From Fictibacillus enclensis (GTDB taxonomy: Bacteria; Bacillota; Bacilli; Bacillales; Fictibacillaceae): a stretch of 64,000 bases of DNA. Positions 1 through 64,000 of this stretch are shown here, piece after piece (position 1 is the first letter of the stretch; every line of letters starts with the position of its first letter). The stretch spans positions 62,001 to 126,000 of the forward strand of contig NZ_KQ758621.1 of NCBI RefSeq assembly GCF_001457035.1, in the 5' to 3' direction. A program made the position numbers and the translations under genes. A model generated the notes under the pieces. The model saw nothing but the letters and a program-made list of their open reading frames with translations. It made no database searches and was not told the DNA's origin.

Positions 1-238
1 CAACTCCCCCTCCTATGTATGTGAGGCAAAGGTCAGCTGTTGAGTCCTTTATACCTAGCACCCAAAGCCTCACAACCCAGTATACTTACAATCTCAGAAA
101 TTATAAACCAGAATTTGTAAATATCTTTAAAATTTTCATATTCCTATCATACGGCCCGGAAGATTCTCCAGAAATGTACTGCGGCTGTATTTCAGCTACG
201 CCTTGAGGCTTATTTTTGTCGGGGAGTGGTTGGTTAGG

Positions 239-322
239 GAATTTGCGGGCCGGTTTACGGGGTTTTCGGGCAAGTTTCAGCATTTCCCGGGCAACTTTGC
301 GAAATTTCCGGGCAGGTTTGTC
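239..322 (-). repeat. 21-bp-period tandem array, family A, copy 1
   Basis: Four consecutive degenerate 21-bp units (302-322, 281-301, 260-280, 239-259 read on the minus strand) share the core AAAnnTGCCCGGAAA. The array lies just past the terminator of the HAD gene, in the same direction as that gene. In one minus-strand frame every unit reads as a Lys/Arg-rich heptad of the form K-x-A-R-K-x-x with no stop. No ribosome site is visible, so translation is not assumed. The second copy is at 37103-37228. The remaining sequence from 1 to 238 shows no gene I can support. Confidence 0.75.
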
Positions 323-353
323 GAATCGCTACCCCGTCCTCCCCTATCAAACG

Positions 354-386
354 CAAAAAAAACCATCCGGATTCATTCCGGATGGT
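354..386 (-). terminator. Intrinsic terminator of the HAD gene
   Basis: Perfect 9-bp stem ACCATCCGG/CCGGATGGT with a 7-nt loop, followed on the minus strand by eight T residues. It ends 18 nt after the stop codon of the HAD hydrolase gene. Confidence 0.9.
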
Positions 387-403
387 CCCTCTTTCTTTCT
401 ACC

Positions 404-1153
404 TTATAACGCCCATTTTCGGATCGCTTGCGCTACGCCGTCTTCCACGTTGGTTCCTGTGATCCAGTCGGCTGCTTCTTTTACTGTATCCTGCGCATTG
501 CCCATGGCTACACCAATGCCCGCCTCTGTGATCATGAGGATATCATTCAGACTATCGCCCATCGCCATCACATTATCCATCGTGATACCGAGTTCATTGC
601 AAACACGGTTGAGCGCTTTTGCCTTTGTAACGCCGACCGCGTTGATCTCGATGTTGGTCAGGCTGGAGTTGCTGATCTCAAGCTCCTTATTAAGGGCCAG
701 CTCCTCCAGTACCAGTTTGCGGACTTCATCATCGGCAATATTAAAACCAAATTTCAGCCATTCCATTTCGGCCGCATTTTCCGGAAAGTTCTCGCGCCAA
801 ACCTTATCGGTGGAAACGGCCCAAAACTTGGCCGAATGCTTCTTCGTCATCTCGATCAGTTTTGCAATTTCATCGTTATGAAGCGAATTCCGCTCAACCA
901 GGTTTCCCTCTCCATCATAGATTTCACTGCCGTTTACCGTAATCAGATACGATTTTAGCTCAAGCGATTTTGCATAATCACGGCATGTAAGGAGTGATCG
1001 TCCCGTACTGAGCACCACATGTACACCTTTTTCCTGTGCCTCCCTGATCGCCAGCCGGTTTTTTGGTGAAATTTCCAGTTCATCATTCAATAACGTTCCA
1101 TCCATATCCAGGGCAATCAGCTTAATCTCTTTTTGTTCCAGTTCCACTCCCAT
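404..1153 (-). CDS. Cof-type HAD-IIB family sugar-phosphate-like phosphatase
   Basis: The 249-residue product carries the four HAD signatures: DMDGT at residues 16-20 with the nucleophile Asp16 and acid/base Asp18, STGRS as motif II, a Lys in VTKAKAL (motif III) and GDSLND (motif IV). The cap between motifs II and III is of the C2 type, typical of Cof/YwpJ phosphatases, which hydrolyse sugar phosphates, FMN or similar small phosphates in the cytosol. It is slightly shorter than the usual 265-290 residues. The ATG at 1153 is preferred over a TTG one codon upstream because AAAGGA lies 8 nt before it. It is a single gene with its own terminator. The substrate cannot be predicted from sequence. 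Confidence 0.88.
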   Translation of the reverse strand: MGVELEQKEIKLIALDMDGTLLNDELEISPKNRLAIREAQEKGVHVVLSTGRSLLTCRDYAKSLELKSYLITVNGSEIYDGEGNLVERNSLHNDEIAKLIEMTKKHSAKFWAVSTDKVWRENFPENAAEMEWLKFGFNIADDEVRKLVLEELALNKELEISNSSLTNIEINAVGVTKAKALNRVCNELGITMDNVMAMGDSLNDILMITEAGIGVAMGNAQDTVKEAADWITGTNVEDGVAQAIRKWAL

Positions 1154-1369
1154 CAAAACATTCCTTTCTTCAATTTACTCTACCATCAGATTAGCATAGT
1201 TTGTCCTCTTTTTCTTTTGCTAGACGCTTTATACTCTATGATGGGTTCTTGAAAAAAATGATTTTTGTGAAGTACTGGAAACCGAAATCCTCTACTCCTT
1301 TTCAAGAGAAGCTGTGTTATCCTAATTAATAATCAGAATAATGTTTCAATAAATCAGGGAGTTGTAGCC

Positions 1370-2767
1370 ATGGATGAACAACTAATACTGCTGGAGATGG
1401 AAATCGAGGGAATTATCAACGAATCCGGCGAAAACATCATCGTAACCGACAGCGAAGGCATCATTTTGCGGGCAGTCAAAAACAGCAAGGAGATGTACGG
1501 GATTTCTTCCGAGGAGCTTGTTGGCGCGTCCGTTAAAGAGCTAGAGCAGAAGAAAATTTTCAGTCCTTCGGTTACGCTCAGTGTGCTTCAGCAGAAAGCA
1601 CCAATTACATTTATGCAAAAAACGGGGACTGGGAAAGTCATCATGACACGCGGTATTCCTCTTTTTAATGAAGATAACGAAATCATCCGGGTCATCAGCT
1701 TTTCGCATGATATGACGGAAATGGAAGACCTGAAGGAACAATATGAACAGCTGCAGCAGAAAATGATGCGCTACAAATCGGAAATTGAGCAGCTTCGTGT
1801 CAGGGGATCCGTACCGACGGATGTCATCATCAACAGCCGCCCGATGCAGACAGTTTGGGAGCTCGTCAATAAGGTAGCCCGAAGTGAAGCAACGGTGGTA
1901 TTACAGGGTGAGTCGGGGGTTGGTAAAACCGTGTTTGCCAAAGCGCTTCACAGCGGAAGTGACCGCCGGGAGAAACCGATGATTGAAGTGAACTGTGGAG
2001 CCATTCCGCAAAGTCTTTTTGAGTCGGAAATGTTTGGCTACGAGCCGGGTGCTTTTACCGGTGCTAGTGCAAAAGGGAAAGTGGGATTGATTGAACTTGC
2101 GGATCAGGGAACGCTGTTTTTGGATGAAGTGGGTGAGCTTCCTCTTTCCATCCAGGTGAAGCTTCTTAAAGTTCTTCAGGAGAAGAAAATTACACGAATG
2201 GGCAGCACGAAAACCCGTACCGTTAATTTCCGCCTCGTGGCTGCGACCAACCGAAACCTTGAGGAAATGGTAAAAGCCGGCACCTTTCGTGATGATCTCT
2301 ACTACCGGCTGAATGTCGTCCCAATCAGCATCCCCCCTCTCAGGGAAAGAAAAGAAGACATTCATCAGCTGACCGAAACCTTTTTAAGGGTATTTAACGA
2401 AAAGTATGGCAGTGAAAAGACCATCCATCCTTCAACACTGAAGGCGTTTTGGCAGCATGACTGGCCCGGTAATGTACGAGAGCTCGAGAACCTGATGGAA
2501 CGACTTGTCGTTACCCTTGAACAAAAAATGATTCTGCCGGAATATCTTCCTTTTGTGCAAAAAAAGGAAATAGACCATGTTCCGGAATTTGATACTCCAG
2601 CATCCTCCCTCCAGGAAGCACTGGAAGCTGTGGAAAAAAGCTGGCTCCTTCGGGCAAGCCGAAACTGCAAGTCTACGTATGAAATGGCAGAATATTTGGG
2701 GTTAAGCCAGCCGACTGTGTTCAGGCGGCTAAAAAAATATGGCATTAATTCAATATTGAATCGATAA
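1370..2767 (+). CDS. Sigma-54-dependent transcriptional activator with PAS sensor
   Basis: This is a 465-residue bacterial enhancer-binding protein. Residues 1-120 resemble a PAS sensor domain (NIIVTDSEGIIL start), a short coiled-coil linker follows (120-155), then a complete AAA+ domain: Walker A GESGVGKT near residue 180, the sigma-54 contact loop GAFTGA at 227-232, and Walker B TLFLDEVGEL near 250. The C-terminal Fis-type HTH (AEYLGLSQPTVFRRL) binds DNA. The downstream aminotransferase gene has a -24/-12 promoter, so this protein very likely activates the aminotransferase-dehydrogenase-permease operon in response to a small ligand bound by PAS. To my knowledge a sigma-54-type regulator of the gab genes (also called GabR) is described in the B. 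cereus group; orthology is inferred. The ATG has GGGAG upstream. Confidence 0.92.
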   Translation: MDEQLILLEMEIEGIINESGENIIVTDSEGIILRAVKNSKEMYGISSEELVGASVKELEQKKIFSPSVTLSVLQQKAPITFMQKTGTGKVIMTRGIPLFNEDNEIIRVISFSHDMTEMEDLKEQYEQLQQKMMRYKSEIEQLRVRGSVPTDVIINSRPMQTVWELVNKVARSEATVVLQGESGVGKTVFAKALHSGSDRREKPMIEVNCGAIPQSLFESEMFGYEPGAFTGASAKGKVGLIELADQGTLFLDEVGELPLSIQVKLLKVLQEKKITRMGSTKTRTVNFRLVAATNRNLEEMVKAGTFRDDLYYRLNVVPISIPPLRERKEDIHQLTETFLRVFNEKYGSEKTIHPSTLKAFWQHDWPGNVRELENLMERLVVTLEQKMILPEYLPFVQKKEIDHVPEFDTPASSLQEALEAVEKSWLLRASRNCKSTYEMAEYLGLSQPTVFRRLKKYGINSILNR

Positions 2768-2811
2768 TTCATAAGCGAATCGAATTTCATCGCGTTTAAT
2801 TCATTTATGAA
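2768..2811. promoter_or_regulatory. Candidate upstream activating sequence for the sigma-54 activator
   Basis: Inverted repeat TTCATAA (2768-2774) and TTATGAA (2805-2811), with a further AATTC/GAATT dyad inside (2766-2786). It lies between the activator gene stop and the -24/-12 promoter, where enhancer-type sites are expected. Its assignment to the adjacent regulator is inference. Confidence 0.45.
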
Positions 2812-2842
2812 TCAAACCATAGGAGGATGCCCGTCAAACCGT

Positions 2843-2859
2843 TTGGCACAGAACTTGCA
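2843..2859 (+). promoter_or_regulatory. Sigma-54 (-24/-12) promoter
   Basis: TTGGCAC (2843-2849) and TTGCA (2855-2859) match the sigma-54 consensus TTGGCAC-N5-TTGCA; the GG and GC dinucleotides are separated by exactly 10 nt. Transcription would begin near 2870, which places the true aminotransferase start downstream, at 2923. Confidence 0.88.
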
Positions 2860-2922
2860 TTAGTAATCATGAAAGCGTTATTAAGTCAGAAAACTATAAT
2901 TATTCAGCAAAGGGTGGTTATG

Positions 2923-4260
2923 ATGGAAAATCAAAAATCCTATGAACAATTGGCAGAACTCGATAAAAAGCATTTCTTGCATCCGACGACCGCAATCAAA
3001 CAGCAGCAAGCGAACGGTCCGGAATTTATTTTAACCAAGGGAGAAGGGGTCCGCCTTTACGACCTCAAGGGCAGAAGCTCAATTGACGGCCTCTCCTCTC
3101 TCTGGAACGTGAATATCGGCCACGGGCGGGAAGAGATTGCTCAGGTTGCATACGAACAAATGAAAACACTGGGCTACAGCTCCTGTTTCGCCACCTTCTC
3201 AAACGAACCGGCGATCAAGCTCGCGGCCAAGCTTGCAGAAATTGCACCAGGGAACCTCACCGCCACATTTTTCACCTCAGGCGGTTCGGAATCCAATGAT
3301 ACTGCCTATAAGCTTGCCCGCCATTACTGGATTTTAAAAGGGCAGCCGGAGCGCAAAAAAATCATTTCCCGTTCACAGTCCTACCACGGGGTGGCGATGG
3401 GAGCCACAAGTGCAACTGGCCTGAAACCGTTTCGTGATTTCACTAACTCACTGGCACCTGATTTTTGCTATGTGGACCATTTCTCGCCGCAGGCATTACG
3501 AGACAAAATTAAAGAGGAAGGCCCTGAAACCGTCGCTGCTTATATCGCAGAGCCCGTTCAGGGAGCAGGCGGCGTGCACATCGCACCCGAAGGCTATTTT
3601 AAAGAAATCCGAAGCATATGCGACGAATTTGGCATTCTTTTTATTACGGATGAAGTCATCACAGCATTCGGCCGTACCGGCAAGTATTTCGGAATCGATC
3701 ATTATGATGTCGCTCCTGACATGATGTGTTTTGCTAAAGGGATTACAAGCGGCTATGCTCAGCTCGGCGGCGTCATGATCTCCGAAACGATGCACAACGA
3801 CTTCATCGAACTGTCCGAAGGAACGCTGCTTCACGGCTACACGTACAGCGGACATCCGATGGCCTGTGCGGTTGCACTTAAAAATCTTGAAATCCTCGAG
3901 CGCGAAAACCTGATCGACAATGCCCTTGTGATGGGTGAAGAGTTGCTGAAAGGCTTTAAGAAAATTCAATCCGAACGTTCCGTCGTCGGAGATGTAAGGA
4001 CTCTCGGCCTGATTGGTGCGGTTGAGTTCGTTAAAAATAAAGAAACAAACGAACGCTTCCCTGAACCATTGGCGCCTAAGGTGCTGGCAGAAGCCGCAAA
4101 ACGCGGACTGATCGTGCGTTCCGTCGTGTTCGACAATCAGGATACCCTTGTCTTCGCACCACCATTGATTATCAATCAGCAGGAAATCAACGAGCTAATC
4201 CAAATTTTAAATGAATCCATTGAGGCGGTCGAGCGTACAGCCGTTTCTGCATCCAACTAA
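2923..4260 (+). CDS. Class III PLP aminotransferase (GABA/omega-amino acid type)
   Basis: The 445-residue product is a fold-type I class III aminotransferase. It has the cofactor-phosphate region TSGGSESND, a DEVITAFGRTG segment, and the Schiff-base lysine in FAKGITSGY at about residue 272. It transfers the omega-amino group of GABA, beta-alanine or a similar amine to pyruvate or 2-oxoglutarate. The start at 2923 is chosen because the sigma-54 promoter lies at 2843-2859 and AGGGTGG sits 5-6 nt upstream; a longer in-frame extension from 2827 would overlap the promoter. A succinate semialdehyde dehydrogenase follows after 21 nt, supporting a GABA role. The exact acceptor (pyruvate versus 2-oxoglutarate) is not settled by sequence; beta-alanine transaminase is the alternative. 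Confidence 0.88.
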   Translation: MENQKSYEQLAELDKKHFLHPTTAIKQQQANGPEFILTKGEGVRLYDLKGRSSIDGLSSLWNVNIGHGREEIAQVAYEQMKTLGYSSCFATFSNEPAIKLAAKLAEIAPGNLTATFFTSGGSESNDTAYKLARHYWILKGQPERKKIISRSQSYHGVAMGATSATGLKPFRDFTNSLAPDFCYVDHFSPQALRDKIKEEGPETVAAYIAEPVQGAGGVHIAPEGYFKEIRSICDEFGILFITDEVITAFGRTGKYFGIDHYDVAPDMMCFAKGITSGYAQLGGVMISETMHNDFIELSEGTLLHGYTYSGHPMACAVALKNLEILERENLIDNALVMGEELLKGFKKIQSERSVVGDVRTLGLIGAVEFVKNKETNERFPEPLAPKVLAEAAKRGLIVRSVVFDNQDTLVFAPPLIINQQEINELIQILNESIEAVERTAVSASN

Positions 4261-4281
4261 CAGCATTGAGGAGTGATACAC

Positions 4282-5658
4282 ATGCAATCTTTCATTGAAG
4301 TAACGAACCCGGCAAACAACACAGTCGTCGCTACCGTACCAAACGGAGGATTTGATGAAGCACGAGCCGCTGCAGATGCTGCTCATGATGCCTTCAAAAG
4401 CTGGTCCAGGCGTACGGCTGAAGACCGAGGCGCCCTGCTCATGAAGTGGCACCAGCTGATCGAAGAAAACAAACAAGAACTCGGGGAATTGATGACCCGG
4501 GAACAAGGCAAACCATTGAAGGAAGCGATTGGTGAGGTAACATACGCAAACAGTTTTATCTCCTGGTACGCAGAAGAAGGGAAACGGATTTACGGTCAAA
4601 CCATTCCCGCTTCCCATACCAATAAGCGGCTGCTTGTCCAAAAGCAGCCGGTCGGTGTAATTGCAGCCATCACGCCATGGAATTTCCCGGCCGCAATGAT
4701 CACAAGAAAGGTGGCGCCTGCCCTTGCAGCTGGCTGCACAGCGGTCGTCAAGCCGGCTGAACAAACGCCGCTTACTGCCATCCGGCTGGCAGAGCTGGCT
4801 ATTGAAGCGGGCATTCCAAAAGGCGTGCTGCAAGTGGTTACCGGTGACGCAGCCGCCATTTCCGATGCCTGGATGGAGGACACCCGCGTCCGGAAAATAT
4901 CATTTACCGGCTCTACTGAAGTTGGCAAGCTACTCATGCGAAAAGCAGCAGATACTGTAAAAAAGATCTCTCTTGAGCTCGGCGGCCATGCTCCTTTTAT
5001 CGTGATGGAGGACGCCAATATTGAAAAAGCCGTACAGGGACTGCTGGCTTCGAAGTACCGCAATGCCGGCCAGACGTGCGTCTGCACCAACCGTGCCTAT
5101 GTACAGGAATCCATCGCAGAAGAGTTTACCGAAGCGTTTATCCAAGCGGTTTCCGCCTTGAAAGTGGGAGACGGTCTGGAAGAAGGAACCGACATAGGCC
5201 CTCTGATCGATGAAAATGCAGTCAAAAAAGTCCAAAACCATGTGCAGGATGCCATCGAAAAAGGCGGAAGCCTGGCTTGCGGAGGATCCGCCAAGGGGGA
5301 TTCTCTGTTCATGGAGCCAACGGTTATTGCCAATGCCACGGATGACATGCTGTGCATGAACGAGGAAACCTTCGGACCGCTTGCTCCGATCACCACGTTT
5401 AAAACAGCAGAAGAAGCCATTGAACGGGCAAACAATACGCCATACGGCCTTGCAGCTTATCTTTATACGGAAAATTTGACTCAGGCGCTTACCCTTTCCG
5501 AAGAACTGGATTACGGCATTGTCGGTCTGAACGATGCGCTGCCGTCCGTTGCGCAGGCACCATTTGGCGGCACGAAACAGAGCGGATTGGGACGTGAAGG
5601 CGGCCACTTTGGAATTGAAGAATATTTGGAAGTGAAATATGTTTCCATTGGCTTGTAA
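4282..5658 (+). CDS. gabD: NAD(P)-dependent succinate-semialdehyde dehydrogenase
   Basis: A 458-residue aldehyde dehydrogenase. Catalytic Glu about residue 232 is in LELGGHAPF and the nucleophilic Cys about residue 266 is in NAGQTCVCTNR, the GabD-like context with a second cysteine two residues later. The NAD-binding PWNFP and FTGSTEVG motifs are intact. It oxidises succinate semialdehyde from the preceding transaminase to succinate. The ATG at 4282 is 8 nt after GAGGAG; a GTG three codons earlier lies inside that ribosome site and is rejected. Second gene of the sigma-54 operon. Confidence 0.92.
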   Translation: MQSFIEVTNPANNTVVATVPNGGFDEARAAADAAHDAFKSWSRRTAEDRGALLMKWHQLIEENKQELGELMTREQGKPLKEAIGEVTYANSFISWYAEEGKRIYGQTIPASHTNKRLLVQKQPVGVIAAITPWNFPAAMITRKVAPALAAGCTAVVKPAEQTPLTAIRLAELAIEAGIPKGVLQVVTGDAAAISDAWMEDTRVRKISFTGSTEVGKLLMRKAADTVKKISLELGGHAPFIVMEDANIEKAVQGLLASKYRNAGQTCVCTNRAYVQESIAEEFTEAFIQAVSALKVGDGLEEGTDIGPLIDENAVKKVQNHVQDAIEKGGSLACGGSAKGDSLFMEPTVIANATDDMLCMNEETFGPLAPITTFKTAEEAIERANNTPYGLAAYLYTENLTQALTLSEELDYGIVGLNDALPSVAQAPFGGTKQSGLGREGGHFGIEEYLEVKYVSIGL

Positions 5659-5705
5659 TCGCTGAGCTTCCATTCCACACAAAAAAGTCAAGGAGGCGAA
5701 AATCA

Positions 5706-7100
5706 ATGAAAAATAAAGAAGGACTTCAGAAACAACTGAAAACAAGGCACATTACGATGATTTCCTTAGGTGGGATTATCGGAGCAGGGCTGTTCGTGGG
5801 CGCCGGTTCTGTCATCCGTTCAACAGGGCCAAGTGCTGTTCTCTCCTATGCCTTTGCCGGCTTGCTCGTCGTATTTCTGATGAGAATGCTTGGTGAAATG
5901 GCGGCACGAAATCCTGACAGCGGTTCGTTTGCCACTTATGCCCGTGAAGCCATCGGGCCTTGGGCGGGATATACCATCGGATGGCTCTACTGGTTCTTCT
6001 GGGTCATTGTTATCGCCATCGAGGCTGTGGCCGGCGGAGCGATCGTCCACGGATGGATTCCCTCCATTCCCATCTGGACGTGGAGTCTGGTCCTAACCGT
6101 TTTATTGACCTTAACAAACATCTTCTCTGTAAAATCATTTGGAGAATTTGAATATTGGTTTGCATTGATTAAAATTGTGGCCATCACCCTCTTTATGGGT
6201 CTTGGCCTGGCGATTATTTTTCACCTGTTCCCAGGCATCAAAACACCAGGTATGGAAAACCTCTTCGGCCGCGGCGGATTCTCACCAAATGGCGTAAGTT
6301 CCGTTTTCCTTGGTGTGGCTACAGTTATCTTTGCCTATTTTGGAGCCGAAATTGCCGCTATCGCTGCAGGTGAATCAGAAGATCCAAAGCAAACAATCCG
6401 CGTTGCCATCAAAAGCGTCGTGTGGCGGATTCTCATTTTCTACATTGGTTCCGTTGCCATTCTCGTTACCTTGCTGCCATGGAACTCTACGACAGCCCTT
6501 GAGAGCCCGTATGTTACCATGCTGAAGATGATCAATATCCCGGGTGCAGGATTGATCATGAACATCGTCGTATTAATTTCGGTTCTCTCTTGTTTAAACT
6601 CGGCGCTTTATACCAATTCACGGATGATCTACTCGCTTGCCCGCCGTGGAGATGCGCCAAAAGCATTTCTTAAATTAAGTAAACAGGGCGTTCCCGTCCG
6701 GGCCGTATGGGTAGGAACAGTGGTCGCCTTTATCGCAGCCATCTTTAACTTCGTTTCACCGGACAAGCTATTTCAGTTTTTGATTAACGCCTCTGGTGCC
6801 ATCGCGTTAATTGTCTATCTGGCCATTGCCATTTCACACATCGTTATCCGGCGCCGGGCCGAGGCGGCTGGCGAAGATCTTGAGTTGAAAATGTGGCTCT
6901 TCCCTGCTTTATCGTATTTTGTGATTGTCAGCATCACCGTGATTCTAATATCGATGGCCTTCATTGGGTCGATGCGTTCGCAGCTTTTCCTCACCTTACT
7001 CGTTACAGCTGTAGTAATTGGCTCCTTCTTCCTTTTGAAAAAGAGAAACGCAGCAAGAACATCATATGAAGATCAGTCAGCGAATACCCTTGCGGATTAG
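5706..7100 (+). CDS. APC-family amino acid permease (GabP/AnsP-like)
   Basis: A 464-residue polytopic protein with about twelve membrane segments. The amino acid/polyamine/organocation signature GGIIGAGLFVGAG is in the first helix (residues 22-34). It most resembles the AAT branch (GabP, AnsP, proline permeases), which imports amino acids with protons. Being third in the aminotransferase-gabD operon, and followed by the operon terminator, it probably imports the amine substrate, such as GABA or beta-alanine. Start ATG has AAGGAGG upstream. Substrate is inferred from context only. Confidence 0.86.
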   Translation: MKNKEGLQKQLKTRHITMISLGGIIGAGLFVGAGSVIRSTGPSAVLSYAFAGLLVVFLMRMLGEMAARNPDSGSFATYAREAIGPWAGYTIGWLYWFFWVIVIAIEAVAGGAIVHGWIPSIPIWTWSLVLTVLLTLTNIFSVKSFGEFEYWFALIKIVAITLFMGLGLAIIFHLFPGIKTPGMENLFGRGGFSPNGVSSVFLGVATVIFAYFGAEIAAIAAGESEDPKQTIRVAIKSVVWRILIFYIGSVAILVTLLPWNSTTALESPYVTMLKMINIPGAGLIMNIVVLISVLSCLNSALYTNSRMIYSLARRGDAPKAFLKLSKQGVPVRAVWVGTVVAFIAAIFNFVSPDKLFQFLINASGAIALIVYLAIAISHIVIRRRAEAAGEDLELKMWLFPALSYFVIVSITVILISMAFIGSMRSQLFLTLLVTAVVIGSFFLLKKRNAARTSYEDQSANTLAD

Positions 7101-7107
7101 AAGAAAT

Positions 7108-7140
7108 CCCGCCCATAAAGTTGGGCGGGGTTTTTCTTTT
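7108..7140 (+). terminator. Intrinsic terminator of the gab-type operon
   Basis: CCCGCCCA (7108-7115) pairs with TGGGCGGG (7122-7129), followed by a long T-rich run. Confidence 0.93.
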
Positions 7141-7279
7141 TTTTTATAATATTTGAAAAGTCAGTTTATAAAAGTTTAAATCTGGTAATCTATCCTCTAT
7201 AATTAATAAAAGTCTCCCGCTTGTTCAGTATGATAGAACACGGTTTATATAAAACTAATAGAGAAGAAAGGCGATAACA

Positions 7280-8503
7280 TTGACTGAAATAACAAAAAGA
7301 AAACGAATGCAGCTTGCACTTCTTTTAGGTTCTCTTGCCCTTTTAGGCCCGTTCACCATTGATACCTACCTGCCCTCCTTTCCTACGATTGCAAAGGAAT
7401 TTAACACGACCGCGTCTTTGGTGCAAATCAGTTTAACCACCTGTTTGCTTGGCCTTGGCGTGGGGCAGCTGATCATCGGCCCCATGAGTGATGTTCAGGG
7501 CCGGCGCAAACCCTTGCTTATTTTTCTGATTTTATATTTGGCGGCTTCCCTTACCTGTGCCTTTGCCCCGAATATTTATTTCTTTATCGCCAGCCGGTTT
7601 ATCCAGGGCTTCTCGGCAGCAGGCGGGCTGGTCGTCTCCCGGGCCGTCGTTCGCGACCTGTACAGCGGCAAGGAACTTACCAAGTTTTTTGCTTTGTTGA
7701 TGCTGGTCAACAACCTAGGGCCCATCCTTGCCCCGGTAACCGGCGGCACCATTTTAGCGTTCACCGACTGGACTGGTGTGTTTATTGTTTTGGCCTGTAT
7801 CGGCTTGATCTTGTTTTTGATTGTTTCTGCCAAATTGGAAGAAACGCTGCCGAGTGAGAAGCGCACACCAAGCGATCCGCTTCAGGTTATCCGAAATTTC
7901 GGCTCGTTATTGAAAAACCGGCAGTTTCTTGGCTACGCGTTTACACAAGGCTTTATTATCGCGGGAATCTTCGCCTATGTATCCGGCACCCCGTTTGTTT
8001 ATCAAAATATATACGGTGTATCTCCCCAGGTTTTCAGTATTTTATTTGGCATCAACGGATTTGCCTTAATGCTCGGGAGCCAGCTCGTCGGCCGGTTAAC
8101 AGATATCATCCCGGAGACGACGTTTTTAAAAATCGGCTTACTCGTTTCCAACCTGGCAGGAGCTGTACTGCTCATTTCGGTACTGTTAAAAGCACCATTG
8201 GCCGCCGTCGTTATCCCGATTTTCTTTTTTGTCAGTTCACTTGGGATCATCGCCACGACTTCTTTTTCACTCGCGATGGATGCCCAGGGGCATATTGCCG
8301 GGAGCGCGTCCGCCTTGCTCGGTTTATTGCCGTTTATCCTCGGTTCGCTCGCCGCACCGCTTGTCGGGGTGGCCGGCGAAAATTCAGCGGTTCCGATGGG
8401 AATGGTCATTTTTTCTGCAAGTTTTCTTGCCTTCCTTTCCTATTTCGGACTGGTCAGAAAACCTTCACAGCGGATTCAGGTTCCTAAGAGTAGAGGAATT
8501 TGA
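7280..8503 (+). CDS. Bcr/CflA-family MFS drug efflux transporter
   Basis: A 407-residue, twelve-helix major facilitator. The first helix has GPFTIDTYLPSFP, characteristic of the Bcr/CflA subfamily, and the loop 2-3 motif GPMSDVQGRRKPL is intact. Homologues export bicyclomycin, sulfonamides, chloramphenicol-like compounds or small metabolites in exchange for protons. The start codon is TTG, positioned 6-7 nt after AAAGGCG; no ATG near it has a better site. It stands apart from the preceding operon (terminator between) and 44 nt before the DinB-fold gene, with which it may be cotranscribed. Confidence 0.88.
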   Translation: MTEITKRKRMQLALLLGSLALLGPFTIDTYLPSFPTIAKEFNTTASLVQISLTTCLLGLGVGQLIIGPMSDVQGRRKPLLIFLILYLAASLTCAFAPNIYFFIASRFIQGFSAAGGLVVSRAVVRDLYSGKELTKFFALLMLVNNLGPILAPVTGGTILAFTDWTGVFIVLACIGLILFLIVSAKLEETLPSEKRTPSDPLQVIRNFGSLLKNRQFLGYAFTQGFIIAGIFAYVSGTPFVYQNIYGVSPQVFSILFGINGFALMLGSQLVGRLTDIIPETTFLKIGLLVSNLAGAVLLISVLLKAPLAAVVIPIFFFVSSLGIIATTSFSLAMDAQGHIAGSASALLGLLPFILGSLAAPLVGVAGENSAVPMGMVIFSASFLAFLSYFGLVRKPSQRIQVPKSRGI

Positions 8504-8547
8504 TTCACCCTCATTGAATTTCTTTTTGAGAAAGGAAGGGTGTTGAA

Positions 8548-9075
8548 ATGAACTTTACACTGAACGAAGCGATCGAAGTGCTGGAGCGTACACCCCGGAC
8601 AATGCAGCATTTTTTATCGGGATTATCGCCAGGCTGGCTTCACTGCCATGAAGGGGAAGGGACATGGAATGCCGTTGAAGTGGTCGACCACCTCATTGAA
8701 GGTGAGAACACCAACTGGATTCCCCGGCTGGAATGGATTCTTCAAGAGGGAGAAGGCCGGCCGTTTCCTCCGTTTGACCGGTACGCCCATATGAATGAAC
8801 AAAAGGATAGCACAATCGAAAAAAAGCTGACGGACTTTACCCAGATTCGTGAAAAAAATGTTGCGAGGCTGAGAGTTTTAATGAATGATGAGGGTGATGC
8901 GCTCGAACGCACGGGTACCCATCCCGCTTTTGGCACCGTTAAAGCGAGAGAACTGATCTCCACATGGACGTTGCACGATTTGACTCATATTGCCCAGATC
9001 GTCCGGGTCATGGCTGAACGTTATCGTGCCGATGTAGGCCCGTGGGTTGAATATTTGGGGATTTTGAAGAAGTAA
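8548..9075 (+). CDS. DinB-superfamily metal-dependent helical-bundle protein
   Basis: A 175-residue protein of the DinB/YfiT-like four-helix-bundle fold. The three expected metal-ligand histidines are visible: VVDHLIEGE near residue 47 and HDLTHIAQ near residue 141-145. Family members are thiol transferases (bacillithiol-dependent) or unknown enzymes, many damage-inducible. The start ATG follows GAAAGGAAGGGTG. It is in the same direction as the exporter and ends in an intrinsic terminator. No specific reaction can be assigned. Confidence 0.82.
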
Positions 9076-9124
9076 CTAGATTTGTATGTGGTTTTGGGCC
9101 GGAAGCGCAGTCGGCAGCAAAAAA

Positions 9125-9149
9125 GCCTCTTTTTCGGAGGCCTTTTTCC
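9125..9149 (+). terminator. Intrinsic terminator after DinB-fold gene
   Basis: GCCTC (9125-9129) pairs with GAGGC (9137-9141), followed by CTTTTTCC. It lies between two convergent genes. Confidence 0.75.
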
Positions 9150-9176
9150 TTATAATCTCTCATTTTCACCCCAAAA

Positions 9177-9710
9177 TCAGGTGGCGATCATCACCCAAAT
9201 GGATAATGATGCATCACTCCCAGGATTTACATACCGGTGCGGCGTCGTACTGGAAAAGTGGATGCTGTCACCTTCCTGAAGGTGAATTTCCTGATCACCC
9301 AGTATGACGATCAGCTCACCCTGAAGCACAATGCCGCACTCCTCACCAGAATGTGCAACCAGTTCGGCCTCCTTCATCTCGCCGGCCTGAATTTCCACCA
9401 TAAGAAAATCCAGCTTTCCGCTGCGGTTGGGGGTCAGCTGATGGTACCTTACCTTTTCGTCCGACAGCTGAATCTTCCGGCGCTGGTTCTTCCTTACAAC
9501 CAACCGATCCTCATCCACCCCTTCAAAAAGATAGGTTAGAGGAACGTTGAGGCAAGTGCATATTTTCCAAAACGTGCTCACTGTCGGGTCCACCAGTCCC
9601 CGCTCGATTTGAGACAGCAGGCTTGAGCTTAAGCCAGTTTGTGCCGCTAACGCCTGAAGTGTAAAATTACGCTGCTTTCGCAGTTCCCTAAGCCGCTCCC
9701 CTTGAATCAA
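9177..9710 (-). CDS. XRE-family regulator with C-terminal cupin domain
   Basis: The 177-residue protein has an N-terminal XRE helix-turn-helix (residues 5-60; LQALAAQTGLSSSLLSQIE) and a C-terminal cupin (about 95-175; EECGIVLQGEL and EGDSIHFSSTTPHRY). This architecture is typical of small-molecule-sensing repressors such as PuuR/SutR types. The start is TTG at 9710, 8 nt after GGAGGAGG. It follows the ABC ATPase gene by 15 nt and is therefore the last gene of the dipeptidase/peptide-importer operon, which it most likely controls. The ligand is unknown; a dipeptide or amino acid is plausible. Confidence 0.88.
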   Translation of the reverse strand: MIQGERLRELRKQRNFTLQALAAQTGLSSSLLSQIERGLVDPTVSTFWKICTCLNVPLTYLFEGVDEDRLVVRKNQRRKIQLSDEKVRYHQLTPNRSGKLDFLMVEIQAGEMKEAELVAHSGEECGIVLQGELIVILGDQEIHLQEGDSIHFSSTTPHRYVNPGSDASLSIWVMIAT

Positions 9711-9725
9711 TGTGATTCCTCCTCC

Positions 9726-10664
9726 CTATCCTTCACGATAGCACGCTACACCATGCTCTTCGGTGATGGCTTCGAATGCAGGGGCTTTTAAGCAAGCTTC
9801 CATCCGGAAGGGACAGCGGTCAAAAAATCCGCACGCCTCCTCCCCCGTTTCCATTTCAGAAGGAGGAGCAAAGCTTAACACCGGCCCTTTCTCCCTAAAA
9901 ATACTCGGCAGTGAGGATAAGAGAATCTTTGTGTACGGATGGCGTGGAGATTCAAACAGCTCACGGGCCGGGCCGGATTCCACAATTCGTCCCTTATACA
10001 TGACTGCGATCACATCACACATGTACCGGATGACCGACATGTTGTGGGAAATGAACAGGTATGTTAAATTTCGCTCATTTTTCAGTTCCTTCAGCAGGTT
10101 AAGCACCTGTGCCTGAACCGAAACATCAAGGGCGGAAGTCGGTTCATCGAGAACGATAAAAGATGGGTCGGTAATGAGTGCCCTGGCAATGGCAATCCGC
10201 TGCCGTTGTCCGCCGCTAAACTCATGGGGATAGCGGTCAAGATGTTCAGCCTTCAGACCCACCCGCTTCATTAGCGAAGTGAGCCGTTCCCGTCCGCCTT
10301 TTTCCTTTCGCTCTCTGCTGCCAAGCGCCAAAAGCGGTTCAAGAATGATTTCTTTGACACGCATCCGCGGGTCAAGAGAAGATTGCGGATCCTGAAAAAC
10401 GGTCTGAATATCACCGGGACGGGGACGCATGAATTTCTTCTTTTTCCAAAGCGGTGTGCCCTCAAAGTGAATGCTGCCCTCAGACGGCATCTCCAAACCA
10501 ATCAGCATCTTACCAAGCGTACTTTTACCGGATCCCGATTCGCCCACAAGACCGACAACGCTGCCTTTTTTTACGGTAAGATTGGCATCAACGACCGCCC
10601 TCACCGATTGTTTTCCTTTATGAAACGATTTATCTACAGAATGAAAATCGATGAGTGTGTTCAA
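9726..10664 (-). CDS. Peptide ABC importer ATPase, DppF/OppF type
   Basis: A 312-residue ATPase: Walker A GESGSGKST, Q-loop, signature FSGGQRQRIAIARAL, Walker B FIVLDEPTSALD, and the C-terminal oligopeptide-type extension with Cys-rich FFDRCPF that ends these ATPases. It pairs with the DppD-like ATPase to drive peptide import. The start is TTG at 10664: it overlaps the TGA stop of the upstream gene (TTGA) and has AAGGAGGG 7 nt before it, indicating translational coupling. An in-frame longer form from 10685 lacks a ribosome site. Confidence 0.9.
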   Translation of the reverse strand: MNTLIDFHSVDKSFHKGKQSVRAVVDANLTVKKGSVVGLVGESGSGKSTLGKMLIGLEMPSEGSIHFEGTPLWKKKKFMRPRPGDIQTVFQDPQSSLDPRMRVKEIILEPLLALGSRERKEKGGRERLTSLMKRVGLKAEHLDRYPHEFSGGQRQRIAIARALITDPSFIVLDEPTSALDVSVQAQVLNLLKELKNERNLTYLFISHNMSVIRYMCDVIAVMYKGRIVESGPARELFESPRHPYTKILLSSLPSIFREKGPVLSFAPPSEMETGEEACGFFDRCPFRMEACLKAPAFEAITEEHGVACYREG

Positions 10665-11626
10665 TGGGTATCCCTCCTTAACCAACAGGCAGCTGAGCGG
10701 TTAGTTGATACAAGTTCCAGGGCCGGAGCGGAAACGCCGCAAATGTCCATCGCTTTCGGACATCTCGACGCAAAGGCACAGCCGGCAGGACGGTTTTGTA
10801 AATCAGGAACTTCACCCGGAATGGCCTTAAGCGGCTCTCCGGGATCCGCGAGATCAGGCAGAGCATGGAGCAATGCCTCGGTATAAGGATGCGAAGGAGC
10901 ATTCAGCACCGCTTCCGTTATCCCTTCTTCCACTACTTCTCCCGCGTACATCACCATCACCCGGTCACACACATTTGACACCACGCCCAGATCATGGGTG
11001 ATTAGCAGCACGGATGTGCCCCGCCTGTCATTCAGCTCTTTTATCAACTGTAAAATTTCCTTTTGAATCGTCACATCAAGTGCGGTTGTCGGCTCATCCG
11101 CGATCAAAAGGTCAGGCGGTGCGGACATCGCCAGGGCGATCACAATCCGCTGCCGCATACCGCCGCTCAGTTCAAATGGATACTTTTTGGCCACAAGTTC
11201 GGGGTCATGGATGTGAACTTCTTTTAACGCTTCGATTGCAAGCTTGCAGGCTTGCCTTTTCGATACACTCCGGTGCCGTTTGATCACTTCAGCCAGCTGA
11301 TTGCCGACCTTCATTGTCGGATGCAGGGCCGTCATTGGCTCCTGAAACACCATGCCGATTTTCTTGCCCCGCAGGCTCTGCATTTCTTTTGGACCAAGCG
11401 TTAAAAGATTTTGCCCCGAATATGAGATTTCACCATTTGAAATGTTGGCATTCGAGCCAAGCAGTCCAAGGATGGATAGTGCGGTGACCGATTTTCCCGA
11501 TCCTGATTCACCAACAACGCCAAGCACCTCCCCTTTTTCAATCGAAAGGCTGACATTGTTCAGTGCTCTGACTTTTCCTCTCATGCCTGTAAAATCCACG
11601 CACAGATCTTTCAGTACGAGTACCAT
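10661..11626 (-). CDS. Peptide ABC importer ATPase, DppD/OppD type
   Basis: A 321-residue ATPase with Walker A GESGSGKS, signature LSGGMRQRIVIALAM, Walker B LLIADEPTTALD and the C-terminal oligopeptide ATPase tail (PAGCAFASRCP). ATG 11626 is preceded by TAGGAGGG, whose TAG is the stop of the upstream permease gene; longer in-frame starts fall inside that permease. Fifth gene of the VanX-type dipeptidase operon. Confidence 0.91.
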   Translation of the reverse strand: MVLVLKDLCVDFTGMRGKVRALNNVSLSIEKGEVLGVVGESGSGKSVTALSILGLLGSNANISNGEISYSGQNLLTLGPKEMQSLRGKKIGMVFQEPMTALHPTMKVGNQLAEVIKRHRSVSKRQACKLAIEALKEVHIHDPELVAKKYPFELSGGMRQRIVIALAMSAPPDLLIADEPTTALDVTIQKEILQLIKELNDRRGTSVLLITHDLGVVSNVCDRVMVMYAGEVVEEGITEAVLNAPSHPYTEALLHALPDLADPGEPLKAIPGEVPDLQNRPAGCAFASRCPKAMDICGVSAPALELVSTNRSAACWLRRDTH

Positions 11627-11636
11627 GATGTCCCTC

Positions 11637-12518
11637 CTAGCGTCCGGCTTTCGGATCCAAAATATCACGGATTCCGTCACCAATTAGATTGAGCGATCCT
11701 GCAGATAAGAAAAGGAACAGGCCTGGAAAGGTCGGGTACCACCAAAAGTCCAGCAGGTACTTCCAGCCAATGCTGATCATGGCTCCCCATTCCGGTGTTG
11801 GCGGCTGGGCCCCGAGACCAAGGAAGCCAAGCGTCGCAATCATGAGAATCGCATCACCGACATCAAGCGTAGCCTGAATAACGACAGGAGAAACCGAGTT
11901 AGGCACAATGTGCTTGCCGATAATGCGCCATGGATTGATTCCAAACGACTGGGCGGACTTCACGAACAATTTTTCACGGAGCACAAGCGACTCCCCACGG
12001 GCCAGGCGGACATAGACCGGGATTTTTACAATGGCAATGGCGAGCATGGCGTTTTGCAGGCTCGGCCCTAATGCTGCCGCCAATGCCATGGCCAGAATCA
12101 GCGTTGGAAAGGCCATCACCATGTCCATGATCCGCATGATGATCACGTCAATCACACCGCCAAAGTAGCCGGAAACGGTGCCAATCAGGATTCCTATTAC
12201 ACTTGCCATGATAATGACCGTAATGCCGACTCCCAGAGAAATTCGTGCACCATACAAAATTCTTGTTAAAATGTCCCGGCCGACTTCATCGGTTCCAAAC
12301 CAATGATGAAGAGAAGGACCCAGAAACTTTTGCGAGATATCGACCTGAGTGGGGTTATAAGGTGTGAGAATGGGAGCGATCAGCGAGCACAGAACGATCA
12401 CACCCAAAATCCCCAATCCTGCCCAGGTCATCTGATTTTGTTTCAGCTTGTACCAAAACGGCCGGACCGAGGTAATCGGCTTCGGCTGGCTCGTTTCCGT
12501 TTGCAGTGGTGTTTCCAT
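11637..12518 (-). CDS. Peptide ABC importer permease, DppC/OppC type
   Basis: A 293-residue inner membrane permease. It begins with the DppC-type N-terminal helix (QMTWAGLGILGVIV), then LIAPILTPYNPTQVD, GTDEVGRDILTRILYG, and the BPD_transp_1 domain with an EAA-like loop (SAQSFGINPWRIIGKHIVPN). It ends ...IRDILDPKAGR, the usual C-terminus of DppC proteins. ATG 12518 has AGGAGG 6 nt upstream. It forms the channel with the DppB-like protein encoded just upstream. Confidence 0.91.
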   Translation of the reverse strand: METPLQTETSQPKPITSVRPFWYKLKQNQMTWAGLGILGVIVLCSLIAPILTPYNPTQVDISQKFLGPSLHHWFGTDEVGRDILTRILYGARISLGVGITVIIMASVIGILIGTVSGYFGGVIDVIIMRIMDMVMAFPTLILAMALAAALGPSLQNAMLAIAIVKIPVYVRLARGESLVLREKLFVKSAQSFGINPWRIIGKHIVPNSVSPVVIQATLDVGDAILMIATLGFLGLGAQPPTPEWGAMISIGWKYLLDFWWYPTFPGLFLFLSAGSLNLIGDGIRDILDPKAGR

Positions 12519-12528
12519 AACCGACCTC

Positions 12529-13533
12529 CTATCCTTTGATTTGCGGATCAAGAACATAATAGGTGAGATCCACAATCAGGTTAATGATTACATAGCCGAC
12601 CGCAATCAACAGTGTAAAGCCCATCATCGCAGGAAAATCAAGATAGGCGATTGAGTCGACCACATATTTTCCCATGCCTGGCCAGCCGAAAATGGTTTCT
12701 GTCACGACCGCTCCTCCCAAAAGGGATCCAAAGGAAATGCCGACAACCGTTATAGTGGGGATGAGCGCATTCCTGAGCGCGTACCGGAAAAAGAGAAACG
12801 GTCCGTGGATTCCGTTGGCAATCGCCGTACGAATGTATTCCTGTTCCATGATTTCCAGCATGCTCGCACGCACCTGGCGGGTAATCACGGCCAGTTGTGC
12901 GTAAGAAAGCACGATGGCCGGCAGCAAAATATGATGGAGACTGCTTTTTAACGCCACCATGTCCCCACTGAGCAAGCTGTCAACGATATACAGACCGGTT
13001 ATGTGTGTCGGAGGATGAATGTTCATATCCAATCGCCCGTTTGCAGGAAACCAATTTAAATAGCCATAAAAAATAAGGATGATCACAAGCCCGCTCCAAA
13101 ACACGGGAGTAGAAACCCCGCCGATGGAGAAAATCCGGCTGGCATGGTCCCAGAAGCTGTTCTTTTTAACCGCCGCTAGAACACCAAGGGGGATGCCGAT
13201 CGCCAAAGCAAAGATAAAGGCAATGATGGCCAGTTCCATGGTCGCCGGGAAAAAGGCTTCCAGGTCATCGATCACCGGCTTTTGCGTACGGATCGAAGTG
13301 CCAAGATCTCCGCTTAAAATGCCTTTCATGTACGTTTCATACTGAATGAAAAGAGGCTGGTCCAGCCCGAGCTGCTGCCGTACCTGCTGCAGTGTTTCCT
13401 CATTCGCACGCTGCCCCACCATCATCCGGGCAGGATCGCCCGGAATGACATGCGACAGCAAAAAGGAGATAAGGGTGACACCAAACACCACAAAAATCAG
13501 GAGTCCCAGCCGGTTAATAATCATTTTCTTCAT
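12529..13533 (-). CDS. Peptide ABC importer permease, DppB/OppB type
   Basis: A 334-residue permease with the DppB N-terminal signature (LSHVIPGDPARMMVG, LGLDQPLFIQY), six membrane helices and the cytoplasmic EAA loop (RTAIANGIHGPFLFFRYALRN). The C-terminus YVLDPQIKG is canonical. ATG 13533 is 8 nt after GCGGAG; a GTG three codons upstream is less well placed. Lies 21 nt downstream of the binding-protein gene. Confidence 0.91.
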   Translation of the reverse strand: MKKMIINRLGLLIFVVFGVTLISFLLSHVIPGDPARMMVGQRANEETLQQVRQQLGLDQPLFIQYETYMKGILSGDLGTSIRTQKPVIDDLEAFFPATMELAIIAFIFALAIGIPLGVLAAVKKNSFWDHASRIFSIGGVSTPVFWSGLVIILIFYGYLNWFPANGRLDMNIHPPTHITGLYIVDSLLSGDMVALKSSLHHILLPAIVLSYAQLAVITRQVRASMLEIMEQEYIRTAIANGIHGPFLFFRYALRNALIPTITVVGISFGSLLGGAVVTETIFGWPGMGKYVVDSIAYLDFPAMMGFTLLIAVGYVIINLIVDLTYYVLDPQIKG

Positions 13534-13554
13534 GGTTAACACTCCGCTTTTTGG

Positions 13555-15147
13555 TTATTTGGACATATCTGCAAGGTTGTACATGCTCTCAAGCATCGGA
13601 TTATACACAAACCCTTTCACATCTTTGCTCATAGGCATCAAGAAGTCCTTTTGGTACAGAAGAATATAAGGAGCATCATCAATCACGGTGTCCTGTGCTT
13701 CCTGATACAGCTTCTCGCGCTGTTTGGCATCATTTAAGGTAGCCGCTTTTCTCAGCTTCTGATCGACGGCATCATTTTTATAAAACGCGCGGTTTCCGGC
13801 CAGTCCGAAGTTTTTGGAATCGTACCAGTAGTTCATGAATGCATACGGATCACCAAAGTCAGGGCTCCACATGCCAAGCGCCAGATCAAACTCGCCTTTG
13901 TCCATCATTTCCCGCGAGGTCGCATACGCTACTTTTTTCAGGTTGACTTTAACGCCGATGTCCTTTAGATTGGACTGAATGGTCAGTGCTTCTGTTTCCC
14001 ACCATGTTTTGTTGTCCGAATACAAAAGGTCGAGGCTGAGATTGGAAACTCCCGCTTCTTTCAGCAATGCTTTAGCTTTATCCTTGTCATACGTATACTG
14101 CTTGGCCTGGTCGTCATGGCCCCAGAGTCCTTTTGGAATCGGTCCGCGCATCTGAGTTCCGTAACCCTGCTGCACCGCATCAATCAGTTTGTCGTAATCA
14201 ACGGCATAACTGAGCGCCTGGCGGACTTTTTTATTTTTCAGCGCCTCATTGCCCTTGGTCGAATTCACGTAAACATATTCAACAAGCAAGCTCGGTTCCT
14301 GAAGCAGCTTCGCGTTTTCAATCTTTTTCACCGCGTTGATCTGATCGACCGGAATACCCTCGGCGATATCAATTTCTCCTTTTTCCAGCTGAAGACGCTG
14401 TGCGGAAGGATCAGCTACGATTTTAAAATAGACTTTTTTGAAGGAAGGCTTCTTGGAGGCATATTTGTTTTGATCCAGCCTTACATACTCACCCTTTTTC
14501 CATTTGGCCAGCTTGTACGGACCGCTTCCCATCGTGGCGGTGGCCAGATAGTTTTGGCCCATGTCGCCGTTTTCTTCATGGTCCATCACTTTCGGATTGA
14601 CGATGCTTCCATAGTTGGCTGCCAGTGTCGAGATAAAAGGCGGGAAATTTTCTTTGAGTGTGAAGACCACCGTCGTTGGATTCTCTGCTTTAATGTTTGA
14701 AATCACACTAAATACTTCAGATGGACCTTTGCCGATTTTTTTGAGGCGTTCAAAGCTCTTTTTGACAGCATCCGCATCAACCGCTGTCCCGTCGGCAAAC
14801 TTATGTCCCTCGTTTAAATTGAACGTCCAGGTTTTCCCGTCCTTGCTCACTTTCCATTCTTTGGCCAGTCCGGGTTTGACCTTCGTGCTTCCTCCGTCAT
14901 ATTCCACAAGACGTTCGTAGGCCGGATATGTAAGTTTCCATGCGGAATTATCCATCGTTACAGCCGGATCGATCGTCCCCTGTTCTGCTGTTGTCGCAAT
15001 GGTTAAAACATCCTTGCCGCTTGCCGCTTCTGAATGGGAGTCGGAACCTTCGCCGCCCGACGGCTTGGCGTTTGAATTCTTTACACAGGCCGATAACAAC
15101 GCAACAATCAGCACGGCAATCAGCAATATACTCATTTTCTTTTTCAT
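13555..15147 (-). CDS. Peptide-binding lipoprotein of ABC importer (family 5)
   Basis: A 530-residue solute-binding protein. A lipoprotein signal peptide ends LLSAC with lipidated Cys21, followed by a Ser/Gly-rich linker. The body is the SBP_bac_5 fold (TIDPAVTMDNSAW, LAKEWKVSKDGKTWTFNL, VRQALSYAVDY). It captures di- or oligopeptides outside the membrane for the DppBCDF-like machinery. The adjoining VanX-type dipeptidase suggests that the cargo includes D-Ala-D-Ala or other wall-derived peptides; this is inference. Start ATG has GGAGG upstream. Confidence 0.9.
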   Translation of the reverse strand: MKKKMSILLIAVLIVALLSACVKNSNAKPSGGEGSDSHSEAASGKDVLTIATTAEQGTIDPAVTMDNSAWKLTYPAYERLVEYDGGSTKVKPGLAKEWKVSKDGKTWTFNLNEGHKFADGTAVDADAVKKSFERLKKIGKGPSEVFSVISNIKAENPTTVVFTLKENFPPFISTLAANYGSIVNPKVMDHEENGDMGQNYLATATMGSGPYKLAKWKKGEYVRLDQNKYASKKPSFKKVYFKIVADPSAQRLQLEKGEIDIAEGIPVDQINAVKKIENAKLLQEPSLLVEYVYVNSTKGNEALKNKKVRQALSYAVDYDKLIDAVQQGYGTQMRGPIPKGLWGHDDQAKQYTYDKDKAKALLKEAGVSNLSLDLLYSDNKTWWETEALTIQSNLKDIGVKVNLKKVAYATSREMMDKGEFDLALGMWSPDFGDPYAFMNYWYDSKNFGLAGNRAFYKNDAVDQKLRKAATLNDAKQREKLYQEAQDTVIDDAPYILLYQKDFLMPMSKDVKGFVYNPMLESMYNLADMSK

Positions 15148-15207
15148 TGTTTTCCTCCATAACCCTTATTTTTATAAACTAAAAACAGTTATGCCGATTC
15201 TCGCTGT

Positions 15208-15873
15208 CTACCTTTCAATTCCGTAATACAAAATGGAGCCGCCTGTCGCGTTCGCCCACCTCTTGTTGCCATAATCGTAATGCCACCACTCTTCTGAATT
15301 GGACACAAAGCCCGCGTTTTCCATCACCTGCCGCAGCAAGCGGCGGTAGTCACGGATGGTTTTTTCCTGCGGGCTGAGACTCGCCTTTCGTTCATACCAT
15401 TCCAATTGCGCTTTTTCGGTAAAATCGTCAAAGCCGGTTCCCATGTCGATCCAGCCCTGATCGTTGGCGAGCGTAAGGTCAACGGCTCCGCCGGTTAGAT
15501 GGGGCGACGGCTTCATCAAGTCCCGGGTGGGAATGGCTACATATTTGGAAATTTCAATCTGCATTTCTTCTGGGGTGAGTTGTTGATCTTCGAGGTCTTT
15601 TTTAATGGTTTCATAGATGGCAAGCTGCGTTTCATAGGACCGCCAGCCGTCAAGGACGACCAGCTTCAGGCCAGGCGGCAGCTGTTCCGCCGCGTTGATG
15701 AGTTTTTCCACTGTTCCGTTTCGCAGAAAACAATCATTCTCCGAGCCGGGCAGATGGTTGTGGTAATAGAATGGATACACTTCAACCCTGAGGGACACAC
15801 CCGTTAAGGAGATCAGGGGCTCTTGCTGTGGTGCAGAGGGCGTGTTTGAATCTAAGTTGTGCATTTCCGACAA
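15208..15873 (-). CDS. VanX/DdpX-type D-Ala-D-Ala dipeptidase (M15D)
   Basis: The 221-residue protein has every zinc and catalytic residue of VanX: Arg78 in DGWRSYE, His125 and Asp132 in SPHLTGGAVDL, Glu195 and His198 in EEWWHYDYG. It hydrolyses D-Ala-D-Ala in the cytoplasm. No vanA/vanH ligase or reductase is nearby, so a resistance role is unlikely; the operon (dipeptidase, binding protein, two permeases, two ATPases) mirrors the E. coli ddpXABCDF arrangement for using D-Ala-D-Ala as nutrient. Start TTG at 15873 is 5 nt after GGGGTGG; an internal ATG (15864) is 14 nt away. A promoter with TTGTCA and TTTAAT, spacing 17, lies upstream. Confidence 0.9.
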   Translation of the reverse strand: MSEMHNLDSNTPSAPQQEPLISLTGVSLRVEVYPFYYHNHLPGSENDCFLRNGTVEKLINAAEQLPPGLKLVVLDGWRSYETQLAIYETIKKDLEDQQLTPEEMQIEISKYVAIPTRDLMKPSPHLTGGAVDLTLANDQGWIDMGTGFDDFTEKAQLEWYERKASLSPQEKTIRDYRRLLRQVMENAGFVSNSEEWWHYDYGNKRWANATGGSILYYGIER

Positions 15874-15916
15874 ATACTTCCACCCCTTTTTAATAAATTG
15901 AATATTCTTACAATAT

Positions 15917-15945
15917 ATTAAATATAATGATACTGTTTATGACAA
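15917..15945 (-). promoter_or_regulatory. Candidate sigma-A promoter of the dipeptidase operon
   Basis: Minus-strand TTGTCA (15940-15945), 17 nt, TTTAAT (15917-15922), 44 nt before the TTG start. The flank is very AT-rich, so other -10 registers are possible. Confidence 0.45.
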
Positions 15946-16091
15946 AATATTGCAATGTGTTAAATAGAAAAAGAAGGGGAGATTATCTGACAAGCAGGGG
16001 AGGGGGCGAAGTGTGCCGGTAGTTTACATAATATGGTTTTGGCGAGTAATCATTGATTTCGGCTTGTAACCTCCACCGCTCCAAAAAGCAA

Positions 16092-16113
16092 AAAGGCCTC
16101 CCAAAAAGGAGGC
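16092..16113 (-). terminator. Intrinsic terminator after kinase relic
   Basis: GCCTCC/GGAGGC stem with a TTTTT-rich loop, followed on the minus strand by CTTTTTGC. It still serves the relic that ends at 16137. Confidence 0.75.
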
Positions 16114-16136
16114 TATTTCACTTAAAATCTATTAAA

Positions 16137-16307
16137 TTACAGCCCAAATTCTTCTTTTATCCTTCTGGCCGTCTCTTCTGCACTCAACTTCGTATTATTC
16201 ATCCGCAATGATTATGAAACAAATTTCAGATCCGTCATCTTTGCCAGCTCATACCCCACCGTCATCTTCCCGACAGCCTGCGGGCCAAACAACAACACAT
16301 ATTTCAT
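16137..16307 (-). pseudogene. P-loop nucleotide/shikimate-kinase-like relic, internally deleted
   Basis: ATG 16307 opens a clear N-terminal P-loop (FGPQAVGKMTVG at residues 7-18) that stops after 31 codons at TAA 16212-16214. Three codons later, in the same frame, reading resumes with MNNTKLSAEETARRIK and ends at 16137, which looks like the C-terminus of the same AAA/kinase family of about 170 residues. The middle of the gene is missing, so the product cannot work. The ribosome site GGAGGAAAG and the terminator remain. Confidence 0.72.
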
Positions 16308-16364
16308 AGCGGCTTTCCTCCTGATGTTTTTCTTACCTCGCATTCTTTTTTCAACTGATAAGAT

Positions 16365-17054
16365 TTATTTTAAGGACAAGTTTACAGCTTCCAATGCATG
16401 TATGTTCGTCGTATCAAACAGAGGAACGGACGAATCCTCGGGCTTGATCAATAGGCCAATTTCTGTACAGCCTAAAATAATTCCTTGAGCACCTGATTCG
16501 ATTAATCCTTGGATCACTTTTTTATATTCATCCTTTGCATATTGACGAATGTTCCCCAAACATAATTCTTCGTAAATCACCCTGTTTACCATTTCTCTTT
16601 CCGTTTCTTTTGGCACAATTACCTGTATACCTTTACTCTCCAAACGTGATTTATAAAAATCCTGCTCCATTGTGTACCTGGTGCCAAGTAAGCCAACTGA
16701 ATGTAAGCCGTTCTCTATGATTCGGTCCGCTGTTGCATCTGCGATATGTAAAAGAGGAATGTTAACTGATGCTTGAATGGCATCTATCACTTTGTGCATG
16801 GTATTCGTGCAAATGACAATAAAGTCAGCTCCGCCTTTTTCTAAAGAACGTGCAGCATTACTCAACACTTCACCCGCCTTTTGCCATGCTCCTTCTGACT
16901 GATAACGTTCAATTTCTTGAAAGTCAACGCTATATAAAATGCACTTGGCCGAATGTAAGCCTCCTAATCTTCGCTTGATTTCCTCATTCATCATCCGATA
17001 ATATTCAGCGGAAGATTCCCAGCTCATTCCACCAATAAGACCAATCACTTTCAT
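16365..17054 (-). CDS. Aspartate/glutamate racemase-family protein
   Basis: A 229-residue member of the two-domain Asp/Glu racemase family. Both catalytic cysteines are present: Cys82 in ICTNTMHK and Cys about residue 195 in ILGCTEIGLL; the N-terminus IGLIGGMSWESSAEYY is the YgeA/RacX signature. These enzymes racemise amino acids, often with broad specificity, without cofactor. D-amino acids would suit the adjacent D-Ala-D-Ala dipeptidase operon, but there is no direct link. Single gene; start ATG with GAGAGG upstream. Confidence 0.85.
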   Translation of the reverse strand: MKVIGLIGGMSWESSAEYYRMMNEEIKRRLGGLHSAKCILYSVDFQEIERYQSEGAWQKAGEVLSNAARSLEKGGADFIVICTNTMHKVIDAIQASVNIPLLHIADATADRIIENGLHSVGLLGTRYTMEQDFYKSRLESKGIQVIVPKETEREMVNRVIYEELCLGNIRQYAKDEYKKVIQGLIESGAQGIILGCTEIGLLIKPEDSSVPLFDTTNIHALEAVNLSLK

Positions 17055-17084
17055 TTTATCCTCTCCATAACCCGCTTCATTTTT

Positions 17085-17163
17085 TCCAAATATCTTCAGT
17101 ACACAAAAAATCCACTCAACTACTTTCTTTTCTACTCAGATAAATCCTTTTTTACACACAAAT
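17085..17163 (-). repeat. Degenerate 20-21-bp repeat relic downstream of an MFS terminator
   Basis: On the minus strand, directly after the T-run of the MFS terminator, three blocks TGTGTAAAA, TGAGTAGAA and TGAGTGGA recur at 20-nt spacing. They resemble the GTGAGTAA core of the arrays at 44822-44947 and 54679-54804, but in-frame stops and indels are present. It may be a decayed member; support is weak. Confidence 0.3.
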
Positions 17164-17202
17164 AAAAAAACCGGACTCCATTCCAACGAGTCCGGTTTTA
17201 GA
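17164..17202. terminator. Bidirectional intrinsic terminator
   Basis: ACCGGACTC and GAGTCCGGT form a 9-bp stem with T-runs on both strands. It terminates the MFS gene ending at 17214 on the minus strand. Confidence 0.92.
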
Positions 17203-17213
17203 ATTTCATTAAA

Positions 17214-18482
17214 TTAATAAGTCACTGTATCCTTTATGTCCACCTCAGATTTCTTCACAATAATCGGTCGGACGAAGCGAATAACCGCAAGAGATGCAAA
17301 TATGGCAAGGCCGCCGGCGAGCAGGAATGCCCCTGAGAAGGTTCCTGTCTTATCCACGATAAAACCGGTTAATGCAGGCCCGATAATACCCGCTGTATTG
17401 GCCAAAAAGTGCATGAAACCGCCAACGGAACCGACATTCTGCTGATCAACCACATCCTGAACGATTGCCCAGTAGATGGCTCCCGTCAAGTACAGGAAGA
17501 ATACGGAAAGTGCTACTAAAGTTACTGCACTTACTGTTGTGGTAACCAATCCTGCAAATCCGATACATACCGCTGAAGCAAACAAGCAAGAAACAAGAAC
17601 GACTTTACGTGAGAACAGAACGCCTTTTCTAGCGACTTTCTTGAACACATAATCGGATACAAATCCGCCGGCTGCAAGGCCGATAAATCCTAAGATCCAT
17701 GGAATAACTGTGATCACACTCATCGATTTTACACTTAAGCCACGCTCTTCCACCAGATAGCTTGGGAACCAGGTAAGGAAGAAGAAAAGAATGTAATTGT
17801 AAGCAAAGAAAGCAAATGCAGTAAAGAGTACTGTTTTTTGTTTGAGGTAAAACGTCAACGGAATTTTCTCTTTAGGAGCAACTTCTGTTTTCATTGCAGG
17901 AGCATCGCCCATACGCTTTGCCGGCTTGTCTTTTACAAACTTGAACCAGCAGATCGCCCAAATTAATCCGATGATCATAATCAGCACAAAGGAAACTTTC
18001 CAGCTGAAGGAAATTGCGATCATACCGACGATCGGTCCCGAAATTGCCCCGCCAAGCGGGGTACCGCTGTTCGTCAATCCGATAGCAGAAGCCCGCTGGG
18101 TCGGAGGGAACCAGTTATTGACCATCTTGTTGATGGTGGCCGAAAGAGGTCCTTCCCCCATTCCGAACAGGATGCGGATAATCATCAGGCTGACGAATCC
18201 GAAAGCAAGCGCAACCGCGCCACTAAACAGGGACCAAACCACCATGGCCACAAACAGGGTCAACTTCGCGCCATAGCGGTCAGACGCCATTCCGCCCAAA
18301 AAGTTAAAAATCGCATAACCTACCGAGAAACTACTGAAGATCAAACCCATTTGTGTGGCAGAAAGTGTCAGATCATCCTGAATAAAAGGTGCTGCTATGG
18401 ATAATGCTGAACGGTCCAAATAATTTATGACTCCGGCTAAAAATAATAAGATAATAACTGGAAGCCTTTCTTTTGTAAACAT
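17214..18482 (-). CDS. MFS sugar-acid (hexuronate-type) symporter
   Basis: A 422-residue twelve-helix transporter of the anion:cation symporter family. The N-terminus NYLDRSALSIAAPFI and the loop GMASDRYGAKLT match ExuT, GarP and DgoT proteins, which import hexuronates, galactarate or galactonate with protons. It lies next to the hexuronate/KDG genes and has the palindrome TAAACCGGTTTA 58 nt upstream of its start, the same element as at the kdgK promoter, so it is likely coregulated. Galacturonate/glucuronate uptake is the best guess. ATG 18482 has GGGGAGGG upstream. Confidence 0.87.
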   Translation of the reverse strand: MFTKERLPVIILLFLAGVINYLDRSALSIAAPFIQDDLTLSATQMGLIFSSFSVGYAIFNFLGGMASDRYGAKLTLFVAMVVWSLFSGAVALAFGFVSLMIIRILFGMGEGPLSATINKMVNNWFPPTQRASAIGLTNSGTPLGGAISGPIVGMIAISFSWKVSFVLIMIIGLIWAICWFKFVKDKPAKRMGDAPAMKTEVAPKEKIPLTFYLKQKTVLFTAFAFFAYNYILFFFLTWFPSYLVEERGLSVKSMSVITVIPWILGFIGLAAGGFVSDYVFKKVARKGVLFSRKVVLVSCLFASAVCIGFAGLVTTTVSAVTLVALSVFFLYLTGAIYWAIVQDVVDQQNVGSVGGFMHFLANTAGIIGPALTGFIVDKTGTFSGAFLLAGGLAIFASLAVIRFVRPIIVKKSEVDIKDTVTY

Positions 18483-18539
18483 CTAAAAAACCCTCCCCTA
18501 TACTGTGTGAATCTTCTGACTGTTGAACGCGAACCGGGG

Positions 18540-18551
18540 TAAACCGGTTTA
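18540..18551. promoter_or_regulatory. LacI-type operator palindrome upstream of the sugar-acid MFS
   Basis: Perfect 12-bp palindrome TAAACCGGTTTA, identical to the element at 25638-25649 at the kdgK promoter. The central CG suits a LacI-family protein; the neighbouring LacI gene (18578-19579) is the obvious candidate. Confidence 0.75.
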
Positions 18552-18577
18552 TTTTTACAGGGAAAAGTTATCCCTTT

Positions 18578-19579
18578 TTATCCTGAATGTCTTGAAATAA
18601 GAGTCGGCTCATAACGGTACATCCATTGCTCTGCCTGCTCACTGTTTTTAATCTGCTTAAAAAGAATAGTTCCGGCCTGTTTTGCCATTTCCACAGCCGG
18701 CTGAGCAATTGTCGTTACCGGCGGGGTAAAGAAGCTGGCAAAGGAAACGTCGTCTATACCGATAACGGATGTATCCCCAGGTATCGCAATATCTTTTTCC
18801 TTCATGAACTTCAATACCTCAACGAGAACGATATCGTTGCCTGCCAAAATCGCTTGCGGCGGCTCGGGCAAAGAATACAGTTCCGAAAGCACTTCTGAGA
18901 TTTGGCCAACATCCGCTGTTTTAATGTACTCCTCCCGAATAGGAAGACCGCGATTTTCCATCGCTCTTTTGTATCCTTCAATCCGTTCCACCCTCGGGCT
19001 GATGTTGCGGATAATGGACGTTGTTACGATGGCAATCCTGTCCAGCCCATGTTCAACAAAACGGTCTACAGCCAGTTTGGCCGCGGCATGGTTATCGAGC
19101 ATCACTGTTGATATTTCAAGGTCCTCAATCGTCCGGTCCATAAACACGATCGGAAAACGATCCTGCTTCATCTTTTCATATAAAGCCTGGTTTTCACCTG
19201 TCGGAAAAATGATGATTCCGTCTACCTGTTTGGCACGAAGCATTTCAATGTACTTCTTTTCCTTTGCCGGCTCATCATCTGCATTGCAGACAATAATGTG
19301 AAAGCCCTGTTCATGAAAATAGTCTTCGATGGCCCGGATCACCTGCGTGGAAAAGGTATGCAGGATGTTGGCGACCACCACACCCACTGTAAAGGTTGAC
19401 TTCTGCTTCAGGCTGCGGGCGACGAAGTTCGGCTGGTAATTCAACTCCTGAATGGTTGCTTCGATTTTTCGTTTTGTTTTTTCACTCATATAATCGAAGC
19501 GCTGGTTTAAAAATTGTGAAACCGTGCTTTTGGAAACATTGGCATGCCTGGCTACGTCTGCAATCGTAATGGTTTTCAT
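18578..19579 (-). CDS. LacI-family regulator, KdgR-like
   Basis: The 333-residue protein has a LacI N-terminal HTH (ITIADVARHANVSKSTVSQFL, hinge YQPNFVARSLKQ) and a periplasmic-binding-protein-like effector domain. It lies between the uxu/kdg operon and the sugar-acid MFS. Palindrome TAAACCGGTTTA occurs before the MFS and at the kdgK promoter, so it probably represses both and is relieved by KDG or a related intermediate, as for Bacillus KdgR. The start at 19579 is taken at MKTITIAD, with GGGG upstream; an in-frame extension from 19612 has no ribosome site. A cre-like dyad lies 48 nt upstream of the start. Confidence 0.86.
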   Translation of the reverse strand: MKTITIADVARHANVSKSTVSQFLNQRFDYMSEKTKRKIEATIQELNYQPNFVARSLKQKSTFTVGVVVANILHTFSTQVIRAIEDYFHEQGFHIIVCNADDEPAKEKKYIEMLRAKQVDGIIIFPTGENQALYEKMKQDRFPIVFMDRTIEDLEISTVMLDNHAAAKLAVDRFVEHGLDRIAIVTTSIIRNISPRVERIEGYKRAMENRGLPIREEYIKTADVGQISEVLSELYSLPEPPQAILAGNDIVLVEVLKFMKEKDIAIPGDTSVIGIDDVSFASFFTPPVTTIAQPAVEMAKQAGTILFKQIKNSEQAEQWMYRYEPTLISRHSG

Positions 19580-19626
19580 TGTGTCATCCCCGTCTAATTC
19601 GTCATATTTCACTAGTATAAGCGACC

Positions 19627-19641
19627 TGTAAGCGCTTTACA
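19627..19641. promoter_or_regulatory. cre-like / LacI-family dyad upstream of the KdgR-like gene
   Basis: TGTAAGCGCTTTACA is a near-perfect palindrome resembling a catabolite-response element, one base longer than the 14-bp consensus. It lies between uxuB and the regulator gene, so CcpA control of the regulator-MFS part is possible. Confidence 0.45.
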
Positions 19642-19668
19642 ATCAGCCGGAGAAAACAGCATATCCGG

Positions 19669-20505
19669 TCAGACGCCGGAATATGCCATAAATCCTCCAT
19701 CAACAGGGACGGTAATGCCTGTGACAAATCCAGAATACGACTCATCTGCAAGCCAAAGCAGCGTGCCGAGCAGATCTTCCGGCTTTCCAAACCTCTTCAT
19801 CGGTGTGCCTGTGATGATTTTGTTCGAGCGGTCCGTATAACTGCCATCTTCCTTAAGAAGCAGGTTTCGGTTCTGTTTAGTTAAAAAAAATCCTGGTGCA
19901 ATCGCATTGACCCGGAGGCCCGTTTCCGCAAAATGAACCGCCATCCACATCGTAAAGTTGTTAATGGACGCTTTTGCTGCGCTATAGGCCGGAACCTTGG
20001 TCATCGGAGAATAGGCGCTCATGGACGAAATGTTGATGATGGCAGGTGATTCTGATTTCAGCAGGTCTTTTCCGAAGACCTGGGAGGCAAGGAATGAGCC
20101 TGTAAAATTTGTTGCAAACACTCTTGAAAACCCGTTCTCATCCATATCGAAAAAGGACTTTCCTTGCCCTTCCTCTTCATAGGTTTCCACGTCCGTAATC
20201 GCGTCAGGATGATTTCCTCCTGCCCCATTGATCAGCAGATCGACAGAGCCGAACCGGCTCAGGACTTCCTCTTTTGCTTTCTCCAGAGACTCACGGTTCA
20301 GTACATCAGCAGAAACCGAAAGAGCCGTTCCGCCTGCCTTAGCAATTTCATCCACCACATCTTTACCTTTTTCCGCAGTGCGGTTCAGTACAGCCACCTT
20401 AACACCATGACGGGCAAGCTCTCGGGCCATTTCGGAGCACAGCACTCCGCTTCCGCCGGTAATTACGGCTGTTTTGCCATTGAGATTTTCATGGACCGGG
20501 ATCAT
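19669..20505 (-). CDS. uxuB: D-mannonate oxidoreductase, SDR family
   Basis: A 278-residue short-chain dehydrogenase: nucleotide-binding TGGSGVLCSEMA near residue 17, NGAGG, and the catalytic Ser in INISSMSAYS with Tyr-xxx-Lys in PAYSAAKAS. It resembles B. subtilis UxuB (YjmF), which reduces D-fructuronate to D-mannonate, rather than the unrelated E. coli long-chain UxuB. Its ATG overlaps the uxuA stop (ATGA), pointing to coupled translation. A longer in-frame form from 20607 would begin inside uxuA. Last gene of the kdgK operon. Confidence 0.88.
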   Translation of the reverse strand: MIPVHENLNGKTAVITGGSGVLCSEMARELARHGVKVAVLNRTAEKGKDVVDEIAKAGGTALSVSADVLNRESLEKAKEEVLSRFGSVDLLINGAGGNHPDAITDVETYEEEGQGKSFFDMDENGFSRVFATNFTGSFLASQVFGKDLLKSESPAIINISSMSAYSPMTKVPAYSAAKASINNFTMWMAVHFAETGLRVNAIAPGFFLTKQNRNLLLKEDGSYTDRSNKIITGTPMKRFGKPEDLLGTLLWLADESYSGFVTGITVPVDGGFMAYSGV

Positions 20506-21581
20506 ACTTCCACCTCTTTTTTGGCTAGAGCGACATAGGCGTCCCACAGGCCGTTCAAGTACATGATCCCGAGAGCCCGGTCGTACAGGCCATAGCCAGG
20601 ACGGCATTGCTCACCCCAGATATGGCGTCCATGATCGGGACGCACATATCCGTTGTAGCCTTGCTTGTGCAATTCTTCGACCACACCCTGAACATTGATG
20701 GAACCATCCGTTGTCAGGTGGGACGTTTCCACGAAATCTCCGTTATCAAAAATCTTCACATTTCGGATATGTGAAAACGGAGCGATATTTGCATACTTAC
20801 TGGCAATATCGACCATGTCATTGGCAGGATTGGCACCCATGGAACCTGTACACATTGTGATGCCGTTGGCCGGAGAATCGGAGATCGCCCGCAAGCGTTC
20901 ATAGCTTTCAGCTCCTGTAATGATGCGCGGCAATCCGAAGATGGACCATGGCGGATCATCCGGATGGATGGCCATTTGAATGCCGTGTGCTTCGGCTACC
21001 GGCAAAATTTCGTCCAGGAAGATCTTCAGGTTATCCCAAAGCTTTTCTTCATCAATTTCTTTATAAGCTTCAAAAAGCTCTTTAATCTTTGCCATCTTTT
21101 CAGGCTCCCAGCCCGGAAGCGTTAGGTCTGAGGCTTCTGCCACCGTACGGATCAGCTCTTCCGGATCGAGATTTTCAACTTTTGCTTTTTCAAAAAACAA
21201 AGCCGTGGAACCATCCTCAAGTGGGCGGTACATGTCAGTCCGTGTCCAGTCGAAGACCGGCATAAAGTTGTAGCAGATGACCTTTACGCCAAATTCGGAG
21301 AGATTGCGGATCGTCTGTTTGTAATTTTCAATGTACCGATCGCGTTCACTGTTTCCGAGTTTAATGGATTCATGGACGTTCACACTTTCCACGACATCGG
21401 TATGAAAGCCATGGCTCTGAATGTACTCTACTTCTTCTTTAATCTCTTCCTTTTCCCATACTTCACCTACAGGCTTTTGGTGCAGGGCCCAAACAATTCC
21501 CTTCACGTTAGGAATCTGCTTGATATGCTCCATTGTTACGGTATCATTGTCCCGCCCGTACCATCGAAACGTAATATTCAT
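20502..21581 (-). CDS. uxuA: Mannonate dehydratase
   Basis: A 359-residue UxuA protein of the TIM-barrel type: MNITFRWYGRDNDTVTMEHI start, HPDDPPWSIFGLPRI, CTGSMGANP, and the C-terminal RPDHGRHIWGE metal-site motif. It dehydrates D-mannonate to 2-keto-3-deoxygluconate (KDG) in the cytosol, using Fe(II)/Mn(II). One nucleotide separates it from kdgA and it overlaps uxuB. Start ATG has GGAGGTG upstream. Confidence 0.95.
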   Translation of the reverse strand: MNITFRWYGRDNDTVTMEHIKQIPNVKGIVWALHQKPVGEVWEKEEIKEEVEYIQSHGFHTDVVESVNVHESIKLGNSERDRYIENYKQTIRNLSEFGVKVICYNFMPVFDWTRTDMYRPLEDGSTALFFEKAKVENLDPEELIRTVAEASDLTLPGWEPEKMAKIKELFEAYKEIDEEKLWDNLKIFLDEILPVAEAHGIQMAIHPDDPPWSIFGLPRIITGAESYERLRAISDSPANGITMCTGSMGANPANDMVDIASKYANIAPFSHIRNVKIFDNGDFVETSHLTTDGSINVQGVVEELHKQGYNGYVRPDHGRHIWGEQCRPGYGLYDRALGIMYLNGLWDAYVALAKKEVEV

Positions 21582-21582
21582 A

Positions 21583-22218
21583 TTACACCTCCGAATGTTG
21601 ATTCATTTTCGCGATATACTCTCTGCTTAACGATACCGCTTCATCGTACCCGCCCTTCTGGAAGGCTTTTGTTAAATCACTGCCTACCCCGACAGCCACT
21701 GCACCGGCACTCAGCCAGTCGTTCATATTCTTCAATGAAATTCCGCCTGTTGGCATGATACGGACATTAGGCAGCGGACCGTTTACGGATTTAATAAATG
21801 ACGGATCAAACGTATTGGCAGGGAAAAGCTTCAGCACATCGCATCCTGCTTCAAGGGCAAGCGCCATGTCGGAAATGTTCATGCACCCTGGCAGATACGG
21901 AACACTGTAGCGGTTACAAAGTGTAGCGATCTCTTTTACAAAATGGGAGCTTACGATAAATTTCGCTCCGGATAAAATGGCATGTCTTGCCGTTTCAGGA
22001 TCCATTACAGAACCTGCACCCAAAAGCACATTCATGTGGCGCAGTTCTTTAAACACTTCCTCCACTTCCGGAGTGGTATAGGTCAGTTCAATCGCGGTAA
22101 TTCCGCCTTCAATGGCTGCTTTTGATACCTGAATGGCTTCGTGGCTGTTTTGTCCGCGGACAACCGCAACCACTTTTGCTTCCATCAACACCTGATAAAC
22201 GGAATACTTTGGCAGCAT
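21583..22218 (-). CDS. kdgA: KDPG/KHG aldolase
   Basis: A 211-residue class I aldolase with VVAVVRG, the general-base Glu in AIELTYTTP, LGAGSV, and the Schiff-base lysine in DVLKLFPA. It cleaves 2-keto-3-deoxy-6-phosphogluconate to pyruvate and glyceraldehyde 3-phosphate, the last step of the hexuronate route. ATG 22218 has GGAGGAGAAAG upstream; a longer in-frame start lies within the preceding dehydrogenase gene. Same operon as kdgK. Confidence 0.93.
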   Translation of the reverse strand: MLPKYSVYQVLMEAKVVAVVRGQNSHEAIQVSKAAIEGGITAIELTYTTPEVEEVFKELRHMNVLLGAGSVMDPETARHAILSGAKFIVSSHFVKEIATLCNRYSVPYLPGCMNISDMALALEAGCDVLKLFPANTFDPSFIKSVNGPLPNVRIMPTGGISLKNMNDWLSAGAVAVGVGSDLTKAFQKGGYDEAVSLSREYIAKMNQHSEV

Positions 22219-22231
22219 GCTTTCTCCTCCT

Positions 22232-23251
22232 TTAATCAAACGTAATAATCGCCTTGCGCACCTGTTCCGGATGCTCTTCAACAAACCGGAAGGCGTCTTG
22301 AACCTCATTTACCGAAAATGTATGGGTCACAAGCCCGTCATGCGTAAGCTTTCCATTATTCAATAATTCTACGACTCTCGGAAACTGGTTGGTCTGGAGT
22401 CTGGAACCGGTAATCGTTACTTCCTTTTTCGTAATCGGAAGCTGTGAGATTCCCGCTTCCTTTTCATCAAAGCCTAGAACGACCACATTTCCTGCCGGGC
22501 AAACTGCATCAACGGATAATTTAAACGTCGATGGAAGGCAAACCGCATCGATCACGACATTAACTCCCTCATTGTCAGTCCATTCCTGAACCCGCGCCAG
22601 CACATCCTCCTGCTGAACATTGACCGTTACATCTGCACCGTTTTCTTTTGCAAACGCCAGCCGCTCTCCATTCAGGTCGGTCACCATGACAGATGCGCCC
22701 TGCAGCTTTGCCATTTTCAAAATACAAATTCCAATCGGCCCTGCTCCCTGAATAAGAACTGTGTCGCCGTCTTCCACCTGGCCTCTCCAAACGGCCTGCG
22801 CGCCAATGGTATAAGGCTCAGCCATCACCGTTTCTTCCCAAGGCAGTTCCGCTGAAACGGCATGCAGCTGTTTTTCCGGCAGCACCAGATATTCCCTCAT
22901 GCCTCCATCCTCATGAACACCGAAAACAGAAAGGGACAAGCAAACATTCGGCCGTCCTTTGCGGCATGCATAGCATGTTCCGCAATACGAAATTGGCTCA
23001 ACCACCACGTGGTCTCCAGGCTGAAGGTGCTTAACTGACGCGCCCACTTCTTCCACCTGGCCGGTCACTTCGTGGCCAATCACACGCGGAAGCGTAGCGA
23101 GAGGGTTTGTGCCATGATAAATATGCATGTCCGATCCGCAGATACCCACCCGCTTTACTTTGACTAGAACGTCATTATCGTTTACGATGACTGGCTTTTC
23201 GATTTCCTCTGTGACAAGGTCATGCGCTTTTCGTACTTGAACCGCTTTCAT
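22232..23251 (-). CDS. Zinc-dependent medium-chain dehydrogenase (YjmD-like)
   Basis: A 339-residue MDR alcohol dehydrogenase. The catalytic zinc site is GICGSDMH with [12 protein letters not shown], the structural zinc cysteines lie in [15 protein letters not shown], and the Rossmann motif is GAGPIG. It resembles B. subtilis YjmD, a gene of unknown substrate in the exu locus; a sugar-acid or polyol oxidation (for example L-gulonate or L-galactonate) is likely. ATG 23251 is 6 nt after AGGTG. Located between ldh2-type and kdgA genes. Confidence 0.85.
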
Positions 23252-23256
23252 TTTCT

Positions 23257-24270
23257 TCACCTGCTTTTCAAGAATTCATACACTGGCTCTGCAATCGTAA
23301 TCCCGTTCTTTAAGTTTCTCTCCTCGTGAAGCTGTTCTATCTCTCCTGGTACATATACTCGGTCAAAGCCTGGTGCAGGTGGAACCTGCTGCAGTTCCTC
23401 CATCATTGCATCCATTTGTTCTAGAAATGCGTCTCTGTCTGTAAAAAATGATGGATTGATGGCACAGAAATAATGTCCAAGTTTTCTTTTTTGATCTAAA
23501 TTTTCATACATCCGGCTGATATGCGGGCCGAACGCGGCACCTGCCAAAAGCCCTGAGAATACATCGACAATTACAGAAAGTCCGTAGCCTTTCGGGCCGC
23601 CGAAGGTTGAAAGAGAAGCGACTTGATGCGGATCAGTAGCAGGCACACCATGTTCGTCCACTCCCCATCCCTCAGGAATTTCTTTTCCTTCTTCACGCGC
23701 CTGAAGGATTTTTCCGAATGCCACGTTCGAGGTAGCCATATCCAAAATAAATGGTTTCTTCTCCTTAGCCGGTACACCATAGGCGATTGGGTTCGTTCCA
23801 AGAAAAGAGGATTTTCCTCCAAACGGAACCACAATGCTGTCAGTGTGTGTCATGGCAATGCCGATCAGTTTCTCTTCGGCTGCTTTTTGCACGAAATAAC
23901 TGAGTGCTCCGCAATGGCTGCTGTTCATGGCGGTTACCATGCCCACACCATTTCTTTTCGCCATATCCATCGCATGATCCATGGCGATATCAGCAATCAC
24001 ATGACCGAATCCGTCGTCACCGTCCAGTACCCCGGTCACCGGTCCTGTTTCGTTAAACACAGGCTTCGCTTCCGGATTGATGCTTCCCATCTTCAGACGG
24101 TTCACATAATGCTCTGTCCGTAGCACCCCGTGTGAATTCACATTTCTGAGATCTGCATGAACAAGAACGTCCGCCACTGTTTCGGCATCCTTTTCATTCA
24201 GCCTGGCATCCACCAGCTTTTGTTTTACCAGTTCCTTCGCTTCCTGCGCTGACAATGTTGTTGTTGCCAT
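23257..24270 (-). CDS. Malate/L-lactate dehydrogenase-family (Ldh2) oxidoreductase
   Basis: A 337-residue member of the Ldh2/YlbC/AllD family of NAD(P)-dependent dehydrogenases. Signatures are [23 protein letters not shown] (catalytic His), [10 protein letters not shown] and [10 protein letters not shown]. It corresponds to B. subtilis YjmC in the exu locus; a 2-hydroxy acid linked to uronate metabolism is the probable substrate. ATG with GGGAGGAAG upstream; 43 nt after the kdgK stop, in a leader made of GTTCTATC octamers. Confidence 0.85.
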
Positions 24271-24293
24271 AATTCTTCCTCCCTATCGTTTAT

Positions 24294-24325
24294 GTTCTAT
24301 CGTTCTATCGTTCTATCGTTCTACA
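24294..24325. repeat. 8-bp tandem microsatellite at the kdgK 3' end
   Basis: Nearly four perfect GTTCTATC units. On the coding strand they include the last codons and stop of kdgK (...VVER, stop) and the spacer to the next ribosome site. Unit gain or loss would change the kdgK C-terminus only slightly but would alter the intergenic spacing. Confidence 0.8.
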
Positions 24326-25269
24326 ACGGCTTCTTGGTTTACAAAAGACAACACTTCTTCAAGGAGCGGCAGTCCCTCATTATCGCCGGAAACGGTCGTA
24401 ACCAGTGCACCAACCGCATTGGCGAACTCGAGCCGCTTTTCCGGCTCAAACCCATGAAGGAAGCTGTACAGGTACCCTGCATCAAAGCCGTCTCCTGCGC
24501 CTACTGTATCTACTGGTATAATGGAAAAGGCTTCTTTCCGTACCCATTGTCCATCGATGTATAGCGCCGAACCTTCTCCTCCGTCTTTGATGACCAGTTG
24601 GCTGATGGAATAGCGCTGGGCGAAATCTGCCAGTTCTTTGTCATCGTCTGTACCGATGATGCTTTTGATTTCATCGCGGCCGGTTAAAAGAATATCTACA
24701 TAAGGGAACACATCATGATAGGCCGCCCTGGCGTCCTCAATGCTCCACAGCTTCAGGCGAATATTCGGATCGAAGGAAACAAGGATACCTTTTTCTTTGG
24801 CAATGGACAGTACGCGGTGTACGATATCCAGGTTCTTGCGGTCAATCGCCATGAACACACCGGTGAGATGAACAATGTGAATATCCTTGAACATCTCTCC
24901 TGTGATGTCTTCCGGTTCCATCGTCAGCACCGGTGAGTTGTAACGATAGTAAAACGTTTTGCCGGATCCGTCTTCACGGATTTCTTTTATGTTAAGTGAA
25001 GTGGGATGGCCTTCAACATAAGCCACATCGCTCATGTCCACGCCTTCTCCCTTGGCAAAATTGTAAATAACACGTCCGAATTCATCTTTTCCGAGGCGGC
25101 TGATCCATTTGGAGCGAAGGTCAAGCCTTGCACAGCCGATCGCGAAATTGAGTTCCGCTCCTCCTACTTTTCGTTCAAAATTGGCAACAAAGCGCAACGG
25201 CCCTGTTGTTGCAGGGTTCAGCGTGATCATCGCATCACCCATGGTTAAAATCCCGAACTGTTCTGGCAC
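24313..25269 (-). CDS. kdgK: 2-keto-3-deoxygluconate kinase
   Basis: A 318-residue PfkB/ribokinase-fold sugar kinase: N-terminal GDAMITLNP, the VGGAELNFAIGCARL motif, and the C-terminal DTVGAGDGFDAGYLYS motif with the catalytic Asp. It phosphorylates KDG to KDPG. It is the first gene of the operon kdgK-ldh2-adh-kdgA-uxuA-uxuB. The start is GTG at 25269 with AGGAATT upstream. The promoter and the TAAACCGGTTTA operator array are 340-410 nt upstream, leaving a long leader that contains a dispersed repeat. Confidence 0.92.
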   Translation of the reverse strand: MPEQFGILTMGDAMITLNPATTGPLRFVANFERKVGGAELNFAIGCARLDLRSKWISRLGKDEFGRVIYNFAKGEGVDMSDVAYVEGHPTSLNIKEIREDGSGKTFYYRYNSPVLTMEPEDITGEMFKDIHIVHLTGVFMAIDRKNLDIVHRVLSIAKEKGILVSFDPNIRLKLWSIEDARAAYHDVFPYVDILLTGRDEIKSIIGTDDDKELADFAQRYSISQLVIKDGGEGSALYIDGQWVRKEAFSIIPVDTVGAGDGFDAGYLYSFLHGFEPEKRLEFANAVGALVTTVSGDNEGLPLLEEVLSFVNQEAVVER

Positions 25270-25321
25270 AATTCCTACCCCTTTCTTTTCTTTGGGCTTT
25301 TTCTCTATTCTTAGTCTTCCA

Positions 25322-25535
25322 TGGAAGCGGTTGATTTTCGTTACAAGATGCTTGCTTTCCTAGGGCGGGCGCTGAGCCTTACCGGCGTAAACGCCTACTT
25401 TACCGGCGTAAACGCCTACTTTCTCGTCGCAAGCTCCTGCGGTAACGGCTCGAGCGCCTCCATGGTCTCATCTGTCCCGCTTTTCCCTAAGGAGTCTCGC
25501 ACCTTGCACTACGATCAACTTGTCATTGAAGATTT
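25322..25535 (+). repeat. Dispersed intergenic repeat, copy 1 (inverted partner at 29831-30045)
   Basis: About 215 bp homologous over its length to the reverse complement of 29831-30045: shared blocks include GGTTGATTT, GATGCTNGCTTTCC, GGGCGGGCG, ACCGGCGTAAACGCCTAC and GAGTCTCGCACCTTGCACTA. It resembles the GC-rich intergenic repeats common in Bacillus genomes. This copy carries an internal 21-bp duplication (25381-25401 and 25402-25422). It occupies the untranslated leader of the kdgK operon. No ORF with a ribosome site is seen in 25270-25715. Confidence 0.85.
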
Positions 25536-25611
25536 CCCATTGCAACCAACTGTTAGAAAAGAGCCTTTTAAATACTGCAAAATGTAAGGGCTGTTTCATA
25601 GACAACTGAAC

Positions 25612-25649
25612 TAAATCGGTTTGGTAAATCGGTTTGGTAAACCGGTTTA
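25612..25649. promoter_or_regulatory. Triple 13-bp operator array at the kdgK promoter
   Basis: Three head-to-tail 13-bp units at 25612, 25625 and 25638: TAAATCGGTTTGG twice, then TAAACCGGTTTAG. Only the promoter-proximal unit is the perfect palindrome TAAACCGGTTTA (25638-25649), identical to 18540-18551. It overlaps the expected transcription start. Likely the KdgR-like LacI protein's site. Confidence 0.8.
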
Positions 25650-25654
25650 GTAAC

Positions 25655-25683
25655 ATCGTAAATGAAAACCCTTACAAAAGCAA
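25655..25683 (-). promoter_or_regulatory. Sigma-A promoter of the kdgK operon
   Basis: Minus-strand TTGCTT (25678-25683), 17-nt spacer, TACGAT (25655-25660), immediately followed by the TAAACCGGTTTA operator. Spacing and operator position are those of a repressed promoter. Confidence 0.65.
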
Positions 25684-25715
25684 GACAAAAAATTATAAAA
25701 TTTTAAAAAATCTGT

Positions 25716-26729
25716 TTAAAATTCGACAATGGCTTTAATGACTTTGGATTCCGGCTTGAGCCAGCCATCAAAATCTGAGATCATTTCATCCAGGCTTGAG
25801 CGGTGGGTAATGTATGGCTTTAGATCAACTTCCCCGCTTTTTACTGTATTCAGCACCTTATCAAAATCTTCCCGTGTGGCATTCCGGCTGCCCATCAGGG
25901 TCAGTTCCTTTTTATGAAAATCAGGATCTGAGAACGTTAGGTCACTCTTAACTAACCCTACATATACAAGGGTTCCGCCATGCGCCGCATAATCAAACGC
26001 ACCCATCATGGAACGTGCGTTGCCTGTTGCATCGAGAACAACGGTCGGAAGTTCGCCGTTTGTCAACTCCATCAGTTTTTCGATCGGCTGATCTGCTGCA
26101 TTTACAATCCCATCAACATCGGCCCACTTTTGGCAAAAGTTTAACCGCTCGGCATCTAGATCCATGGCAAAAACCCGGGCACCTTCCGCTTTGGCAAACG
26201 CCATAACGCCAAGACCGATTGGCCCTGCCCCGATTACGAGTACATTCTCACCTTCTCTCAACCGGGAGCGTCTTACCGCATGCGCGCCAATGCTTAAAGG
26301 CTCGATCATGGCTGCCTCATCCAGGCTTAGGCCCTCCGTTTTGATCAGATGATCGACTGGAACAGCCATCCATTCTCTCATTCCGCCATCCGCATGGACA
26401 CCAAGCACCTTCATATCTGTGCAGCAGTTGGTTTTTCCGTTTCTGCAGGCCACACATGTTCCGCATTCCAGATAAGGAATAATGCTTACCTGATCGCCCT
26501 CCTTATAGCCAAATGGATTGGCGCCTATGGATTCAATGACACCGGATAGCTCATGTCCAAGAATGCGGGGATAGGTAAAATACGGCTGGTTCCCGCTGAA
26601 TGCGTGCAGATCCGTGCCGCAGATGCCAACCCGGCGAATCCTTATCAATGCCTCTCCTTCCATGGGCACAGGTTTTTCCACCTCAATTTGTTTAAATGCA
26701 TTTGGTTCTTCGCAAATGATTCCCTTCAT
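25716..26729 (-). CDS. Zinc-dependent dehydrogenase, L-galactonate/L-gulonate oxidoreductase-like
   Basis: A 337-residue MDR dehydrogenase: catalytic zinc site GICGTDLHAF with GHELSGVIE, structural zinc cysteines in CGTCVACRNGKTNCC, Rossmann GAGPIG. The sequence resembles LgoD/YjjN-type enzymes that oxidise L-galactonate to D-tagaturonate or L-gulonate to D-fructuronate, products that would feed directly into the neighbouring uxaB/uxaA and uxuB/uxuA. It is the third gene of the uxaB-uxaA-adh operon. Substrate is inferred from neighbours; it is only distantly similar to the other MDR gene at 22232. Confidence 0.82.
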   Translation of the reverse strand: MKGIICEEPNAFKQIEVEKPVPMEGEALIRIRRVGICGTDLHAFSGNQPYFTYPRILGHELSGVIESIGANPFGYKEGDQVSIIPYLECGTCVACRNGKTNCCTDMKVLGVHADGGMREWMAVPVDHLIKTEGLSLDEAAMIEPLSIGAHAVRRSRLREGENVLVIGAGPIGLGVMAFAKAEGARVFAMDLDAERLNFCQKWADVDGIVNAADQPIEKLMELTNGELPTVVLDATGNARSMMGAFDYAAHGGTLVYVGLVKSDLTFSDPDFHKKELTLMGSRNATREDFDKVLNTVKSGEVDLKPYITHRSSLDEMISDFDGWLKPESKVIKAIVEF

Positions 26730-26753
26730 ATCTAACCCACTCCTTTCTTTTGC

Positions 26754-28247
26754 TTACAGTGTTACACCTGACTTAAAGATGGAAATTTCTCTGAAGTCAT
26801 TCTTTTCGTTATTTACTTGTTCACCGCTTGCCACTTTGATGACATAGTGAAGAAAATCCTTTGTCACTTCTTCGCTCGAAACATCGTCGTCAAGCAGCGT
26901 TCCGGCGTTGTAATCAATCCAGTGAGGCTTTGTTTCAAACAATTGAGTATTGGTTGAAATCTTCATGGTTGGGACAAATGTCCCAAACGGCGTTCCACGA
27001 CCTGTTGTGAAAAGAACCATATGACATCCCGCGGCAGCCAAAGCGGTCGAAGCAATCAGGTCATTGCCCGGTGCACTCAGCAAGTTTAATCCATTGCTCT
27101 TTAATACTTCTGCATATTTCAGCACATCTACAACGGTAGAAGTACCCGCTTTTTGGGTGCATCCAAGCGACTTGTCCTCCAATGTCGTGATGCCGCCTGC
27201 CTTATTGCCTGGAGATGGATTCTCGTAGACCGGCTGATCATGTTGAAGAAAATAGTTTTTAAAATCATTTACCAGATGCTCGATTTTGTGGAAGACTTCT
27301 TCGTTCTGCGCCCGTTCCATCAAAAGTTTTTCTGCACCGAACATTTCCGGCACCTCGGTTAAAACGGTCGTACCTCCCTGAGAAACCAGATAGTCTGAAA
27401 ACCTTCCAAGAAGCGGATTGGCTGTAATGCCGGAAAAGCCGTCCGATCCACCGCACTTCAAGCCGATCTTCAATTCTGAAACCGGAACCTCTTCGCGCCG
27501 GTCTCCCTCTGCTGCCGCATGGATTTCTTTGACTAGGTCCACCCCAGCTTCAATTTCATCGGAAACTTCCTGTGACACCAAAAATTTGATGCGGTTTTCG
27601 TTGATTGGTCCAAGTGCTTCTTTAAAGGCGGGCAGTTCATTGTTTTCGCAGCCAAGGCCAAGCACAAGGATTCCGCCGGCATTTGGATGGTTCACCGCGT
27701 CAATTAGAATCTGCCTTGTATTTTCATGGTCGTCCCCAAGCTGGGAGCAGCCGTAGCTGTGCTTCAATACAAGCACGTTATCAAAAGGCGCGATGTCCCC
27801 GACTTCCTTTTCAAACCGTTTGATGATTTTTTCCGCAATGCCGTTGACGCATCCTACGGTCGGAACAATCCAAAGCTCATTCCGGATACCCACTTTGCCA
27901 TTTTCCCGGCGGTATCCTTCAAACGTCAGATTTTCTTCTGTATAAGCGAGCTGCGCTTTTTTCGGATGGTACTCATACTCCTCAGTACCAGACAGGTTGG
28001 TTTTCGTGTTGTGGGTATGCACCCACTCTCCCGCTTTCACAGACTCGGTCACATGGCCGATAGGATAACCATATTTGACCACATCGCTGTTAGCAGGAAG
28101 ATCGGTAATCGCCACCTTATGGCCCCTGCCCACATCGCTCTTTAACACCACTTCTTGTCCTCCTGTAGAGAGCACCTCTCCCTCTTTCAAATCGCGGAGA
28201 GCCAAAATGACATTATCGTTTTCATGGATTTGCAAATAGTCCTTCAT
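26754..28247 (-). CDS. uxaA: Altronate dehydratase
   Basis: A 497-residue full-length UxaA: N-terminal SAF domain (residues 1-80; HKVAITDLPANSDVVKYG, WVHTHN) joined to the large UxaA_C domain (GYRRENGKVGIRNELWIVP, GLKCGGSDGFSGITANP, TTGRGTPFG). It dehydrates D-altronate to KDG with an iron centre. ATG has AAGGAGCGG upstream. Cotranscribed with uxaB, 12 nt away. Compare the two-subunit version at 34673-36134. Confidence 0.94.
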   Translation of the reverse strand: MKDYLQIHENDNVILALRDLKEGEVLSTGGQEVVLKSDVGRGHKVAITDLPANSDVVKYGYPIGHVTESVKAGEWVHTHNTKTNLSGTEEYEYHPKKAQLAYTEENLTFEGYRRENGKVGIRNELWIVPTVGCVNGIAEKIIKRFEKEVGDIAPFDNVLVLKHSYGCSQLGDDHENTRQILIDAVNHPNAGGILVLGLGCENNELPAFKEALGPINENRIKFLVSQEVSDEIEAGVDLVKEIHAAAEGDRREEVPVSELKIGLKCGGSDGFSGITANPLLGRFSDYLVSQGGTTVLTEVPEMFGAEKLLMERAQNEEVFHKIEHLVNDFKNYFLQHDQPVYENPSPGNKAGGITTLEDKSLGCTQKAGTSTVVDVLKYAEVLKSNGLNLLSAPGNDLIASTALAAAGCHMVLFTTGRGTPFGTFVPTMKISTNTQLFETKPHWIDYNAGTLLDDDVSSEEVTKDFLHYVIKVASGEQVNNEKNDFREISIFKSGVTL

Positions 28248-28259
28248 GATACCGCTCCT

Positions 28260-29726
28260 TTATTTGGTGAAGGCAGCATTGACTTCGAGAACTGCAGCCT
28301 TAATCCCTTTATCTTCAAAGACTTTCAAATGCTCGGCGACCGCTGTGGTCAGCCCGGAAATGGACGAAAGATCTCTTCCCCACCACTGCTCTTTGGAAAG
28401 GATGTCCTGAACGAAAGCAGTCAGCTGCAATTCTTTGCTGTCGACTTTCTGCCAAAGCTCCTTAAACTCTTCTATAATTTCAGAACTGTCATCCAGCGGA
28501 ATGTCTTCCTCTCCTCTTTTTCCTTTATAGAAGTACAGGAGAGCGCTGAGCGAGAAAGTGAGGCGTTGGGGAAGCTTCTGTTTCTTTTCCACGTAATCCA
28601 CCAGGGTAGGCACATTCCGCGCATTGAATTTCGAAATGGCATTAAGTGCAAGTGAGCTTAAAAAGTGGTGAATGTACGGATTTCTAAAGCGCTCCAGAAC
28701 ATCCTGGGCATAAGCTTTCATCTCTTCCTCGCTGTACTTCATCGCCGGGATCATTTCTTCTGCAATCATCTCTTTAATGAATGCTCCGGTCACTTCATCA
28801 TTCACCGACTGTGACACCGTATCCAATCCGTACAAATAGCACACAGGAAGCATGGCTGTATGGGCACCGTTTAAAATTCGCACCTTGCGTTCACGATAGG
28901 CGGTAAGGTCATCCACGATAAAGCTGTTCAAGCCTGCTTTTTCAAATGGAAGCTCATTCTTCAGCCACTCTGGCCCCTCAATCACAAAAAGATAATATTG
29001 CTCTGATACCACCATCAGTTCATCACGGTATCCCAGTTCTGCTTCTTTTTCATCGCCTGAGTCCTTTGGATAACCCGGTACAATCCGGTCTACAAGGCTC
29101 GAACAAAAGGTGTTGGCCTCGTGGAGCCATTCCACAAACCCTTGTTCCAGGTTCCAATGCTCGGCATACTGCAGTACGACTTTTTTCAGCTCCGGTCCAT
29201 TGTTCTCGATCAATTCGCACGGAATCATTACACAGCCCTTGGAAGAATCCCCGCTGAACGCCTGAAACCGGTGATAAAGAAAAGCGGTCAATTTCGCCGG
29301 AAAACCCTCCTGAGGACGATCTTCTAATCTAGCATTCTCGTTAAACCGGATGCCGGCTTCCGTTGTGTTGGAGATAACAAACCGCAGCTCTTCGCTTTCA
29401 GCCAGCTGCAGATATTGATCATAATCTTGATCCAGGTTGATGCCGCGGCTGATGGAATCTACTACGAGGTGTTCATTGACTTCCTGTCCCTCTTTGGTTC
29501 CTTGAAGATAAAGGGTAAAAAGGCCGTCCTGATGATTCAGGCGCTCAATTTTCCCTGAACCTCTCGGCTGGACAACGACAACGCTGCCATTAAAGCCTGC
29601 TTTTTCGTTCATCTCCTGAATCTGCCAATCTGCAAACGCTCTCAAAAAGTTGCCTTCTCCAAATTGCAGCACCTTTTCGGGATAACGGTTTGTAACCCCG
29701 GCCATGGTTCGATTTAATGTTTCCAA
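28260..29726 (-). CDS. uxaB: Altronate oxidoreductase (tagaturonate reductase)
   Basis: A 488-residue mannitol-dehydrogenase-family protein: FGEGNFLRAFADW NAD-binding segment, VVVQPRGSGK, the YRERKVRILNGAHTAM region containing the catalytic Lys-x4-Asn-x2-His motif, and the family C-terminal domain. It reduces D-tagaturonate to D-altronate. The start is TTG at 29726, 5 nt after AGGAGGGG; an upstream GTG at 29756 would place the ribosome site inside the gene. An ExuR-like operator and a terminator hairpin lie immediately upstream. Confidence 0.9.
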   Translation of the reverse strand: METLNRTMAGVTNRYPEKVLQFGEGNFLRAFADWQIQEMNEKAGFNGSVVVVQPRGSGKIERLNHQDGLFTLYLQGTKEGQEVNEHLVVDSISRGINLDQDYDQYLQLAESEELRFVISNTTEAGIRFNENARLEDRPQEGFPAKLTAFLYHRFQAFSGDSSKGCVMIPCELIENNGPELKKVVLQYAEHWNLEQGFVEWLHEANTFCSSLVDRIVPGYPKDSGDEKEAELGYRDELMVVSEQYYLFVIEGPEWLKNELPFEKAGLNSFIVDDLTAYRERKVRILNGAHTAMLPVCYLYGLDTVSQSVNDEVTGAFIKEMIAEEMIPAMKYSEEEMKAYAQDVLERFRNPYIHHFLSSLALNAISKFNARNVPTLVDYVEKKQKLPQRLTFSLSALLYFYKGKRGEEDIPLDDSSEIIEEFKELWQKVDSKELQLTAFVQDILSKEQWWGRDLSSISGLTTAVAEHLKVFEDKGIKAAVLEVNAAFTK

Positions 29727-29749
29727 TCCAACCCCTCCTATTGTCTTTT

Positions 29750-29763
29750 TGCACACGTGAACA
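29750..29763. promoter_or_regulatory. Candidate ExuR-type operator upstream of uxaB
   Basis: Minus-strand TGTTCACGTGTGCA agrees at 11 of 14 positions with the uxaC-proximal site TGTTCACGTTAACA. It lies 24 nt before the uxaB start. Confidence 0.45.
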
Positions 29764-29772
29764 ATGCATTTG

Positions 29773-29801
29773 AAAAAAAGGCCCGTTTTGGTTTAAACGG
29801 G
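29773..29801 (-). terminator. Intrinsic terminator/attenuator between the ExuR-like gene and uxaB
   Basis: CCCGTTT/AAACGGG stem with an AT-rich loop and seven T residues on the minus strand. It sits about 250 nt after the regulator stop and 47 nt before uxaB, so it either ends the regulator transcript or attenuates uxaBA. Confidence 0.7.
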
Positions 29802-29830
29802 TTCTAATACTTGAGAAAAACTTCTGTAAA

Positions 29831-30045
29831 GAATCTTCATTGATACATTGATTGTAGTGCAAGGTGCGAGACTCCTCGAAAATAAATATGACATTTTCTT
29901 CGTGCGATGTATCGCTTTCGAAGCGTTCCTTGTCCTGCAGGAAATACGGGACAGGTGAGACTAGGTAGGCGTTTACGCCGGTCACAGGCTCACCGCCCGC
30001 CCTGCGGAAAGCGAGCATCCTGGAACGGAAATCAACCTCTTCCAG
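29831..30045 (-). repeat. Dispersed intergenic repeat, copy 2
   Basis: Reverse-complement partner of 25322-25535, with one copy of the ACCGGCGTAAACGCC hairpin block instead of two. Together they flank uxaB-uxaA-adh as an inverted pair. The element ends 7 nt from the stop codon of the ExuR-like gene. Confidence 0.85.
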
Positions 30046-30051
30046 AAACTT

Positions 30052-31065
30052 TTATCCCCTTGCATCCTCTTTCAGATCCTTTACAGAGTCCCTGACGATC
30101 AGTGATGTGTTTTCGAACAGCTTGACACCTTGCCCAGGGACCTGGCTGATGGTGGCCAATAGACGCTTTGCCCCTTCGATGCTGATTTTTTCAACCGGAC
30201 GTTTTACGGTAGTGAGCCTTGGTGTTGTGTATTGGGCGAAGCCGATATCATCGAAGCCGACGATGGACATATCATCAGGAACCTTCAGACCTCTGGCAAA
30301 TACCGCATTCATCGCCCCGATGGCCATGTCATCATTGGAACAGAACACTGCCGTTGGAGGACGGTCCAGGTTCAGCAATTGATTCATCGCGTTGTACCCG
30401 CTCTGCATATCGTAATGGCCCTCCACCTGATACTCCTTATGAATCAAAAGCTCATTTTCAATGAGGGCGGCCATATACCCTTCCTTGCGCGCCTGTGCCG
30501 ATTTGAACCCTCTTTTCCCCTCAATTAGAGCAATGTCTTTGTGTCCATTGGTAATTAAATGTTCAACTGCCTGCCGGGCTCCCACCTGGTCATTGGAGAG
30601 CAAGTTGATCAGGCCTTGTTCCTGTATCTCCCGGTTCAAGACAATAAGAGGAATCCTTTTCTGCATAACATGATAGATGAAGGTGTTGTCGGCCTCACTC
30701 TGGCTCATTAAAATGATGCCGTCAAACCTCATATTATTAATGGAAGAAAAGTCATCGTAATCATCGATTCCCCGCACGAACAGATTGAATTCCTGCCCGA
30801 TCACACTGTTTACCCCTTTGATGGTATCCGCCAGGAAGATCGGTGATGTTCCGTTTGTGATGCTTGTGAAAAAAAGGCCGATTGTATGCGACTTCTGCAT
30901 CACAAGGTTCTTGGCATTGTAGTTGGGTGTATAGTTGAGCTGGGAAGCGATTTCAAGAATCCTCCGCTTGGTCGGTTCCTTAATGTAAGGACTATTATTA
31001 AGCGCTCTTGACACCGTTGTATGAGAAACATTCGCCAGTTTAGCAATATCTTTTATCGTTACCAT
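30052..31065 (-). CDS. LacI-family regulator, ExuR-like
   Basis: The 337-residue protein has a LacI HTH (TIKDIAKLANVSHTTVSRAL, hinge YTPNYNAKNLV) and a sugar-binding regulatory domain. It is set between uxaC and uxaBA, and matches Bacillus ExuR in location and type. Near-palindromes TGTTnACGnTAACA occur twice before uxaC and once in degenerate form before uxaB, and are its likely operators. Effector is probably a hexuronate or a derived keto acid. ATG with AAGGATG upstream. Confidence 0.86.
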   Translation of the reverse strand: MVTIKDIAKLANVSHTTVSRALNNSPYIKEPTKRRILEIASQLNYTPNYNAKNLVMQKSHTIGLFFTSITNGTSPIFLADTIKGVNSVIGQEFNLFVRGIDDYDDFSSINNMRFDGIILMSQSEADNTFIYHVMQKRIPLIVLNREIQEQGLINLLSNDQVGARQAVEHLITNGHKDIALIEGKRGFKSAQARKEGYMAALIENELLIHKEYQVEGHYDMQSGYNAMNQLLNLDRPPTAVFCSNDDMAIGAMNAVFARGLKVPDDMSIVGFDDIGFAQYTTPRLTTVKRPVEKISIEGAKRLLATISQVPGQGVKLFENTSLIVRDSVKDLKEDARG

Positions 31066-31241
31066 ACTTGTTTCATCCTTTTGCCATAGTCCTTAATCTG
31101 CAATCTTTGTTTATAGTTTAACACTCAGGCTCCCTCAGCTAAACCTGCATGTACCCCGTTTTCAAAAAACTTTAACTTCCTTGGTGAAGTTCACTTAGTA
31201 TATTGTTGGCCCTCTATGCTGAGCAGGGAATCTTTTTTTGC

Positions 31242-32663
31242 TTATACGTTTACTTCACTCGCTTGAAACTGAAAATAGTCCTTCGCGTTGTTGTAGGAAA
31301 TGCCCTGGACAATGCTGCCGAGCAATTCGATATCCTCCGGCACTTCCCCGTCTTCCACCCATTCACCGATCAGATTACAGACAATTCTTCTGAAGTATTC
31401 ATGGCGTGTATACGATAGAAAACTTCTGGAATCAGTAAGCATTCCTATAAATCGGCTAAACAAGCCCACGTTGGACAGCGCTTTCATCTGTGCAAGCATT
31501 CCGTCCTTCGTATCATTGAACCACCACGCGGTTCCATGCTGAATCTTCCCTGGTGTTACACCATCCTGGAAACTATTAATCATGCTTGCGATCACATAGT
31601 TATCATTCGGATTTAAGGAATAAAGAATCGTTTTTGGCAGCTTGTTGTTCGCATCAAGCGAGTCAAGCAGCTGAACAAGTGGCTTTGCGATTCCTTCATC
31701 GTTCATTGAATCATAACCGGTATCCGGTCCAATGGTTTTAAACATTCTGCTGTTATTATTACGCAAGGCGTTAATATGGAATTGCATGGCCCAGTCCAGC
31801 TCTGCATACAATTCTCCCAAAAAGCGGAGCGTATACGATTTATATTTGGTTTCGTCCTGACGGGATACAGTACCTCCAGAAAGACGGTTTGCAAAAATCT
31901 GCGCGACTACCTCTTTGCTTGCTTTTTCAAAGCCCATGGAATCGATGGCGTGATCTGAAACACGTCCGCCTAAAGAGTGGAAGAAACGGACTCTGGATTC
32001 AAGGGCTTCAAGAAAATCATCGAAATTCTCAATGCTGCGTTCAGCAGCTTCTGCAAGCTTTTCCACCCATGGAAGATACGTATCTCTATTTATCTCTAAG
32101 CCTTTGTCCGGACGGAACCCTGGCAGGACACTTACTGGAAAGTCGGCTTCATCTTTCAAAAGTGCGTGATACTCAAGTGAATCTGTCGGGTCATCGGTTG
32201 TGCAAATTACTTTTACATTGGATTTCACGATCAAGTCTCTTGCTCCAAATGATCCGCTGCTCAGCAGCTCATTTGTTTTCTCCCAAATTTGCGGCGCACT
32301 TTTTTCATTTAGAATGTCATAGATTCCAAAAAAGCGCTGAAGCTCAAGGTGTGTCCAGTTGTAAAGCGGGTTTCCGATCGCCATTGGAACGGTTTTGGAC
32401 CAAGCCAGAAATTTCTCGTAATCTGGTGCATCTCCGGTTACGTATTCTTCCGAGATGCCGTTTTCTCTCATGACGCGCCACTTGTAATGGTCACCTGAGA
32501 GCCAGGCTTCGGTGATATTTTTAAAGGTTTTGTTTTCATAGATTTCCTTCGGACTTAAATGACAGTGATAGTCGATAATTGGCATTTCACGTGCATAATC
32601 GTGGTACAAAGTAACTGCGATATCATTCTTGAGCAAAAAATTCTCATCCATAAACTTTGCCAT
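31242..32663 (-). CDS. uxaC: Glucuronate isomerase
   Basis: A 473-residue UxaC: MPIIDYHCHLSPKEIYENK with the metal-binding His-x-His, WTHLELQRFFGI, TTDDPTDSLEYH and HEYFRRIVCNLIGEWVE near the end. It isomerises D-glucuronate to D-fructuronate and D-galacturonate to D-tagaturonate, the entry step for both arms of this island. Two candidate ExuR operators lie upstream. The 176 nt between uxaC and the ExuR-like gene show no other feature. Confidence 0.95.
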   Translation of the reverse strand: MAKFMDENFLLKNDIAVTLYHDYAREMPIIDYHCHLSPKEIYENKTFKNITEAWLSGDHYKWRVMRENGISEEYVTGDAPDYEKFLAWSKTVPMAIGNPLYNWTHLELQRFFGIYDILNEKSAPQIWEKTNELLSSGSFGARDLIVKSNVKVICTTDDPTDSLEYHALLKDEADFPVSVLPGFRPDKGLEINRDTYLPWVEKLAEAAERSIENFDDFLEALESRVRFFHSLGGRVSDHAIDSMGFEKASKEVVAQIFANRLSGGTVSRQDETKYKSYTLRFLGELYAELDWAMQFHINALRNNNSRMFKTIGPDTGYDSMNDEGIAKPLVQLLDSLDANNKLPKTILYSLNPNDNYVIASMINSFQDGVTPGKIQHGTAWWFNDTKDGMLAQMKALSNVGLFSRFIGMLTDSRSFLSYTRHEYFRRIVCNLIGEWVEDGEVPEDIELLGSIVQGISYNNAKDYFQFQASEVNV

Positions 32664-32693
32664 TCTTCCACCGACTTTCTTAATTTTCTAAAA

Positions 32694-32707
32694 TGTTAAC
32701 GCTAACA
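32694..32707. promoter_or_regulatory. ExuR-type operator, uxaC-proximal
   Basis: TGTTAACGCTAACA, a 14-bp near-perfect palindrome with central CG, 31 nt upstream of the uxaC start. Confidence 0.7.
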
Positions 32708-32779
32708 ATACAGAGTTCTGAAAAACGGCTTTCCCGATGAGAATTCATCACAAAAAAACCGCTTTCAAAAATGTTCATA

Positions 32780-32793
32780 TGTTCACGTTAACA
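32780..32793. promoter_or_regulatory. ExuR-type operator, uxaC-distal
   Basis: TGTTCACGTTAACA, same family as 32694-32707; the centres are 86 bp apart, close to eight helical turns, compatible with cooperative or looped binding. Confidence 0.68.
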
Positions 32794-32854
32794 ATTTTTC
32801 TTGTTGTTAATTGTACAACTTCACTTTTCCAAACACAATACCTTTTTAGAAATT

Positions 32855-33226
32855 TTATGACGCCTTGCCTTTAACCAGCGCCGAGCAAGTTTGCCTGAAA
32901 ACAAGAACCGGTCGTTCAATAATGCCAAACAGAGACAGCGCGATCGCGTAATTGGCGAACACGACTTGTTCATTTTTCATAACGATATGGCGGGTCTCAT
33001 TCGGTTCGCCCCTGAAGTGGAAGACGCGTGCCTTTTCGTCAAGATCAAAATACAGATACACTCCCATTCGGCGATCGTGCACATGCGCAGGCATCGTGTT
33101 CCACATGTTATTTGGCTCAAGCAAAGTCATTCCCATCATAAGCTGGCAGCTTTGGATACCGTTTTCGTGGATGTACTTGTAGATGGTACGCTTATTGGAT
33201 TCGCTGTCGGCATCAATAAAAAAAGG
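32855..33226 (-). pseudogene. kduI (5-keto-4-deoxyuronate isomerase) relic
   Basis: The readable part contains unmistakable KduI sequence: NKRTIYKYIHENGIQSCQL, WNTMPAHVHDRRM, VYLYFDLDEKARVFHF and GEPNETRH. The first 110-120 residues are missing: homology begins right after a terminator hairpin of the upstream gene. After NEQVV the family sequence continues only in another frame (the shifted frame reads SPI and then RFLFSGKLA, like the ...YTFIWGMAG end). The metal-site Glu in HxHxRRMEVY is Gly here. It once completed the pectin branch of the island; now nonfunctional. Confidence 0.85.
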
Positions 33227-33246
33227 CCCGCTTTTCGGGCCCTTTT
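33222..33246 (-). terminator. Intrinsic terminator of the holin-like toxin gene
   Basis: GGGCCCG/CGGGCC stem with AAAA loop and seven T residues on the minus strand; it directly abuts the kduI relic. Confidence 0.88.
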
Positions 33247-33273
33247 CGGTACGGATCATTTTCTGGGTCTGGA

Positions 33274-33366
33274 TCAGGAGTTTTTGTCGTGATTGTGAAA
33301 GTCGAGAACAGCGATTACAAACATTCCAAAGCTGAGCATTAACGAGATGACTTCAAATGTGTTCAT
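33274..33366 (-). CDS. Putative holin-like toxin (type I toxin-antitoxin class)
   Basis: A 30-residue peptide starting MNTFEVISLMLSFGMFVIAV and ending in a short polar tail. One hydrophobic membrane segment follows the conserved (M)xTFExL start typical of Bacillales holin-like toxins related to TxpA/BsrG. ATG 33366 is 9 nt after GGAGG; an ATG two codons earlier (33372) is too close. A strong terminator follows after 28 nt. In characterised relatives an antisense RNA overlaps the 3' end; I see no clear opposing promoter here, so the antitoxin is unproven. Confidence 0.72.
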   Translation of the reverse strand: MNTFEVISLMLSFGMFVIAVLDFHNHDKNS

Positions 33367-33449
33367 CAGCATCGTCCTCCTTTACCTTCATTGTCCCCGG
33401 GGCCAAACTTGTCCTATACGCGAAATTAGAAAATTTTTATTAAAAAGAA

Positions 33450-33474
33450 AAAAGGCCCTGAACAGGCCTTTTTT
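33450..33474. terminator. Intrinsic terminator of kdgT
   Basis: AGGCCTG/CAGGGCCT hairpin with T-runs on both sides, 4 nt after the kdgT stop on the minus strand. Confidence 0.88.
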
Positions 33475-33477
33475 GAA

Positions 33478-34617
33478 TCAGGAAACCGGTACATCTCCTG
33501 CTGCAATTTCTTTTTCCCCATTTCTGTCACCGATTTTACCATAAAACTCTACTTTGCCATTGATTCCTCTTTTCGTTTGATAATTGTTTACTAAAATCAC
33601 GGCAACTGGGCAAAGCAGGGCTGTTGTGATCGTGGATATCGATATTTGGGCAGTTGCGACAGCCACGAGGTCCTGATATACCTGTGCTTGGGATGCGGTC
33701 ATCAAACCTGATCCGCTGGCCACTGTTGCAGCTGCAGCGATAGCAGCAGGTGTAGCTGCGGCATTACCAGCTGTGGAGGCTTCCGCCCAAGGAGCAATTT
33801 TGCTTTTTTCCCGGAACAGCTTGAATACAAGCGCCCCCATTCCACCAGTAAAAATGATCGTCATTAAGGCCAATACTAGGCCGGCACCTACCACTTCGGG
33901 GTTAAAGAAGTTGGATAAATTCATGCCTGTTCCCAGAGCAAAGGCGAAAAACGGAATAACCAGATATTCACCTGCTGCCAAAAACGAACGAATCTCTTTG
34001 TCCAGGTTTCCCAGAAGCATACCAATTAAAATCGGCAACAGCACGGCAATAAAAGCTATGAACGGGAAATTCGCCCCCATCATTCCCAGCGCCATCAGTG
34101 TGAAAAAAGGACCATCATTCAAGGATAGAACGGCAGTCGCTCCTACATCCGACCGGTTGCCATATTGTCCGGTGAGGGCAGCAAACATTCCACCATTACC
34201 ATTGGTCATAGCCGCGATAATGGCCATGGTGGATAAGCCCAAAAAGCCGTGCACCGGATCTGATAGTAAGCCCCAAAGCACTCCGATAATAACGCCTGTT
34301 GCATATTTTGAGGAGGTCAACAGTACTCCTTTTTTCAGTGCCCTGCCACCAACCCTTAAATTCATCTGACTTCCGGCACAAAACAGAAACAGAGCACACA
34401 GAGTGAGTGCACCATCTTTAAAAAGTGCCTGGGAAAAGCCACCGATTCGTAAAAGCTCATAATTCCCATCTTCTGTCGCAGCTACACCAATATCTTTTAG
34501 GAAGTTCATGATGAAAGGGATATGCAATTGATCGATTGTGTTAATTAAAGCACCGGCGAGTAAAGGAATGACCATAAGTCCACCAGGGACTTTTTCAATC
34601 GATTGTTTAATATTCAT
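33478..34617 (-). CDS. kdgT: 2-keto-3-deoxygluconate permease
   Basis: A 379-residue polytopic KdgT-family transporter: IEKVPGGLMVIPLLAGALINT start, GSQMNLRVGG, AAMTNGNGGMFAAL, GDNDGPFFTL-like SLNDGPFFTLMALG, and an Ala-rich stretch AGNAAATPAAIAAAA. It imports KDG with protons. It is longer than E. coli KdgT by about 50 residues, mostly a polar C-terminal tail. ATG with AGGAGG upstream. A cre-like site lies 33 nt upstream and a split UxaA-type enzyme precedes it, suggesting one operon. Confidence 0.9.
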   Translation of the reverse strand: MNIKQSIEKVPGGLMVIPLLAGALINTIDQLHIPFIMNFLKDIGVAATEDGNYELLRIGGFSQALFKDGALTLCALFLFCAGSQMNLRVGGRALKKGVLLTSSKYATGVIIGVLWGLLSDPVHGFLGLSTMAIIAAMTNGNGGMFAALTGQYGNRSDVGATAVLSLNDGPFFTLMALGMMGANFPFIAFIAVLLPILIGMLLGNLDKEIRSFLAAGEYLVIPFFAFALGTGMNLSNFFNPEVVGAGLVLALMTIIFTGGMGALVFKLFREKSKIAPWAEASTAGNAAATPAAIAAAATVASGSGLMTASQAQVYQDLVAVATAQISISTITTALLCPVAVILVNNYQTKRGINGKVEFYGKIGDRNGEKEIAAGDVPVS

Positions 34618-34649
34618 AGCTTTACCTCCTCATTTCTCTTCCGATTATC

Positions 34650-34663
34650 AGTAAACGCTTACA
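34650..34663. promoter_or_regulatory. Candidate cre (CcpA) site before kdgT
   Basis: Minus-strand TGTAAGCGTTTACT agrees with the cre consensus at 13 of 14 positions; between the large UxaA-type subunit gene and kdgT. Confidence 0.6.
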
Positions 34664-34672
34664 AACGGTTAT

Positions 34673-35839
34673 TTAAAATGTGGGGCCAATCCGCCAAATG
34701 CCAAAATCATGCTGTTTCAGAATTTCTGACTTAGTTAGTTTCCCATTGGCTGTTCGTTCAATTTCGTTAAGAATACGCTCGCCAACCGACTCGAGATTTT
34801 CCGTACCCTCGATAATTGTTCCAGCATTCACATCCATGTTTTCTCTCATTTTTTCAAACATGGACGTATTGGTTGCGATTTTAATAACTGGAGCGATGGG
34901 TGAACCCGTTGGTGTTCCTCGCCCGCTTGTAAATAAAACAATTTGAGCACCGCCCGCTACCATTCCAGTTAACTGTTCAATGTCATGGCCTGGCGTATCC
35001 ATCCAAACTAGCCCTTTCTCAGAAGGACGTTCGGCATAGTCGATTAGCTCCTGTAGTGGCCGTGTACCTGCTTTCGCTGCAGCTCCCAATGACTTTTCCT
35101 CCAGCGTAGTCAACCCGCCTTTCCGGTTACCAGGACTCGGATTTCCAGTTCGGATGTCGACACCCATGTGTATCGCACGGCTCTCCATTGCTTCAATGAC
35201 CTGGTATACCTTTTGCGCCACCCGGTCATTTACCGCACGATCTGCCAACAGATGCTCTGCGCCAATCAATTCTGTTGTTTCTGCCAAAATGGCTGTGCCA
35301 CCCCGGTCGACAACCCTATCACTCACATAGCCTACAGCAGGATTGGCAGATAGACCAGAGCAGGCATCCGAACCTCCACATTCTGTAGCAACGATTAACT
35401 CACTCATGTCAAATGGTTCCTTTACCAGCGCAGAGGCATCCTGTACCATTTGTGCCGCAATCTTTGACGCTTCAGCCGTTGCAGCAAGAGTCCCACCATG
35501 ATCCTGAATGGACACAAGTTCAACCGGCTTTCCGCACTTGGCAATTTCATCAGCGACACTTTTTCCCTGGTGGGTTTCACAACCAAGTCCCATCACGATA
35601 ACACCATACACATTCGGATTGGTCCCCATTCCCACATAAGTGCGGAAGGTTTGGTCATAATCGACTCCCACCTGAGCACAGCCATGCTGATGGATAAACG
35701 ATACTGTGCCTTGCACGAGTTCGGTCACATTTTTAGCTGCTTGCGTGGCACACACAATCGTTGGCAAAATCAACACATGATTCCGGATTCCAACTCTCCC
35801 GTCCGGACGCCTATATCCCCAAAGCAGATTCTGTTCCAT
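34673..35839 (-). CDS. UxaA-family dehydratase, large subunit (stand-alone C-terminal domain)
   Basis: A 388-residue protein consisting only of the UxaA/GarD C-terminal domain: GYRRPDGRVGIRNHVLILP, HQHGCAQVG, ECGGSDACSGLSANP, TSGRGTPTG, ending DFGIWRIGPTF. The N-terminal SAF domain is encoded separately just upstream, and the genes overlap by 29 nt. Two-subunit members include altronate/galactarate-type dehydratases and (2R)-sulfolactate sulfo-lyase (SuyAB). Next to kdgT in a KDG island, a sugar-acid dehydratase yielding KDG or an isomer is the better guess. ATG 35839 has AAGGGGAG upstream. Confidence 0.82.
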   Translation of the reverse strand: MEQNLLWGYRRPDGRVGIRNHVLILPTIVCATQAAKNVTELVQGTVSFIHQHGCAQVGVDYDQTFRTYVGMGTNPNVYGVIVMGLGCETHQGKSVADEIAKCGKPVELVSIQDHGGTLAATAEASKIAAQMVQDASALVKEPFDMSELIVATECGGSDACSGLSANPAVGYVSDRVVDRGGTAILAETTELIGAEHLLADRAVNDRVAQKVYQVIEAMESRAIHMGVDIRTGNPSPGNRKGGLTTLEEKSLGAAAKAGTRPLQELIDYAERPSEKGLVWMDTPGHDIEQLTGMVAGGAQIVLFTSGRGTPTGSPIAPVIKIATNTSMFEKMRENMDVNAGTIIEGTENLESVGERILNEIERTANGKLTKSEILKQHDFGIWRIGPTF

Positions 35840-36134
35840 GGGTTATATCTCCCCTTCCTCTTTTTCCATCGACATTATGAATATGAACGTGTTCGCCCGC
35901 CTCAATGGTTTTTACGGCTACACCAATGACTTCGCCGTATTTGACCACATCGCTCCCCTCTGGAATGCAGACGACGGCAAACTTGTGCCCAAATTCGATG
36001 GTGTCTTTCACTGTTACTTCCATTATTTGCTGATTACACCTCACACTTACCAAGCTGTTGACGGGAATGTCTGTCAGGGCGGTAGAGACATTGTCATTGG
36101 GCTGCATCATGACATTTCGAAAATATGTGCTCAT
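35811..36134 (-). CDS. UxaA-family dehydratase, small (SAF) subunit
   Basis: A 107-residue SAF-domain protein: IEFGHKFAVVCIPEGSDVVKYG and HVHIHN are the UxaA N-terminal signatures. It should form the enzyme with the large subunit encoded immediately downstream. ATG 36134 (second of two adjacent ATGs) is 6 nt after AGGAGG. A cre-like element overlaps the ribosome-site region, and an extended dyad separates it from the divergent GntR gene. Confidence 0.83.
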   Translation of the reverse strand: MSTYFRNVMMQPNDNVSTALTDIPVNSLVSVRCNQQIMEVTVKDTIEFGHKFAVVCIPEGSDVVKYGEVIGVAVKTIEAGEHVHIHNVDGKRGRGDITHGTESALGI

Positions 36135-36147
36135 CATTAACCTCCTT

Positions 36148-36161
36148 TGTAAACGCTTTCC
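36148..36161. promoter_or_regulatory. Candidate cre (CcpA) site before the split dehydratase
   Basis: TGTAAACGCTTTCC, 13 of 14 matches to the cre consensus, directly upstream of the AGGAGG of the small subunit gene, a position suited to a transcriptional roadblock. Confidence 0.65.
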
Positions 36162-36233
36162 TTTTGGTGCGAAAAATTAATTTAAGCGTTAAAGTCAGTC
36201 TAGTTGTATGTAATAAAAAGTAATGACAGATTA

Positions 36234-36267
36234 TAGATCGTATAATAATATATCATTATACGATCTA
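36234..36267. promoter_or_regulatory. Perfect 13-bp inverted repeat in the divergent GntR/dehydratase promoter region
   Basis: TAGATCGTATAAT (36234-36246) and its exact complement (36255-36267) separated by 8 nt. It lies between the divergent split-dehydratase and GntR genes, the usual place for an autoregulatory operator. A second palindrome, ATTGCGCAAT, follows at 36287-36296. Confidence 0.75.
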
Positions 36268-36390
36268 TCCTAATACACGATATGTAATTGCGCAATATAT
36301 TTTTAGAAAATTTTGATAAAATTAAATAGAGTACTAGGGCCTTTTATCTGTCATCAACGATTTAACCCTAAAGTGTCAGGAGGAAATGTT

Positions 36391-37047
36391 ATGGTTATGC
36401 AATTGGAGAAACAATCGGTCGTAAGCCAAATACGTGAATACATTAAAGGTGAAATTCTGGATCAACGATTAAAACCTGGTGAAAAGGTAACAATCAATCA
36501 AATTGCAGGAGAATTAAGCTGCAGCATTGTTCCGGTTCGTGAGGCATTATCCAGTCTCTATGCTGAAGGTCTGGTGGACTTCACTCCATACCGGGGATAT
36601 ATTGTGACTCCTCTTCTTGATCAAAAAGCCTTTAAACAATTGTACGAAACACGAAAAATCCTTGAATTAAATGCAATGGAATTAGCAGTGGAACACATTA
36701 CAGAGGATGCTATCCTTCAATTGGAAAGCATTTTAGAAGAAAGCCAGATTACCATTCCCGATCTGCCTGTTTACACACAATTTCGTCCGTTTATTGATGC
36801 AGATGAAAAGTTTCATATTTATTTATTTGAAATAGCGGGTAACCCTTATCTTTTGCAAGCCTGGAAGGGATTAAATATTCATCTTCATAATTGCCGTCTA
36901 TACCATCCAAAAGGGCAGGTTGATGTTAAAGAAGGAACAGAAGAACACCGTCAAATTATTGCTGCGTTAAAAAACAGGGATGTGGAGCAAGTTCTGCAGG
37001 CTATGCAAAAACATTTAGAAGGTTCATACAGCCGGCTGGCGTTATAG
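36391..37047 (+). CDS. GntR-family (FadR/FCD) transcriptional regulator
   Basis: A 218-residue regulator: N-terminal winged HTH (LKPGEKVTINQIAGELSCS, VPVREALSSLYAEGLV) and a C-terminal all-helical FCD ligand domain with the metal-binding Asp/His pattern (DADEKFHIYLFE, EEHRQIIAAL). It is divergent from the split dehydratase-kdgT genes and presumably represses them until a sugar-acid ligand binds. ATG 36391 has AGGAGG 7 nt upstream; an in-frame start 78 nt earlier lacks one. Confidence 0.88.
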   Translation: MVMQLEKQSVVSQIREYIKGEILDQRLKPGEKVTINQIAGELSCSIVPVREALSSLYAEGLVDFTPYRGYIVTPLLDQKAFKQLYETRKILELNAMELAVEHITEDAILQLESILEESQITIPDLPVYTQFRPFIDADEKFHIYLFEIAGNPYLLQAWKGLNIHLHNCRLYHPKGQVDVKEGTEEHRQIIAALKNRDVEQVLQAMQKHLEGSYSRLAL

Positions 37048-37060
37048 TGGACTGTAAAAA

Positions 37061-37089
37061 ACAAGAGGACAGGCTCCTCTTGTTTTTTT
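37061..37089 (+). terminator. Intrinsic terminator of the GntR gene
   Basis: ACAAGAGGA (37061-37069) and TCCTCTTGT (37075-37083) form the stem, followed by TTTTTT. Confidence 0.93.
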
Positions 37090-37102
37090 GTGGAGTGAAT
37101 TC

Positions 37103-37228
37103 GACAAAGTTGCCCGGAAATTCGCCAAAGGAGCCCGCAAACTCATGAAACTTGCCCGGAAAAGCCAGAAAGTTACCCGCAAATCTCTCAAGCCTGCCTG
37201 CACCCAAAAAACTCGCCCGAATCCCGAG
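37103..37228 (+). repeat. 21-bp-period tandem array, family A, copy 2
   Basis: Five to six 21-bp units (starting 37103, 37124, 37145, 37166, 37187, 37208) with core AAAnnTGCCCGGAAA, the same family as 239-322. The array begins 13 nt after the GntR terminator in the sense direction of that gene and reads in frame as heptads of the type (K)xARKxx, without stop. The opposite strand reads as F-x-G-x-F heptads. Confidence 0.78.
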
Positions 37229-37251
37229 CTGCCACCTTCTTCCTAAAAGCA

Positions 37252-37279
37252 CAAAAAAAGGCCCTCAACAGGCCTTTTT
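37252..37279. terminator. Intrinsic terminator of the thioesterase gene
   Basis: GGCC-ctcaaca-GGCC hairpin with T-runs on both strands, next to the thioesterase stop codon. Confidence 0.85.
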
Positions 37280-37280
37280 C

Positions 37281-37682
37281 TTACTTCTTTTTCATAATAG
37301 CCATAGTGCAGCGGGACACGCACACTAATTTCCTGGCTTCATCAGTAATTTTAATGTCCCAGACCATAGAGGTCCTGCCCTTATGTAGCGGTGTTGCGGT
37401 AGCTGTTACGAGTCCATCCTTTTTGCCGCGGAGGTGGTTGGCGTTGATCTCCATTCCGACGGCCATCTCGGTGTTTTCATCAATAAAATGATAGGTTCCC
37501 ATGCTCGCGATGGTTTCTGCCAACGCTACGGATGCTCCGCCATGCAGCAGTCCAAACGGCTGGTGTGTCGCCGAATGGACCGGCATGGTCGCGACCGCCT
37601 TCTCATCGGAAAGTTCAACAATCTCGATGCCTAGAGCACCAAGCATCGTGTCTTTCAAATCTTTCATTTCCACTTCACTCAT
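37281..37682 (-). CDS. PaaI-type hotdog-fold thioesterase (MenI/YuxO-like)
   Basis: A 133-residue hotdog thioesterase: LGIEIVELSDEKAVATMPV, QPFGLLHGGASVALAET (the HGG catalytic loop) and INANHLRGKKDGLV. Small Bacillus proteins of this type hydrolyse acyl-CoAs, including DHNA-CoA in menaquinone synthesis; the exact substrate is not evident. GAGGGG is very close to the first ATG, so translation could begin at Met6. Single gene. Confidence 0.83.
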   Translation of the reverse strand: MSEVEMKDLKDTMLGALGIEIVELSDEKAVATMPVHSATHQPFGLLHGGASVALAETIASMGTYHFIDENTEMAVGMEINANHLRGKKDGLVTATATPLHKGRTSMVWDIKITDEARKLVCVSRCTMAIMKKK

Positions 37683-37782
37683 CCCCTCTCTGTTCCCATA
37701 CCATCAGCATACCTCTCAGAAGCAAGAAAAGGAAGAAATCGCTTTCAATATAGCTAGTTTTTTAACAGAGGGGTCTCTAATT

Positions 37783-38150
37783 TCTTGATCCAATCCTTTG
37801 GGCACTCACATTAAAGATCTGTCGGGGCATTCTCTTTTTTTGCTGCAGGAGAAGTACCTGACCCGCCAGTATATCGACGGCTATTTCAAAAGCCTTGGCC
37901 TTCAGATCAAACCGGCCGTTGAACTGTCGGACATGCATTCGCTTCTTCATATGACCATATTGAACAGGGCATCACCATTTTGCCCAAGTCCTATTTGAAC
38001 ACCGTTGACACCCGGAAAACACGCCAAATCCCCATCATTCCTTCCATTCCGCTGAAAGAAGTTGGAATCGTATACCGGAAACAAAAATTCATGAGTTCCA
38101 CCATTAAAGAATTCATAGAACACATGCTGCAAAGCTATCAATCGGTATAA
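37783..38150 (+). pseudogene. LysR-type regulator relic (C-terminal effector domain only)
   Basis: Starting near 37783 the frame reads HIKDLSGHSLFLLQEKYLTR and continues through the LysR substrate-binding domain to about 37950, where a frameshift occurs. The adjacent frame then continues with YDHIEQGITILPKSYL and GIVYRKQKFMSSTIKEF to a stop at 38150. The N-terminal HTH (about 150 residues) is absent. No intact target gene is recognisable next to it. Confidence 0.8.
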
Positions 38151-38187
38151 AAAAAACGGCCACTCTGCCAAAAATACACAGAGTGGC
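38149..38187 (-). terminator. Intrinsic terminator of the lipoprotein gene
   Basis: GCCACTCTG/CAGAGTGGC stem and eight T residues on the minus strand, 30 nt after the lipoprotein stop; abuts the LysR relic end. Confidence 0.92.
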
Positions 38188-38217
38188 TGTTTCCTTTCCA
38201 TTCAATTAAACAATTGT

Positions 38218-38907
38218 TTAACGGTTCTTCCCTGCTTCCACTGCTTTCTCCAGGGTTTCAATCGGGCTATTTTTCGTTGACTTGATCTCATAAACCACGT
38301 TTCCTTTTTGCCACCGAACGGTCGTCACTCCGGAGTCTTTAAATCCATTAACTATCACAATCCCTTTATCTTTTGGGGCCGGCAGATAGTGAGTTTCCAA
38401 ATAGGCAACCATCTTCTTGGAAAACCCTAACCCATCGACATTTTTATCTATTGCATATTGGGGATCGGATGGATAATTCACCTGGATCAGCCAGCGCCCT
38501 TCATTCCATGAAAGATATTGATGACCCGCCGCCCCCTCAGCAAAAGCTTTAATATCATGCCCCAGATCCACATTCGTCTGCTCCATTTTTTCGTAGCCCT
38601 TTATCGCTTCTGCAGCTTCCTCGTTGGTTTTATAGGTTGTTTTGTTAACATCCTGGTCATGGACATCGCGTGATGAAGGTTTATCGTTGTTGTCCTCAGT
38701 GCTGTTATTTGCTTCGGCTGAAGGATCATTATCGCTTGAGGAGTCTCTTTCTTGATTCGCTTTGGAATCATTTGTTGCACCTTTCTCTTCCTTTGTAGAC
38801 TGCGGCTTGCCGGAGGAGTTATCTTTGGATGCCGTATTTCCGAAATTGCACCCGGCTAGCATGAATACGGTCAATAGTATGGCTGCTGCCAAAAAACGAA
38901 ACTTCAT
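38218..38907 (-). CDS. Hypothetical lipoprotein
   Basis: A 229-residue protein with a lipoprotein signal peptide (FMLAGC, lipidated Cys20), a long Ser/Asp/Asn/Lys-rich disordered linker (about 22-85) and a compact C-terminal domain of about 140 residues (LGHDIKAFAEGAAGHQYLSWNEGRWLIQ, shown here as two adjoining parts LGHDIKAF and YLSWNEGRWLIQVNYP). I do not recognise the family. It should be exposed on the outer face of the membrane. ATG has GGGTGGG upstream; it stands alone with its own terminator. Confidence 0.8.
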   Translation of the reverse strand: MKFRFLAAAILLTVFMLAGCNFGNTASKDNSSGKPQSTKEEKGATNDSKANQERDSSSDNDPSAEANNSTEDNNDKPSSRDVHDQDVNKTTYKTNEEAAEAIKGYEKMEQTNVDLGHDIKAFAEGAAGHQYLSWNEGRWLIQVNYPSDPQYAIDKNVDGLGFSKKMVAYLETHYLPAPKDKGIVIVNGFKDSGVTTVRWQKGNVVYEIKSTKNSPIETLEKAVEAGKNR

Positions 38908-39025
38908 TTGATGAACCCACCCTTGTAAGGATTTGTATATTTTGTCTTCCCCTCCTTATGAAGGCAAAACATAAAAGAACTTATGAGGGCATATAGAAAA
39001 AAATAACTTATCAATTCACATTTCT

Positions 39026-39058
39026 AATGTTAACCTTTAATTATATAAAGTTTACATT
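39026..39058. promoter_or_regulatory. BirA (biotin repressor) operator upstream of bioY
   Basis: Imperfect inverted repeat AATGTTAACCTTT (39026-39038) and AAAGTTTACATT (39047-39058) with an 8-nt AT-rich spacer, matching the general form of Bacillus BirA operators (TTAAC...GTTAA arms). It lies 22 nt before the bioY start. Confidence 0.75.
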
Positions 39059-39080
39059 AATAAAGAAAGGAAGACATGCT

Positions 39081-39650
39081 ATGGACCAATCCACACGTTT
39101 GCGCACGACCATCATCTGCGCCTTGTTTGTGGCGATGACAGCGATTTTGGCGCAAATTGAAATCCCGCTTCCCCTTGTGCCCATCAGTGGACAGACGCTT
39201 GCTGTCGGAATCACCGCTACCATTTTGGGTAGCCGTTTTGGTGCACTGACCATGATCGGCTATATGGCCGTTGGGGCTGCAGGAGTACCTGTTTTTGCCG
39301 AAGCAAAAAGCGGCTTAAGCGTCATTATCGGACCAACCGGAGGCTACATCATCGGATTTATCTTTGCCGCATTCATTACAGGCCTCCTCCTTGAAAAAAC
39401 GTCTTTTACTCTTACAAACGCCATGATGGCCAACACTGCCGGAATGGTAATCACGCTTTTATTCGGTGTCATCCAGCTCAAATTTGTGGTCGACCTCAGT
39501 TGGACCAAGGCATTGGCGGCTGGGGCTTATCCGTTTATCGTAGTCGGGCTGATCAAAGCGTTCCTCGCCAGCTGGATCGGCATTACCGTTCGTTCCCGGT
39601 TGGAAAAAGCACGGCTGCTGCCGAACGGCCGAGTGAAGAAAGCTGTGTAA
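39081..39650 (+). CDS. bioY: Biotin ECF transporter S component
   Basis: A 189-residue membrane protein of the BioY family with six helices: QIEIPLPLVPISGQTLAVG, GAAGVPVFAEAKSG, the GPTGGYIIGF motif, and a C-terminal cytoplasmic basic tail. It binds biotin and works with the shared ECF ATPases and T protein encoded elsewhere. Start ATG 39081 follows AAAGGAAG; an upstream in-frame start would overlap the BirA operator. Expected to be repressed by biotin-loaded BirA. Confidence 0.92.
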   Translation: MDQSTRLRTTIICALFVAMTAILAQIEIPLPLVPISGQTLAVGITATILGSRFGALTMIGYMAVGAAGVPVFAEAKSGLSVIIGPTGGYIIGFIFAAFITGLLLEKTSFTLTNAMMANTAGMVITLLFGVIQLKFVVDLSWTKALAAGAYPFIVVGLIKAFLASWIGITVRSRLEKARLLPNGRVKKAV

Positions 39651-39662
39651 TAGACAAAGAAA

Positions 39663-39693
39663 AACCGGGAAGGGCAATCTCCTCCCGGTTTTT
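39663..39693 (+). terminator. Intrinsic terminator of bioY
   Basis: AACCGGGA/TCCCGGTT stem and TTT run, 12 nt after the stop codon. The 190 nt up to the deacetylase gene hold no gene I can support; a hydrophobic minus-strand ORF there runs into this hairpin. Confidence 0.88.
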
Positions 39694-39883
39694 GGCTTGT
39701 AGTTAAGCTTTTCTAATTCCTTAAGAAAACCTGCGATAGCTATTACAATACCAATGATACCTCCTAAATTCTGCAATATAAAAATCCCCATCTCGTAAAT
39801 ACCGAATGAGAAATCCTCCACCAAAAATGATGACCTTGCCGACACCGAAAAATAGTAACCAATTCTTCAAATGCCTTCCCCCA

Positions 39884-40588
39884 TTATTTTCTCATCTTCT
39901 GCAGTTCATTCACCGTTACAAACCGGTAACCCTTTTTACTTAAAGCATCGAGTGTTTTCTCCACCGACTTCAGTTCATTCCCTGTCTTATTATACATCGG
40001 GTGAAAAAGAATGATGGAACCGGGCTTCGCATTTTTCACAATATAATTCACCTTGTCTTCCACCGAGGTGTAATAGGTGTCCGGCTCTAGGCTCCACGTG
40101 ATGGTGTCCATGTGAAATTTATTTGCGTAATAAGGCAGTCCGATGAGCTTTTTGCCGTTCGGTGGACGGAGATCAATCTCTCCCTTGTAGCCGGTCTGGC
40201 GGATCAAAGCATTTGTCTTTTTCAGTTCCTGCTTGATAAAAGAAGGTGACTTGAAGATCATCCGTTTGTGGGAAAATGTATGGTTGCCGATCTGGTGGCC
40301 AGCTTCTACCAGCTTCTTGCCTTCCGACATATTCTTCTCCAGCTCATTTCCGATCAGAAAAAACGTTCCTTTTGCATGATACTTTTTAAGAACAGGAAGA
40401 AGGGCATCCACATTTCCCGTTGGTCCGTCATCAAAAGTCACGGCGACCACCTTTTCCTTTGTGTCGACATGGCTTGTCAGCCCACCAAACACCTGAAAGT
40501 TCCGAGCATTCATGAGTTTATAGATCCCAAACAATACAAGAAAAAGGAAGAAAAGGACTGATAATGTAATGACCATTCTTTTTATCAT
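39884..40588 (-). CDS. Polysaccharide deacetylase (NodB domain), membrane anchored
   Basis: A 234-residue protein with an N-terminal signal anchor (residues 5-25) and a NodB deacetylase domain: TFDDGP (motif 1 with catalytic Asp and metal Asp), HTFSHKR (motif 2 His-x-x-x-His type), RPPNGK (motif 3), and LFHPMYN near the end (motif 5). It acts outside the membrane on peptidoglycan or another GlcNAc polymer. Divergent from the glycerophosphotransferase gene. ATG has GGAGG upstream. Confidence 0.88.
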   Translation of the reverse strand: MIKRMVITLSVLFFLFLVLFGIYKLMNARNFQVFGGLTSHVDTKEKVVAVTFDDGPTGNVDALLPVLKKYHAKGTFFLIGNELEKNMSEGKKLVEAGHQIGNHTFSHKRMIFKSPSFIKQELKKTNALIRQTGYKGEIDLRPPNGKKLIGLPYYANKFHMDTITWSLEPDTYYTSVEDKVNYIVKNAKPGSIILFHPMYNKTGNELKSVEKTLDALSKKGYRFVTVNELQKMRK

Positions 40589-40755
40589 AAAACCTCCATA
40601 CCAGGAATAATAAATAAGGTTAAGGCCGGCTTGCTAGGTCTTTACTTCTATTTAGGTTGACCTTAATCACTTACTATAATAATATCATGGTATATAATGG
40701 CTATTTTTGTGAAATTTTGATTCATTTTGTATTAAATTTAAAACGGGGGAAAAAG

Positions 40756-42756
40756 ATGGAGTTAGGGAAAATATTGGGAAAAAAGGTGAACAATCGAGCA
40801 ATGCTTACAGATGGTTATTGTACTTTTAATGGCACTAAAAGTATAAATAATCAAAAGAAAAAGCTTCACCAAAAATACTATGTGTATAACCAGGAAACTG
40901 GAAAAGTAGTGAAACTGATTGAACACAAACCGTTGACCGTATTACAAACAATGAGTTTACGCAAGATTCGCACCAAACAAGGAAAGTTTGTTCACGAGAG
41001 AATTGTTTTTTATGTAGATTCCAAGCAAAACCTTGCTTTTCTTAAGACAAGGCAGAATCATTTTGAAAAATACATTGATAAGATTGAGAAAACACCGGCG
41101 ATTCGAGGCACTGTTCTCTTATTTTTGTATCATTTTTTGTTTTTCGGGATTATGCGCTTTAAGAATAACTCGTTTAATGAAACTCATTTATCCTTTGGCT
41201 ATGATAAAAGTGTTAATGTAAAGGTTCAGTTTTTCTTTCCGAAAAAAATCAGGGAACGATTTGCTTTTAACACAGGAAAACTTACACTGCTTTTTCATAC
41301 CTATTGGTGCTGGGTTCCCGTTAAACTAATCTATCAGCACTATTTAGAAACGAGTTCTATTAATATACCTGTCTATATTAAAATTGATCACAACGACAAC
41401 AATTATTGGTACAACCTGAAATCCGCTTCAAAACATGGCTATAATAAAAAACACTATTTATACAATACCACCTCGACCCGCTTAAAGAAAATGAACAGTG
41501 AATTATTCGTAAGAAAGTCAATCACTGGACAATATGTCATTGTGGTCACCAGTATTATGAGCAAATGGATTGCGGTGAAAGAAATGTTTGCGTATCTGCT
41601 ACATTTCATAATGTTAAATAAAGAAAAGTACGATATCTATTTCGAAAAGTTCAGTATGGGGGCCTCAGAATCCGCTTTTGAGCTTTTTAAGTATGCTTAT
41701 CAAAAGGGGGATGTTTGCGTTTACATCCTTGATAAGGATCATGTTCAATTTCAAGAGCTCAAACAAAAATACGGTAAACGCATTGTGGCTAAAAATAGTT
41801 TTCTTTCTTTTCTCTATATCTTTTTGGCAAGAAGCTTTCTCTCTTCAGATCTAGTCAGTCACATCCAAAGAAGGCTGTATGATAATGACAACCAGATAAA
41901 AAGAAAGGTTCTTAAGACAAACAAAAAAGTAATGCTTCAGCACGGCCCGAGTATGGCGACCAATGTTTTTGAAAGAGGATACTTTAACCGAAAAGTACCA
42001 ATTGCCCCGGATTATATTCTGGTCAACTCTAATTTTGAGAGAGATTTATTTTTAAAGAATACGACTTATACTGAAAAAGAAATCATGGTCACAGGACTTC
42101 CAAACCTGGATTTATATGTGCAAGAACAAACGAACACAAAGACTGACATTACCTTTATGCTGACGTGGCGTCCATGGGACCTTACCGGAAGTATCGAACC
42201 AGGCAGCTATTTAGATCGCTATTTGTCTTTCCTGGAGCTGATCCGAAAGGAACCCTTTTATCAAGATAAAAAGGTCAATGTCGTTCTCCATCCAAAATCA
42301 AAAATCATTCTGCAGGAACAGTTTCCCGACATTTATAAACAATATGAATCATACTTTTTTGTCGGAGATATTAAAGATGCCCTGCTCCGCAGTAAGGTTG
42401 TCATTTCAGATTACTCTTCCATCACCTTTTATGCATTTGCAGGCGGAAGCAATGTAATCTTTTACTGGGAAGACAAAGAGTTGGCGGAGAAGGAATATGG
42501 TTCACCTAATATTCTACAAAAAGAGATCGCATTTGGTGATATTACCGAAAAATTTAATGAGCTGCATTCTCAAATTTCAGAAAACTACGCACGGCCACAA
42601 TTATCTTTTCATATTGCTCAATATGCCAAATTGATAGAATGTACAGATGGAGAAAATACAAAAAACACATATGAATACATTCATCACCATATTTTTAATA
42701 GCCCTCCCGTCGTACAAGATGTAGAATTAACTTCTGAAAATTCGTTTTCAGCTTAA
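40756..42756 (+). CDS. CDP-glycerol:poly(glycerophosphate) glycerophosphotransferase family protein
   Basis: A 666-residue protein. The C-terminal half (about 395-640) is the TagF/TagB CDP-glycerol transferase domain: VMLQHGPSMA with the catalytic His, MLTWRPWD, VNVVLHPKSK and ISDYSSITFYAFA. The N-terminal 300 residues form a basic region with a hydrophobic stretch (LFLYHFLFFGIMRF) and no family I recognise. It likely polymerises or primes a teichoic-acid-like glycerol phosphate chain at the membrane. The gene is visibly more AT-rich than its neighbours and is alone, suggesting acquisition. ATG 40756 follows GGGGGA. Confidence 0.86.
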   Translation: MELGKILGKKVNNRAMLTDGYCTFNGTKSINNQKKKLHQKYYVYNQETGKVVKLIEHKPLTVLQTMSLRKIRTKQGKFVHERIVFYVDSKQNLAFLKTRQNHFEKYIDKIEKTPAIRGTVLLFLYHFLFFGIMRFKNNSFNETHLSFGYDKSVNVKVQFFFPKKIRERFAFNTGKLTLLFHTYWCWVPVKLIYQHYLETSSINIPVYIKIDHNDNNYWYNLKSASKHGYNKKHYLYNTTSTRLKKMNSELFVRKSITGQYVIVVTSIMSKWIAVKEMFAYLLHFIMLNKEKYDIYFEKFSMGASESAFELFKYAYQKGDVCVYILDKDHVQFQELKQKYGKRIVAKNSFLSFLYIFLARSFLSSDLVSHIQRRLYDNDNQIKRKVLKTNKKVMLQHGPSMATNVFERGYFNRKVPIAPDYILVNSNFERDLFLKNTTYTEKEIMVTGLPNLDLYVQEQTNTKTDITFMLTWRPWDLTGSIEPGSYLDRYLSFLELIRKEPFYQDKKVNVVLHPKSKIILQEQFPDIYKQYESYFFVGDIKDALLRSKVVISDYSSITFYAFAGGSNVIFYWEDKELAEKEYGSPNILQKEIAFGDITEKFNELHSQISENYARPQLSFHIAQYAKLIECTDGENTKNTYEYIHHHIFNSPPVVQDVELTSENSFSA

Positions 42757-42796
42757 ATTTAAAACAAGAGCTGAATAATAAGTGTTTACATTGAAA

Positions 42797-42835
42797 GCAG
42801 GGTGGAAAACGAGCCGTTTTTCCACCCTGCTTTTT
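42797..42835. terminator. Bidirectional intrinsic terminator
   Basis: GCAGGGTGGAAAA/TTTTCCACCCTGC stem of 13 bp with TTTTT on the plus strand, between the convergent transferase and pyruvate oxidase genes. Confidence 0.93.
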
Positions 42836-42922
42836 CGCTGTTCTTTTTAGAAAATAGCCCTATGGATACCTGCTACTTTCAGTGTTTTTTAGACTACTCG
42901 CATGTCACTTTAATTTTGTAAA

Positions 42923-44647
42923 CTATCTGAACAAGTTGGTCTTTGCCAGCTCGATCAGTTCGTCTCCTTTTCCGTTCAACACGGTTTTGAGCATCCACAG
43001 TGTAAAGCCGTGCGCCTGCTCGAACTCGATTTTCGGCGGAAGGGCAAGCTCCTGGCGGTTGACCACAACATCCAGAAGTACCGGACCGTTATGATTAAAC
43101 GATTGTTTAACCGCATCCTCCATGTCACCTGGATCCTCGACACGAATGCCTTTAATGCCCATTCCTTCAGCTATTGAGGCATAATTGAATTGCCCAAGTG
43201 AAGTCCCGGTCTCCAGATATCCGGCTGCCTTCATCTCCAATTCCACAAAGCTTAATGAAGTGTTATTGAAGACCACCACTTTGACAGGCAACTTATGAAC
43301 CTTCAGGGTGAGAAGATCCCCCATAAGCATGGCCAGTCCACCGTCTCCTGATAAGGAGATAACCTGTGCATCCCTTCTTGACACTTGGGCGCCAATGGCT
43401 TGCGGCAAGGCATTGGCCATCGTTCCATGGTTGAAGGAACCAAGCAGACGGCGTCCCTCACTCATTTGAAGGTAACGGGCAGCCCATAACGTCGGCGTTC
43501 CTACATCACATGTAAAAATCGCGTTTTCCGAAGCATAGTCACTAACGACCTTGGTTAGATATTGAGGGTGGATTGGCCCCTTCCCTTTTTTACCAGTTGC
43601 CATCTTATCAAGATCTTTGCGCACCTTGGCGTAGTCTTTGACGTGCTTATCCAGATGGCCGGTATCTTTCTTCACCTTCAATAACGGAAGCAGTGCCTCA
43701 ATTGTATGCTTCACGTCGCCAACCAGCCCATAGCTGAGCGCGGCTCTTCGTCCAAGGTGTTCCCCACGGATGTCGATCTGAAGGATATCCGCTTTTTCAG
43801 GGAAAAACTGACGGTATGGAAAGTCGGTTCCGAGCATGAGCAGCACGTCGCACTCCATCATGGCGTGATAGCCTGAGGCATATCCTATGAGCCCGGTCAG
43901 ACCAACCGAATATGGATTGTCGTACTCCAGATGTTCCTTCCCTCTAAGCGCAATAACCATCGGTGATTTCAGGGCATCACAGAGGGCGATGACCTCCGTA
44001 TGCGCGCCTGCACACCCTGCACCGGCAAGAATGGTCACTTTTTTTCCTTTATTTAAATAACCCGCCAGCTTTTCAAGTTCTTCATCCGATGGGCGCACGA
44101 CTGGCTTGGTCACATGAATCACCTGCGGAGGTACCGTTTCTTCATCATGAAGTGAAGCCACATCTCCTGGCAAAATGATGACGGATACCCCCTCCTGGCT
44201 AATGGCGTGCTGCATGGCCATCGTGACCATGCGCGGCATCTGCTCAGGACGTGTCAGCACCTCACAATAATGGCTGCAATCCCGGAATAAAAGCTCCGGA
44301 CGGGTTTGCTGAAAGTATTGCCCGCCAAGCTCGTTACTTGGAATATGAGCCGCAATGGCCAGAACCGGTATCCGGTTACGGTGGCAATCATAAAGCCCGT
44401 TGATCAAATGCAGGTTCCCCGGACCGCTGCTCCCTGCACAAACTGCGATACTGTTGCTTAACATGGCATCTGATCCGGCTGCAAAGGCAGCAACTTCCTC
44501 ATGGCGGACCGAAATCCATTCAATTTTTCCAGAACGACGGATGGAGTCCAGCACAGCGTTCAATGAATCTCCCACAATTCCGTATATCCGTTCAATACCG
44601 GCACTTCTCAACGACTCGACCAACAGATCAGCAACTGTTCTCTTCAT
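42923..44647 (-). CDS. Thiamine-diphosphate enzyme, pyruvate oxidase type
   Basis: A 574-residue three-domain ThDP enzyme: IYGIVGDSLNAVLD, catalytic Glu in SVRHEEVAAFAAG, FAD/regulatory middle domain, and the C-terminal ThDP site GDGGLAMLMGD...VVVFNN. The sequence is of the PoxB/YdaP class that oxidatively decarboxylates pyruvate to acetate (or acetyl phosphate) and CO2, often in stationary phase. ATG 44647 is 7 nt after AAGGAG. Single gene. Confidence 0.88.
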   Translation of the reverse strand: MKRTVADLLVESLRSAGIERIYGIVGDSLNAVLDSIRRSGKIEWISVRHEEVAAFAAGSDAMLSNSIAVCAGSSGPGNLHLINGLYDCHRNRIPVLAIAAHIPSNELGGQYFQQTRPELLFRDCSHYCEVLTRPEQMPRMVTMAMQHAISQEGVSVIILPGDVASLHDEETVPPQVIHVTKPVVRPSDEELEKLAGYLNKGKKVTILAGAGCAGAHTEVIALCDALKSPMVIALRGKEHLEYDNPYSVGLTGLIGYASGYHAMMECDVLLMLGTDFPYRQFFPEKADILQIDIRGEHLGRRAALSYGLVGDVKHTIEALLPLLKVKKDTGHLDKHVKDYAKVRKDLDKMATGKKGKGPIHPQYLTKVVSDYASENAIFTCDVGTPTLWAARYLQMSEGRRLLGSFNHGTMANALPQAIGAQVSRRDAQVISLSGDGGLAMLMGDLLTLKVHKLPVKVVVFNNTSLSFVELEMKAAGYLETGTSLGQFNYASIAEGMGIKGIRVEDPGDMEDAVKQSFNHNGPVLLDVVVNRQELALPPKIEFEQAHGFTLWMLKTVLNGKGDELIELAKTNLFR

Positions 44648-44821
44648 AAGCACACTCCTTTTTTGAATACTGTCACGAATAGTACAAATACTTCCATATT
44701 ATCCCTTGGGCGGCAGAGAATATGCAGTTATTTTCCGTACAAACCACCTTGGAGAGACACTACCCAAACAAATTAAAACGGAAACCTTTGTCTGAGGCGT
44801 CCAGAGACAGAACAGAAGCAT

Positions 44822-44947
44822 CGGAACAACTGTTTTACTCACGGTTTCGTGCGGATTACTCACGGATTTTTTTGTCTTACTCTCCGTTCTCCTCCAATTA
44901 CTCACGGAAATCAGGTCATTACTCACCATTTTTTAACAATTACTCAC
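44822..44947 (-). repeat. 21-bp-period tandem array, family B, copy 1
   Basis: Six 21-bp units on the minus strand, each opening GTGAGTAA or a one-base variant (unit ends at 44947, 44926, 44905, 44884, 44863, 44842). A leader ATGAAAATGATTGG (from 44965) starts exactly after the T-run of the lacZ terminator. One frame reads VSNxxxx heptads with a single stop in unit 1. No Shine-Dalgarno site. The 363-nt interval between the oxidase and lacZ genes contains nothing else apart from the terminator. Confidence 0.85.
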
Positions 44948-44965
44948 CATACCAATCATTTTCAT

Positions 44966-44997
44966 AAAAAAAGATGACGCAGAGATTCCGCGTCATC
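44966..44997 (-). terminator. Intrinsic terminator of lacZ
   Basis: GATGACGC/GCGTCATC stem and seven T residues on the minus strand; its T-run touches the repeat array leader. Confidence 0.93.
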
Positions 44998-45010
44998 CAA
45001 TTCGTTTTAT

Positions 45011-48220
<3,210 letters not shown>

Positions 48221-48283
48221 TCAGTGTAACGTTTTCTATAACCTTCCTCTTATTCCTGCCTTATTGCTTTAAATCGAAGAAGT

Positions 48284-48313
48284 AAAAAAAGATGGCACAT
48301 ATTTGTACCATCT
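48284..48313 (-). terminator. Intrinsic terminator of ilvA
   Basis: GATGG...CCATC hairpin with a T-run of seven on the minus strand, just after the ilvA stop. Confidence 0.78.
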
Positions 48314-48322
48314 TTCTCCCTC

Positions 48323-49591
48323 TTACACCAACAACTGAAACAAGGTTTTGTCCTGATTGACATTTTGATAGGCAAATCCTTTGCGGTTCATCCGCTCAAT
48401 CAGCTCCGGATAGTCCTCTTTGTGCTTCAGCTCGATGCCGACCAGGGCAGGCCCGCTTTCTTTGTTGTTTTTCTTCGTATATTCAAATCGGTTAATGTCA
48501 TCATCCGGTCCGAGCACTTCATCCAGAAATTCACGAAGAGCACCGGCCCGCTGTGGAAAATGAACAATGAAATAATGCTGCAAGCCTTCATAGATCATGG
48601 AACGTTCCTTGATTTCCTGCATGCGGCCGATGTCGTTGTTTCCTCCGCTCACAACACAAACGACGGTTTTGCCTTTGATCTCCCCGGCATACTCGTCCAG
48701 TGCAGCAAGTGCAAGCGATCCGGTTGGTTCAGCCACGATTGCATTCTTGTTATAAAGCGATAAAAGCGTGGAACAAACTTTTCCTTCAGGTACAACCACG
48801 ATATCGTCCAAGATCTGCTGGCAGATTTCATACGTGATCTCCCCTACATTTTTTACAGCAGCACCGTCCACAAACGGATCAATACGGTCGAGGCATACAT
48901 GTTTTCCCTTAAGCATGCATTCGTTCATCGCTGCCGCCCCAGCAGGTTCCGCCCCAATGACCTTCGTTTGCGGAGATACGCTTTTCATGAATGTGCCCAT
49001 TCCAGCTGCCAGTCCACCGCCGCCAATCGGGACAAACATGTAATCGATGTTATCATCACAGTCATTCAGGATTTCCACTGCGACCGTCCCTTGCCCGGCA
49101 ATTACGTCCTCATTGTCATAAGGATGGATAAACGTCCGGTTTTCCTCGCGGCTGCTGGCAATCGCTTGCTCGTAGGCATCGTCAAACGTGTCACCTGTGA
49201 GCACTACTTCAACGTGTTCGCCGCCGAAGAACTTGACCTGGTTCACTTTTTGCTTTGGCGTAGTGGTCGGCATAAAGATCTTGCCATTGCTTTGCAAGAG
49301 GTGGCAGGAATAGGCAACCCCCTGTGCATGATTCCCGGCACTGGCACAAGCGATACCGTTGGCGAGCTCCTGCGGGCTAAGCTTCTTGATCCGGTTATAC
49401 GCCCCGCGGATCTTGAAGGAGCGGACCACCTGCAAGTCCTCCCGTTTCAAATATAATTTACAGTCATACTGTGCGGACAATAAAGGATTATATTGCAAAG
49501 GGGTATGAAGGACCACATCCTTGATGCGCTGATTGGCGATCATTATGTCTTCTACCAGCACCGTTCTTTGTTTTTGCTGTACCTGTTCCAT
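48323..49591 (-). CDS. ilvA: Threonine dehydratase (biosynthetic)
   Basis: A 422-residue PLP enzyme: Schiff-base Lys in VRSFKIRGAYNR, phosphate loop VPIGGGGLAAGMG, and a single C-terminal ACT-like regulatory domain (LQHYFIVHFPQRAGAL), as in Bacillus IlvA. It converts threonine to 2-oxobutyrate for isoleucine synthesis. Control by the upstream isoleucine T-box is clear. ATG with AAGGAAGAGG upstream. Confidence 0.94.
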   Translation of the reverse strand: MEQVQQKQRTVLVEDIMIANQRIKDVVLHTPLQYNPLLSAQYDCKLYLKREDLQVVRSFKIRGAYNRIKKLSPQELANGIACASAGNHAQGVAYSCHLLQSNGKIFMPTTTPKQKVNQVKFFGGEHVEVVLTGDTFDDAYEQAIASSREENRTFIHPYDNEDVIAGQGTVAVEILNDCDDNIDYMFVPIGGGGLAAGMGTFMKSVSPQTKVIGAEPAGAAAMNECMLKGKHVCLDRIDPFVDGAAVKNVGEITYEICQQILDDIVVVPEGKVCSTLLSLYNKNAIVAEPTGSLALAALDEYAGEIKGKTVVCVVSGGNNDIGRMQEIKERSMIYEGLQHYFIVHFPQRAGALREFLDEVLGPDDDINRFEYTKKNNKESGPALVGIELKHKEDYPELIERMNRKGFAYQNVNQDKTLFQLLV

Positions 49592-49659
49592 GTTCCTCTT
49601 CCTTTCCCGTTCGTTTTTTTACTATAAAAAGACTCATGTTTTTTACCCAATAAATTTTC

Positions 49660-49724
49660 ACAAATAAAAAACCCATATTTTTTACAAATAAAAAACCCAT
49701 ATTTTTTACAAATAAAAAACCCAT
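49660..49724 (-). repeat. 24-bp tandem repeat between T-box and ilvA
   Basis: Two full units (49660-49683, 49684-49707) and a 17-nt partial unit (49708-49724). Minus-strand units begin ATGGGTTTTTTATTTG and in one frame read MGFLFVKN repeated. They copy the T-rich 3' end of the T-box terminator, so they probably arose by slippage or duplication of that tail. No ribosome site precedes the first ATG. Confidence 0.8.
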
Positions 49725-49925
49725 CCCTTTTTAGGGACGAGTTTGGCTCGCGTTACCACCCTAGTTCCAGAGCGAAAACAGGCTCCGGCTCTTAGTCAAC
49801 CGACATTTTAACGGAAACTACCGACAAAGCTTACTTTATCGTTCAGCTTTGCTTCTCAGAGATGATTTTCAGATAATGTTTGTTCACCGGCTCCCACCCA
49901 TCCCGGCTCTCTTTGGAACAAAAAT
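49725..49925 (-). ncRNA. T-box riboswitch leader of ilvA, isoleucine specifier
   Basis: The conserved T-box sequence reads AACTAGGGTGGTAACGCG on the minus strand (49747-49768). Upstream, the Stem I region contains GAAAATCATCTCTGAGAAG near 49855-49870, giving AUC (Ile) as specifier in either adjacent register. Downstream, CGTCCCT/AGGGATG plus GGGTTTTTT forms the terminator. Uncharged tRNA-Ile should favour the antiterminator and ilvA expression. The interval 49926-50106 shows no feature. Confidence 0.95.
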
Positions 49926-50106
49926 ATTATCCTACTGTTCTCGTCATTGAATTTTCTGATCAATTTTAAAATTAAGGTTAACAGCTTCAAAATGACAAGT
50001 CAATAAGTTTATTATAAATTTTGAATATTCTTTAAATGTAAGCGTAATCATTTTATTGTATGTACTGGCCTTTTGTTTAGAACGGACAAATTGAATCAAA
50101 CCATAT

Positions 50107-50133
50107 AAAAAGCCGCTCACAAAATGAGCGGCT
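50107..50133 (-). terminator. Intrinsic terminator of the NlpC/P60 gene
   Basis: GCCGCTCA/TGAGCGGC stem followed by TTTTT on the minus strand. Confidence 0.92.
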
Positions 50134-50140
50134 TGTTCAA

Positions 50141-50593
50141 TTATATTCTTTTTGCGCCAATATAGCGCGGATGCCAGTAGCTGTTGCTTGTTGTTGTAAT
50201 GGAGACTCCGTGGGAGGTAGCGGCCTGAATCATTTTTCCGCTTCCCATATACATGGCAACATGCGTAGGGCGTGAAGCTCTGTTGGGTGCGAAAAACATA
50301 AGATCGCCAACCTTTAGAGATTTCACTTTTGTTCCTTTATTATACATTTCAGCTGCAGTACGGGGCAGCGTCTTTCCTGATTTGCTATATGAGTATTTTA
50401 CTAGTCCGGAGCAGTCGAACCCTCTTGGAGACATGCCTCCCCAAAGATAGCGGACGCCCAAATTGGACTTAGCGACAGAAATGGCTTTTGTATGGTATGT
50501 AGTCGAAGCAGCTTCACTCTTGGATGGTGATACTAGGAATGTAGTAAAAATAGCGGCAAGCAACAATAATGCTAGAAGATTCTTTTTTAACAT
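50141..50593 (-). CDS. Secreted NlpC/P60 cell-wall endopeptidase
   Basis: A 150-residue exported protein: signal peptide 1-28 cleaved after SEA or EAA, then a minimal NlpC/P60 domain. Nucleophile Cys61 (RGFDCSGLVKY) and His111 (RPTHVAMYMG) are present; the third polar position, usually His in MIHA, is Gln here (MIQA), a tolerated variant in some relatives. No SH3 or LysM wall-binding modules are seen. It should cut D-Glu-meso-DAP peptide bonds in peptidoglycan. ATG preceded by AGGAGG. Confidence 0.87.
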   Translation of the reverse strand: MLKKNLLALLLLAAIFTTFLVSPSKSEAASTTYHTKAISVAKSNLGVRYLWGGMSPRGFDCSGLVKYSYSKSGKTLPRTAAEMYNKGTKVKSLKVGDLMFFAPNRASRPTHVAMYMGSGKMIQAATSHGVSITTTSNSYWHPRYIGAKRI

Positions 50594-50759
50594 TGAGTTG
50601 TGTTCCTCCTGTTGTTTTCTACCTGTCTAACTATATAGCACTTAGGTAACAGGAATATAGCACCACCATTACATTTATATTACAAAATAAAGCAGGATTA
50701 TCCAACGTTCGCTAAATTCTTTAAAAATATCTCCGACGTTTTTACTAGAATGACAAAAA

Positions 50760-50782
50760 AGCTGCCGTTTGGCAGCTTTTTT
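50760..50782. terminator. Intrinsic terminator of the ABC exporter gene
   Basis: AGCTGCC/GGCAGCT stem with T-run on both sides. Confidence 0.9.
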
Positions 50783-50802
50783 CAATGCGTCTATAGAATT
50801 TG

Positions 50803-52596
50803 TTACACCATCTGCGTCTGCAGCAGCTGATAATAATCTCCTTCACCGGCAACCAGTGCTTCATGGGAGCCTTCTTCCTGAATTTGTCCGTCTTTGACGA
50901 CAATGATTTTATCGGCATTGCGAATGGTGGATAAACGGTGGGCGATGATAATAGTTGTACGGTCTTTGGACAACTCATCGAGCGCCGCCTGGATCGCACG
51001 CTCGGTCTTCGTATCCAGTGCCGATGTAGCCTCATCCAGAATCAAGATCGCCGGGTCTTTCAGAAACATCCGGGCGATGGAAATGCGCTGCTTTTGCCCG
51101 CCCGACAGCTTCACGCCGCGCTCGCCGATCGTTGTTTCAAGCCCTTCCGGCAGACTCTCGATGAGTTCTTCCAGCTGAGCGCTTCGGATGGCGTTCCACA
51201 GCACCTCTTCACTCGCTTCAAAGTCACCATACATAATATTGTCCCGAATCGTTCCGTCAAAAAGATAAATATCCTGCTGGACGATGCCGATCTGGCCGCG
51301 CAACGATTGCAATGTCAGGTCACGCACATCCATGCCGTCGATGGTAATCTTTCCTTCAGTAATATCATAAAAACGAGGAATCAAAGAGCACAGCGTCGTT
51401 TTTCCGCCGCCGGATGGCCCTACCAGAGCCAGCGTTTCCCCGGCCCGAACACGGAACGAAATATTTTCAAGCACAGACTGGTCCTCTTCATAATCAAAGC
51501 TTACATTTTCAAATGCAATGTCACCACGTACATGGGCAATCTCAATCGCATCTTCCTTATCCTTAATGGAAGGCTCCATATCCAATACTTCAAGGTACCG
51601 CCTGAACCCTGCATACCCTTTTGGCAGCAGCTCGAGAATTTGGTTGATGTGCTTGATCGGTGCGATGAAGACGTTAGAGAGCATAACAAACGCGACAAAC
51701 TCTCCGTAGGTCATCTGGTCGTTGATAACAAACCAGGAACCACAGCCGAGAACCAACAATAAGATGATCTTCATAAGGGCGAAGTTGATGGAGCTGCTCC
51801 ACGCCATGATTTTGTAGGCAACCAGCTTGGCAATGCGAAAGCCGGCATTTGTGCCTTTAAACAAGTTAATTTCATGCTCTTCTTTTGTAAAAGACTGCAC
51901 GATACGGATTCCGCCGATGTTGTTTTCAATCCGGGCATTGTAGCCTGCAATCTTTTCATACATCGTATGGAACGCTTTGGACATTTTTTTGCTGTAAATG
52001 AGAGAAACAAAAATGATGATCGGAATCGCGACAGCAAGAATTAAAGCCAGCTGCCAGTTGATGTTAAACATAATGGCAAAGGAACCGACGATCGTCATCA
52101 TCGCGATGAACAAATCCTCCGGACCGTGGTGAGCCACTTCGCCGATGTCCATTAAGTCATTCGTCAAACCGGATACGAGATGGCCGGTTTTATTGTTGTC
52201 AAAAAACGAAAAGGACTGTCTTTGCAGCTTGGCAAACAAATCTCTGCGAAGATCCGTTTCAATGCCCACCCCAAGCCGGTGGCCGAAGTAGGTGACCACA
52301 TAGTTCATGAACGTGCTCAAGATAAAAACAAACAGCAAAATGATACAAGCAATCGAAATCCAGCGCCAGTTACTTGTTGGCAGCAAGTCGTCAATCACAC
52401 GGTTCATGGCAACAGGAAACGCAAGCTCCAGCAGAGCAACGAAAACCGCACAGCTGAAGTCCAGAATAAACAGCCCTTTATAAGGTTTATAATATGAGGC
52501 GAAACGTTTAATCGTATCGATGGATGCCCCCTCCTTCTTGTTAAAATGTGAATCTCCAAAAAAATGAGAAGGAGAAACTTCGTAATCTATTAACAT
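50803..52596 (-). CDS. ABC exporter, fused permease-ATPase (MsbA/BmrA type)
   Basis: A type IV ABC exporter half-transporter: six-helix ABC_membrane domain (residues 40-330) and ATPase domain with Walker A GPSGGGKTT, signature KLSGGQKQRISIARM, Walker B ILILDEATSALD and the H-loop IIIAHRLST. It exports lipids or drugs as a dimer. The start is uncertain. The upstream ATG (52596) has only a weak site. A strong AAGGAGGGGG lies 8 nt before an ATC codon in SIDTIKRF, where homologues usually begin, suggesting either an AUC start or a mutated AUG. 597 residues from the ATG, about 572 from the ATC. Confidence 0.88.
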   Translation of the reverse strand: MLIDYEVSPSHFFGDSHFNKKEGASIDTIKRFASYYKPYKGLFILDFSCAVFVALLELAFPVAMNRVIDDLLPTSNWRWISIACIILLFVFILSTFMNYVVTYFGHRLGVGIETDLRRDLFAKLQRQSFSFFDNNKTGHLVSGLTNDLMDIGEVAHHGPEDLFIAMMTIVGSFAIMFNINWQLALILAVAIPIIIFVSLIYSKKMSKAFHTMYEKIAGYNARIENNIGGIRIVQSFTKEEHEINLFKGTNAGFRIAKLVAYKIMAWSSSINFALMKIILLLVLGCGSWFVINDQMTYGEFVAFVMLSNVFIAPIKHINQILELLPKGYAGFRRYLEVLDMEPSIKDKEDAIEIAHVRGDIAFENVSFDYEEDQSVLENISFRVRAGETLALVGPSGGGKTTLCSLIPRFYDITEGKITIDGMDVRDLTLQSLRGQIGIVQQDIYLFDGTIRDNIMYGDFEASEEVLWNAIRSAQLEELIESLPEGLETTIGERGVKLSGGQKQRISIARMFLKDPAILILDEATSALDTKTERAIQAALDELSKDRTTIIIAHRLSTIRNADKIIVVKDGQIQEEGSHEALVAGEGDYYQLLQTQMV

Positions 52597-52644
52597 CCTA
52601 TCCTAATTGAGAATAATAATCAATTAAAATTACATAAATAGGGA

Positions 52645-52672
52645 GAAAAAAAGCACCTTTCAAAAAGGTGCT
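52645..52672 (-). terminator. Intrinsic terminator of the oxidoreductase pair
   Basis: AGCACCTTT/AAAGGTGCT stem with T-run on the minus strand, overlapping the stop codon region of the downstream gene. Confidence 0.9.
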
Positions 52673-53643
52673 CATGCAATGGTGACCACTTCATGCTCCT
52701 TTGCCGACTGATAGGCAGCATCCACAATTTTGGTGGCCGCCACTCCGTCCCAGGCATTCGCAAGCTCGGTCTGTTGATTTCCAATGGTTTCTACAAAGGC
52801 ATTCATCATATACAAGTATTCAAAGTCACCGTAATCGTGGTGAAGGGTCTTCGTATTGTTGTATTGAGTCACCTTCTGTGCGTAGGCCCGTAAATCGACC
52901 GACCCTTGCGTTCCAGTAGCCCGGAGTTCTATTCCTCCCCATGTCGGGAAGCCCTCCGGCCGTGACCAGCTTGGGTCGATATCGGCAATGATGCCGTTAT
53001 TAAACTCCAGCTGGACATGTCCCACATCGTCAATCGTAATGCACGGAACCAAAAAGGAATCGGCTTCTGCATATACTTTTGAAACTTCCGCTCCGGTCAG
53101 CCATCTCATCAAATCAGCGAGATGCACGATATGATCCATCAGTGCGCCCCCGCCTGAAAGCTTTTTATCAATAAACCAGCCTTTCGGGCATTGCCCCGGA
53201 TTTACCCCATGAAAAGCGAGCACCTCCCCAATTTGCTTTTGCTCAATCACTCGTTTCATTTCCATGGCCGGAGTATTGAATCTCAATGGAAAAGCGGTAG
53301 CCAATACCACGTCCTGTTCCACAGCTTTTTTCGCCATCCGCTCCGCGCTGACAGTGGATATGGCCAGCGGCTTTTCACACAGAACGTGTTTATTCGCTTC
53401 AATGGCCGCAAGCACCAGCTCCTCATGCTTGGCATTCTCTGAACAGACGACCACCGCCTCACATACCGCCAGCGCATCATGGATATTTTCAAAGAAGACC
53501 GTCTGCAGGTCAGCCGCTTTCTTTTTTCCGCGATGGGCATCATCATCATAAATTCCGGCCAGCTCCGTACCCGCGCATGACTTTACGGCACTCGCAAATG
53601 CTTCAAAGTGGACGTGAGCCGTTGATAAAATAGAGACCTTCAT
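52672..53643 (-). CDS. Gfo/Idh/MocA-family oxidoreductase
   Basis: A 323-residue NAD(P)-dependent sugar or cyclitol dehydrogenase. N-terminal Rossmann fold (STAHVHFEAFASAVK; a variant of the usual GxGxxG start), CEKPLAIS with the catalytic Lys, and the C-terminal domain with GGGALMDHIVHLADLMRWL containing Asp/His. The initiating ATG overlaps the stop of the partner gene (TGATG), so the two are translationally coupled. Substrate unknown; tandem pairs usually act on the same keto-sugar pathway. Confidence 0.86.
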   Translation of the reverse strand: MKVSILSTAHVHFEAFASAVKSCAGTELAGIYDDDAHRGKKKAADLQTVFFENIHDALAVCEAVVVCSENAKHEELVLAAIEANKHVLCEKPLAISTVSAERMAKKAVEQDVVLATAFPLRFNTPAMEMKRVIEQKQIGEVLAFHGVNPGQCPKGWFIDKKLSGGGALMDHIVHLADLMRWLTGAEVSKVYAEADSFLVPCITIDDVGHVQLEFNNGIIADIDPSWSRPEGFPTWGGIELRATGTQGSVDLRAYAQKVTQYNNTKTLHHDYGDFEYLYMMNAFVETIGNQQTELANAWDGVAATKIVDAAYQSAKEHEVVTIA

Positions 53644-54596
53644 CAGGTATTCAGCTCCTTTACTAAGGAAATAGGCCGTTTTTCGTCCGCTGACTGCATG
53701 GCCAGCAAAGCCACCCTCGTGCTTTCATAGGCGTCCTTGAGTGTAATGGGAACCGGCCGGTCGTTCCGAATGGCGTCTATAAATTCCCTCAGCTCGAGAT
53801 ACCAAGGGTCATCCCGTAAAAGTACGGCCGGAATCTCGGTGGAATCTTTTGAAGCAGAGATATTTTTATGAACCTGCAGCGGCAAGACATCCTGGCTGTT
53901 GTAGGTAAAGAGCTCATTTTCCTGCGCGATTTCTGCCTCCTGAACAAAACCGCCGTCATACCTCCAGCTTCCTTCCAGCCGTGTGATAGACCCGTTCTCA
54001 TGACGAAGGGTCAGTAATGCGTAGTAATGCTCAGTGTCACTTTGCGCAAAGATCCGAGTAACCGGCCCAAACGCCCAGCGTGCAAAATCAATGTCATGCA
54101 GTAAAAGATCAAGAATGACGCCACCGCTGTTCTTCCGTTCCAACGACCAGTTTTTCGCGCTAACCGGCAGCTGTGACCTGCGTGATAGCAGCGAAGACGC
54201 CGGCTTTTCCGGATCAATATTTTTTTTTAATTGGCGGTACTCCGGAAAATAACGAAGCACCTGTCCGACCATGACTTTGACATCCGAACGCTGTTCCTGT
54301 TCCAGCATGAATCGGCAGTCTTCCTCTGTATGTGCCATCGGTTTTTCAAGAAAAATATGCTTGTCCTTGGCTACCGCTTTTTCAAAAACTTCACGGTGCA
54401 TAAAGGTTGGCAGGCAAATATCTACCACATCCGCCTGCTCCAAGCACTCGTCCAGATCGTTGTATACCGGTATTCCCTCAATTCTCCCTGTTTTGGTGGT
54501 CGAGTAAATTCCGGCAACTTCAACGTCATTCATTTTTTGATAGGCACTTAAATGAATATTTCCAATAAAACCATAGCCCAAGATGACAACTTTCAC
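53643..54596 (-). CDS. Gfo/Idh/MocA-family oxidoreductase
   Basis: A 317-residue member of the same family: VVILGYGFIGNIHLSAY Rossmann start, LEKPMAHTEEDC with the catalytic Lys, and GGVILDLLLHDIDFARWAFG in the C-terminal domain. The start is GTG 54596, 8 nt after AAGGGG; a GTG three codons upstream overlaps the site. Tandem with the preceding entry. The two share only moderate similarity, so distinct substrates or steps are likely. Confidence 0.86.
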   Translation of the reverse strand: MKVVILGYGFIGNIHLSAYQKMNDVEVAGIYSTTKTGRIEGIPVYNDLDECLEQADVVDICLPTFMHREVFEKAVAKDKHIFLEKPMAHTEEDCRFMLEQEQRSDVKVMVGQVLRYFPEYRQLKKNIDPEKPASSLLSRRSQLPVSAKNWSLERKNSGGVILDLLLHDIDFARWAFGPVTRIFAQSDTEHYYALLTLRHENGSITRLEGSWRYDGGFVQEAEIAQENELFTYNSQDVLPLQVHKNISASKDSTEIPAVLLRDDPWYLELREFIDAIRNDRPVPITLKDAYESTRVALLAMQSADEKRPISLVKELNT

Positions 54597-54678
54597 AGCA
54601 GGCACCCCTTTCTTGACGAAAAATAATCTATTTTATACATTCCCTGTTCAGGCGGGAAGACCTGCAATATTTTTGAAG

Positions 54679-54804
54679 TGATGGGCGGCGTTTACTCACG
54701 ACTTTTGTTGGCTTACTCACGGAATTTCTATCATTACTCACCATTCGATTACATTTACTCACGGAAACTCCTATTTTACTCACCGTTTTGCCTGCTTTAC
54801 TCAC
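54679..54804 (-). repeat. 21-bp-period tandem array, family B, copy 2
   Basis: Six 21-bp units on the minus strand opening GTGAGTAA (unit ends 54804, 54783, 54762, 54741, 54720, 54699). The leader ATGAAAATGATG (from 54822) matches that of the copy at 44822-44965 and follows the GNAT terminator by 11 nt. The frame from 54822 is open for 64 codons and reads VSKxxxx heptads. No ribosome site. Confidence 0.87.
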
Positions 54805-54832
54805 CAAACACATCATTTTCATAAAACGGCCC

Positions 54833-54858
54833 AAAAAAATACCGTTCGCAAACGGTAT
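54833..54858 (-). terminator. Intrinsic terminator of the GNAT gene
   Basis: ATACCGTT/AACGGTAT stem with GCGA-type loop and a T-run on the minus strand. Confidence 0.9.
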
Positions 54859-54871
54859 TTCTCTCACTCTG

Positions 54872-55429
54872 CTATTCTACTTGTTGCGTGCGTTCCTCAT
54901 ACTCCTCCTTAAGAATGCTATAGTATAAAGACGTAACTACTTTCCCATCCACACGCTCCAAAATTTTCTCTTGGCTGAACCGGAAATTGAAGCCGCATTT
55001 TTCATTCACCCGTTTGGAATTATGGTTAAAATCAAAATGGCCACACCATACAATATCGAGGTTCAGCTCTTCAAAACCAAATTGAAGCACAGTTTTCACC
55101 GCTTCAGGGACATATCCATTTCCCCAATATGCCGGATTCAGCACATAACCTATTTCTTTTTGATTTAGATATACCAGGGACAAATCAGGTGTCCGATCAT
55201 GCAGGCCGATACTGCCGATGACCTTTCCTTCTGAAAGCAGCTCAATCGCCCAGGTCTCATCTTCTTTTAAAAATAAATCTATGATTTCCTTGCTTTCCTC
55301 TTCGTCCTTATGAGGCTTCCAGCCGGCATTCGGTCCCACCTGCTCACTCTTCGCATACTCGTATAAATCTTTGTAATCGGATGGTTTCCAAGGTCTCAAG
55401 CGCAATCTCTCAGTCTGCAATTCTTTCAT
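54872..55429 (-). CDS. GNAT-family N-acetyltransferase (RimJ/RimL-like)
   Basis: A 185-residue acetyltransferase of the Acetyltransf_3 type: TERLRLRPWKPSDYKDLYEY start, IGSIGLHDRTP, IGYVLNPAYWGNGYVPEAV (acetyl-CoA loop) and HFDFNHNSKRVNEKCGF. It transfers an acetyl group from acetyl-CoA to a protein N-terminus or small molecule; the substrate is not evident. ATG has GGGG upstream. Single gene. Confidence 0.88.
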   Translation of the reverse strand: MKELQTERLRLRPWKPSDYKDLYEYAKSEQVGPNAGWKPHKDEEESKEIIDLFLKEDETWAIELLSEGKVIGSIGLHDRTPDLSLVYLNQKEIGYVLNPAYWGNGYVPEAVKTVLQFGFEELNLDIVWCGHFDFNHNSKRVNEKCGFNFRFSQEKILERVDGKVVTSLYYSILKEEYEERTQQVE

Positions 55430-55498
55430 CGGCAGGCCCCCCTCTTATTTTTTTCAATTATAGGCGAATCACCTGCAAATAGGAATAACATTCACAGA

Positions 55499-55526
55499 AA
55501 AAAGCAGTGCACCAGGGCACCGCTTT
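55499..55526 (-). terminator. Probable terminator of the PhyH gene
   Basis: AGCGGTGC-type hairpin with imperfect stem and a TTTTTT run on the minus strand, just after the PhyH stop. Confidence 0.6.
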
Positions 55527-55531
55527 AAAAT

Positions 55532-56452
55532 CTACCATTTTTTCAATCCAAGCAATTTTTCTCCCAATTCTGTGAGCTGGGCCGTCTCATATTTTTGATG
55601 CTCCAGGTTGCGCGGATCTCCCGGAAAGGCTTTTCCGGTTGGAGGTATTCTTTCCTTCCATGATTGAATTCTCGTTTCCCTCAACTGATCGTTACCTTCT
55701 TGTGCAGGGAACATGGAGATATACTGTGCAAGACGGGGCTTATCCGAATAGTTTGGGCGAATACCGTGCGGCTGCATGCTATAAAAAATAAGCAGGTCTC
55801 CAGCCTTTGTAACAACCTTTGTCGGCGTATACCCGGTCGTATCCGGTTTATGCGGATCCCGGTCTTCCGGCTGTTTCTTCACCCACTCATTAAAATCTCG
55901 GTAAAGCTCTGGAATGCATTGGAAACCGCCCATATCTACATCCGTATCCACGAGGGACAAGACTCCTTGAACATTGACCGGAATCGGATCAAGTGAAGTA
56001 TCCACATCCCAATGGATGAAGCTATTGTATTCATGGCCAGGCTTCATTGGAAGGTTGAGGTTGCACCGGTCGATGCTCGCCCACAATTTTTCCGTTCCCC
56101 AGATGTCTGTAAATGCCTCATAAACTTTCGGAAACATCCGGTTGTCCCACAGGTACTGATGATTGTAGAGCTCAACCATTCCTGTGTTTTTCAGCTCCTC
56201 CATTTGGATTTCTCGCCTTGCCGGCTTATACCAGGTGGAAGAATCCTGAGGGTCCTTTTCTTCAAAATCCCAAATCAAATTGACCAGACGCTCAAGGTGA
56301 TCCTTCGGAACGGCATCCCGCACAATCACATATCCGTTCTCTTTCCAAAACGACCAATCGTCTTCACTCAGCACACGCAGCGGTTCATTGTTCTTTCTCT
56401 CGTTTAACGGAACGGAGATTTTGAGAATATTATTGAGCTGTTGTTTGTTCAT
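55532..56452 (-). CDS. Phytanoyl-CoA dioxygenase (PhyH)-family Fe(II)/2-oxoglutarate enzyme
   Basis: A 306-residue double-stranded beta-helix dioxygenase. Iron ligands are His-x-Asp in FIHWDVDTS and the distal His in QPHGIRPNYS; the 2-oxoglutarate-binding Arg is in SDKPRLAQYIS. The N-terminal EDDWSFWKENGYVIVRDAV is typical. Bacterial relatives hydroxylate small molecules (for example lipids, osmolytes or antibiotics). It is divergent from an AraC regulator at 56763 and probably its target. A decayed relative lies at 58600-59249. Substrate unknown. Confidence 0.86.
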   Translation of the reverse strand: MNKQQLNNILKISVPLNERKNNEPLRVLSEDDWSFWKENGYVIVRDAVPKDHLERLVNLIWDFEEKDPQDSSTWYKPARREIQMEELKNTGMVELYNHQYLWDNRMFPKVYEAFTDIWGTEKLWASIDRCNLNLPMKPGHEYNSFIHWDVDTSLDPIPVNVQGVLSLVDTDVDMGGFQCIPELYRDFNEWVKKQPEDRDPHKPDTTGYTPTKVVTKAGDLLIFYSMQPHGIRPNYSDKPRLAQYISMFPAQEGNDQLRETRIQSWKERIPPTGKAFPGDPRNLEHQKYETAQLTELGEKLLGLKKW

Positions 56453-56713
56453 CTTTCTTCCTCCTTGTTTTTATTTATGGTTTGATGTTGATTTAATCGT
56501 AGTCCTCCGACTGTTTTCGTACAATTAACAATCTTGCCTTTCTTTTTTTAAATCTATACAATCTTGTGGTTACCTGGCTATGAAACTCGTAATCGTTTCC
56601 CTTTGTTTCCGTTCCCAACTCAGATACCACCACAATATTGCTCACTTTTACCAAAATCTTTCATATCTTGCGGTTCTCTATGGATTTCAAGCGTTTTCTC
56701 TTATACACTAAAA

Positions 56714-56738
56714 AGAACCATCATGTTCAGATGGTTCT
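56714..56738. promoter_or_regulatory. Hairpin in the leader of the AraC gene
   Basis: AGAACCATC/GATGGTTCT, 9-bp perfect stem with 7-nt loop, 11 nt before GGGAGG of the AraC gene and without T-run. It could be an operator or an mRNA structure. Nothing else is evident in 56453-56762. Confidence 0.5.
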
Positions 56739-56762
56739 CAAACGAATTGGGAGGTTATTGTA

Positions 56763-57659
56763 TTGAGAGACATACTTGATCACGAATCGTTCTCCCCTGA
56801 AACTTTGTTAATCAATAAAGACCCTCATCTTCTATATGCCGGGCAGATCTGCGACAATCCCTATTGGAAGTTTTCCAGCCACAAGCATGATAACTTAAGC
56901 GAGATTGTTCATATTTGTGCCGGTAAGGGAACGTTTACGATCGATGGTACCACTTATGAAGTATCACAAGGCGATACCCTCATCTACAATAAAGATGTTC
57001 TGCACGAGGAATGGTCCAACCCTTATCAGCCGTTAAAAACCTACTTTTGCGGAGTGACCAACCTTTCCATTGCCGGGCTGGATGATCTTCATATCATCCC
57101 TTCAGGCATCGAACCTGTGATCAGACGCAATAAATATTCTTCCAAAATAGAAACCCTGATAGCCGAGATCTTTGATGAAGCGGCACTAAAAGCGGATGGG
57201 TATGAAAAAGTCTCGAAGCATTTACTGATCTCTCTCATTACGTTGATCTATCGCATCCTTCATCTGCATCCCAGTGATATTTCGGCTGAATCAAGAGACT
57301 CATTGGCACACCGGATAAAAGAATATATTGACAAGCATTATACGAAAAGTCTGTCACTGGAGGACCTTGCGGAGGCTTTTTTCATCAGTCCCTATTATCT
57401 TTCCCATGTGTTTAAGGAAGAAACAAACCTTTCACCCATTCACTACCTGATCACAAGACGAATGGGAGAAGCAAAACGGCTTCTGGTCTCAACCAATTTA
57501 AAAGTACGTGAGGTTGCCCAGCTCGTGGGTTACGATAATCCCAATTACTTTACTATGCTGTTCAAAAAGTTTACCGGTGAATCACCGAAACACTTTAAAA
57601 TCAAGCATTCCGAAAAGCTGCATTACCCAAACACTAAGGAAGGCCCTTATTCCAAGTAG
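56763..57659 (+). CDS. AraC-family transcriptional regulator with cupin sensor domain
   Basis: A 298-residue regulator. Residues 25-110 form a cupin ligand domain (HKHDNLSEIVHICAGKGTF, EVSQGDTLIYNKDVLHEE) and residues 195-290 the double HTH (LEDLAEAFFISPYYLSHVFKE; REVAQLVGYDNPNYFTMLFKK). It probably activates the divergent PhyH gene in response to a carbohydrate or related compound. Start TTG at 56763 is 7 nt after GGGAGG. A terminator overlaps the end of the gene. Confidence 0.88.
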   Translation: MRDILDHESFSPETLLINKDPHLLYAGQICDNPYWKFSSHKHDNLSEIVHICAGKGTFTIDGTTYEVSQGDTLIYNKDVLHEEWSNPYQPLKTYFCGVTNLSIAGLDDLHIIPSGIEPVIRRNKYSSKIETLIAEIFDEAALKADGYEKVSKHLLISLITLIYRILHLHPSDISAESRDSLAHRIKEYIDKHYTKSLSLEDLAEAFFISPYYLSHVFKEETNLSPIHYLITRRMGEAKRLLVSTNLKVREVAQLVGYDNPNYFTMLFKKFTGESPKHFKIKHSEKLHYPNTKEGPYSK

Positions 57660-57675
57660 GAAAAGGGCCTTTTTG
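57640..57675 (+). terminator. Intrinsic terminator of the AraC gene
   Basis: AAGGCCCTT/AAGGGCCTT stem, part of which is within the last codons, then TTTTT. Confidence 0.9.
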
Positions 57676-57740
57676 CTGATATATTATTGAAACTCATTCT
57701 TTCTGAACACCTGTTATCGACATATTTAAAATAGTCATGA

Positions 57741-58091
57741 CGTTTTAAGCTGAATTCTTCTTTTTCCTGGAAGTTCCCTTATGAAAGCACTGCAAAAGAC
57801 AAATATGTGGGTACAGCACCAGTGTATGCCTACCCTCCAAATAATTTTGGCCTCTATAATTCTGTAGGCAATGTATGGGAGTGGTGCTCTGATTGGTTCA
57901 GTTCTCCCCACGAGTCGAACCTTAATAACCCGGCAGGTCCAATAAAAGGGCACTCAAAAGTTACTAAGGGCGGATCGTATTTATGTCATCGATCTTATTG
58001 CAATCAGTACCGCGTGGCTGCAAGATGTGCAAATACACCTGATAGCTCTGCAGGGCACCTGGGTTTCCGATGTGCAGCTGATGCGGATTAA
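57741..58091 (+). pseudogene. Formylglycine-generating enzyme (sulfatase-modifying factor) C-terminal relic
   Basis: The frame from 57741 has no initiation site and joins FGE sequence from about 57768: [37 protein letters not shown], then [19 protein letters not shown], and ends [17 protein letters not shown]. Both active-site cysteines (Cys-x4-Cys in CHRSYC) are present, but the first two thirds of the protein are missing. No sulfatase gene is in the window. No start codon with a ribosome site is visible, so it is very probably not expressed as an enzyme. Confidence 0.85.
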
Positions 58092-58112
58092 TGCTGTTTT
58101 ATCTGCCCTTCA

Positions 58113-58153
58113 TTTTAGTAGTATTATAAAAAACTACTAAAATTTTTAGTAGT
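58113..58153. repeat. Triple TTTTAGTAGT element
   Basis: TTTTAGTAGT (58113-58122), its exact complement ACTACTAAAA (58133-58142), then TTTTAGTAGT again (58144-58153). It lies at the junction between two gene relics. It could be a scar or a small hairpin switch; nothing identifies it. Confidence 0.6.
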
Positions 58154-58220
58154 CTCTTGAACTACCCTCCACCTAAATTCTGACGAATTTTGAGGAAGGA
58201 GTCTTCTCGTTAAAATTGAT

Positions 58221-58250
58221 AAAAAACCCCTCTCCTTTTTTGAAGAGGGG
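58221..58250 (-). terminator. Intrinsic terminator of the chimeric relic
   Basis: CCCCTCTTC/GAGAGGGG stem and TTTTTT on the minus strand, probably inherited from the sugar-permease gene. Confidence 0.88.
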
Positions 58251-58269
58251 CTCACCACTTCTCACAAAA

Positions 58270-59249
58270 TCAAGCCGCTTTATTCTTATTATAGATATCC
58301 AGCGCCACGGCAGCGAGAAGGACAAAGCCCTTGATGCCCTGCTGCCAGTCGATGCCGACGCCAAGGAGGGACATGCCGTTGTTCATGATTCCCATCACAA
58401 GACCGCCAATAATGGCTCCTGCAAAGGTTCCGATCCCCCCGTAGGCTGAAGCGCCGCCGATAAAGCAGGCAGCAATGGCATCCAGCTCAAACAGGTTACC
58501 TGCTTTAATGAGCGAAATGATGATGGCCAGGAAGGTAGGAACATGATGGTTAATGATCATAATGCCCGAAACGGCCCCCACAAAAGCAGCCACCGAACCA
58601 TGAGCCCAACTTGGAACTGCCGGTGCTTTCATTCTCATAAACTTAAACTTTAGCATAAAGCGCGGTTCACCCAGCACATTTGCGGTTGCCCTGTGCCAGA
58701 TATCATAATGGATCAGCGCGAAGGTACCTGCCTTTCCGTTGGCTAAGGCTTCTTCCTCTGTATCATCATCCTGGAAAATACGGGTTTCATAATATTGTGT
58801 TCCCGGCATAATTCCCGTCGGCCCGAGTTCCACAGGCGTGTCCTGAGGAAAATACATGATCATCGCCCACCATGGATGATGGTTGCGCATCCGCTGATAT
58901 CCCCAATAGCTGTCTTTTTGCCAAGCACCAGCTTCAGTTGAAGCATTGTAATGGCCGTGCCGATGAGCATGAAGCATATAATCCGAACCCAAAACACTGG
59001 TCAACGCTCCTGTAATGATGGGATGATCAAACACTTTTTGAAGTTCAGGAATTCTGGGGGAGAGATTGTTCCCAGGATTTCCTTCTTCTACATATACCGT
59101 CTTAACTGTGTGTTCAATGCTTCATGAAATTCCTCGGAGAAGTCTGTTTGCAGGATAAGAAAACCATCTGTGATAAACTTCTTGATCTGCTCATCCGTCA
59201 ACAAAAACGGTGAAGCCGCTTTCAACTGCGTAATCTTCCTCCTTTTCAT
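58270..59249 (-). pseudogene. Chimeric relic: PhyH dioxygenase fragment fused in frame to XylH/RbsC-type permease fragments
   Basis: From ATG 59249 (GGGG upstream) a PhyH N-terminus reads LLTDEQIKKFITDGFLILQ. A frameshift near 59110 moves it to the frame giving FDHPIITGALTSVLGSDYML and HAHRHGHYNAS, which stays open to 58270. About 58600 the PhyH sequence (GEPRFMLKFKFMRM) changes to membrane sequence of a sugar ABC permease: GSVAAFVGAVSGIMIINHHV, then, after an internal deletion, AGNLFELDAIAACFIGGASA and the XylH-like end (GMSLLGVGIDWQQGIKGFVL). At least two deletions and one frameshift are therefore recorded. Not expected to be functional. Confidence 0.82.
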
Positions 59250-59560
59250 TCTGTTCCCCTTGATTATAAGCAGAGCAAATCCTAATCAGAATAGAGAAAG
59301 CTAAGGCAGATTGGTACAAAACTAAGATATAAAAAAAGATGCCCTTCTCTTTTTAGGTACTAGTTGAACCAAGTGGCTCAACCCACTAACTGCCAATTCC
59401 ATTATTTTTTAGAAAAAAATGTAACAGAATACGCTAAATAAGAAGTCAATTTACTTTGTCTATCGAATAGTTTTATAAGGACGTATTAACCATATGACTT
59501 TATATCATATTTGTTATATAATATTATATAATGACCTAATGCTAGGAGGAAGCTAAATCG

Positions 59561-60289
59561 ATGAAACTGAACAACGCCAGTTCCCTTCCTTTATATGAAC
59601 AGCTGATGATCAACATAAAAGATGAGATGGATAAAGGGGTCTATAAAGCAGGGGACAGAATTCCGAACGAGGCTGAGCTTTGTGATCTTTACAGTGTGAG
59701 CCGGATTACCGTCAGACGAGCCATTCAAGAATTGGTAGAGGAAGGACTATTGGAGCGAAAGCAAGGCAAAGGCACGTTTGTTTCCCGAAAAAAAGTGGCC
59801 CGGGAGCTGATTACCGTTGAAGGGTTCTCTGATTTCAGCAAGCAATTGGGAGTGAACTCCTCGAAAAAAGTATTGGAATGCAAGGAAATAAAAGCGACAA
59901 AACAAGTTGCCGAGGCTCTTCAGATTGAAGTGGGTTCACCTGTACTGAATCTTTCGCGCCTGATGTTTATTGATGACATGCCATTCACCATTGATATTGT
60001 CCATTATTCCCTGATCCGCTTTCCAAAACTGATGGAAAACATTTTCGAGTATGAATCCACCTACGATGTGCTTAAAAATATGTATCAAGTGAACATGCAA
60101 AAGACCTCATCCACCAAGATTTTGACCGCTGTACCTGCTTCCACCACCGAGGCTGAGTACCTGGATTGTGATCCTGGGGCCATGCTGTTCAACATTGATA
60201 AAACGGTATTTGACGATCAAGGGGTACCTATTCATATTTCCACCTTTAAAGTACCAACCACTCATATCGCATTTACCATTTCAACCTAA
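59561..60289 (+). CDS. frlR: GntR/HutC-family regulator of fructosamine use
   Basis: A 242-residue regulator: GntR winged HTH (YKAGDRIPNEAELCDLYSVS, RITVRRAIQELVEEGLL, KQGKGTFV) and a C-terminal UTRA ligand domain. It lies convergently next to frlD, the same neighbourhood as B. subtilis frlR (yurK), and probably represses the frl operon until a 6-phospho-fructosamine binds. ATG with AGGAGG upstream. The 310 nt upstream are AT-rich and hold a weak GTTGA/TCAAC hairpin near 59365 but no gene. Confidence 0.87.
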   Translation: MKLNNASSLPLYEQLMINIKDEMDKGVYKAGDRIPNEAELCDLYSVSRITVRRAIQELVEEGLLERKQGKGTFVSRKKVARELITVEGFSDFSKQLGVNSSKKVLECKEIKATKQVAEALQIEVGSPVLNLSRLMFIDDMPFTIDIVHYSLIRFPKLMENIFEYESTYDVLKNMYQVNMQKTSSTKILTAVPASTTEAEYLDCDPGAMLFNIDKTVFDDQGVPIHISTFKVPTTHIAFTIST

Positions 60290-60290
60290 A

Positions 60291-60329
60291 AAAATGGAAC
60301 TAAGCCATTTCTGGCTAGTTCCATTTTTC
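60291..60329. terminator. Bidirectional terminator between frlR and frlD
   Basis: ATGGAACTAAGCC/GGCTAGTTCCAT stem with T- or A-runs on both sides. Confidence 0.93.
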
Positions 60330-61149
60330 ATACCATCAACGATTTACCATGGCCAAATGCTCCCATAATCTCACAGGTTCTTGCGGCTTTTAATGCCGCG
60401 AACTGCAGGGACTCTTTAATAGAAGACTGGTTAAAGAAGCTTGTTAAAAACCCGGCAATAAACGAATCTCCTGCTCCGAGCGTATCAATGACCTCCGCTT
60501 CCTCAATGCCTTGAATGTACCGGTTGGATCCATCTGACATAATTACGCCTTTAGAGCCTCTGGTGACCACCACATTGGCGGTTCCCAATGTATGAATTTT
60601 AGCGATCAATGCATCAATTTCCAGTTCCGATAAATCGCTTCCCGAAACAAAAGCAAACGTAAGATAAGGACATGCCTTTTGGAGCAGCTCATCGGTATAG
60701 TGATTGGAAAGATCATAAGAAAGAGGGATCAATTTCTGCAGCCGGGACAACTCATCCTCCAGACTGCTGTAAATGCTCGTGTGCAGCACATCGTAGCGTT
60801 TAATAGATTCATAATCTTCTTCTGTTAGTCTCAGCTTTAAGGCAGACTGTATGCCTCCTTTATTGGATTTCACAAAAATACGGTCGCCCTCTTCATCCAG
60901 ATTAACGTAGGCTTTTCCGCTCTCCCCGATTGCCCGGCGAACCCTGCTGGCATCCACATTTTCTTTTTTCAGAGATTCAACGATATGGTCACCCTCTGTG
61001 TCATTTCCTACGATACCTATAAATGCTGTTTCAGCCGCACCGAACTGCCGTGACAGCACCGCTACATTCAGCGCGTTCCCTCCCGGATACATTTCATTCC
61101 GTTCCAAATAAACATCAACTACGTTATCACCAATGGCTATTAATTTCAT
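60328..61149 (-). CDS. frlD: Fructosamine (fructoselysine-type) 6-kinase
   Basis: A 273-residue PfkB-family kinase: GDNVVDVYLERNEMYPGGNA start typical of FrlD, and DTLGAGDSFIAGFLTSF with the catalytic Asp. It phosphorylates imported fructosamines (Amadori products of amino acids) at O-6 for the deglycase FrlB. It is the last gene of an frlO-frlN-frlM-frlD order identical to B. subtilis; frlB would lie beyond the right edge. ATG with AAGGG upstream. Confidence 0.9.
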   Translation of the reverse strand: MKLIAIGDNVVDVYLERNEMYPGGNALNVAVLSRQFGAAETAFIGIVGNDTEGDHIVESLKKENVDASRVRRAIGESGKAYVNLDEEGDRIFVKSNKGGIQSALKLRLTEEDYESIKRYDVLHTSIYSSLEDELSRLQKLIPLSYDLSNHYTDELLQKACPYLTFAFVSGSDLSELEIDALIAKIHTLGTANVVVTRGSKGVIMSDGSNRYIQGIEEAEVIDTLGAGDSFIAGFLTSFFNQSSIKESLQFAALKAARTCEIMGAFGHGKSLMV

Positions 61150-61167
61150 TTGTATTCCAACCCTTTC

Positions 61168-62058
61168 TTATCCTTTTACACTGCCTGCAGCCAAGCCGCG
61201 AATGAAATATTTTTGCATAAATAAAAATAAGAGAATAATAGGCGCTGCAGAAATCATCAAACCTGCCAGAAGAACTCCCCAGTTAGTTTGCAGCGCATCC
61301 CTGAATTGCATCAATCCGGCAGGTATGGTTTTCAGCGATTCTGAATCGACAAAAATGAGCGCGAACATAAACTCGTTCCATGTAAAATACGCCGTAAGAA
61401 TAATCCCGGTTAAAAGGATGGGATAATTCAGCGGTAAAAATATCTTGGTGAACACGGCCCATGAACTGCATCCATCAAGGACAGCAGATTCTTCAATTTC
61501 CTTTGGCACATCCAGGAAAGCGGCACGGATGAGCAAAATGGTGATGGGGATCCGGTAAGCGACATAGGGAAGAATCAGCGCCAAATACGTATCATGGATG
61601 CCCAAAGCCTGAATCAGCTTATATAAAGGAACAAGACTGACTTGCGGGGAGAGCATCATTCCTCCCATGCAAAGAATAAGAAGCGCATTTTTTCCTTTGA
61701 AGGAAAACCGTGTTAACCCGTAAGCCCCCAGTGCACTGATGAACACTGTCCCTAAACAGGTGCTGACAGTAACGACTAAGCTATTCACGAAATATCCTGA
61801 AATTCCTGTCTCCCAAGCGTGGGAATAGTTGGAAAACAGCCATTTCTCCGGCATGGCCCAGCTGTTGGAGAAAATTTCGTCCGTGGTTTTAAAGGAATTA
61901 ATAATCATCCAGAACAGCGGGTACGCCACCACGATAAAATAGACCACTAAAATGAAATAAAGTGGGACAGCTCCTTTGATTTTCGCCTTCTTCCGTCTTC
62001 TTTTGACCGGTACATTGTAGGTGTAATCAATCGTTGCTTTGGTTTCCAAATCAATCAT
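61168..62058 (-). CDS. frlM: Fructosamine ABC importer permease FrlM
   Basis: A 296-residue MalG-type permease with six helices; EAA loop EEIEESAVLDGCSSWAVFTK and the C-terminus QKYFIRGLAAGSVKG typical of carbohydrate-uptake CUT1 systems. ATG 62058 overlaps the frlN stop by 8 nt (coupled). A longer in-frame form would lie mostly within frlN. No ATPase gene is present; CUT1 systems in Bacillus share MsmX. Confidence 0.9.
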   Translation of the reverse strand: MIDLETKATIDYTYNVPVKRRRKKAKIKGAVPLYFILVVYFIVVAYPLFWMIINSFKTTDEIFSNSWAMPEKWLFSNYSHAWETGISGYFVNSLVVTVSTCLGTVFISALGAYGLTRFSFKGKNALLILCMGGMMLSPQVSLVPLYKLIQALGIHDTYLALILPYVAYRIPITILLIRAAFLDVPKEIEESAVLDGCSSWAVFTKIFLPLNYPILLTGIILTAYFTWNEFMFALIFVDSESLKTIPAGLMQFRDALQTNWGVLLAGLMISAAPIILLFLFMQKYFIRGLAAGSVKG

Positions 62059-62929
62059 CCTTCCCTGTTCGGAATAGCTTCTTTTGAACCAAGGACAAAA
62101 GTAATGTGAGAATGAGAATAACGGTGGCAATGGCGGATGCATAGCCCATCTGATCTTTGGCGAAAGCTGAGCTGTATAGAAGAGTACCAAGCACCTCACT
62201 GGCGTTGCCGGGACCGCCTCCCGTTAAAATATACGGTTCATTAAAAACCGTAAAAGCGCCTGTCAGCGTAATAAGCGAAGCCACAAAAAACATCTCTTTC
62301 ACCTGTGGAACCGTGACGGAAATGAACCTGCGGATTTTACCGGCTCCATCCATTTCTGCTGCTTCATAAATTTCCCTAGGAATCGCCTGAATGGCAACGA
62401 TAAATAACATCATGATGTAACCGATACTCTGCCATTGGGACACGGCAATCACAGCGAAAATCGCTGTTTCCGAATCACCCAGCCATTCCCTTGCCCAGGA
62501 GTCCAGTCCCAATCCGTGCAGAAAGCTGTTCAGGATTCCCATGTTCGGCTCATAGACAAAGGTAAAAAGCAATGCGATGACCGTAACCGAGATAACCACC
62601 GGCAAAAAGAAAACCGTCCGAAAAAAACTGCTGATGAACCGGGTAATGGGATCCTCGAGAATAGCGGCCAAAATCAGTCCGCCAAACACCTGGCAGATAA
62701 TCGAGATGACGGCATACCAGACGTTATTTTTTAATGCGGTATAAAATACCGGATCATGAAAGAGGTTGATGAAATTGGTAAACCCGACAAATGCCTTGTC
62801 CGGGGAGAAAGCCGAAAAATCATAAAAACTAAATCTGAAGTTTTCCACGATTGGATAATATACAAAAAGCCCCATCATCACTATACAAGGTGCAAGATAC
62901 AGATACGGGACGAGTTTTCTGATCGGCAA
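62051..62929 (-). CDS. frlN: Fructosamine ABC importer permease FrlN
   Basis: A 292-residue MalF-type permease: LVPYLYLAPCIVMMGLFVYY first helix, EAA loop IPREIYEAAEMDGAGKIRRF, GGPGNASEVLGTLLY near the end. The start is TTG 62929, 6 nt after GAGGTG; an ATG at 62989 would place a transcription-terminator-like hairpin inside the coding sequence. It pairs with FrlM. The hairpin before it may lower permease mRNA relative to the binding protein. Confidence 0.88.
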   Translation of the reverse strand: MPIRKLVPYLYLAPCIVMMGLFVYYPIVENFRFSFYDFSAFSPDKAFVGFTNFINLFHDPVFYTALKNNVWYAVISIICQVFGGLILAAILEDPITRFISSFFRTVFFLPVVISVTVIALLFTFVYEPNMGILNSFLHGLGLDSWAREWLGDSETAIFAVIAVSQWQSIGYIMMLFIVAIQAIPREIYEAAEMDGAGKIRRFISVTVPQVKEMFFVASLITLTGAFTVFNEPYILTGGGPGNASEVLGTLLYSSAFAKDQMGYASAIATVILILTLLLSLVQKKLFRTGKDD

Positions 62930-62948
62930 TGGATTCACCTCTTCTTTT

Positions 62949-62985
62949 TTTAAAAGAAGGTGGTTAACGTGCAACCACCTTCTCT
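62949..62985 (-). terminator. Intercistronic hairpin between frlO and frlN (attenuator-like)
   Basis: GAAGGTGGTT (62956-62965) and AACCACCTTC (62973-62982) give a perfect 10-bp stem followed by TTTT on the minus strand. The short T-run suggests partial termination or 3'-end protection of the binding-protein message. Confidence 0.72.
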
Positions 62986-62995
62986 TCATCGTTTT

Positions 62996-64000
62996 CTATT
63001 TTTTCTGTAATCCATTGGCGGCTTTCTGGACATCCGCCATGACTTCTTTTGGTGTTTTCTTTCCATTGAGCATCAGCTGTGATCCTTTTAAATACGCATC
63101 AACAATTTTGATATCCACTGCAGTATCGAACCAGAGATAGGTTTTGTCGGCATTTACAATCAGATTAATGGCATCCTGCTGAAGCTTGGAAGCATTCGTT
63201 TCATTGGTTGTTCCTTTAACAGCGCTGTATTCACTGACCTTTGTCAGCTGTTCCGTACCCTTCTTTTTGGACGTGAGGAATTTAATGAACTCCATCGCTT
63301 CTTTTGGATGCTTGGTTTTGGAAGAAATCATGATTCCTTCTGGAGCAGCGGTGATCGAGTTCGGATTTCCTTTTCCGCCTTCAATTTCCGGCGTGTTGAA
63401 CACCCCAAGATTTTTCTTCAGGCTTGGCTCAATCATTCCAATCTCGGCCAACTGGAAATAGCCGATCGCTGCTTTTCCACTGTTAAACAATTGGCGTGCA
63501 TACTCGTGGTCCACCGAGTTAACACCCTTATTAAAGTACGGTTCGAGCTCTTTAAACTTTTCCAGGGCTTTCACATATCCCGGATTTGTAAATTCACCAT
63601 CCGTATTTTTGAGGTTATAGTCTTTTTCGATGACATCTTCCGGTACCATCTGGGCATTCAATGAGCCGATGTAGTGAGAGATTGTCCAAGGTGCCTTGCT
63701 GCCAAAAGCGATCGGTGTAATGCCCTTTTTCTCAATGTCTTTCAAAACAGAGATCAATTCATCCCAGGTAGCCGGCGCCTTTAAACCAAGATCTTTGAAA
63801 ATCTTTTTGTTGTAAAAAAAGGCTTTGCCGTCCGTTGACCAGGGAATTCCGTAAATTTTCCCATCCAGGGTAAAGGGCTTAAACTGAGAAGAAATGATTT
63901 GATCTGACCACTTTTTATCATCGTTTACATACTTGGTTAAATCATAGGCTTGTCCGGCACGGGCGAAATTGTAGGCAAATTCGCCGCTCCAGGAAAAGTA
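62996..64000 (-). CDS. frlO: Fructosamine-binding lipoprotein FrlO (partial, runs off window)
   Basis: The frame is open from 64000 to the stop at 62996 (334 codons), so the 5' part is outside. The visible portion is a SBP_bac_1 binding protein: KIYGIPWSTDGKAFFYNKK, APATWDELISVLKDIEK, and the C-terminal PKEVMADVQKAANG. It captures fructosamines for FrlNM. A TTG at 63757 inside the frame is not a real start, because clear family sequence continues upstream of it to the edge. Confidence 0.9.
   Translation of the reverse strand, partial: YFSWSGEFAYNFARAGQAYDLTKYVNDDKKWSDQIISSQFKPFTLDGKIYGIPWSTDGKAFFYNKKIFKDLGLKAPATWDELISVLKDIEKKGITPIAFGSKAPWTISHYIGSLNAQMVPEDVIEKDYNLKNTDGEFTNPGYVKALEKFKELEPYFNKGVNSVDHEYARQLFNSGKAAIGYFQLAEIGMIEPSLKKNLGVFNTPEIEGGKGNPNSITAAPEGIMISSKTKHPKEAMEFIKFLTSKKKGTEQLTKVSEYSAVKGTTNETNASKLQQDAINLIVNADKTYLWFDTAVDIKIVDAYLKGSQLMLNGKKTPKEVMADVQKAANGLQKK

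Follow-up and report, generated by a model that had tools for sequence, protein, structure and literature searches.

Arrays of six phased words past gene ends in Fictibacillus: a possible DNA platform for a word-specific protein

Plasmid iterons and centromeres of the parC type are built from direct repeats of about 20-22 bp that are set in helical phase, are present in several copies and load protein cooperatively. CRISPR arrays consist of repeats of about 23-50 bp separated by unique spacers of about 20-70 bp. REP elements are dispersed, intergenic palindromes with species-specific words that often lie past gene ends, alternate in orientation within BIMEs and usually exceed 100 copies per genome, and REPs and RAYT, their reader, co-evolve and are species-specific (PMC2817692). 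For E. coli, a study of DNA gyrase describes strong sites, BIME-2 among them, of about 130 bp and phased composition, a gyrase motif with phased 10-bp G/C variation built from 130-bp neighbourhoods, and an enrichment of sites past highly transcribed operons and those for rRNA (PMC6379681). The centromere-like ram sites of RacA in B. subtilis are dense near the origin, are also dispersed, and occur many times per chromosome (PMC6593407). In the Beggiatoaceae, a single short word, TAACTGA, is abundantly repeated in direct orientation between genes (PMC4679880).

The arrays reported here belong to the known general kind of intergenic repeats. RacA/ram sites, the gyrase motif and REP/RAYT are each a partial analogue, and of none do the arrays display all of the defining features. 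Like REPs, the arrays are extragenic, often past gene ends and dispersed, with species-specific words and a reader that is here suspected; unlike the palindromic hairpins of REPs, they are non-palindromic direct repeats, usually of exactly six units of 21 bp, that fold less stably than chimeric controls and number at least 4-26 per genome. Strong gyrase sites share with them a length of about 130 bp, phased composition and a position downstream of transcription units, rRNA operons included, whereas the strict 8-bp word of the arrays, which differs between congeneric species, sets the two apart. Density near the origin, dispersal and a multiplicity of copies per chromosome are shared with ram sites, and the abundance of intergenic repeats of one short word is shared with the Beggiatoaceae. 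The 8-bp word and 21-bp period fall outside the dimensions of CRISPR arrays, and in contrast to iterons and parC-type centromeres the arrays are dispersed on the chromosome behind genes. A full-text literature search, with subscription papers and preprints outside its reach, gave no description of a six-fold 21-bp word array among the papers listed, and the six-fold, phased, word-switching design is apparently new, at least to us.

Two arrays of this family are present in the window, that is, the whole 64-kb stretch of DNA analysed (Table 1). The earlier note on this DNA had described the array behind lacZ as six GTGAGTAA-headed units of 21 bp, preceded by a leader that follows the T-run of the lacZ terminator without a gap. 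The spacing is indeed exact, with words starting at 44947, 44926, 44905, 44884, 44863 and 44842 on the minus strand, but the fourth word reads GAGAGTAA, so that only five of the six are exact; the leader ATGAAAATGAT starts at 44965, the first base past the T-run end at 44966, just as had been described. The word GTGAGTAA occurs 11 times in the window, five times in the lacZ array, six times in the second array and nowhere else, and its exact pairs at 21 bp number eight against 0.00 expected from 100 dinucleotide shuffles. Pfam identifies the four genes that flank the two arrays as those of a beta-galactosidase, a thiamine-pyrophosphate (TPP) enzyme, an acetyltransferase and a GFO/IDH oxidoreductase; no replication or partition (rep/par) gene is among these four, and these two arrays therefore lack the neighbour by which an iteron or replication origin is recognized.

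Table 1. Positions of the features discussed, in window coordinates, and the array loci compared at junctions common to several genomes
Feature	Position	Strand	Remark
lacZ-type beta-galactosidase, 1064 aa, upstream of array	45011..48205	-	Pfam PF02836, PF02929
lacZ intrinsic terminator: 12-pair stem, loop of 3, T-run	44966..44998	-	stem 44998-44972, T-run end 44966
leader ATGAAAATGATTGGTATG, directly 3' of lacZ T-run	44948..44965	-	leader columns compared over 23 arrays
unit 1: GTGAGTAA TTGTTAA AAAATG	44927..44947	-	A-type tail
unit 2: GTGAGTAA TGACCTG ATTTCC	44906..44926	-	T-type tail
unit 3: GTGAGTAA TTGGAGG AGAACG	44885..44905	-	A-type tail
unit 4: GAGAGTAA GACAAAA AAATCC	44864..44884	-	one mismatch in word
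unit 5: GTGAGTAA TCCGCAC GAAACC	44843..44863	-	
word 6: GTGAGTAA	44835..44842	-	next 13 bases without conservation
thiamine-pyrophosphate enzyme, 576 aa	42923..44653	-	downstream codirectional gene
GNAT acetyltransferase ORF, ahead of second array	54872-55429		
GNAT acetyltransferase terminator (hairpin, T-run), just ahead of second array	54833..54859	-	simple hairpin/T-run rule
leader ATGAAAATGATGTGTTTG of second array	54805..54822	-	
second array of the GTGAGTAA family	54692..54804	-	six perfect words
'Family A' array, word GCCCGSAAA, 21 bp	37098..37220	+	directly after terminator T-run
second 'Family A' array, 21 bp	240..335	-	shortly after terminator
junction 1, GTGAGTAA/GCAAGTAA			W2/L180/L185 with L146/L158
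junction 2, GTGAGTAA/GCAAGTAA			L195/L049 with L139/L172
junction 3, GTGAGTAA/GCAAGTAA			L193 with L140/L170
junction 4, GCAACTAA in G004, GCAAGTAA in G002/G006			L186 with L151/L164

The window also carries the 'Family A' arrays, in which GG and GC partly alternate within the word; relatives are found in G006, for example GCCCGTAAA, and 'Family A' is probably a sister family of the GTGAGTAA arrays, possibly within the same superfamily. A near-perfect 21-bp repeat of the TTACCGGCGTAAACGCCTACT type, with an internal palindrome (25379-25422), is a different kind of 21-bp repeat, and a look-alike with more copies lies near the origin of the window's genome (L230, about 14662). A near-perfect 24-bp tandem repeat of 2.9 copies (49655-49724) adjoins a minus-strand T-box leader (RF00230, 49730-49956).

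The genomes compared are seven of the genus (G000-G006), of which G000 is the window's own and G003, G004 and G005 appear to be F. fluitans, F. solisalsi and F. terranigra, and one of another genus of the family (G007). Column comparison of 23 distinct arrays, gathered from the window's genome and from matches in named genome records, yields a plan of about 135 bp in which a leader (about ATGAAAATGATGTGTTTG) is followed by six 21-bp units, each composed of an 8-bp word (GTGAGTAA), seven free bases and a 6-base tail. The tails switch between an A-type (AAAAYG) and a T-type (ATTTCC): 58 adjacent pairs alternate and 10 do not, a value that none of 5000 permutations reaches, so that the true period is 42 bp, i.e. 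a dimer repeated three times. Exactly six units are present in 71 of 81 arrays listed from six genomes, orthologues included. The spacings in this list measure 21 bp in 394 of 402 cases, 20 bp in five and 22 bp in three, a census that is biased because the arrays were collected by a 21-bp rule; the 21-bp patterns and the tolerance of up to two mismatches per word somewhat favour both this census and the word conservation figures given below. The usual number of six and the unconserved N7 spacers do not fit a VNTR or microsatellite, whose copy number is free to vary and whose units are nearly identical.

An unbiased scan admitted any 8-mer in four copies with up to one mismatch and variable spacers, at periods 17-25, over 864 kb composed of the window and four 200-kb samples: G006 near the origin and at mid-chromosome, G000 near the origin (one stretch with a known array left out) and G000 contig C1. 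Counted by strand, there were 23 detections at period 21, 14 of them in the G006 origin sample, seven in the window, one on C1 and one at G006 mid-chromosome, the last of which looks like a coding coiled coil; the G000 origin sample gave none, and periods 17-20 and 22-25 gave none anywhere in the 864 kb. Plain autocorrelation assigns 9 of 43 hits to lag 21 and eight to lag 42 in the G006 origin sample, with no excess in the other three 200-kb samples (lag-21 hits 1, 2 and 1). The proposal in the earlier note that every word lies on the same face of the DNA is thus supported by the exact 21-bp spacing, and the random indels that it had named as contrary evidence have not broken the phase, which holds in nearly all of the spacing census and is the only period that the unbiased scan detects. 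The nucleoid or anti-readthrough protein to which the note ascribed cooperative binding would be a candidate.

Most arrays are placed with regard to the gene in front of them. A left ORF was called for 78 arrays, and 57 of these lie behind an ORF on the same strand. When the ORF ends within 130 nt the figure is 42 of 53 (P 1.1e-5), the other 11 being behind an opposite-strand ORF, and when only G000, G005 and G006 are counted, which removes most orthologous doubles, it is 24 of 29 (P 2.7e-4); the ORF calls behind these counts were mechanical, and some neighbour genes are wrong. A terminator, taken by a simple rule as a hairpin plus T-run, precedes 34 of the 42 same-strand close arrays, compared to 113 of 247 control gene ends from which the next ORF is 150 nt or more away. 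Over all arrays the rule is positive in 47 of 81, and it is negative in five of the ten arrays of F. terranigra. In G006 the first word of an array is found 72 nt past the end of a 5S rRNA gene. The two associations on which the earlier note had staked its proposal, with terminators and with gene strand, are therefore both upheld.

The arrays are predicted to be intrinsically curved. With wedge parameters of the Bolshoy type, the ratio of contour to end-to-end length is 1.343 for arrays versus 1.114 for dinucleotide shuffles and is higher in 59 of 68 arrays; over 118 bp it is 1.261 for native arrays and 1.156 for stretches 150 nt past the array start. When the spacers are random and the period is varied, curvature peaks at 21 (1.221) against 1.139 at 20 and 1.172 at 22. 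The A/T oscillation has its amplitude of 0.277 at 10.5 bp, with 0.229 at 5.25, 0.112 at 21 and 0.079 at 7, and on phasing alone the arrays display the phased A/T-G/C composition over about 130 bp that marks BIME-2-like elements. An array could be a wrapped segment of about 130 bp that draws DNA gyrase downstream of transcription units, as BIME-2 does in E. coli. The length of about 135 bp, the 10.5-bp phasing, the curvature and the position past gene ends and an rRNA operon agree with this, but gyrase is conserved, and an exact 8-bp word that varies among congeners would be superfluous for it; we consider this explanation quite unlikely.

As an alternative, the earlier note suggested a peptide made by readthrough only, with VSNxxxx heptads in the frame of the lacZ array. 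This frame is present; it is, however, interrupted by a stop in unit 1 of the lacZ array, and over the 23 arrays it contains more stops than column shuffles (23 versus 16.3). Coding is rejected, since stops are not significantly fewer than in 1000 column shuffles of the 23 arrays in any of the six frames, and no frame is kept against stops as it would be in the gene of a heptad-repeat protein; the readthrough peptide thus finds no support. An RNA structure is likewise unsupported, as the folds of 18 native arrays are, on either strand, weaker than those of 60 sets of chimeras with swapped spacers (z +2.2 and +1.6), and Rfam at gathering score matches only the T-box in the window and nothing in the array. 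It is very improbable that the arrays act in readthrough transcripts, whether as unstructured protein-binding RNA or as heptad peptides. Their strand polarity with the upstream gene would suit such a role, as would the antisense LLTxxxx frame, which is free of stops in 17 of 23 arrays where shuffles average 14.5 (P 0.15), but no frame is significantly depleted of stops, the native folds are the less stable ones, a flexible RNA has no need of an exact 21-bp phase, and most arrays near a gene end lie past the terminator.

Selection can be followed in 14 orthologous six-unit pairs from the sister species G002 and G006. Substitutions affect 5 of 672 word positions versus 42 of 490 free bases (N7), 30 of 420 tail positions and 21 of 252 leader positions, the leader count being inflated by pairs with one altered leader, and 547 of 7602 fourfold-degenerate sites in genes that flank eight of the 14 pairs. 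The word is therefore held about ten-fold tighter than fourfold-degenerate sites, and the free bases match the neutral rate of those sites; since tails and leaders also change at about that rate, the word alone is clearly under selection between these two genomes. At the greater distance between G000 and G003, two pairs have 11 of 96 word positions and 20 of 70 free bases substituted. The words of L124 in G004, by eye at the same lacZ junction as the window array, are damaged, and two units are missing.

The reading that we prefer, with a probability of roughly 0.4, is that the array is a fixed-size platform of non-coding DNA, on which six 8-bp words on one face of intrinsically curved DNA would be read by a putative word-specific protein as the boundary of a transcription unit. 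Protein-bound DNA, as opposed to RNA, is favoured by the exact helical phase, the curvature, the usual size and the selection on the word, and since congeners differ in the word, a dedicated reader is a better candidate than gyrase or HU on their own. Here, a candidate sequence-specific DNA-binding protein would recognize the word and load cooperatively, either on six sites or on three 42-bp dimers, and a specificity of this putative reader that differs between lineages would explain why each array family within a genome has one word. With less assurance, the complex may form a boundary at the ends of transcription units that stops residual readthrough, torsion ahead of RNA polymerase, or both. 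A role tied to transcription-unit ends is suggested by the polarity at close gene ends and by the post-terminator placement, as the majority share the strand of the preceding gene and lie just past its terminator, and also past a 5S rRNA gene. Intergenic repeats of Gram-positive bacteria are mostly unexplained, and these arrays are unusually legible in that their units usually number six and are in helical phase, and the selection on their word can be measured.

The distribution of arrays along the chromosome is uneven. In G006, where dnaA is located at C2:1078 and the main contig measures 4.35 Mb, 15 of 18 strong array loci lie within 500 kb of dnaA (P 1e-7), a test for which 23 strong matches of 42 (E up to 1.6e-9) were kept, forming the 18 loci, and 19 weaker ones dropped, some of them far from the origin. 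If the terminus is assumed to lie opposite, 16 of the 18 strong loci are on the leading strand. The nine GTGAGTAA arrays of G000 are on contigs C3-C6, with dnaA on C3, and none is on the 2.04-Mb C1, and of the ten array loci on the 3.62 Mb of G007, nine lie no more than 0.8 Mb from dnaA and the tenth is at 2.26 Mb. Polarity with the gene and polarity with replication can be told apart only where the two disagree. Ten arrays oppose replication (four in G006, six in G007); the four that have an ORF end within 130 nt all run with that gene, and the other six disagree with a left ORF on the opposite strand at 153-247 nt, so that the two polarities are not cleanly separated.

Such origin-proximal enrichment is a property of ram-like sites, and the main rival to a transcription-unit boundary is an organiser or anchor of the origin domain, in which the arrays would load or tether a nucleoid or segregation protein, as ram sites do RacA in B. 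subtilis, and mark the origin half of the chromosome. The clustering in all three genomes favours this explanation, which we regard as possible though doubtful. It predicts neither the enrichment behind terminators nor the polarity with the upstream gene, and the clustering itself may be explained by rRNA operons and highly expressed genes, in which origin regions are rich. Moreover, ram sites are single motifs, unlike the six-fold arrays, and they are not known to be tied to terminators. Origin clustering nevertheless suggests a role in the origin domain and counts against a role in readthrough alone, which does not predict it; the boundary of our preferred reading would operate mostly in the origin-proximal chromosome.

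The word itself is variable between and within genomes, and five of the six genomes in the 81-array list have more than one. G002 and G006 have the same leader, the same six units and a mixed tail alternation, with GCAAGTAA as the main word, and G003 and G004 have GCAAGTAA, GCAACTAA and GCAAGTAT arrays besides GTGAGTAA. At least six arrays of G006 have GCATGTAA or GCACGTAA, five of them behind a flank common to an rRNA operon. Within G006, a 23S-5S rRNA end is followed at L137 by two arrays, with the words GCATGTAA/GCACGTAA and GCAAGTAA, and the upstream flank of L137 recurs with both word types at L138, L153 and L154, three arrays being present in L138. A five-unit GTGAGTAA array of F. terranigra (L041) is followed directly by another leader-like stretch with GCAAGTAA words behind it, which places two word types in tandem at one junction. 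The A-type units of G002 and G006 are often TGTCGAACC, which contains TGTCGAA, presumably a Spo0A box and possibly there by chance.

Flank comparison reveals three junctions at which the word is GTGAGTAA in G000 but GCAAGTAA in G002 and G006 (junctions 1-3 in Table 1), and at two of these GTGAGTAA is also present in G003/G004 or G005. Spacer-plus-tail matches at the four junctions of Table 1 amount, in order, to 27-31, 27-33, 34 and 24-25 of 65, compared to a null of 604 other pairs with a mean of 23.8, s.d. 4.7 and 95th percentile 31; the best comparison at junctions 1-3 is 1.5-2.2 s.d. above this null and junction 4 is near it. These matches suggest that the word changed in place at common junctions, for which the re-arrival of an array at the same junction may be an alternative.

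Arrival by copying is also the essence of a selfish origin, in which non-autonomous arrays would be copied by a domesticated transposase, the word co-evolving as in RAYT/REP and insertion being favoured just past terminators. The words are species-specific, several word families are present per genome, and two arrays of F. terranigra (L035 and L043) are alike by eye over the first half with unmatched flanks, all of which would be expected from such copying. We consider it unlikely, because words are kept at orthologous sites, which selfish copying alone leaves unexplained, and because the arrays are not palindromic, unlike REPs, and the window array has no plasmid or phage match by blastn, by which a currently active mobile element is also rejected. 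Exact triple-word patterns in viral contigs amount to 2 and 9 stretches; the five of these 11 that were read comprise two copies of the same palindrome cluster TTACTCAC-GTGAGTAA, two coding-like repeats by eye and the ambiguous L255, and the leader is absent from the 60 bases before the match in all five. Four GATAGTAA arrays of G007 (L299, L300, L306 and L307) have the same sequence downstream (AAGTTGATTTCTTCCGAAATTCACTCCC...) and look as though each had been copied along with its tail.

Extended beyond single loci, the preferred reading leads to a more tentative proposal, which we advance with some reserve. The arrays may constitute a previously undescribed chromosomal address system of Bacillales, in which six-word arrays on curved DNA would mark the ends of origin-proximal transcription units and a fast-evolving putative DNA-binding protein, or its paralogues, would read a lineage-specific word, most often G-NN-AGTAA; when its specificity shifts, arrays at many loci would change their word together, partly in place. 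The swap of words between sister lineages amounts to a natural experiment, by which the reader could be found through co-variation and a simple pull-down, and the arrays offer a testable connection between the ends of transcription units, the topology of DNA and the organisation of the origin domain.

The phylogenetic distribution of the arrays is broad and patchy. The window's genome has nine GTGAGTAA arrays, with 30 exact word pairs and 44 when up to two mismatches are allowed, compared to 0 exact and 5 near matches of a reversed control pattern. Named genome records contain 36 pattern stretches, of which 12 are from Fictibacillus (F. terranigra 10, F. solisalsi 1, F. fluitans 1) and the remainder are mostly other kinds of repeats by eye; a 20/21-bp array in Filobacillus lies directly behind a gene terminator. 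A sequence-only model built on 18 six-unit arrays matches six of the seven genomes of the genus, with no match in G001. With 150 candidates scored out of some 800-900 in each genome, the counts in the six-genome list, 4-26 arrays each, are lower bounds. Across the family, the R1 array model matches 16 of 34 genomes at E <=1e-4, and most of nine matches read from other genera are intergenic-looking 21-bp arrays with other words, L202 looking coding.

The order surveyed, which we take to be Bacillales, is represented by 397 genomes in 135 genera. Four copies of G-NN-AGTAA at 21 bp, one mismatch allowed, are found in 42 genomes and 23 genera, compared to 6 genomes for a reversed control. No G-NN-AGTAA array is present in the other 355 of the 397 genomes, so the function must be dispensable or otherwise met there. 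Among 25 G-NN-AGTAA loci that were read, several lie past a terminator by eye, strong 42-bp alternation is seen in L258, L266, L275 and L276, and near-identical repeats or probable coding sequence account for some of the loci (L257, L265, L274). At L271 of G406, arrays of mixed words are embedded in a higher-order unit of 82 bp, which is repeated at least seven times among the matches listed.
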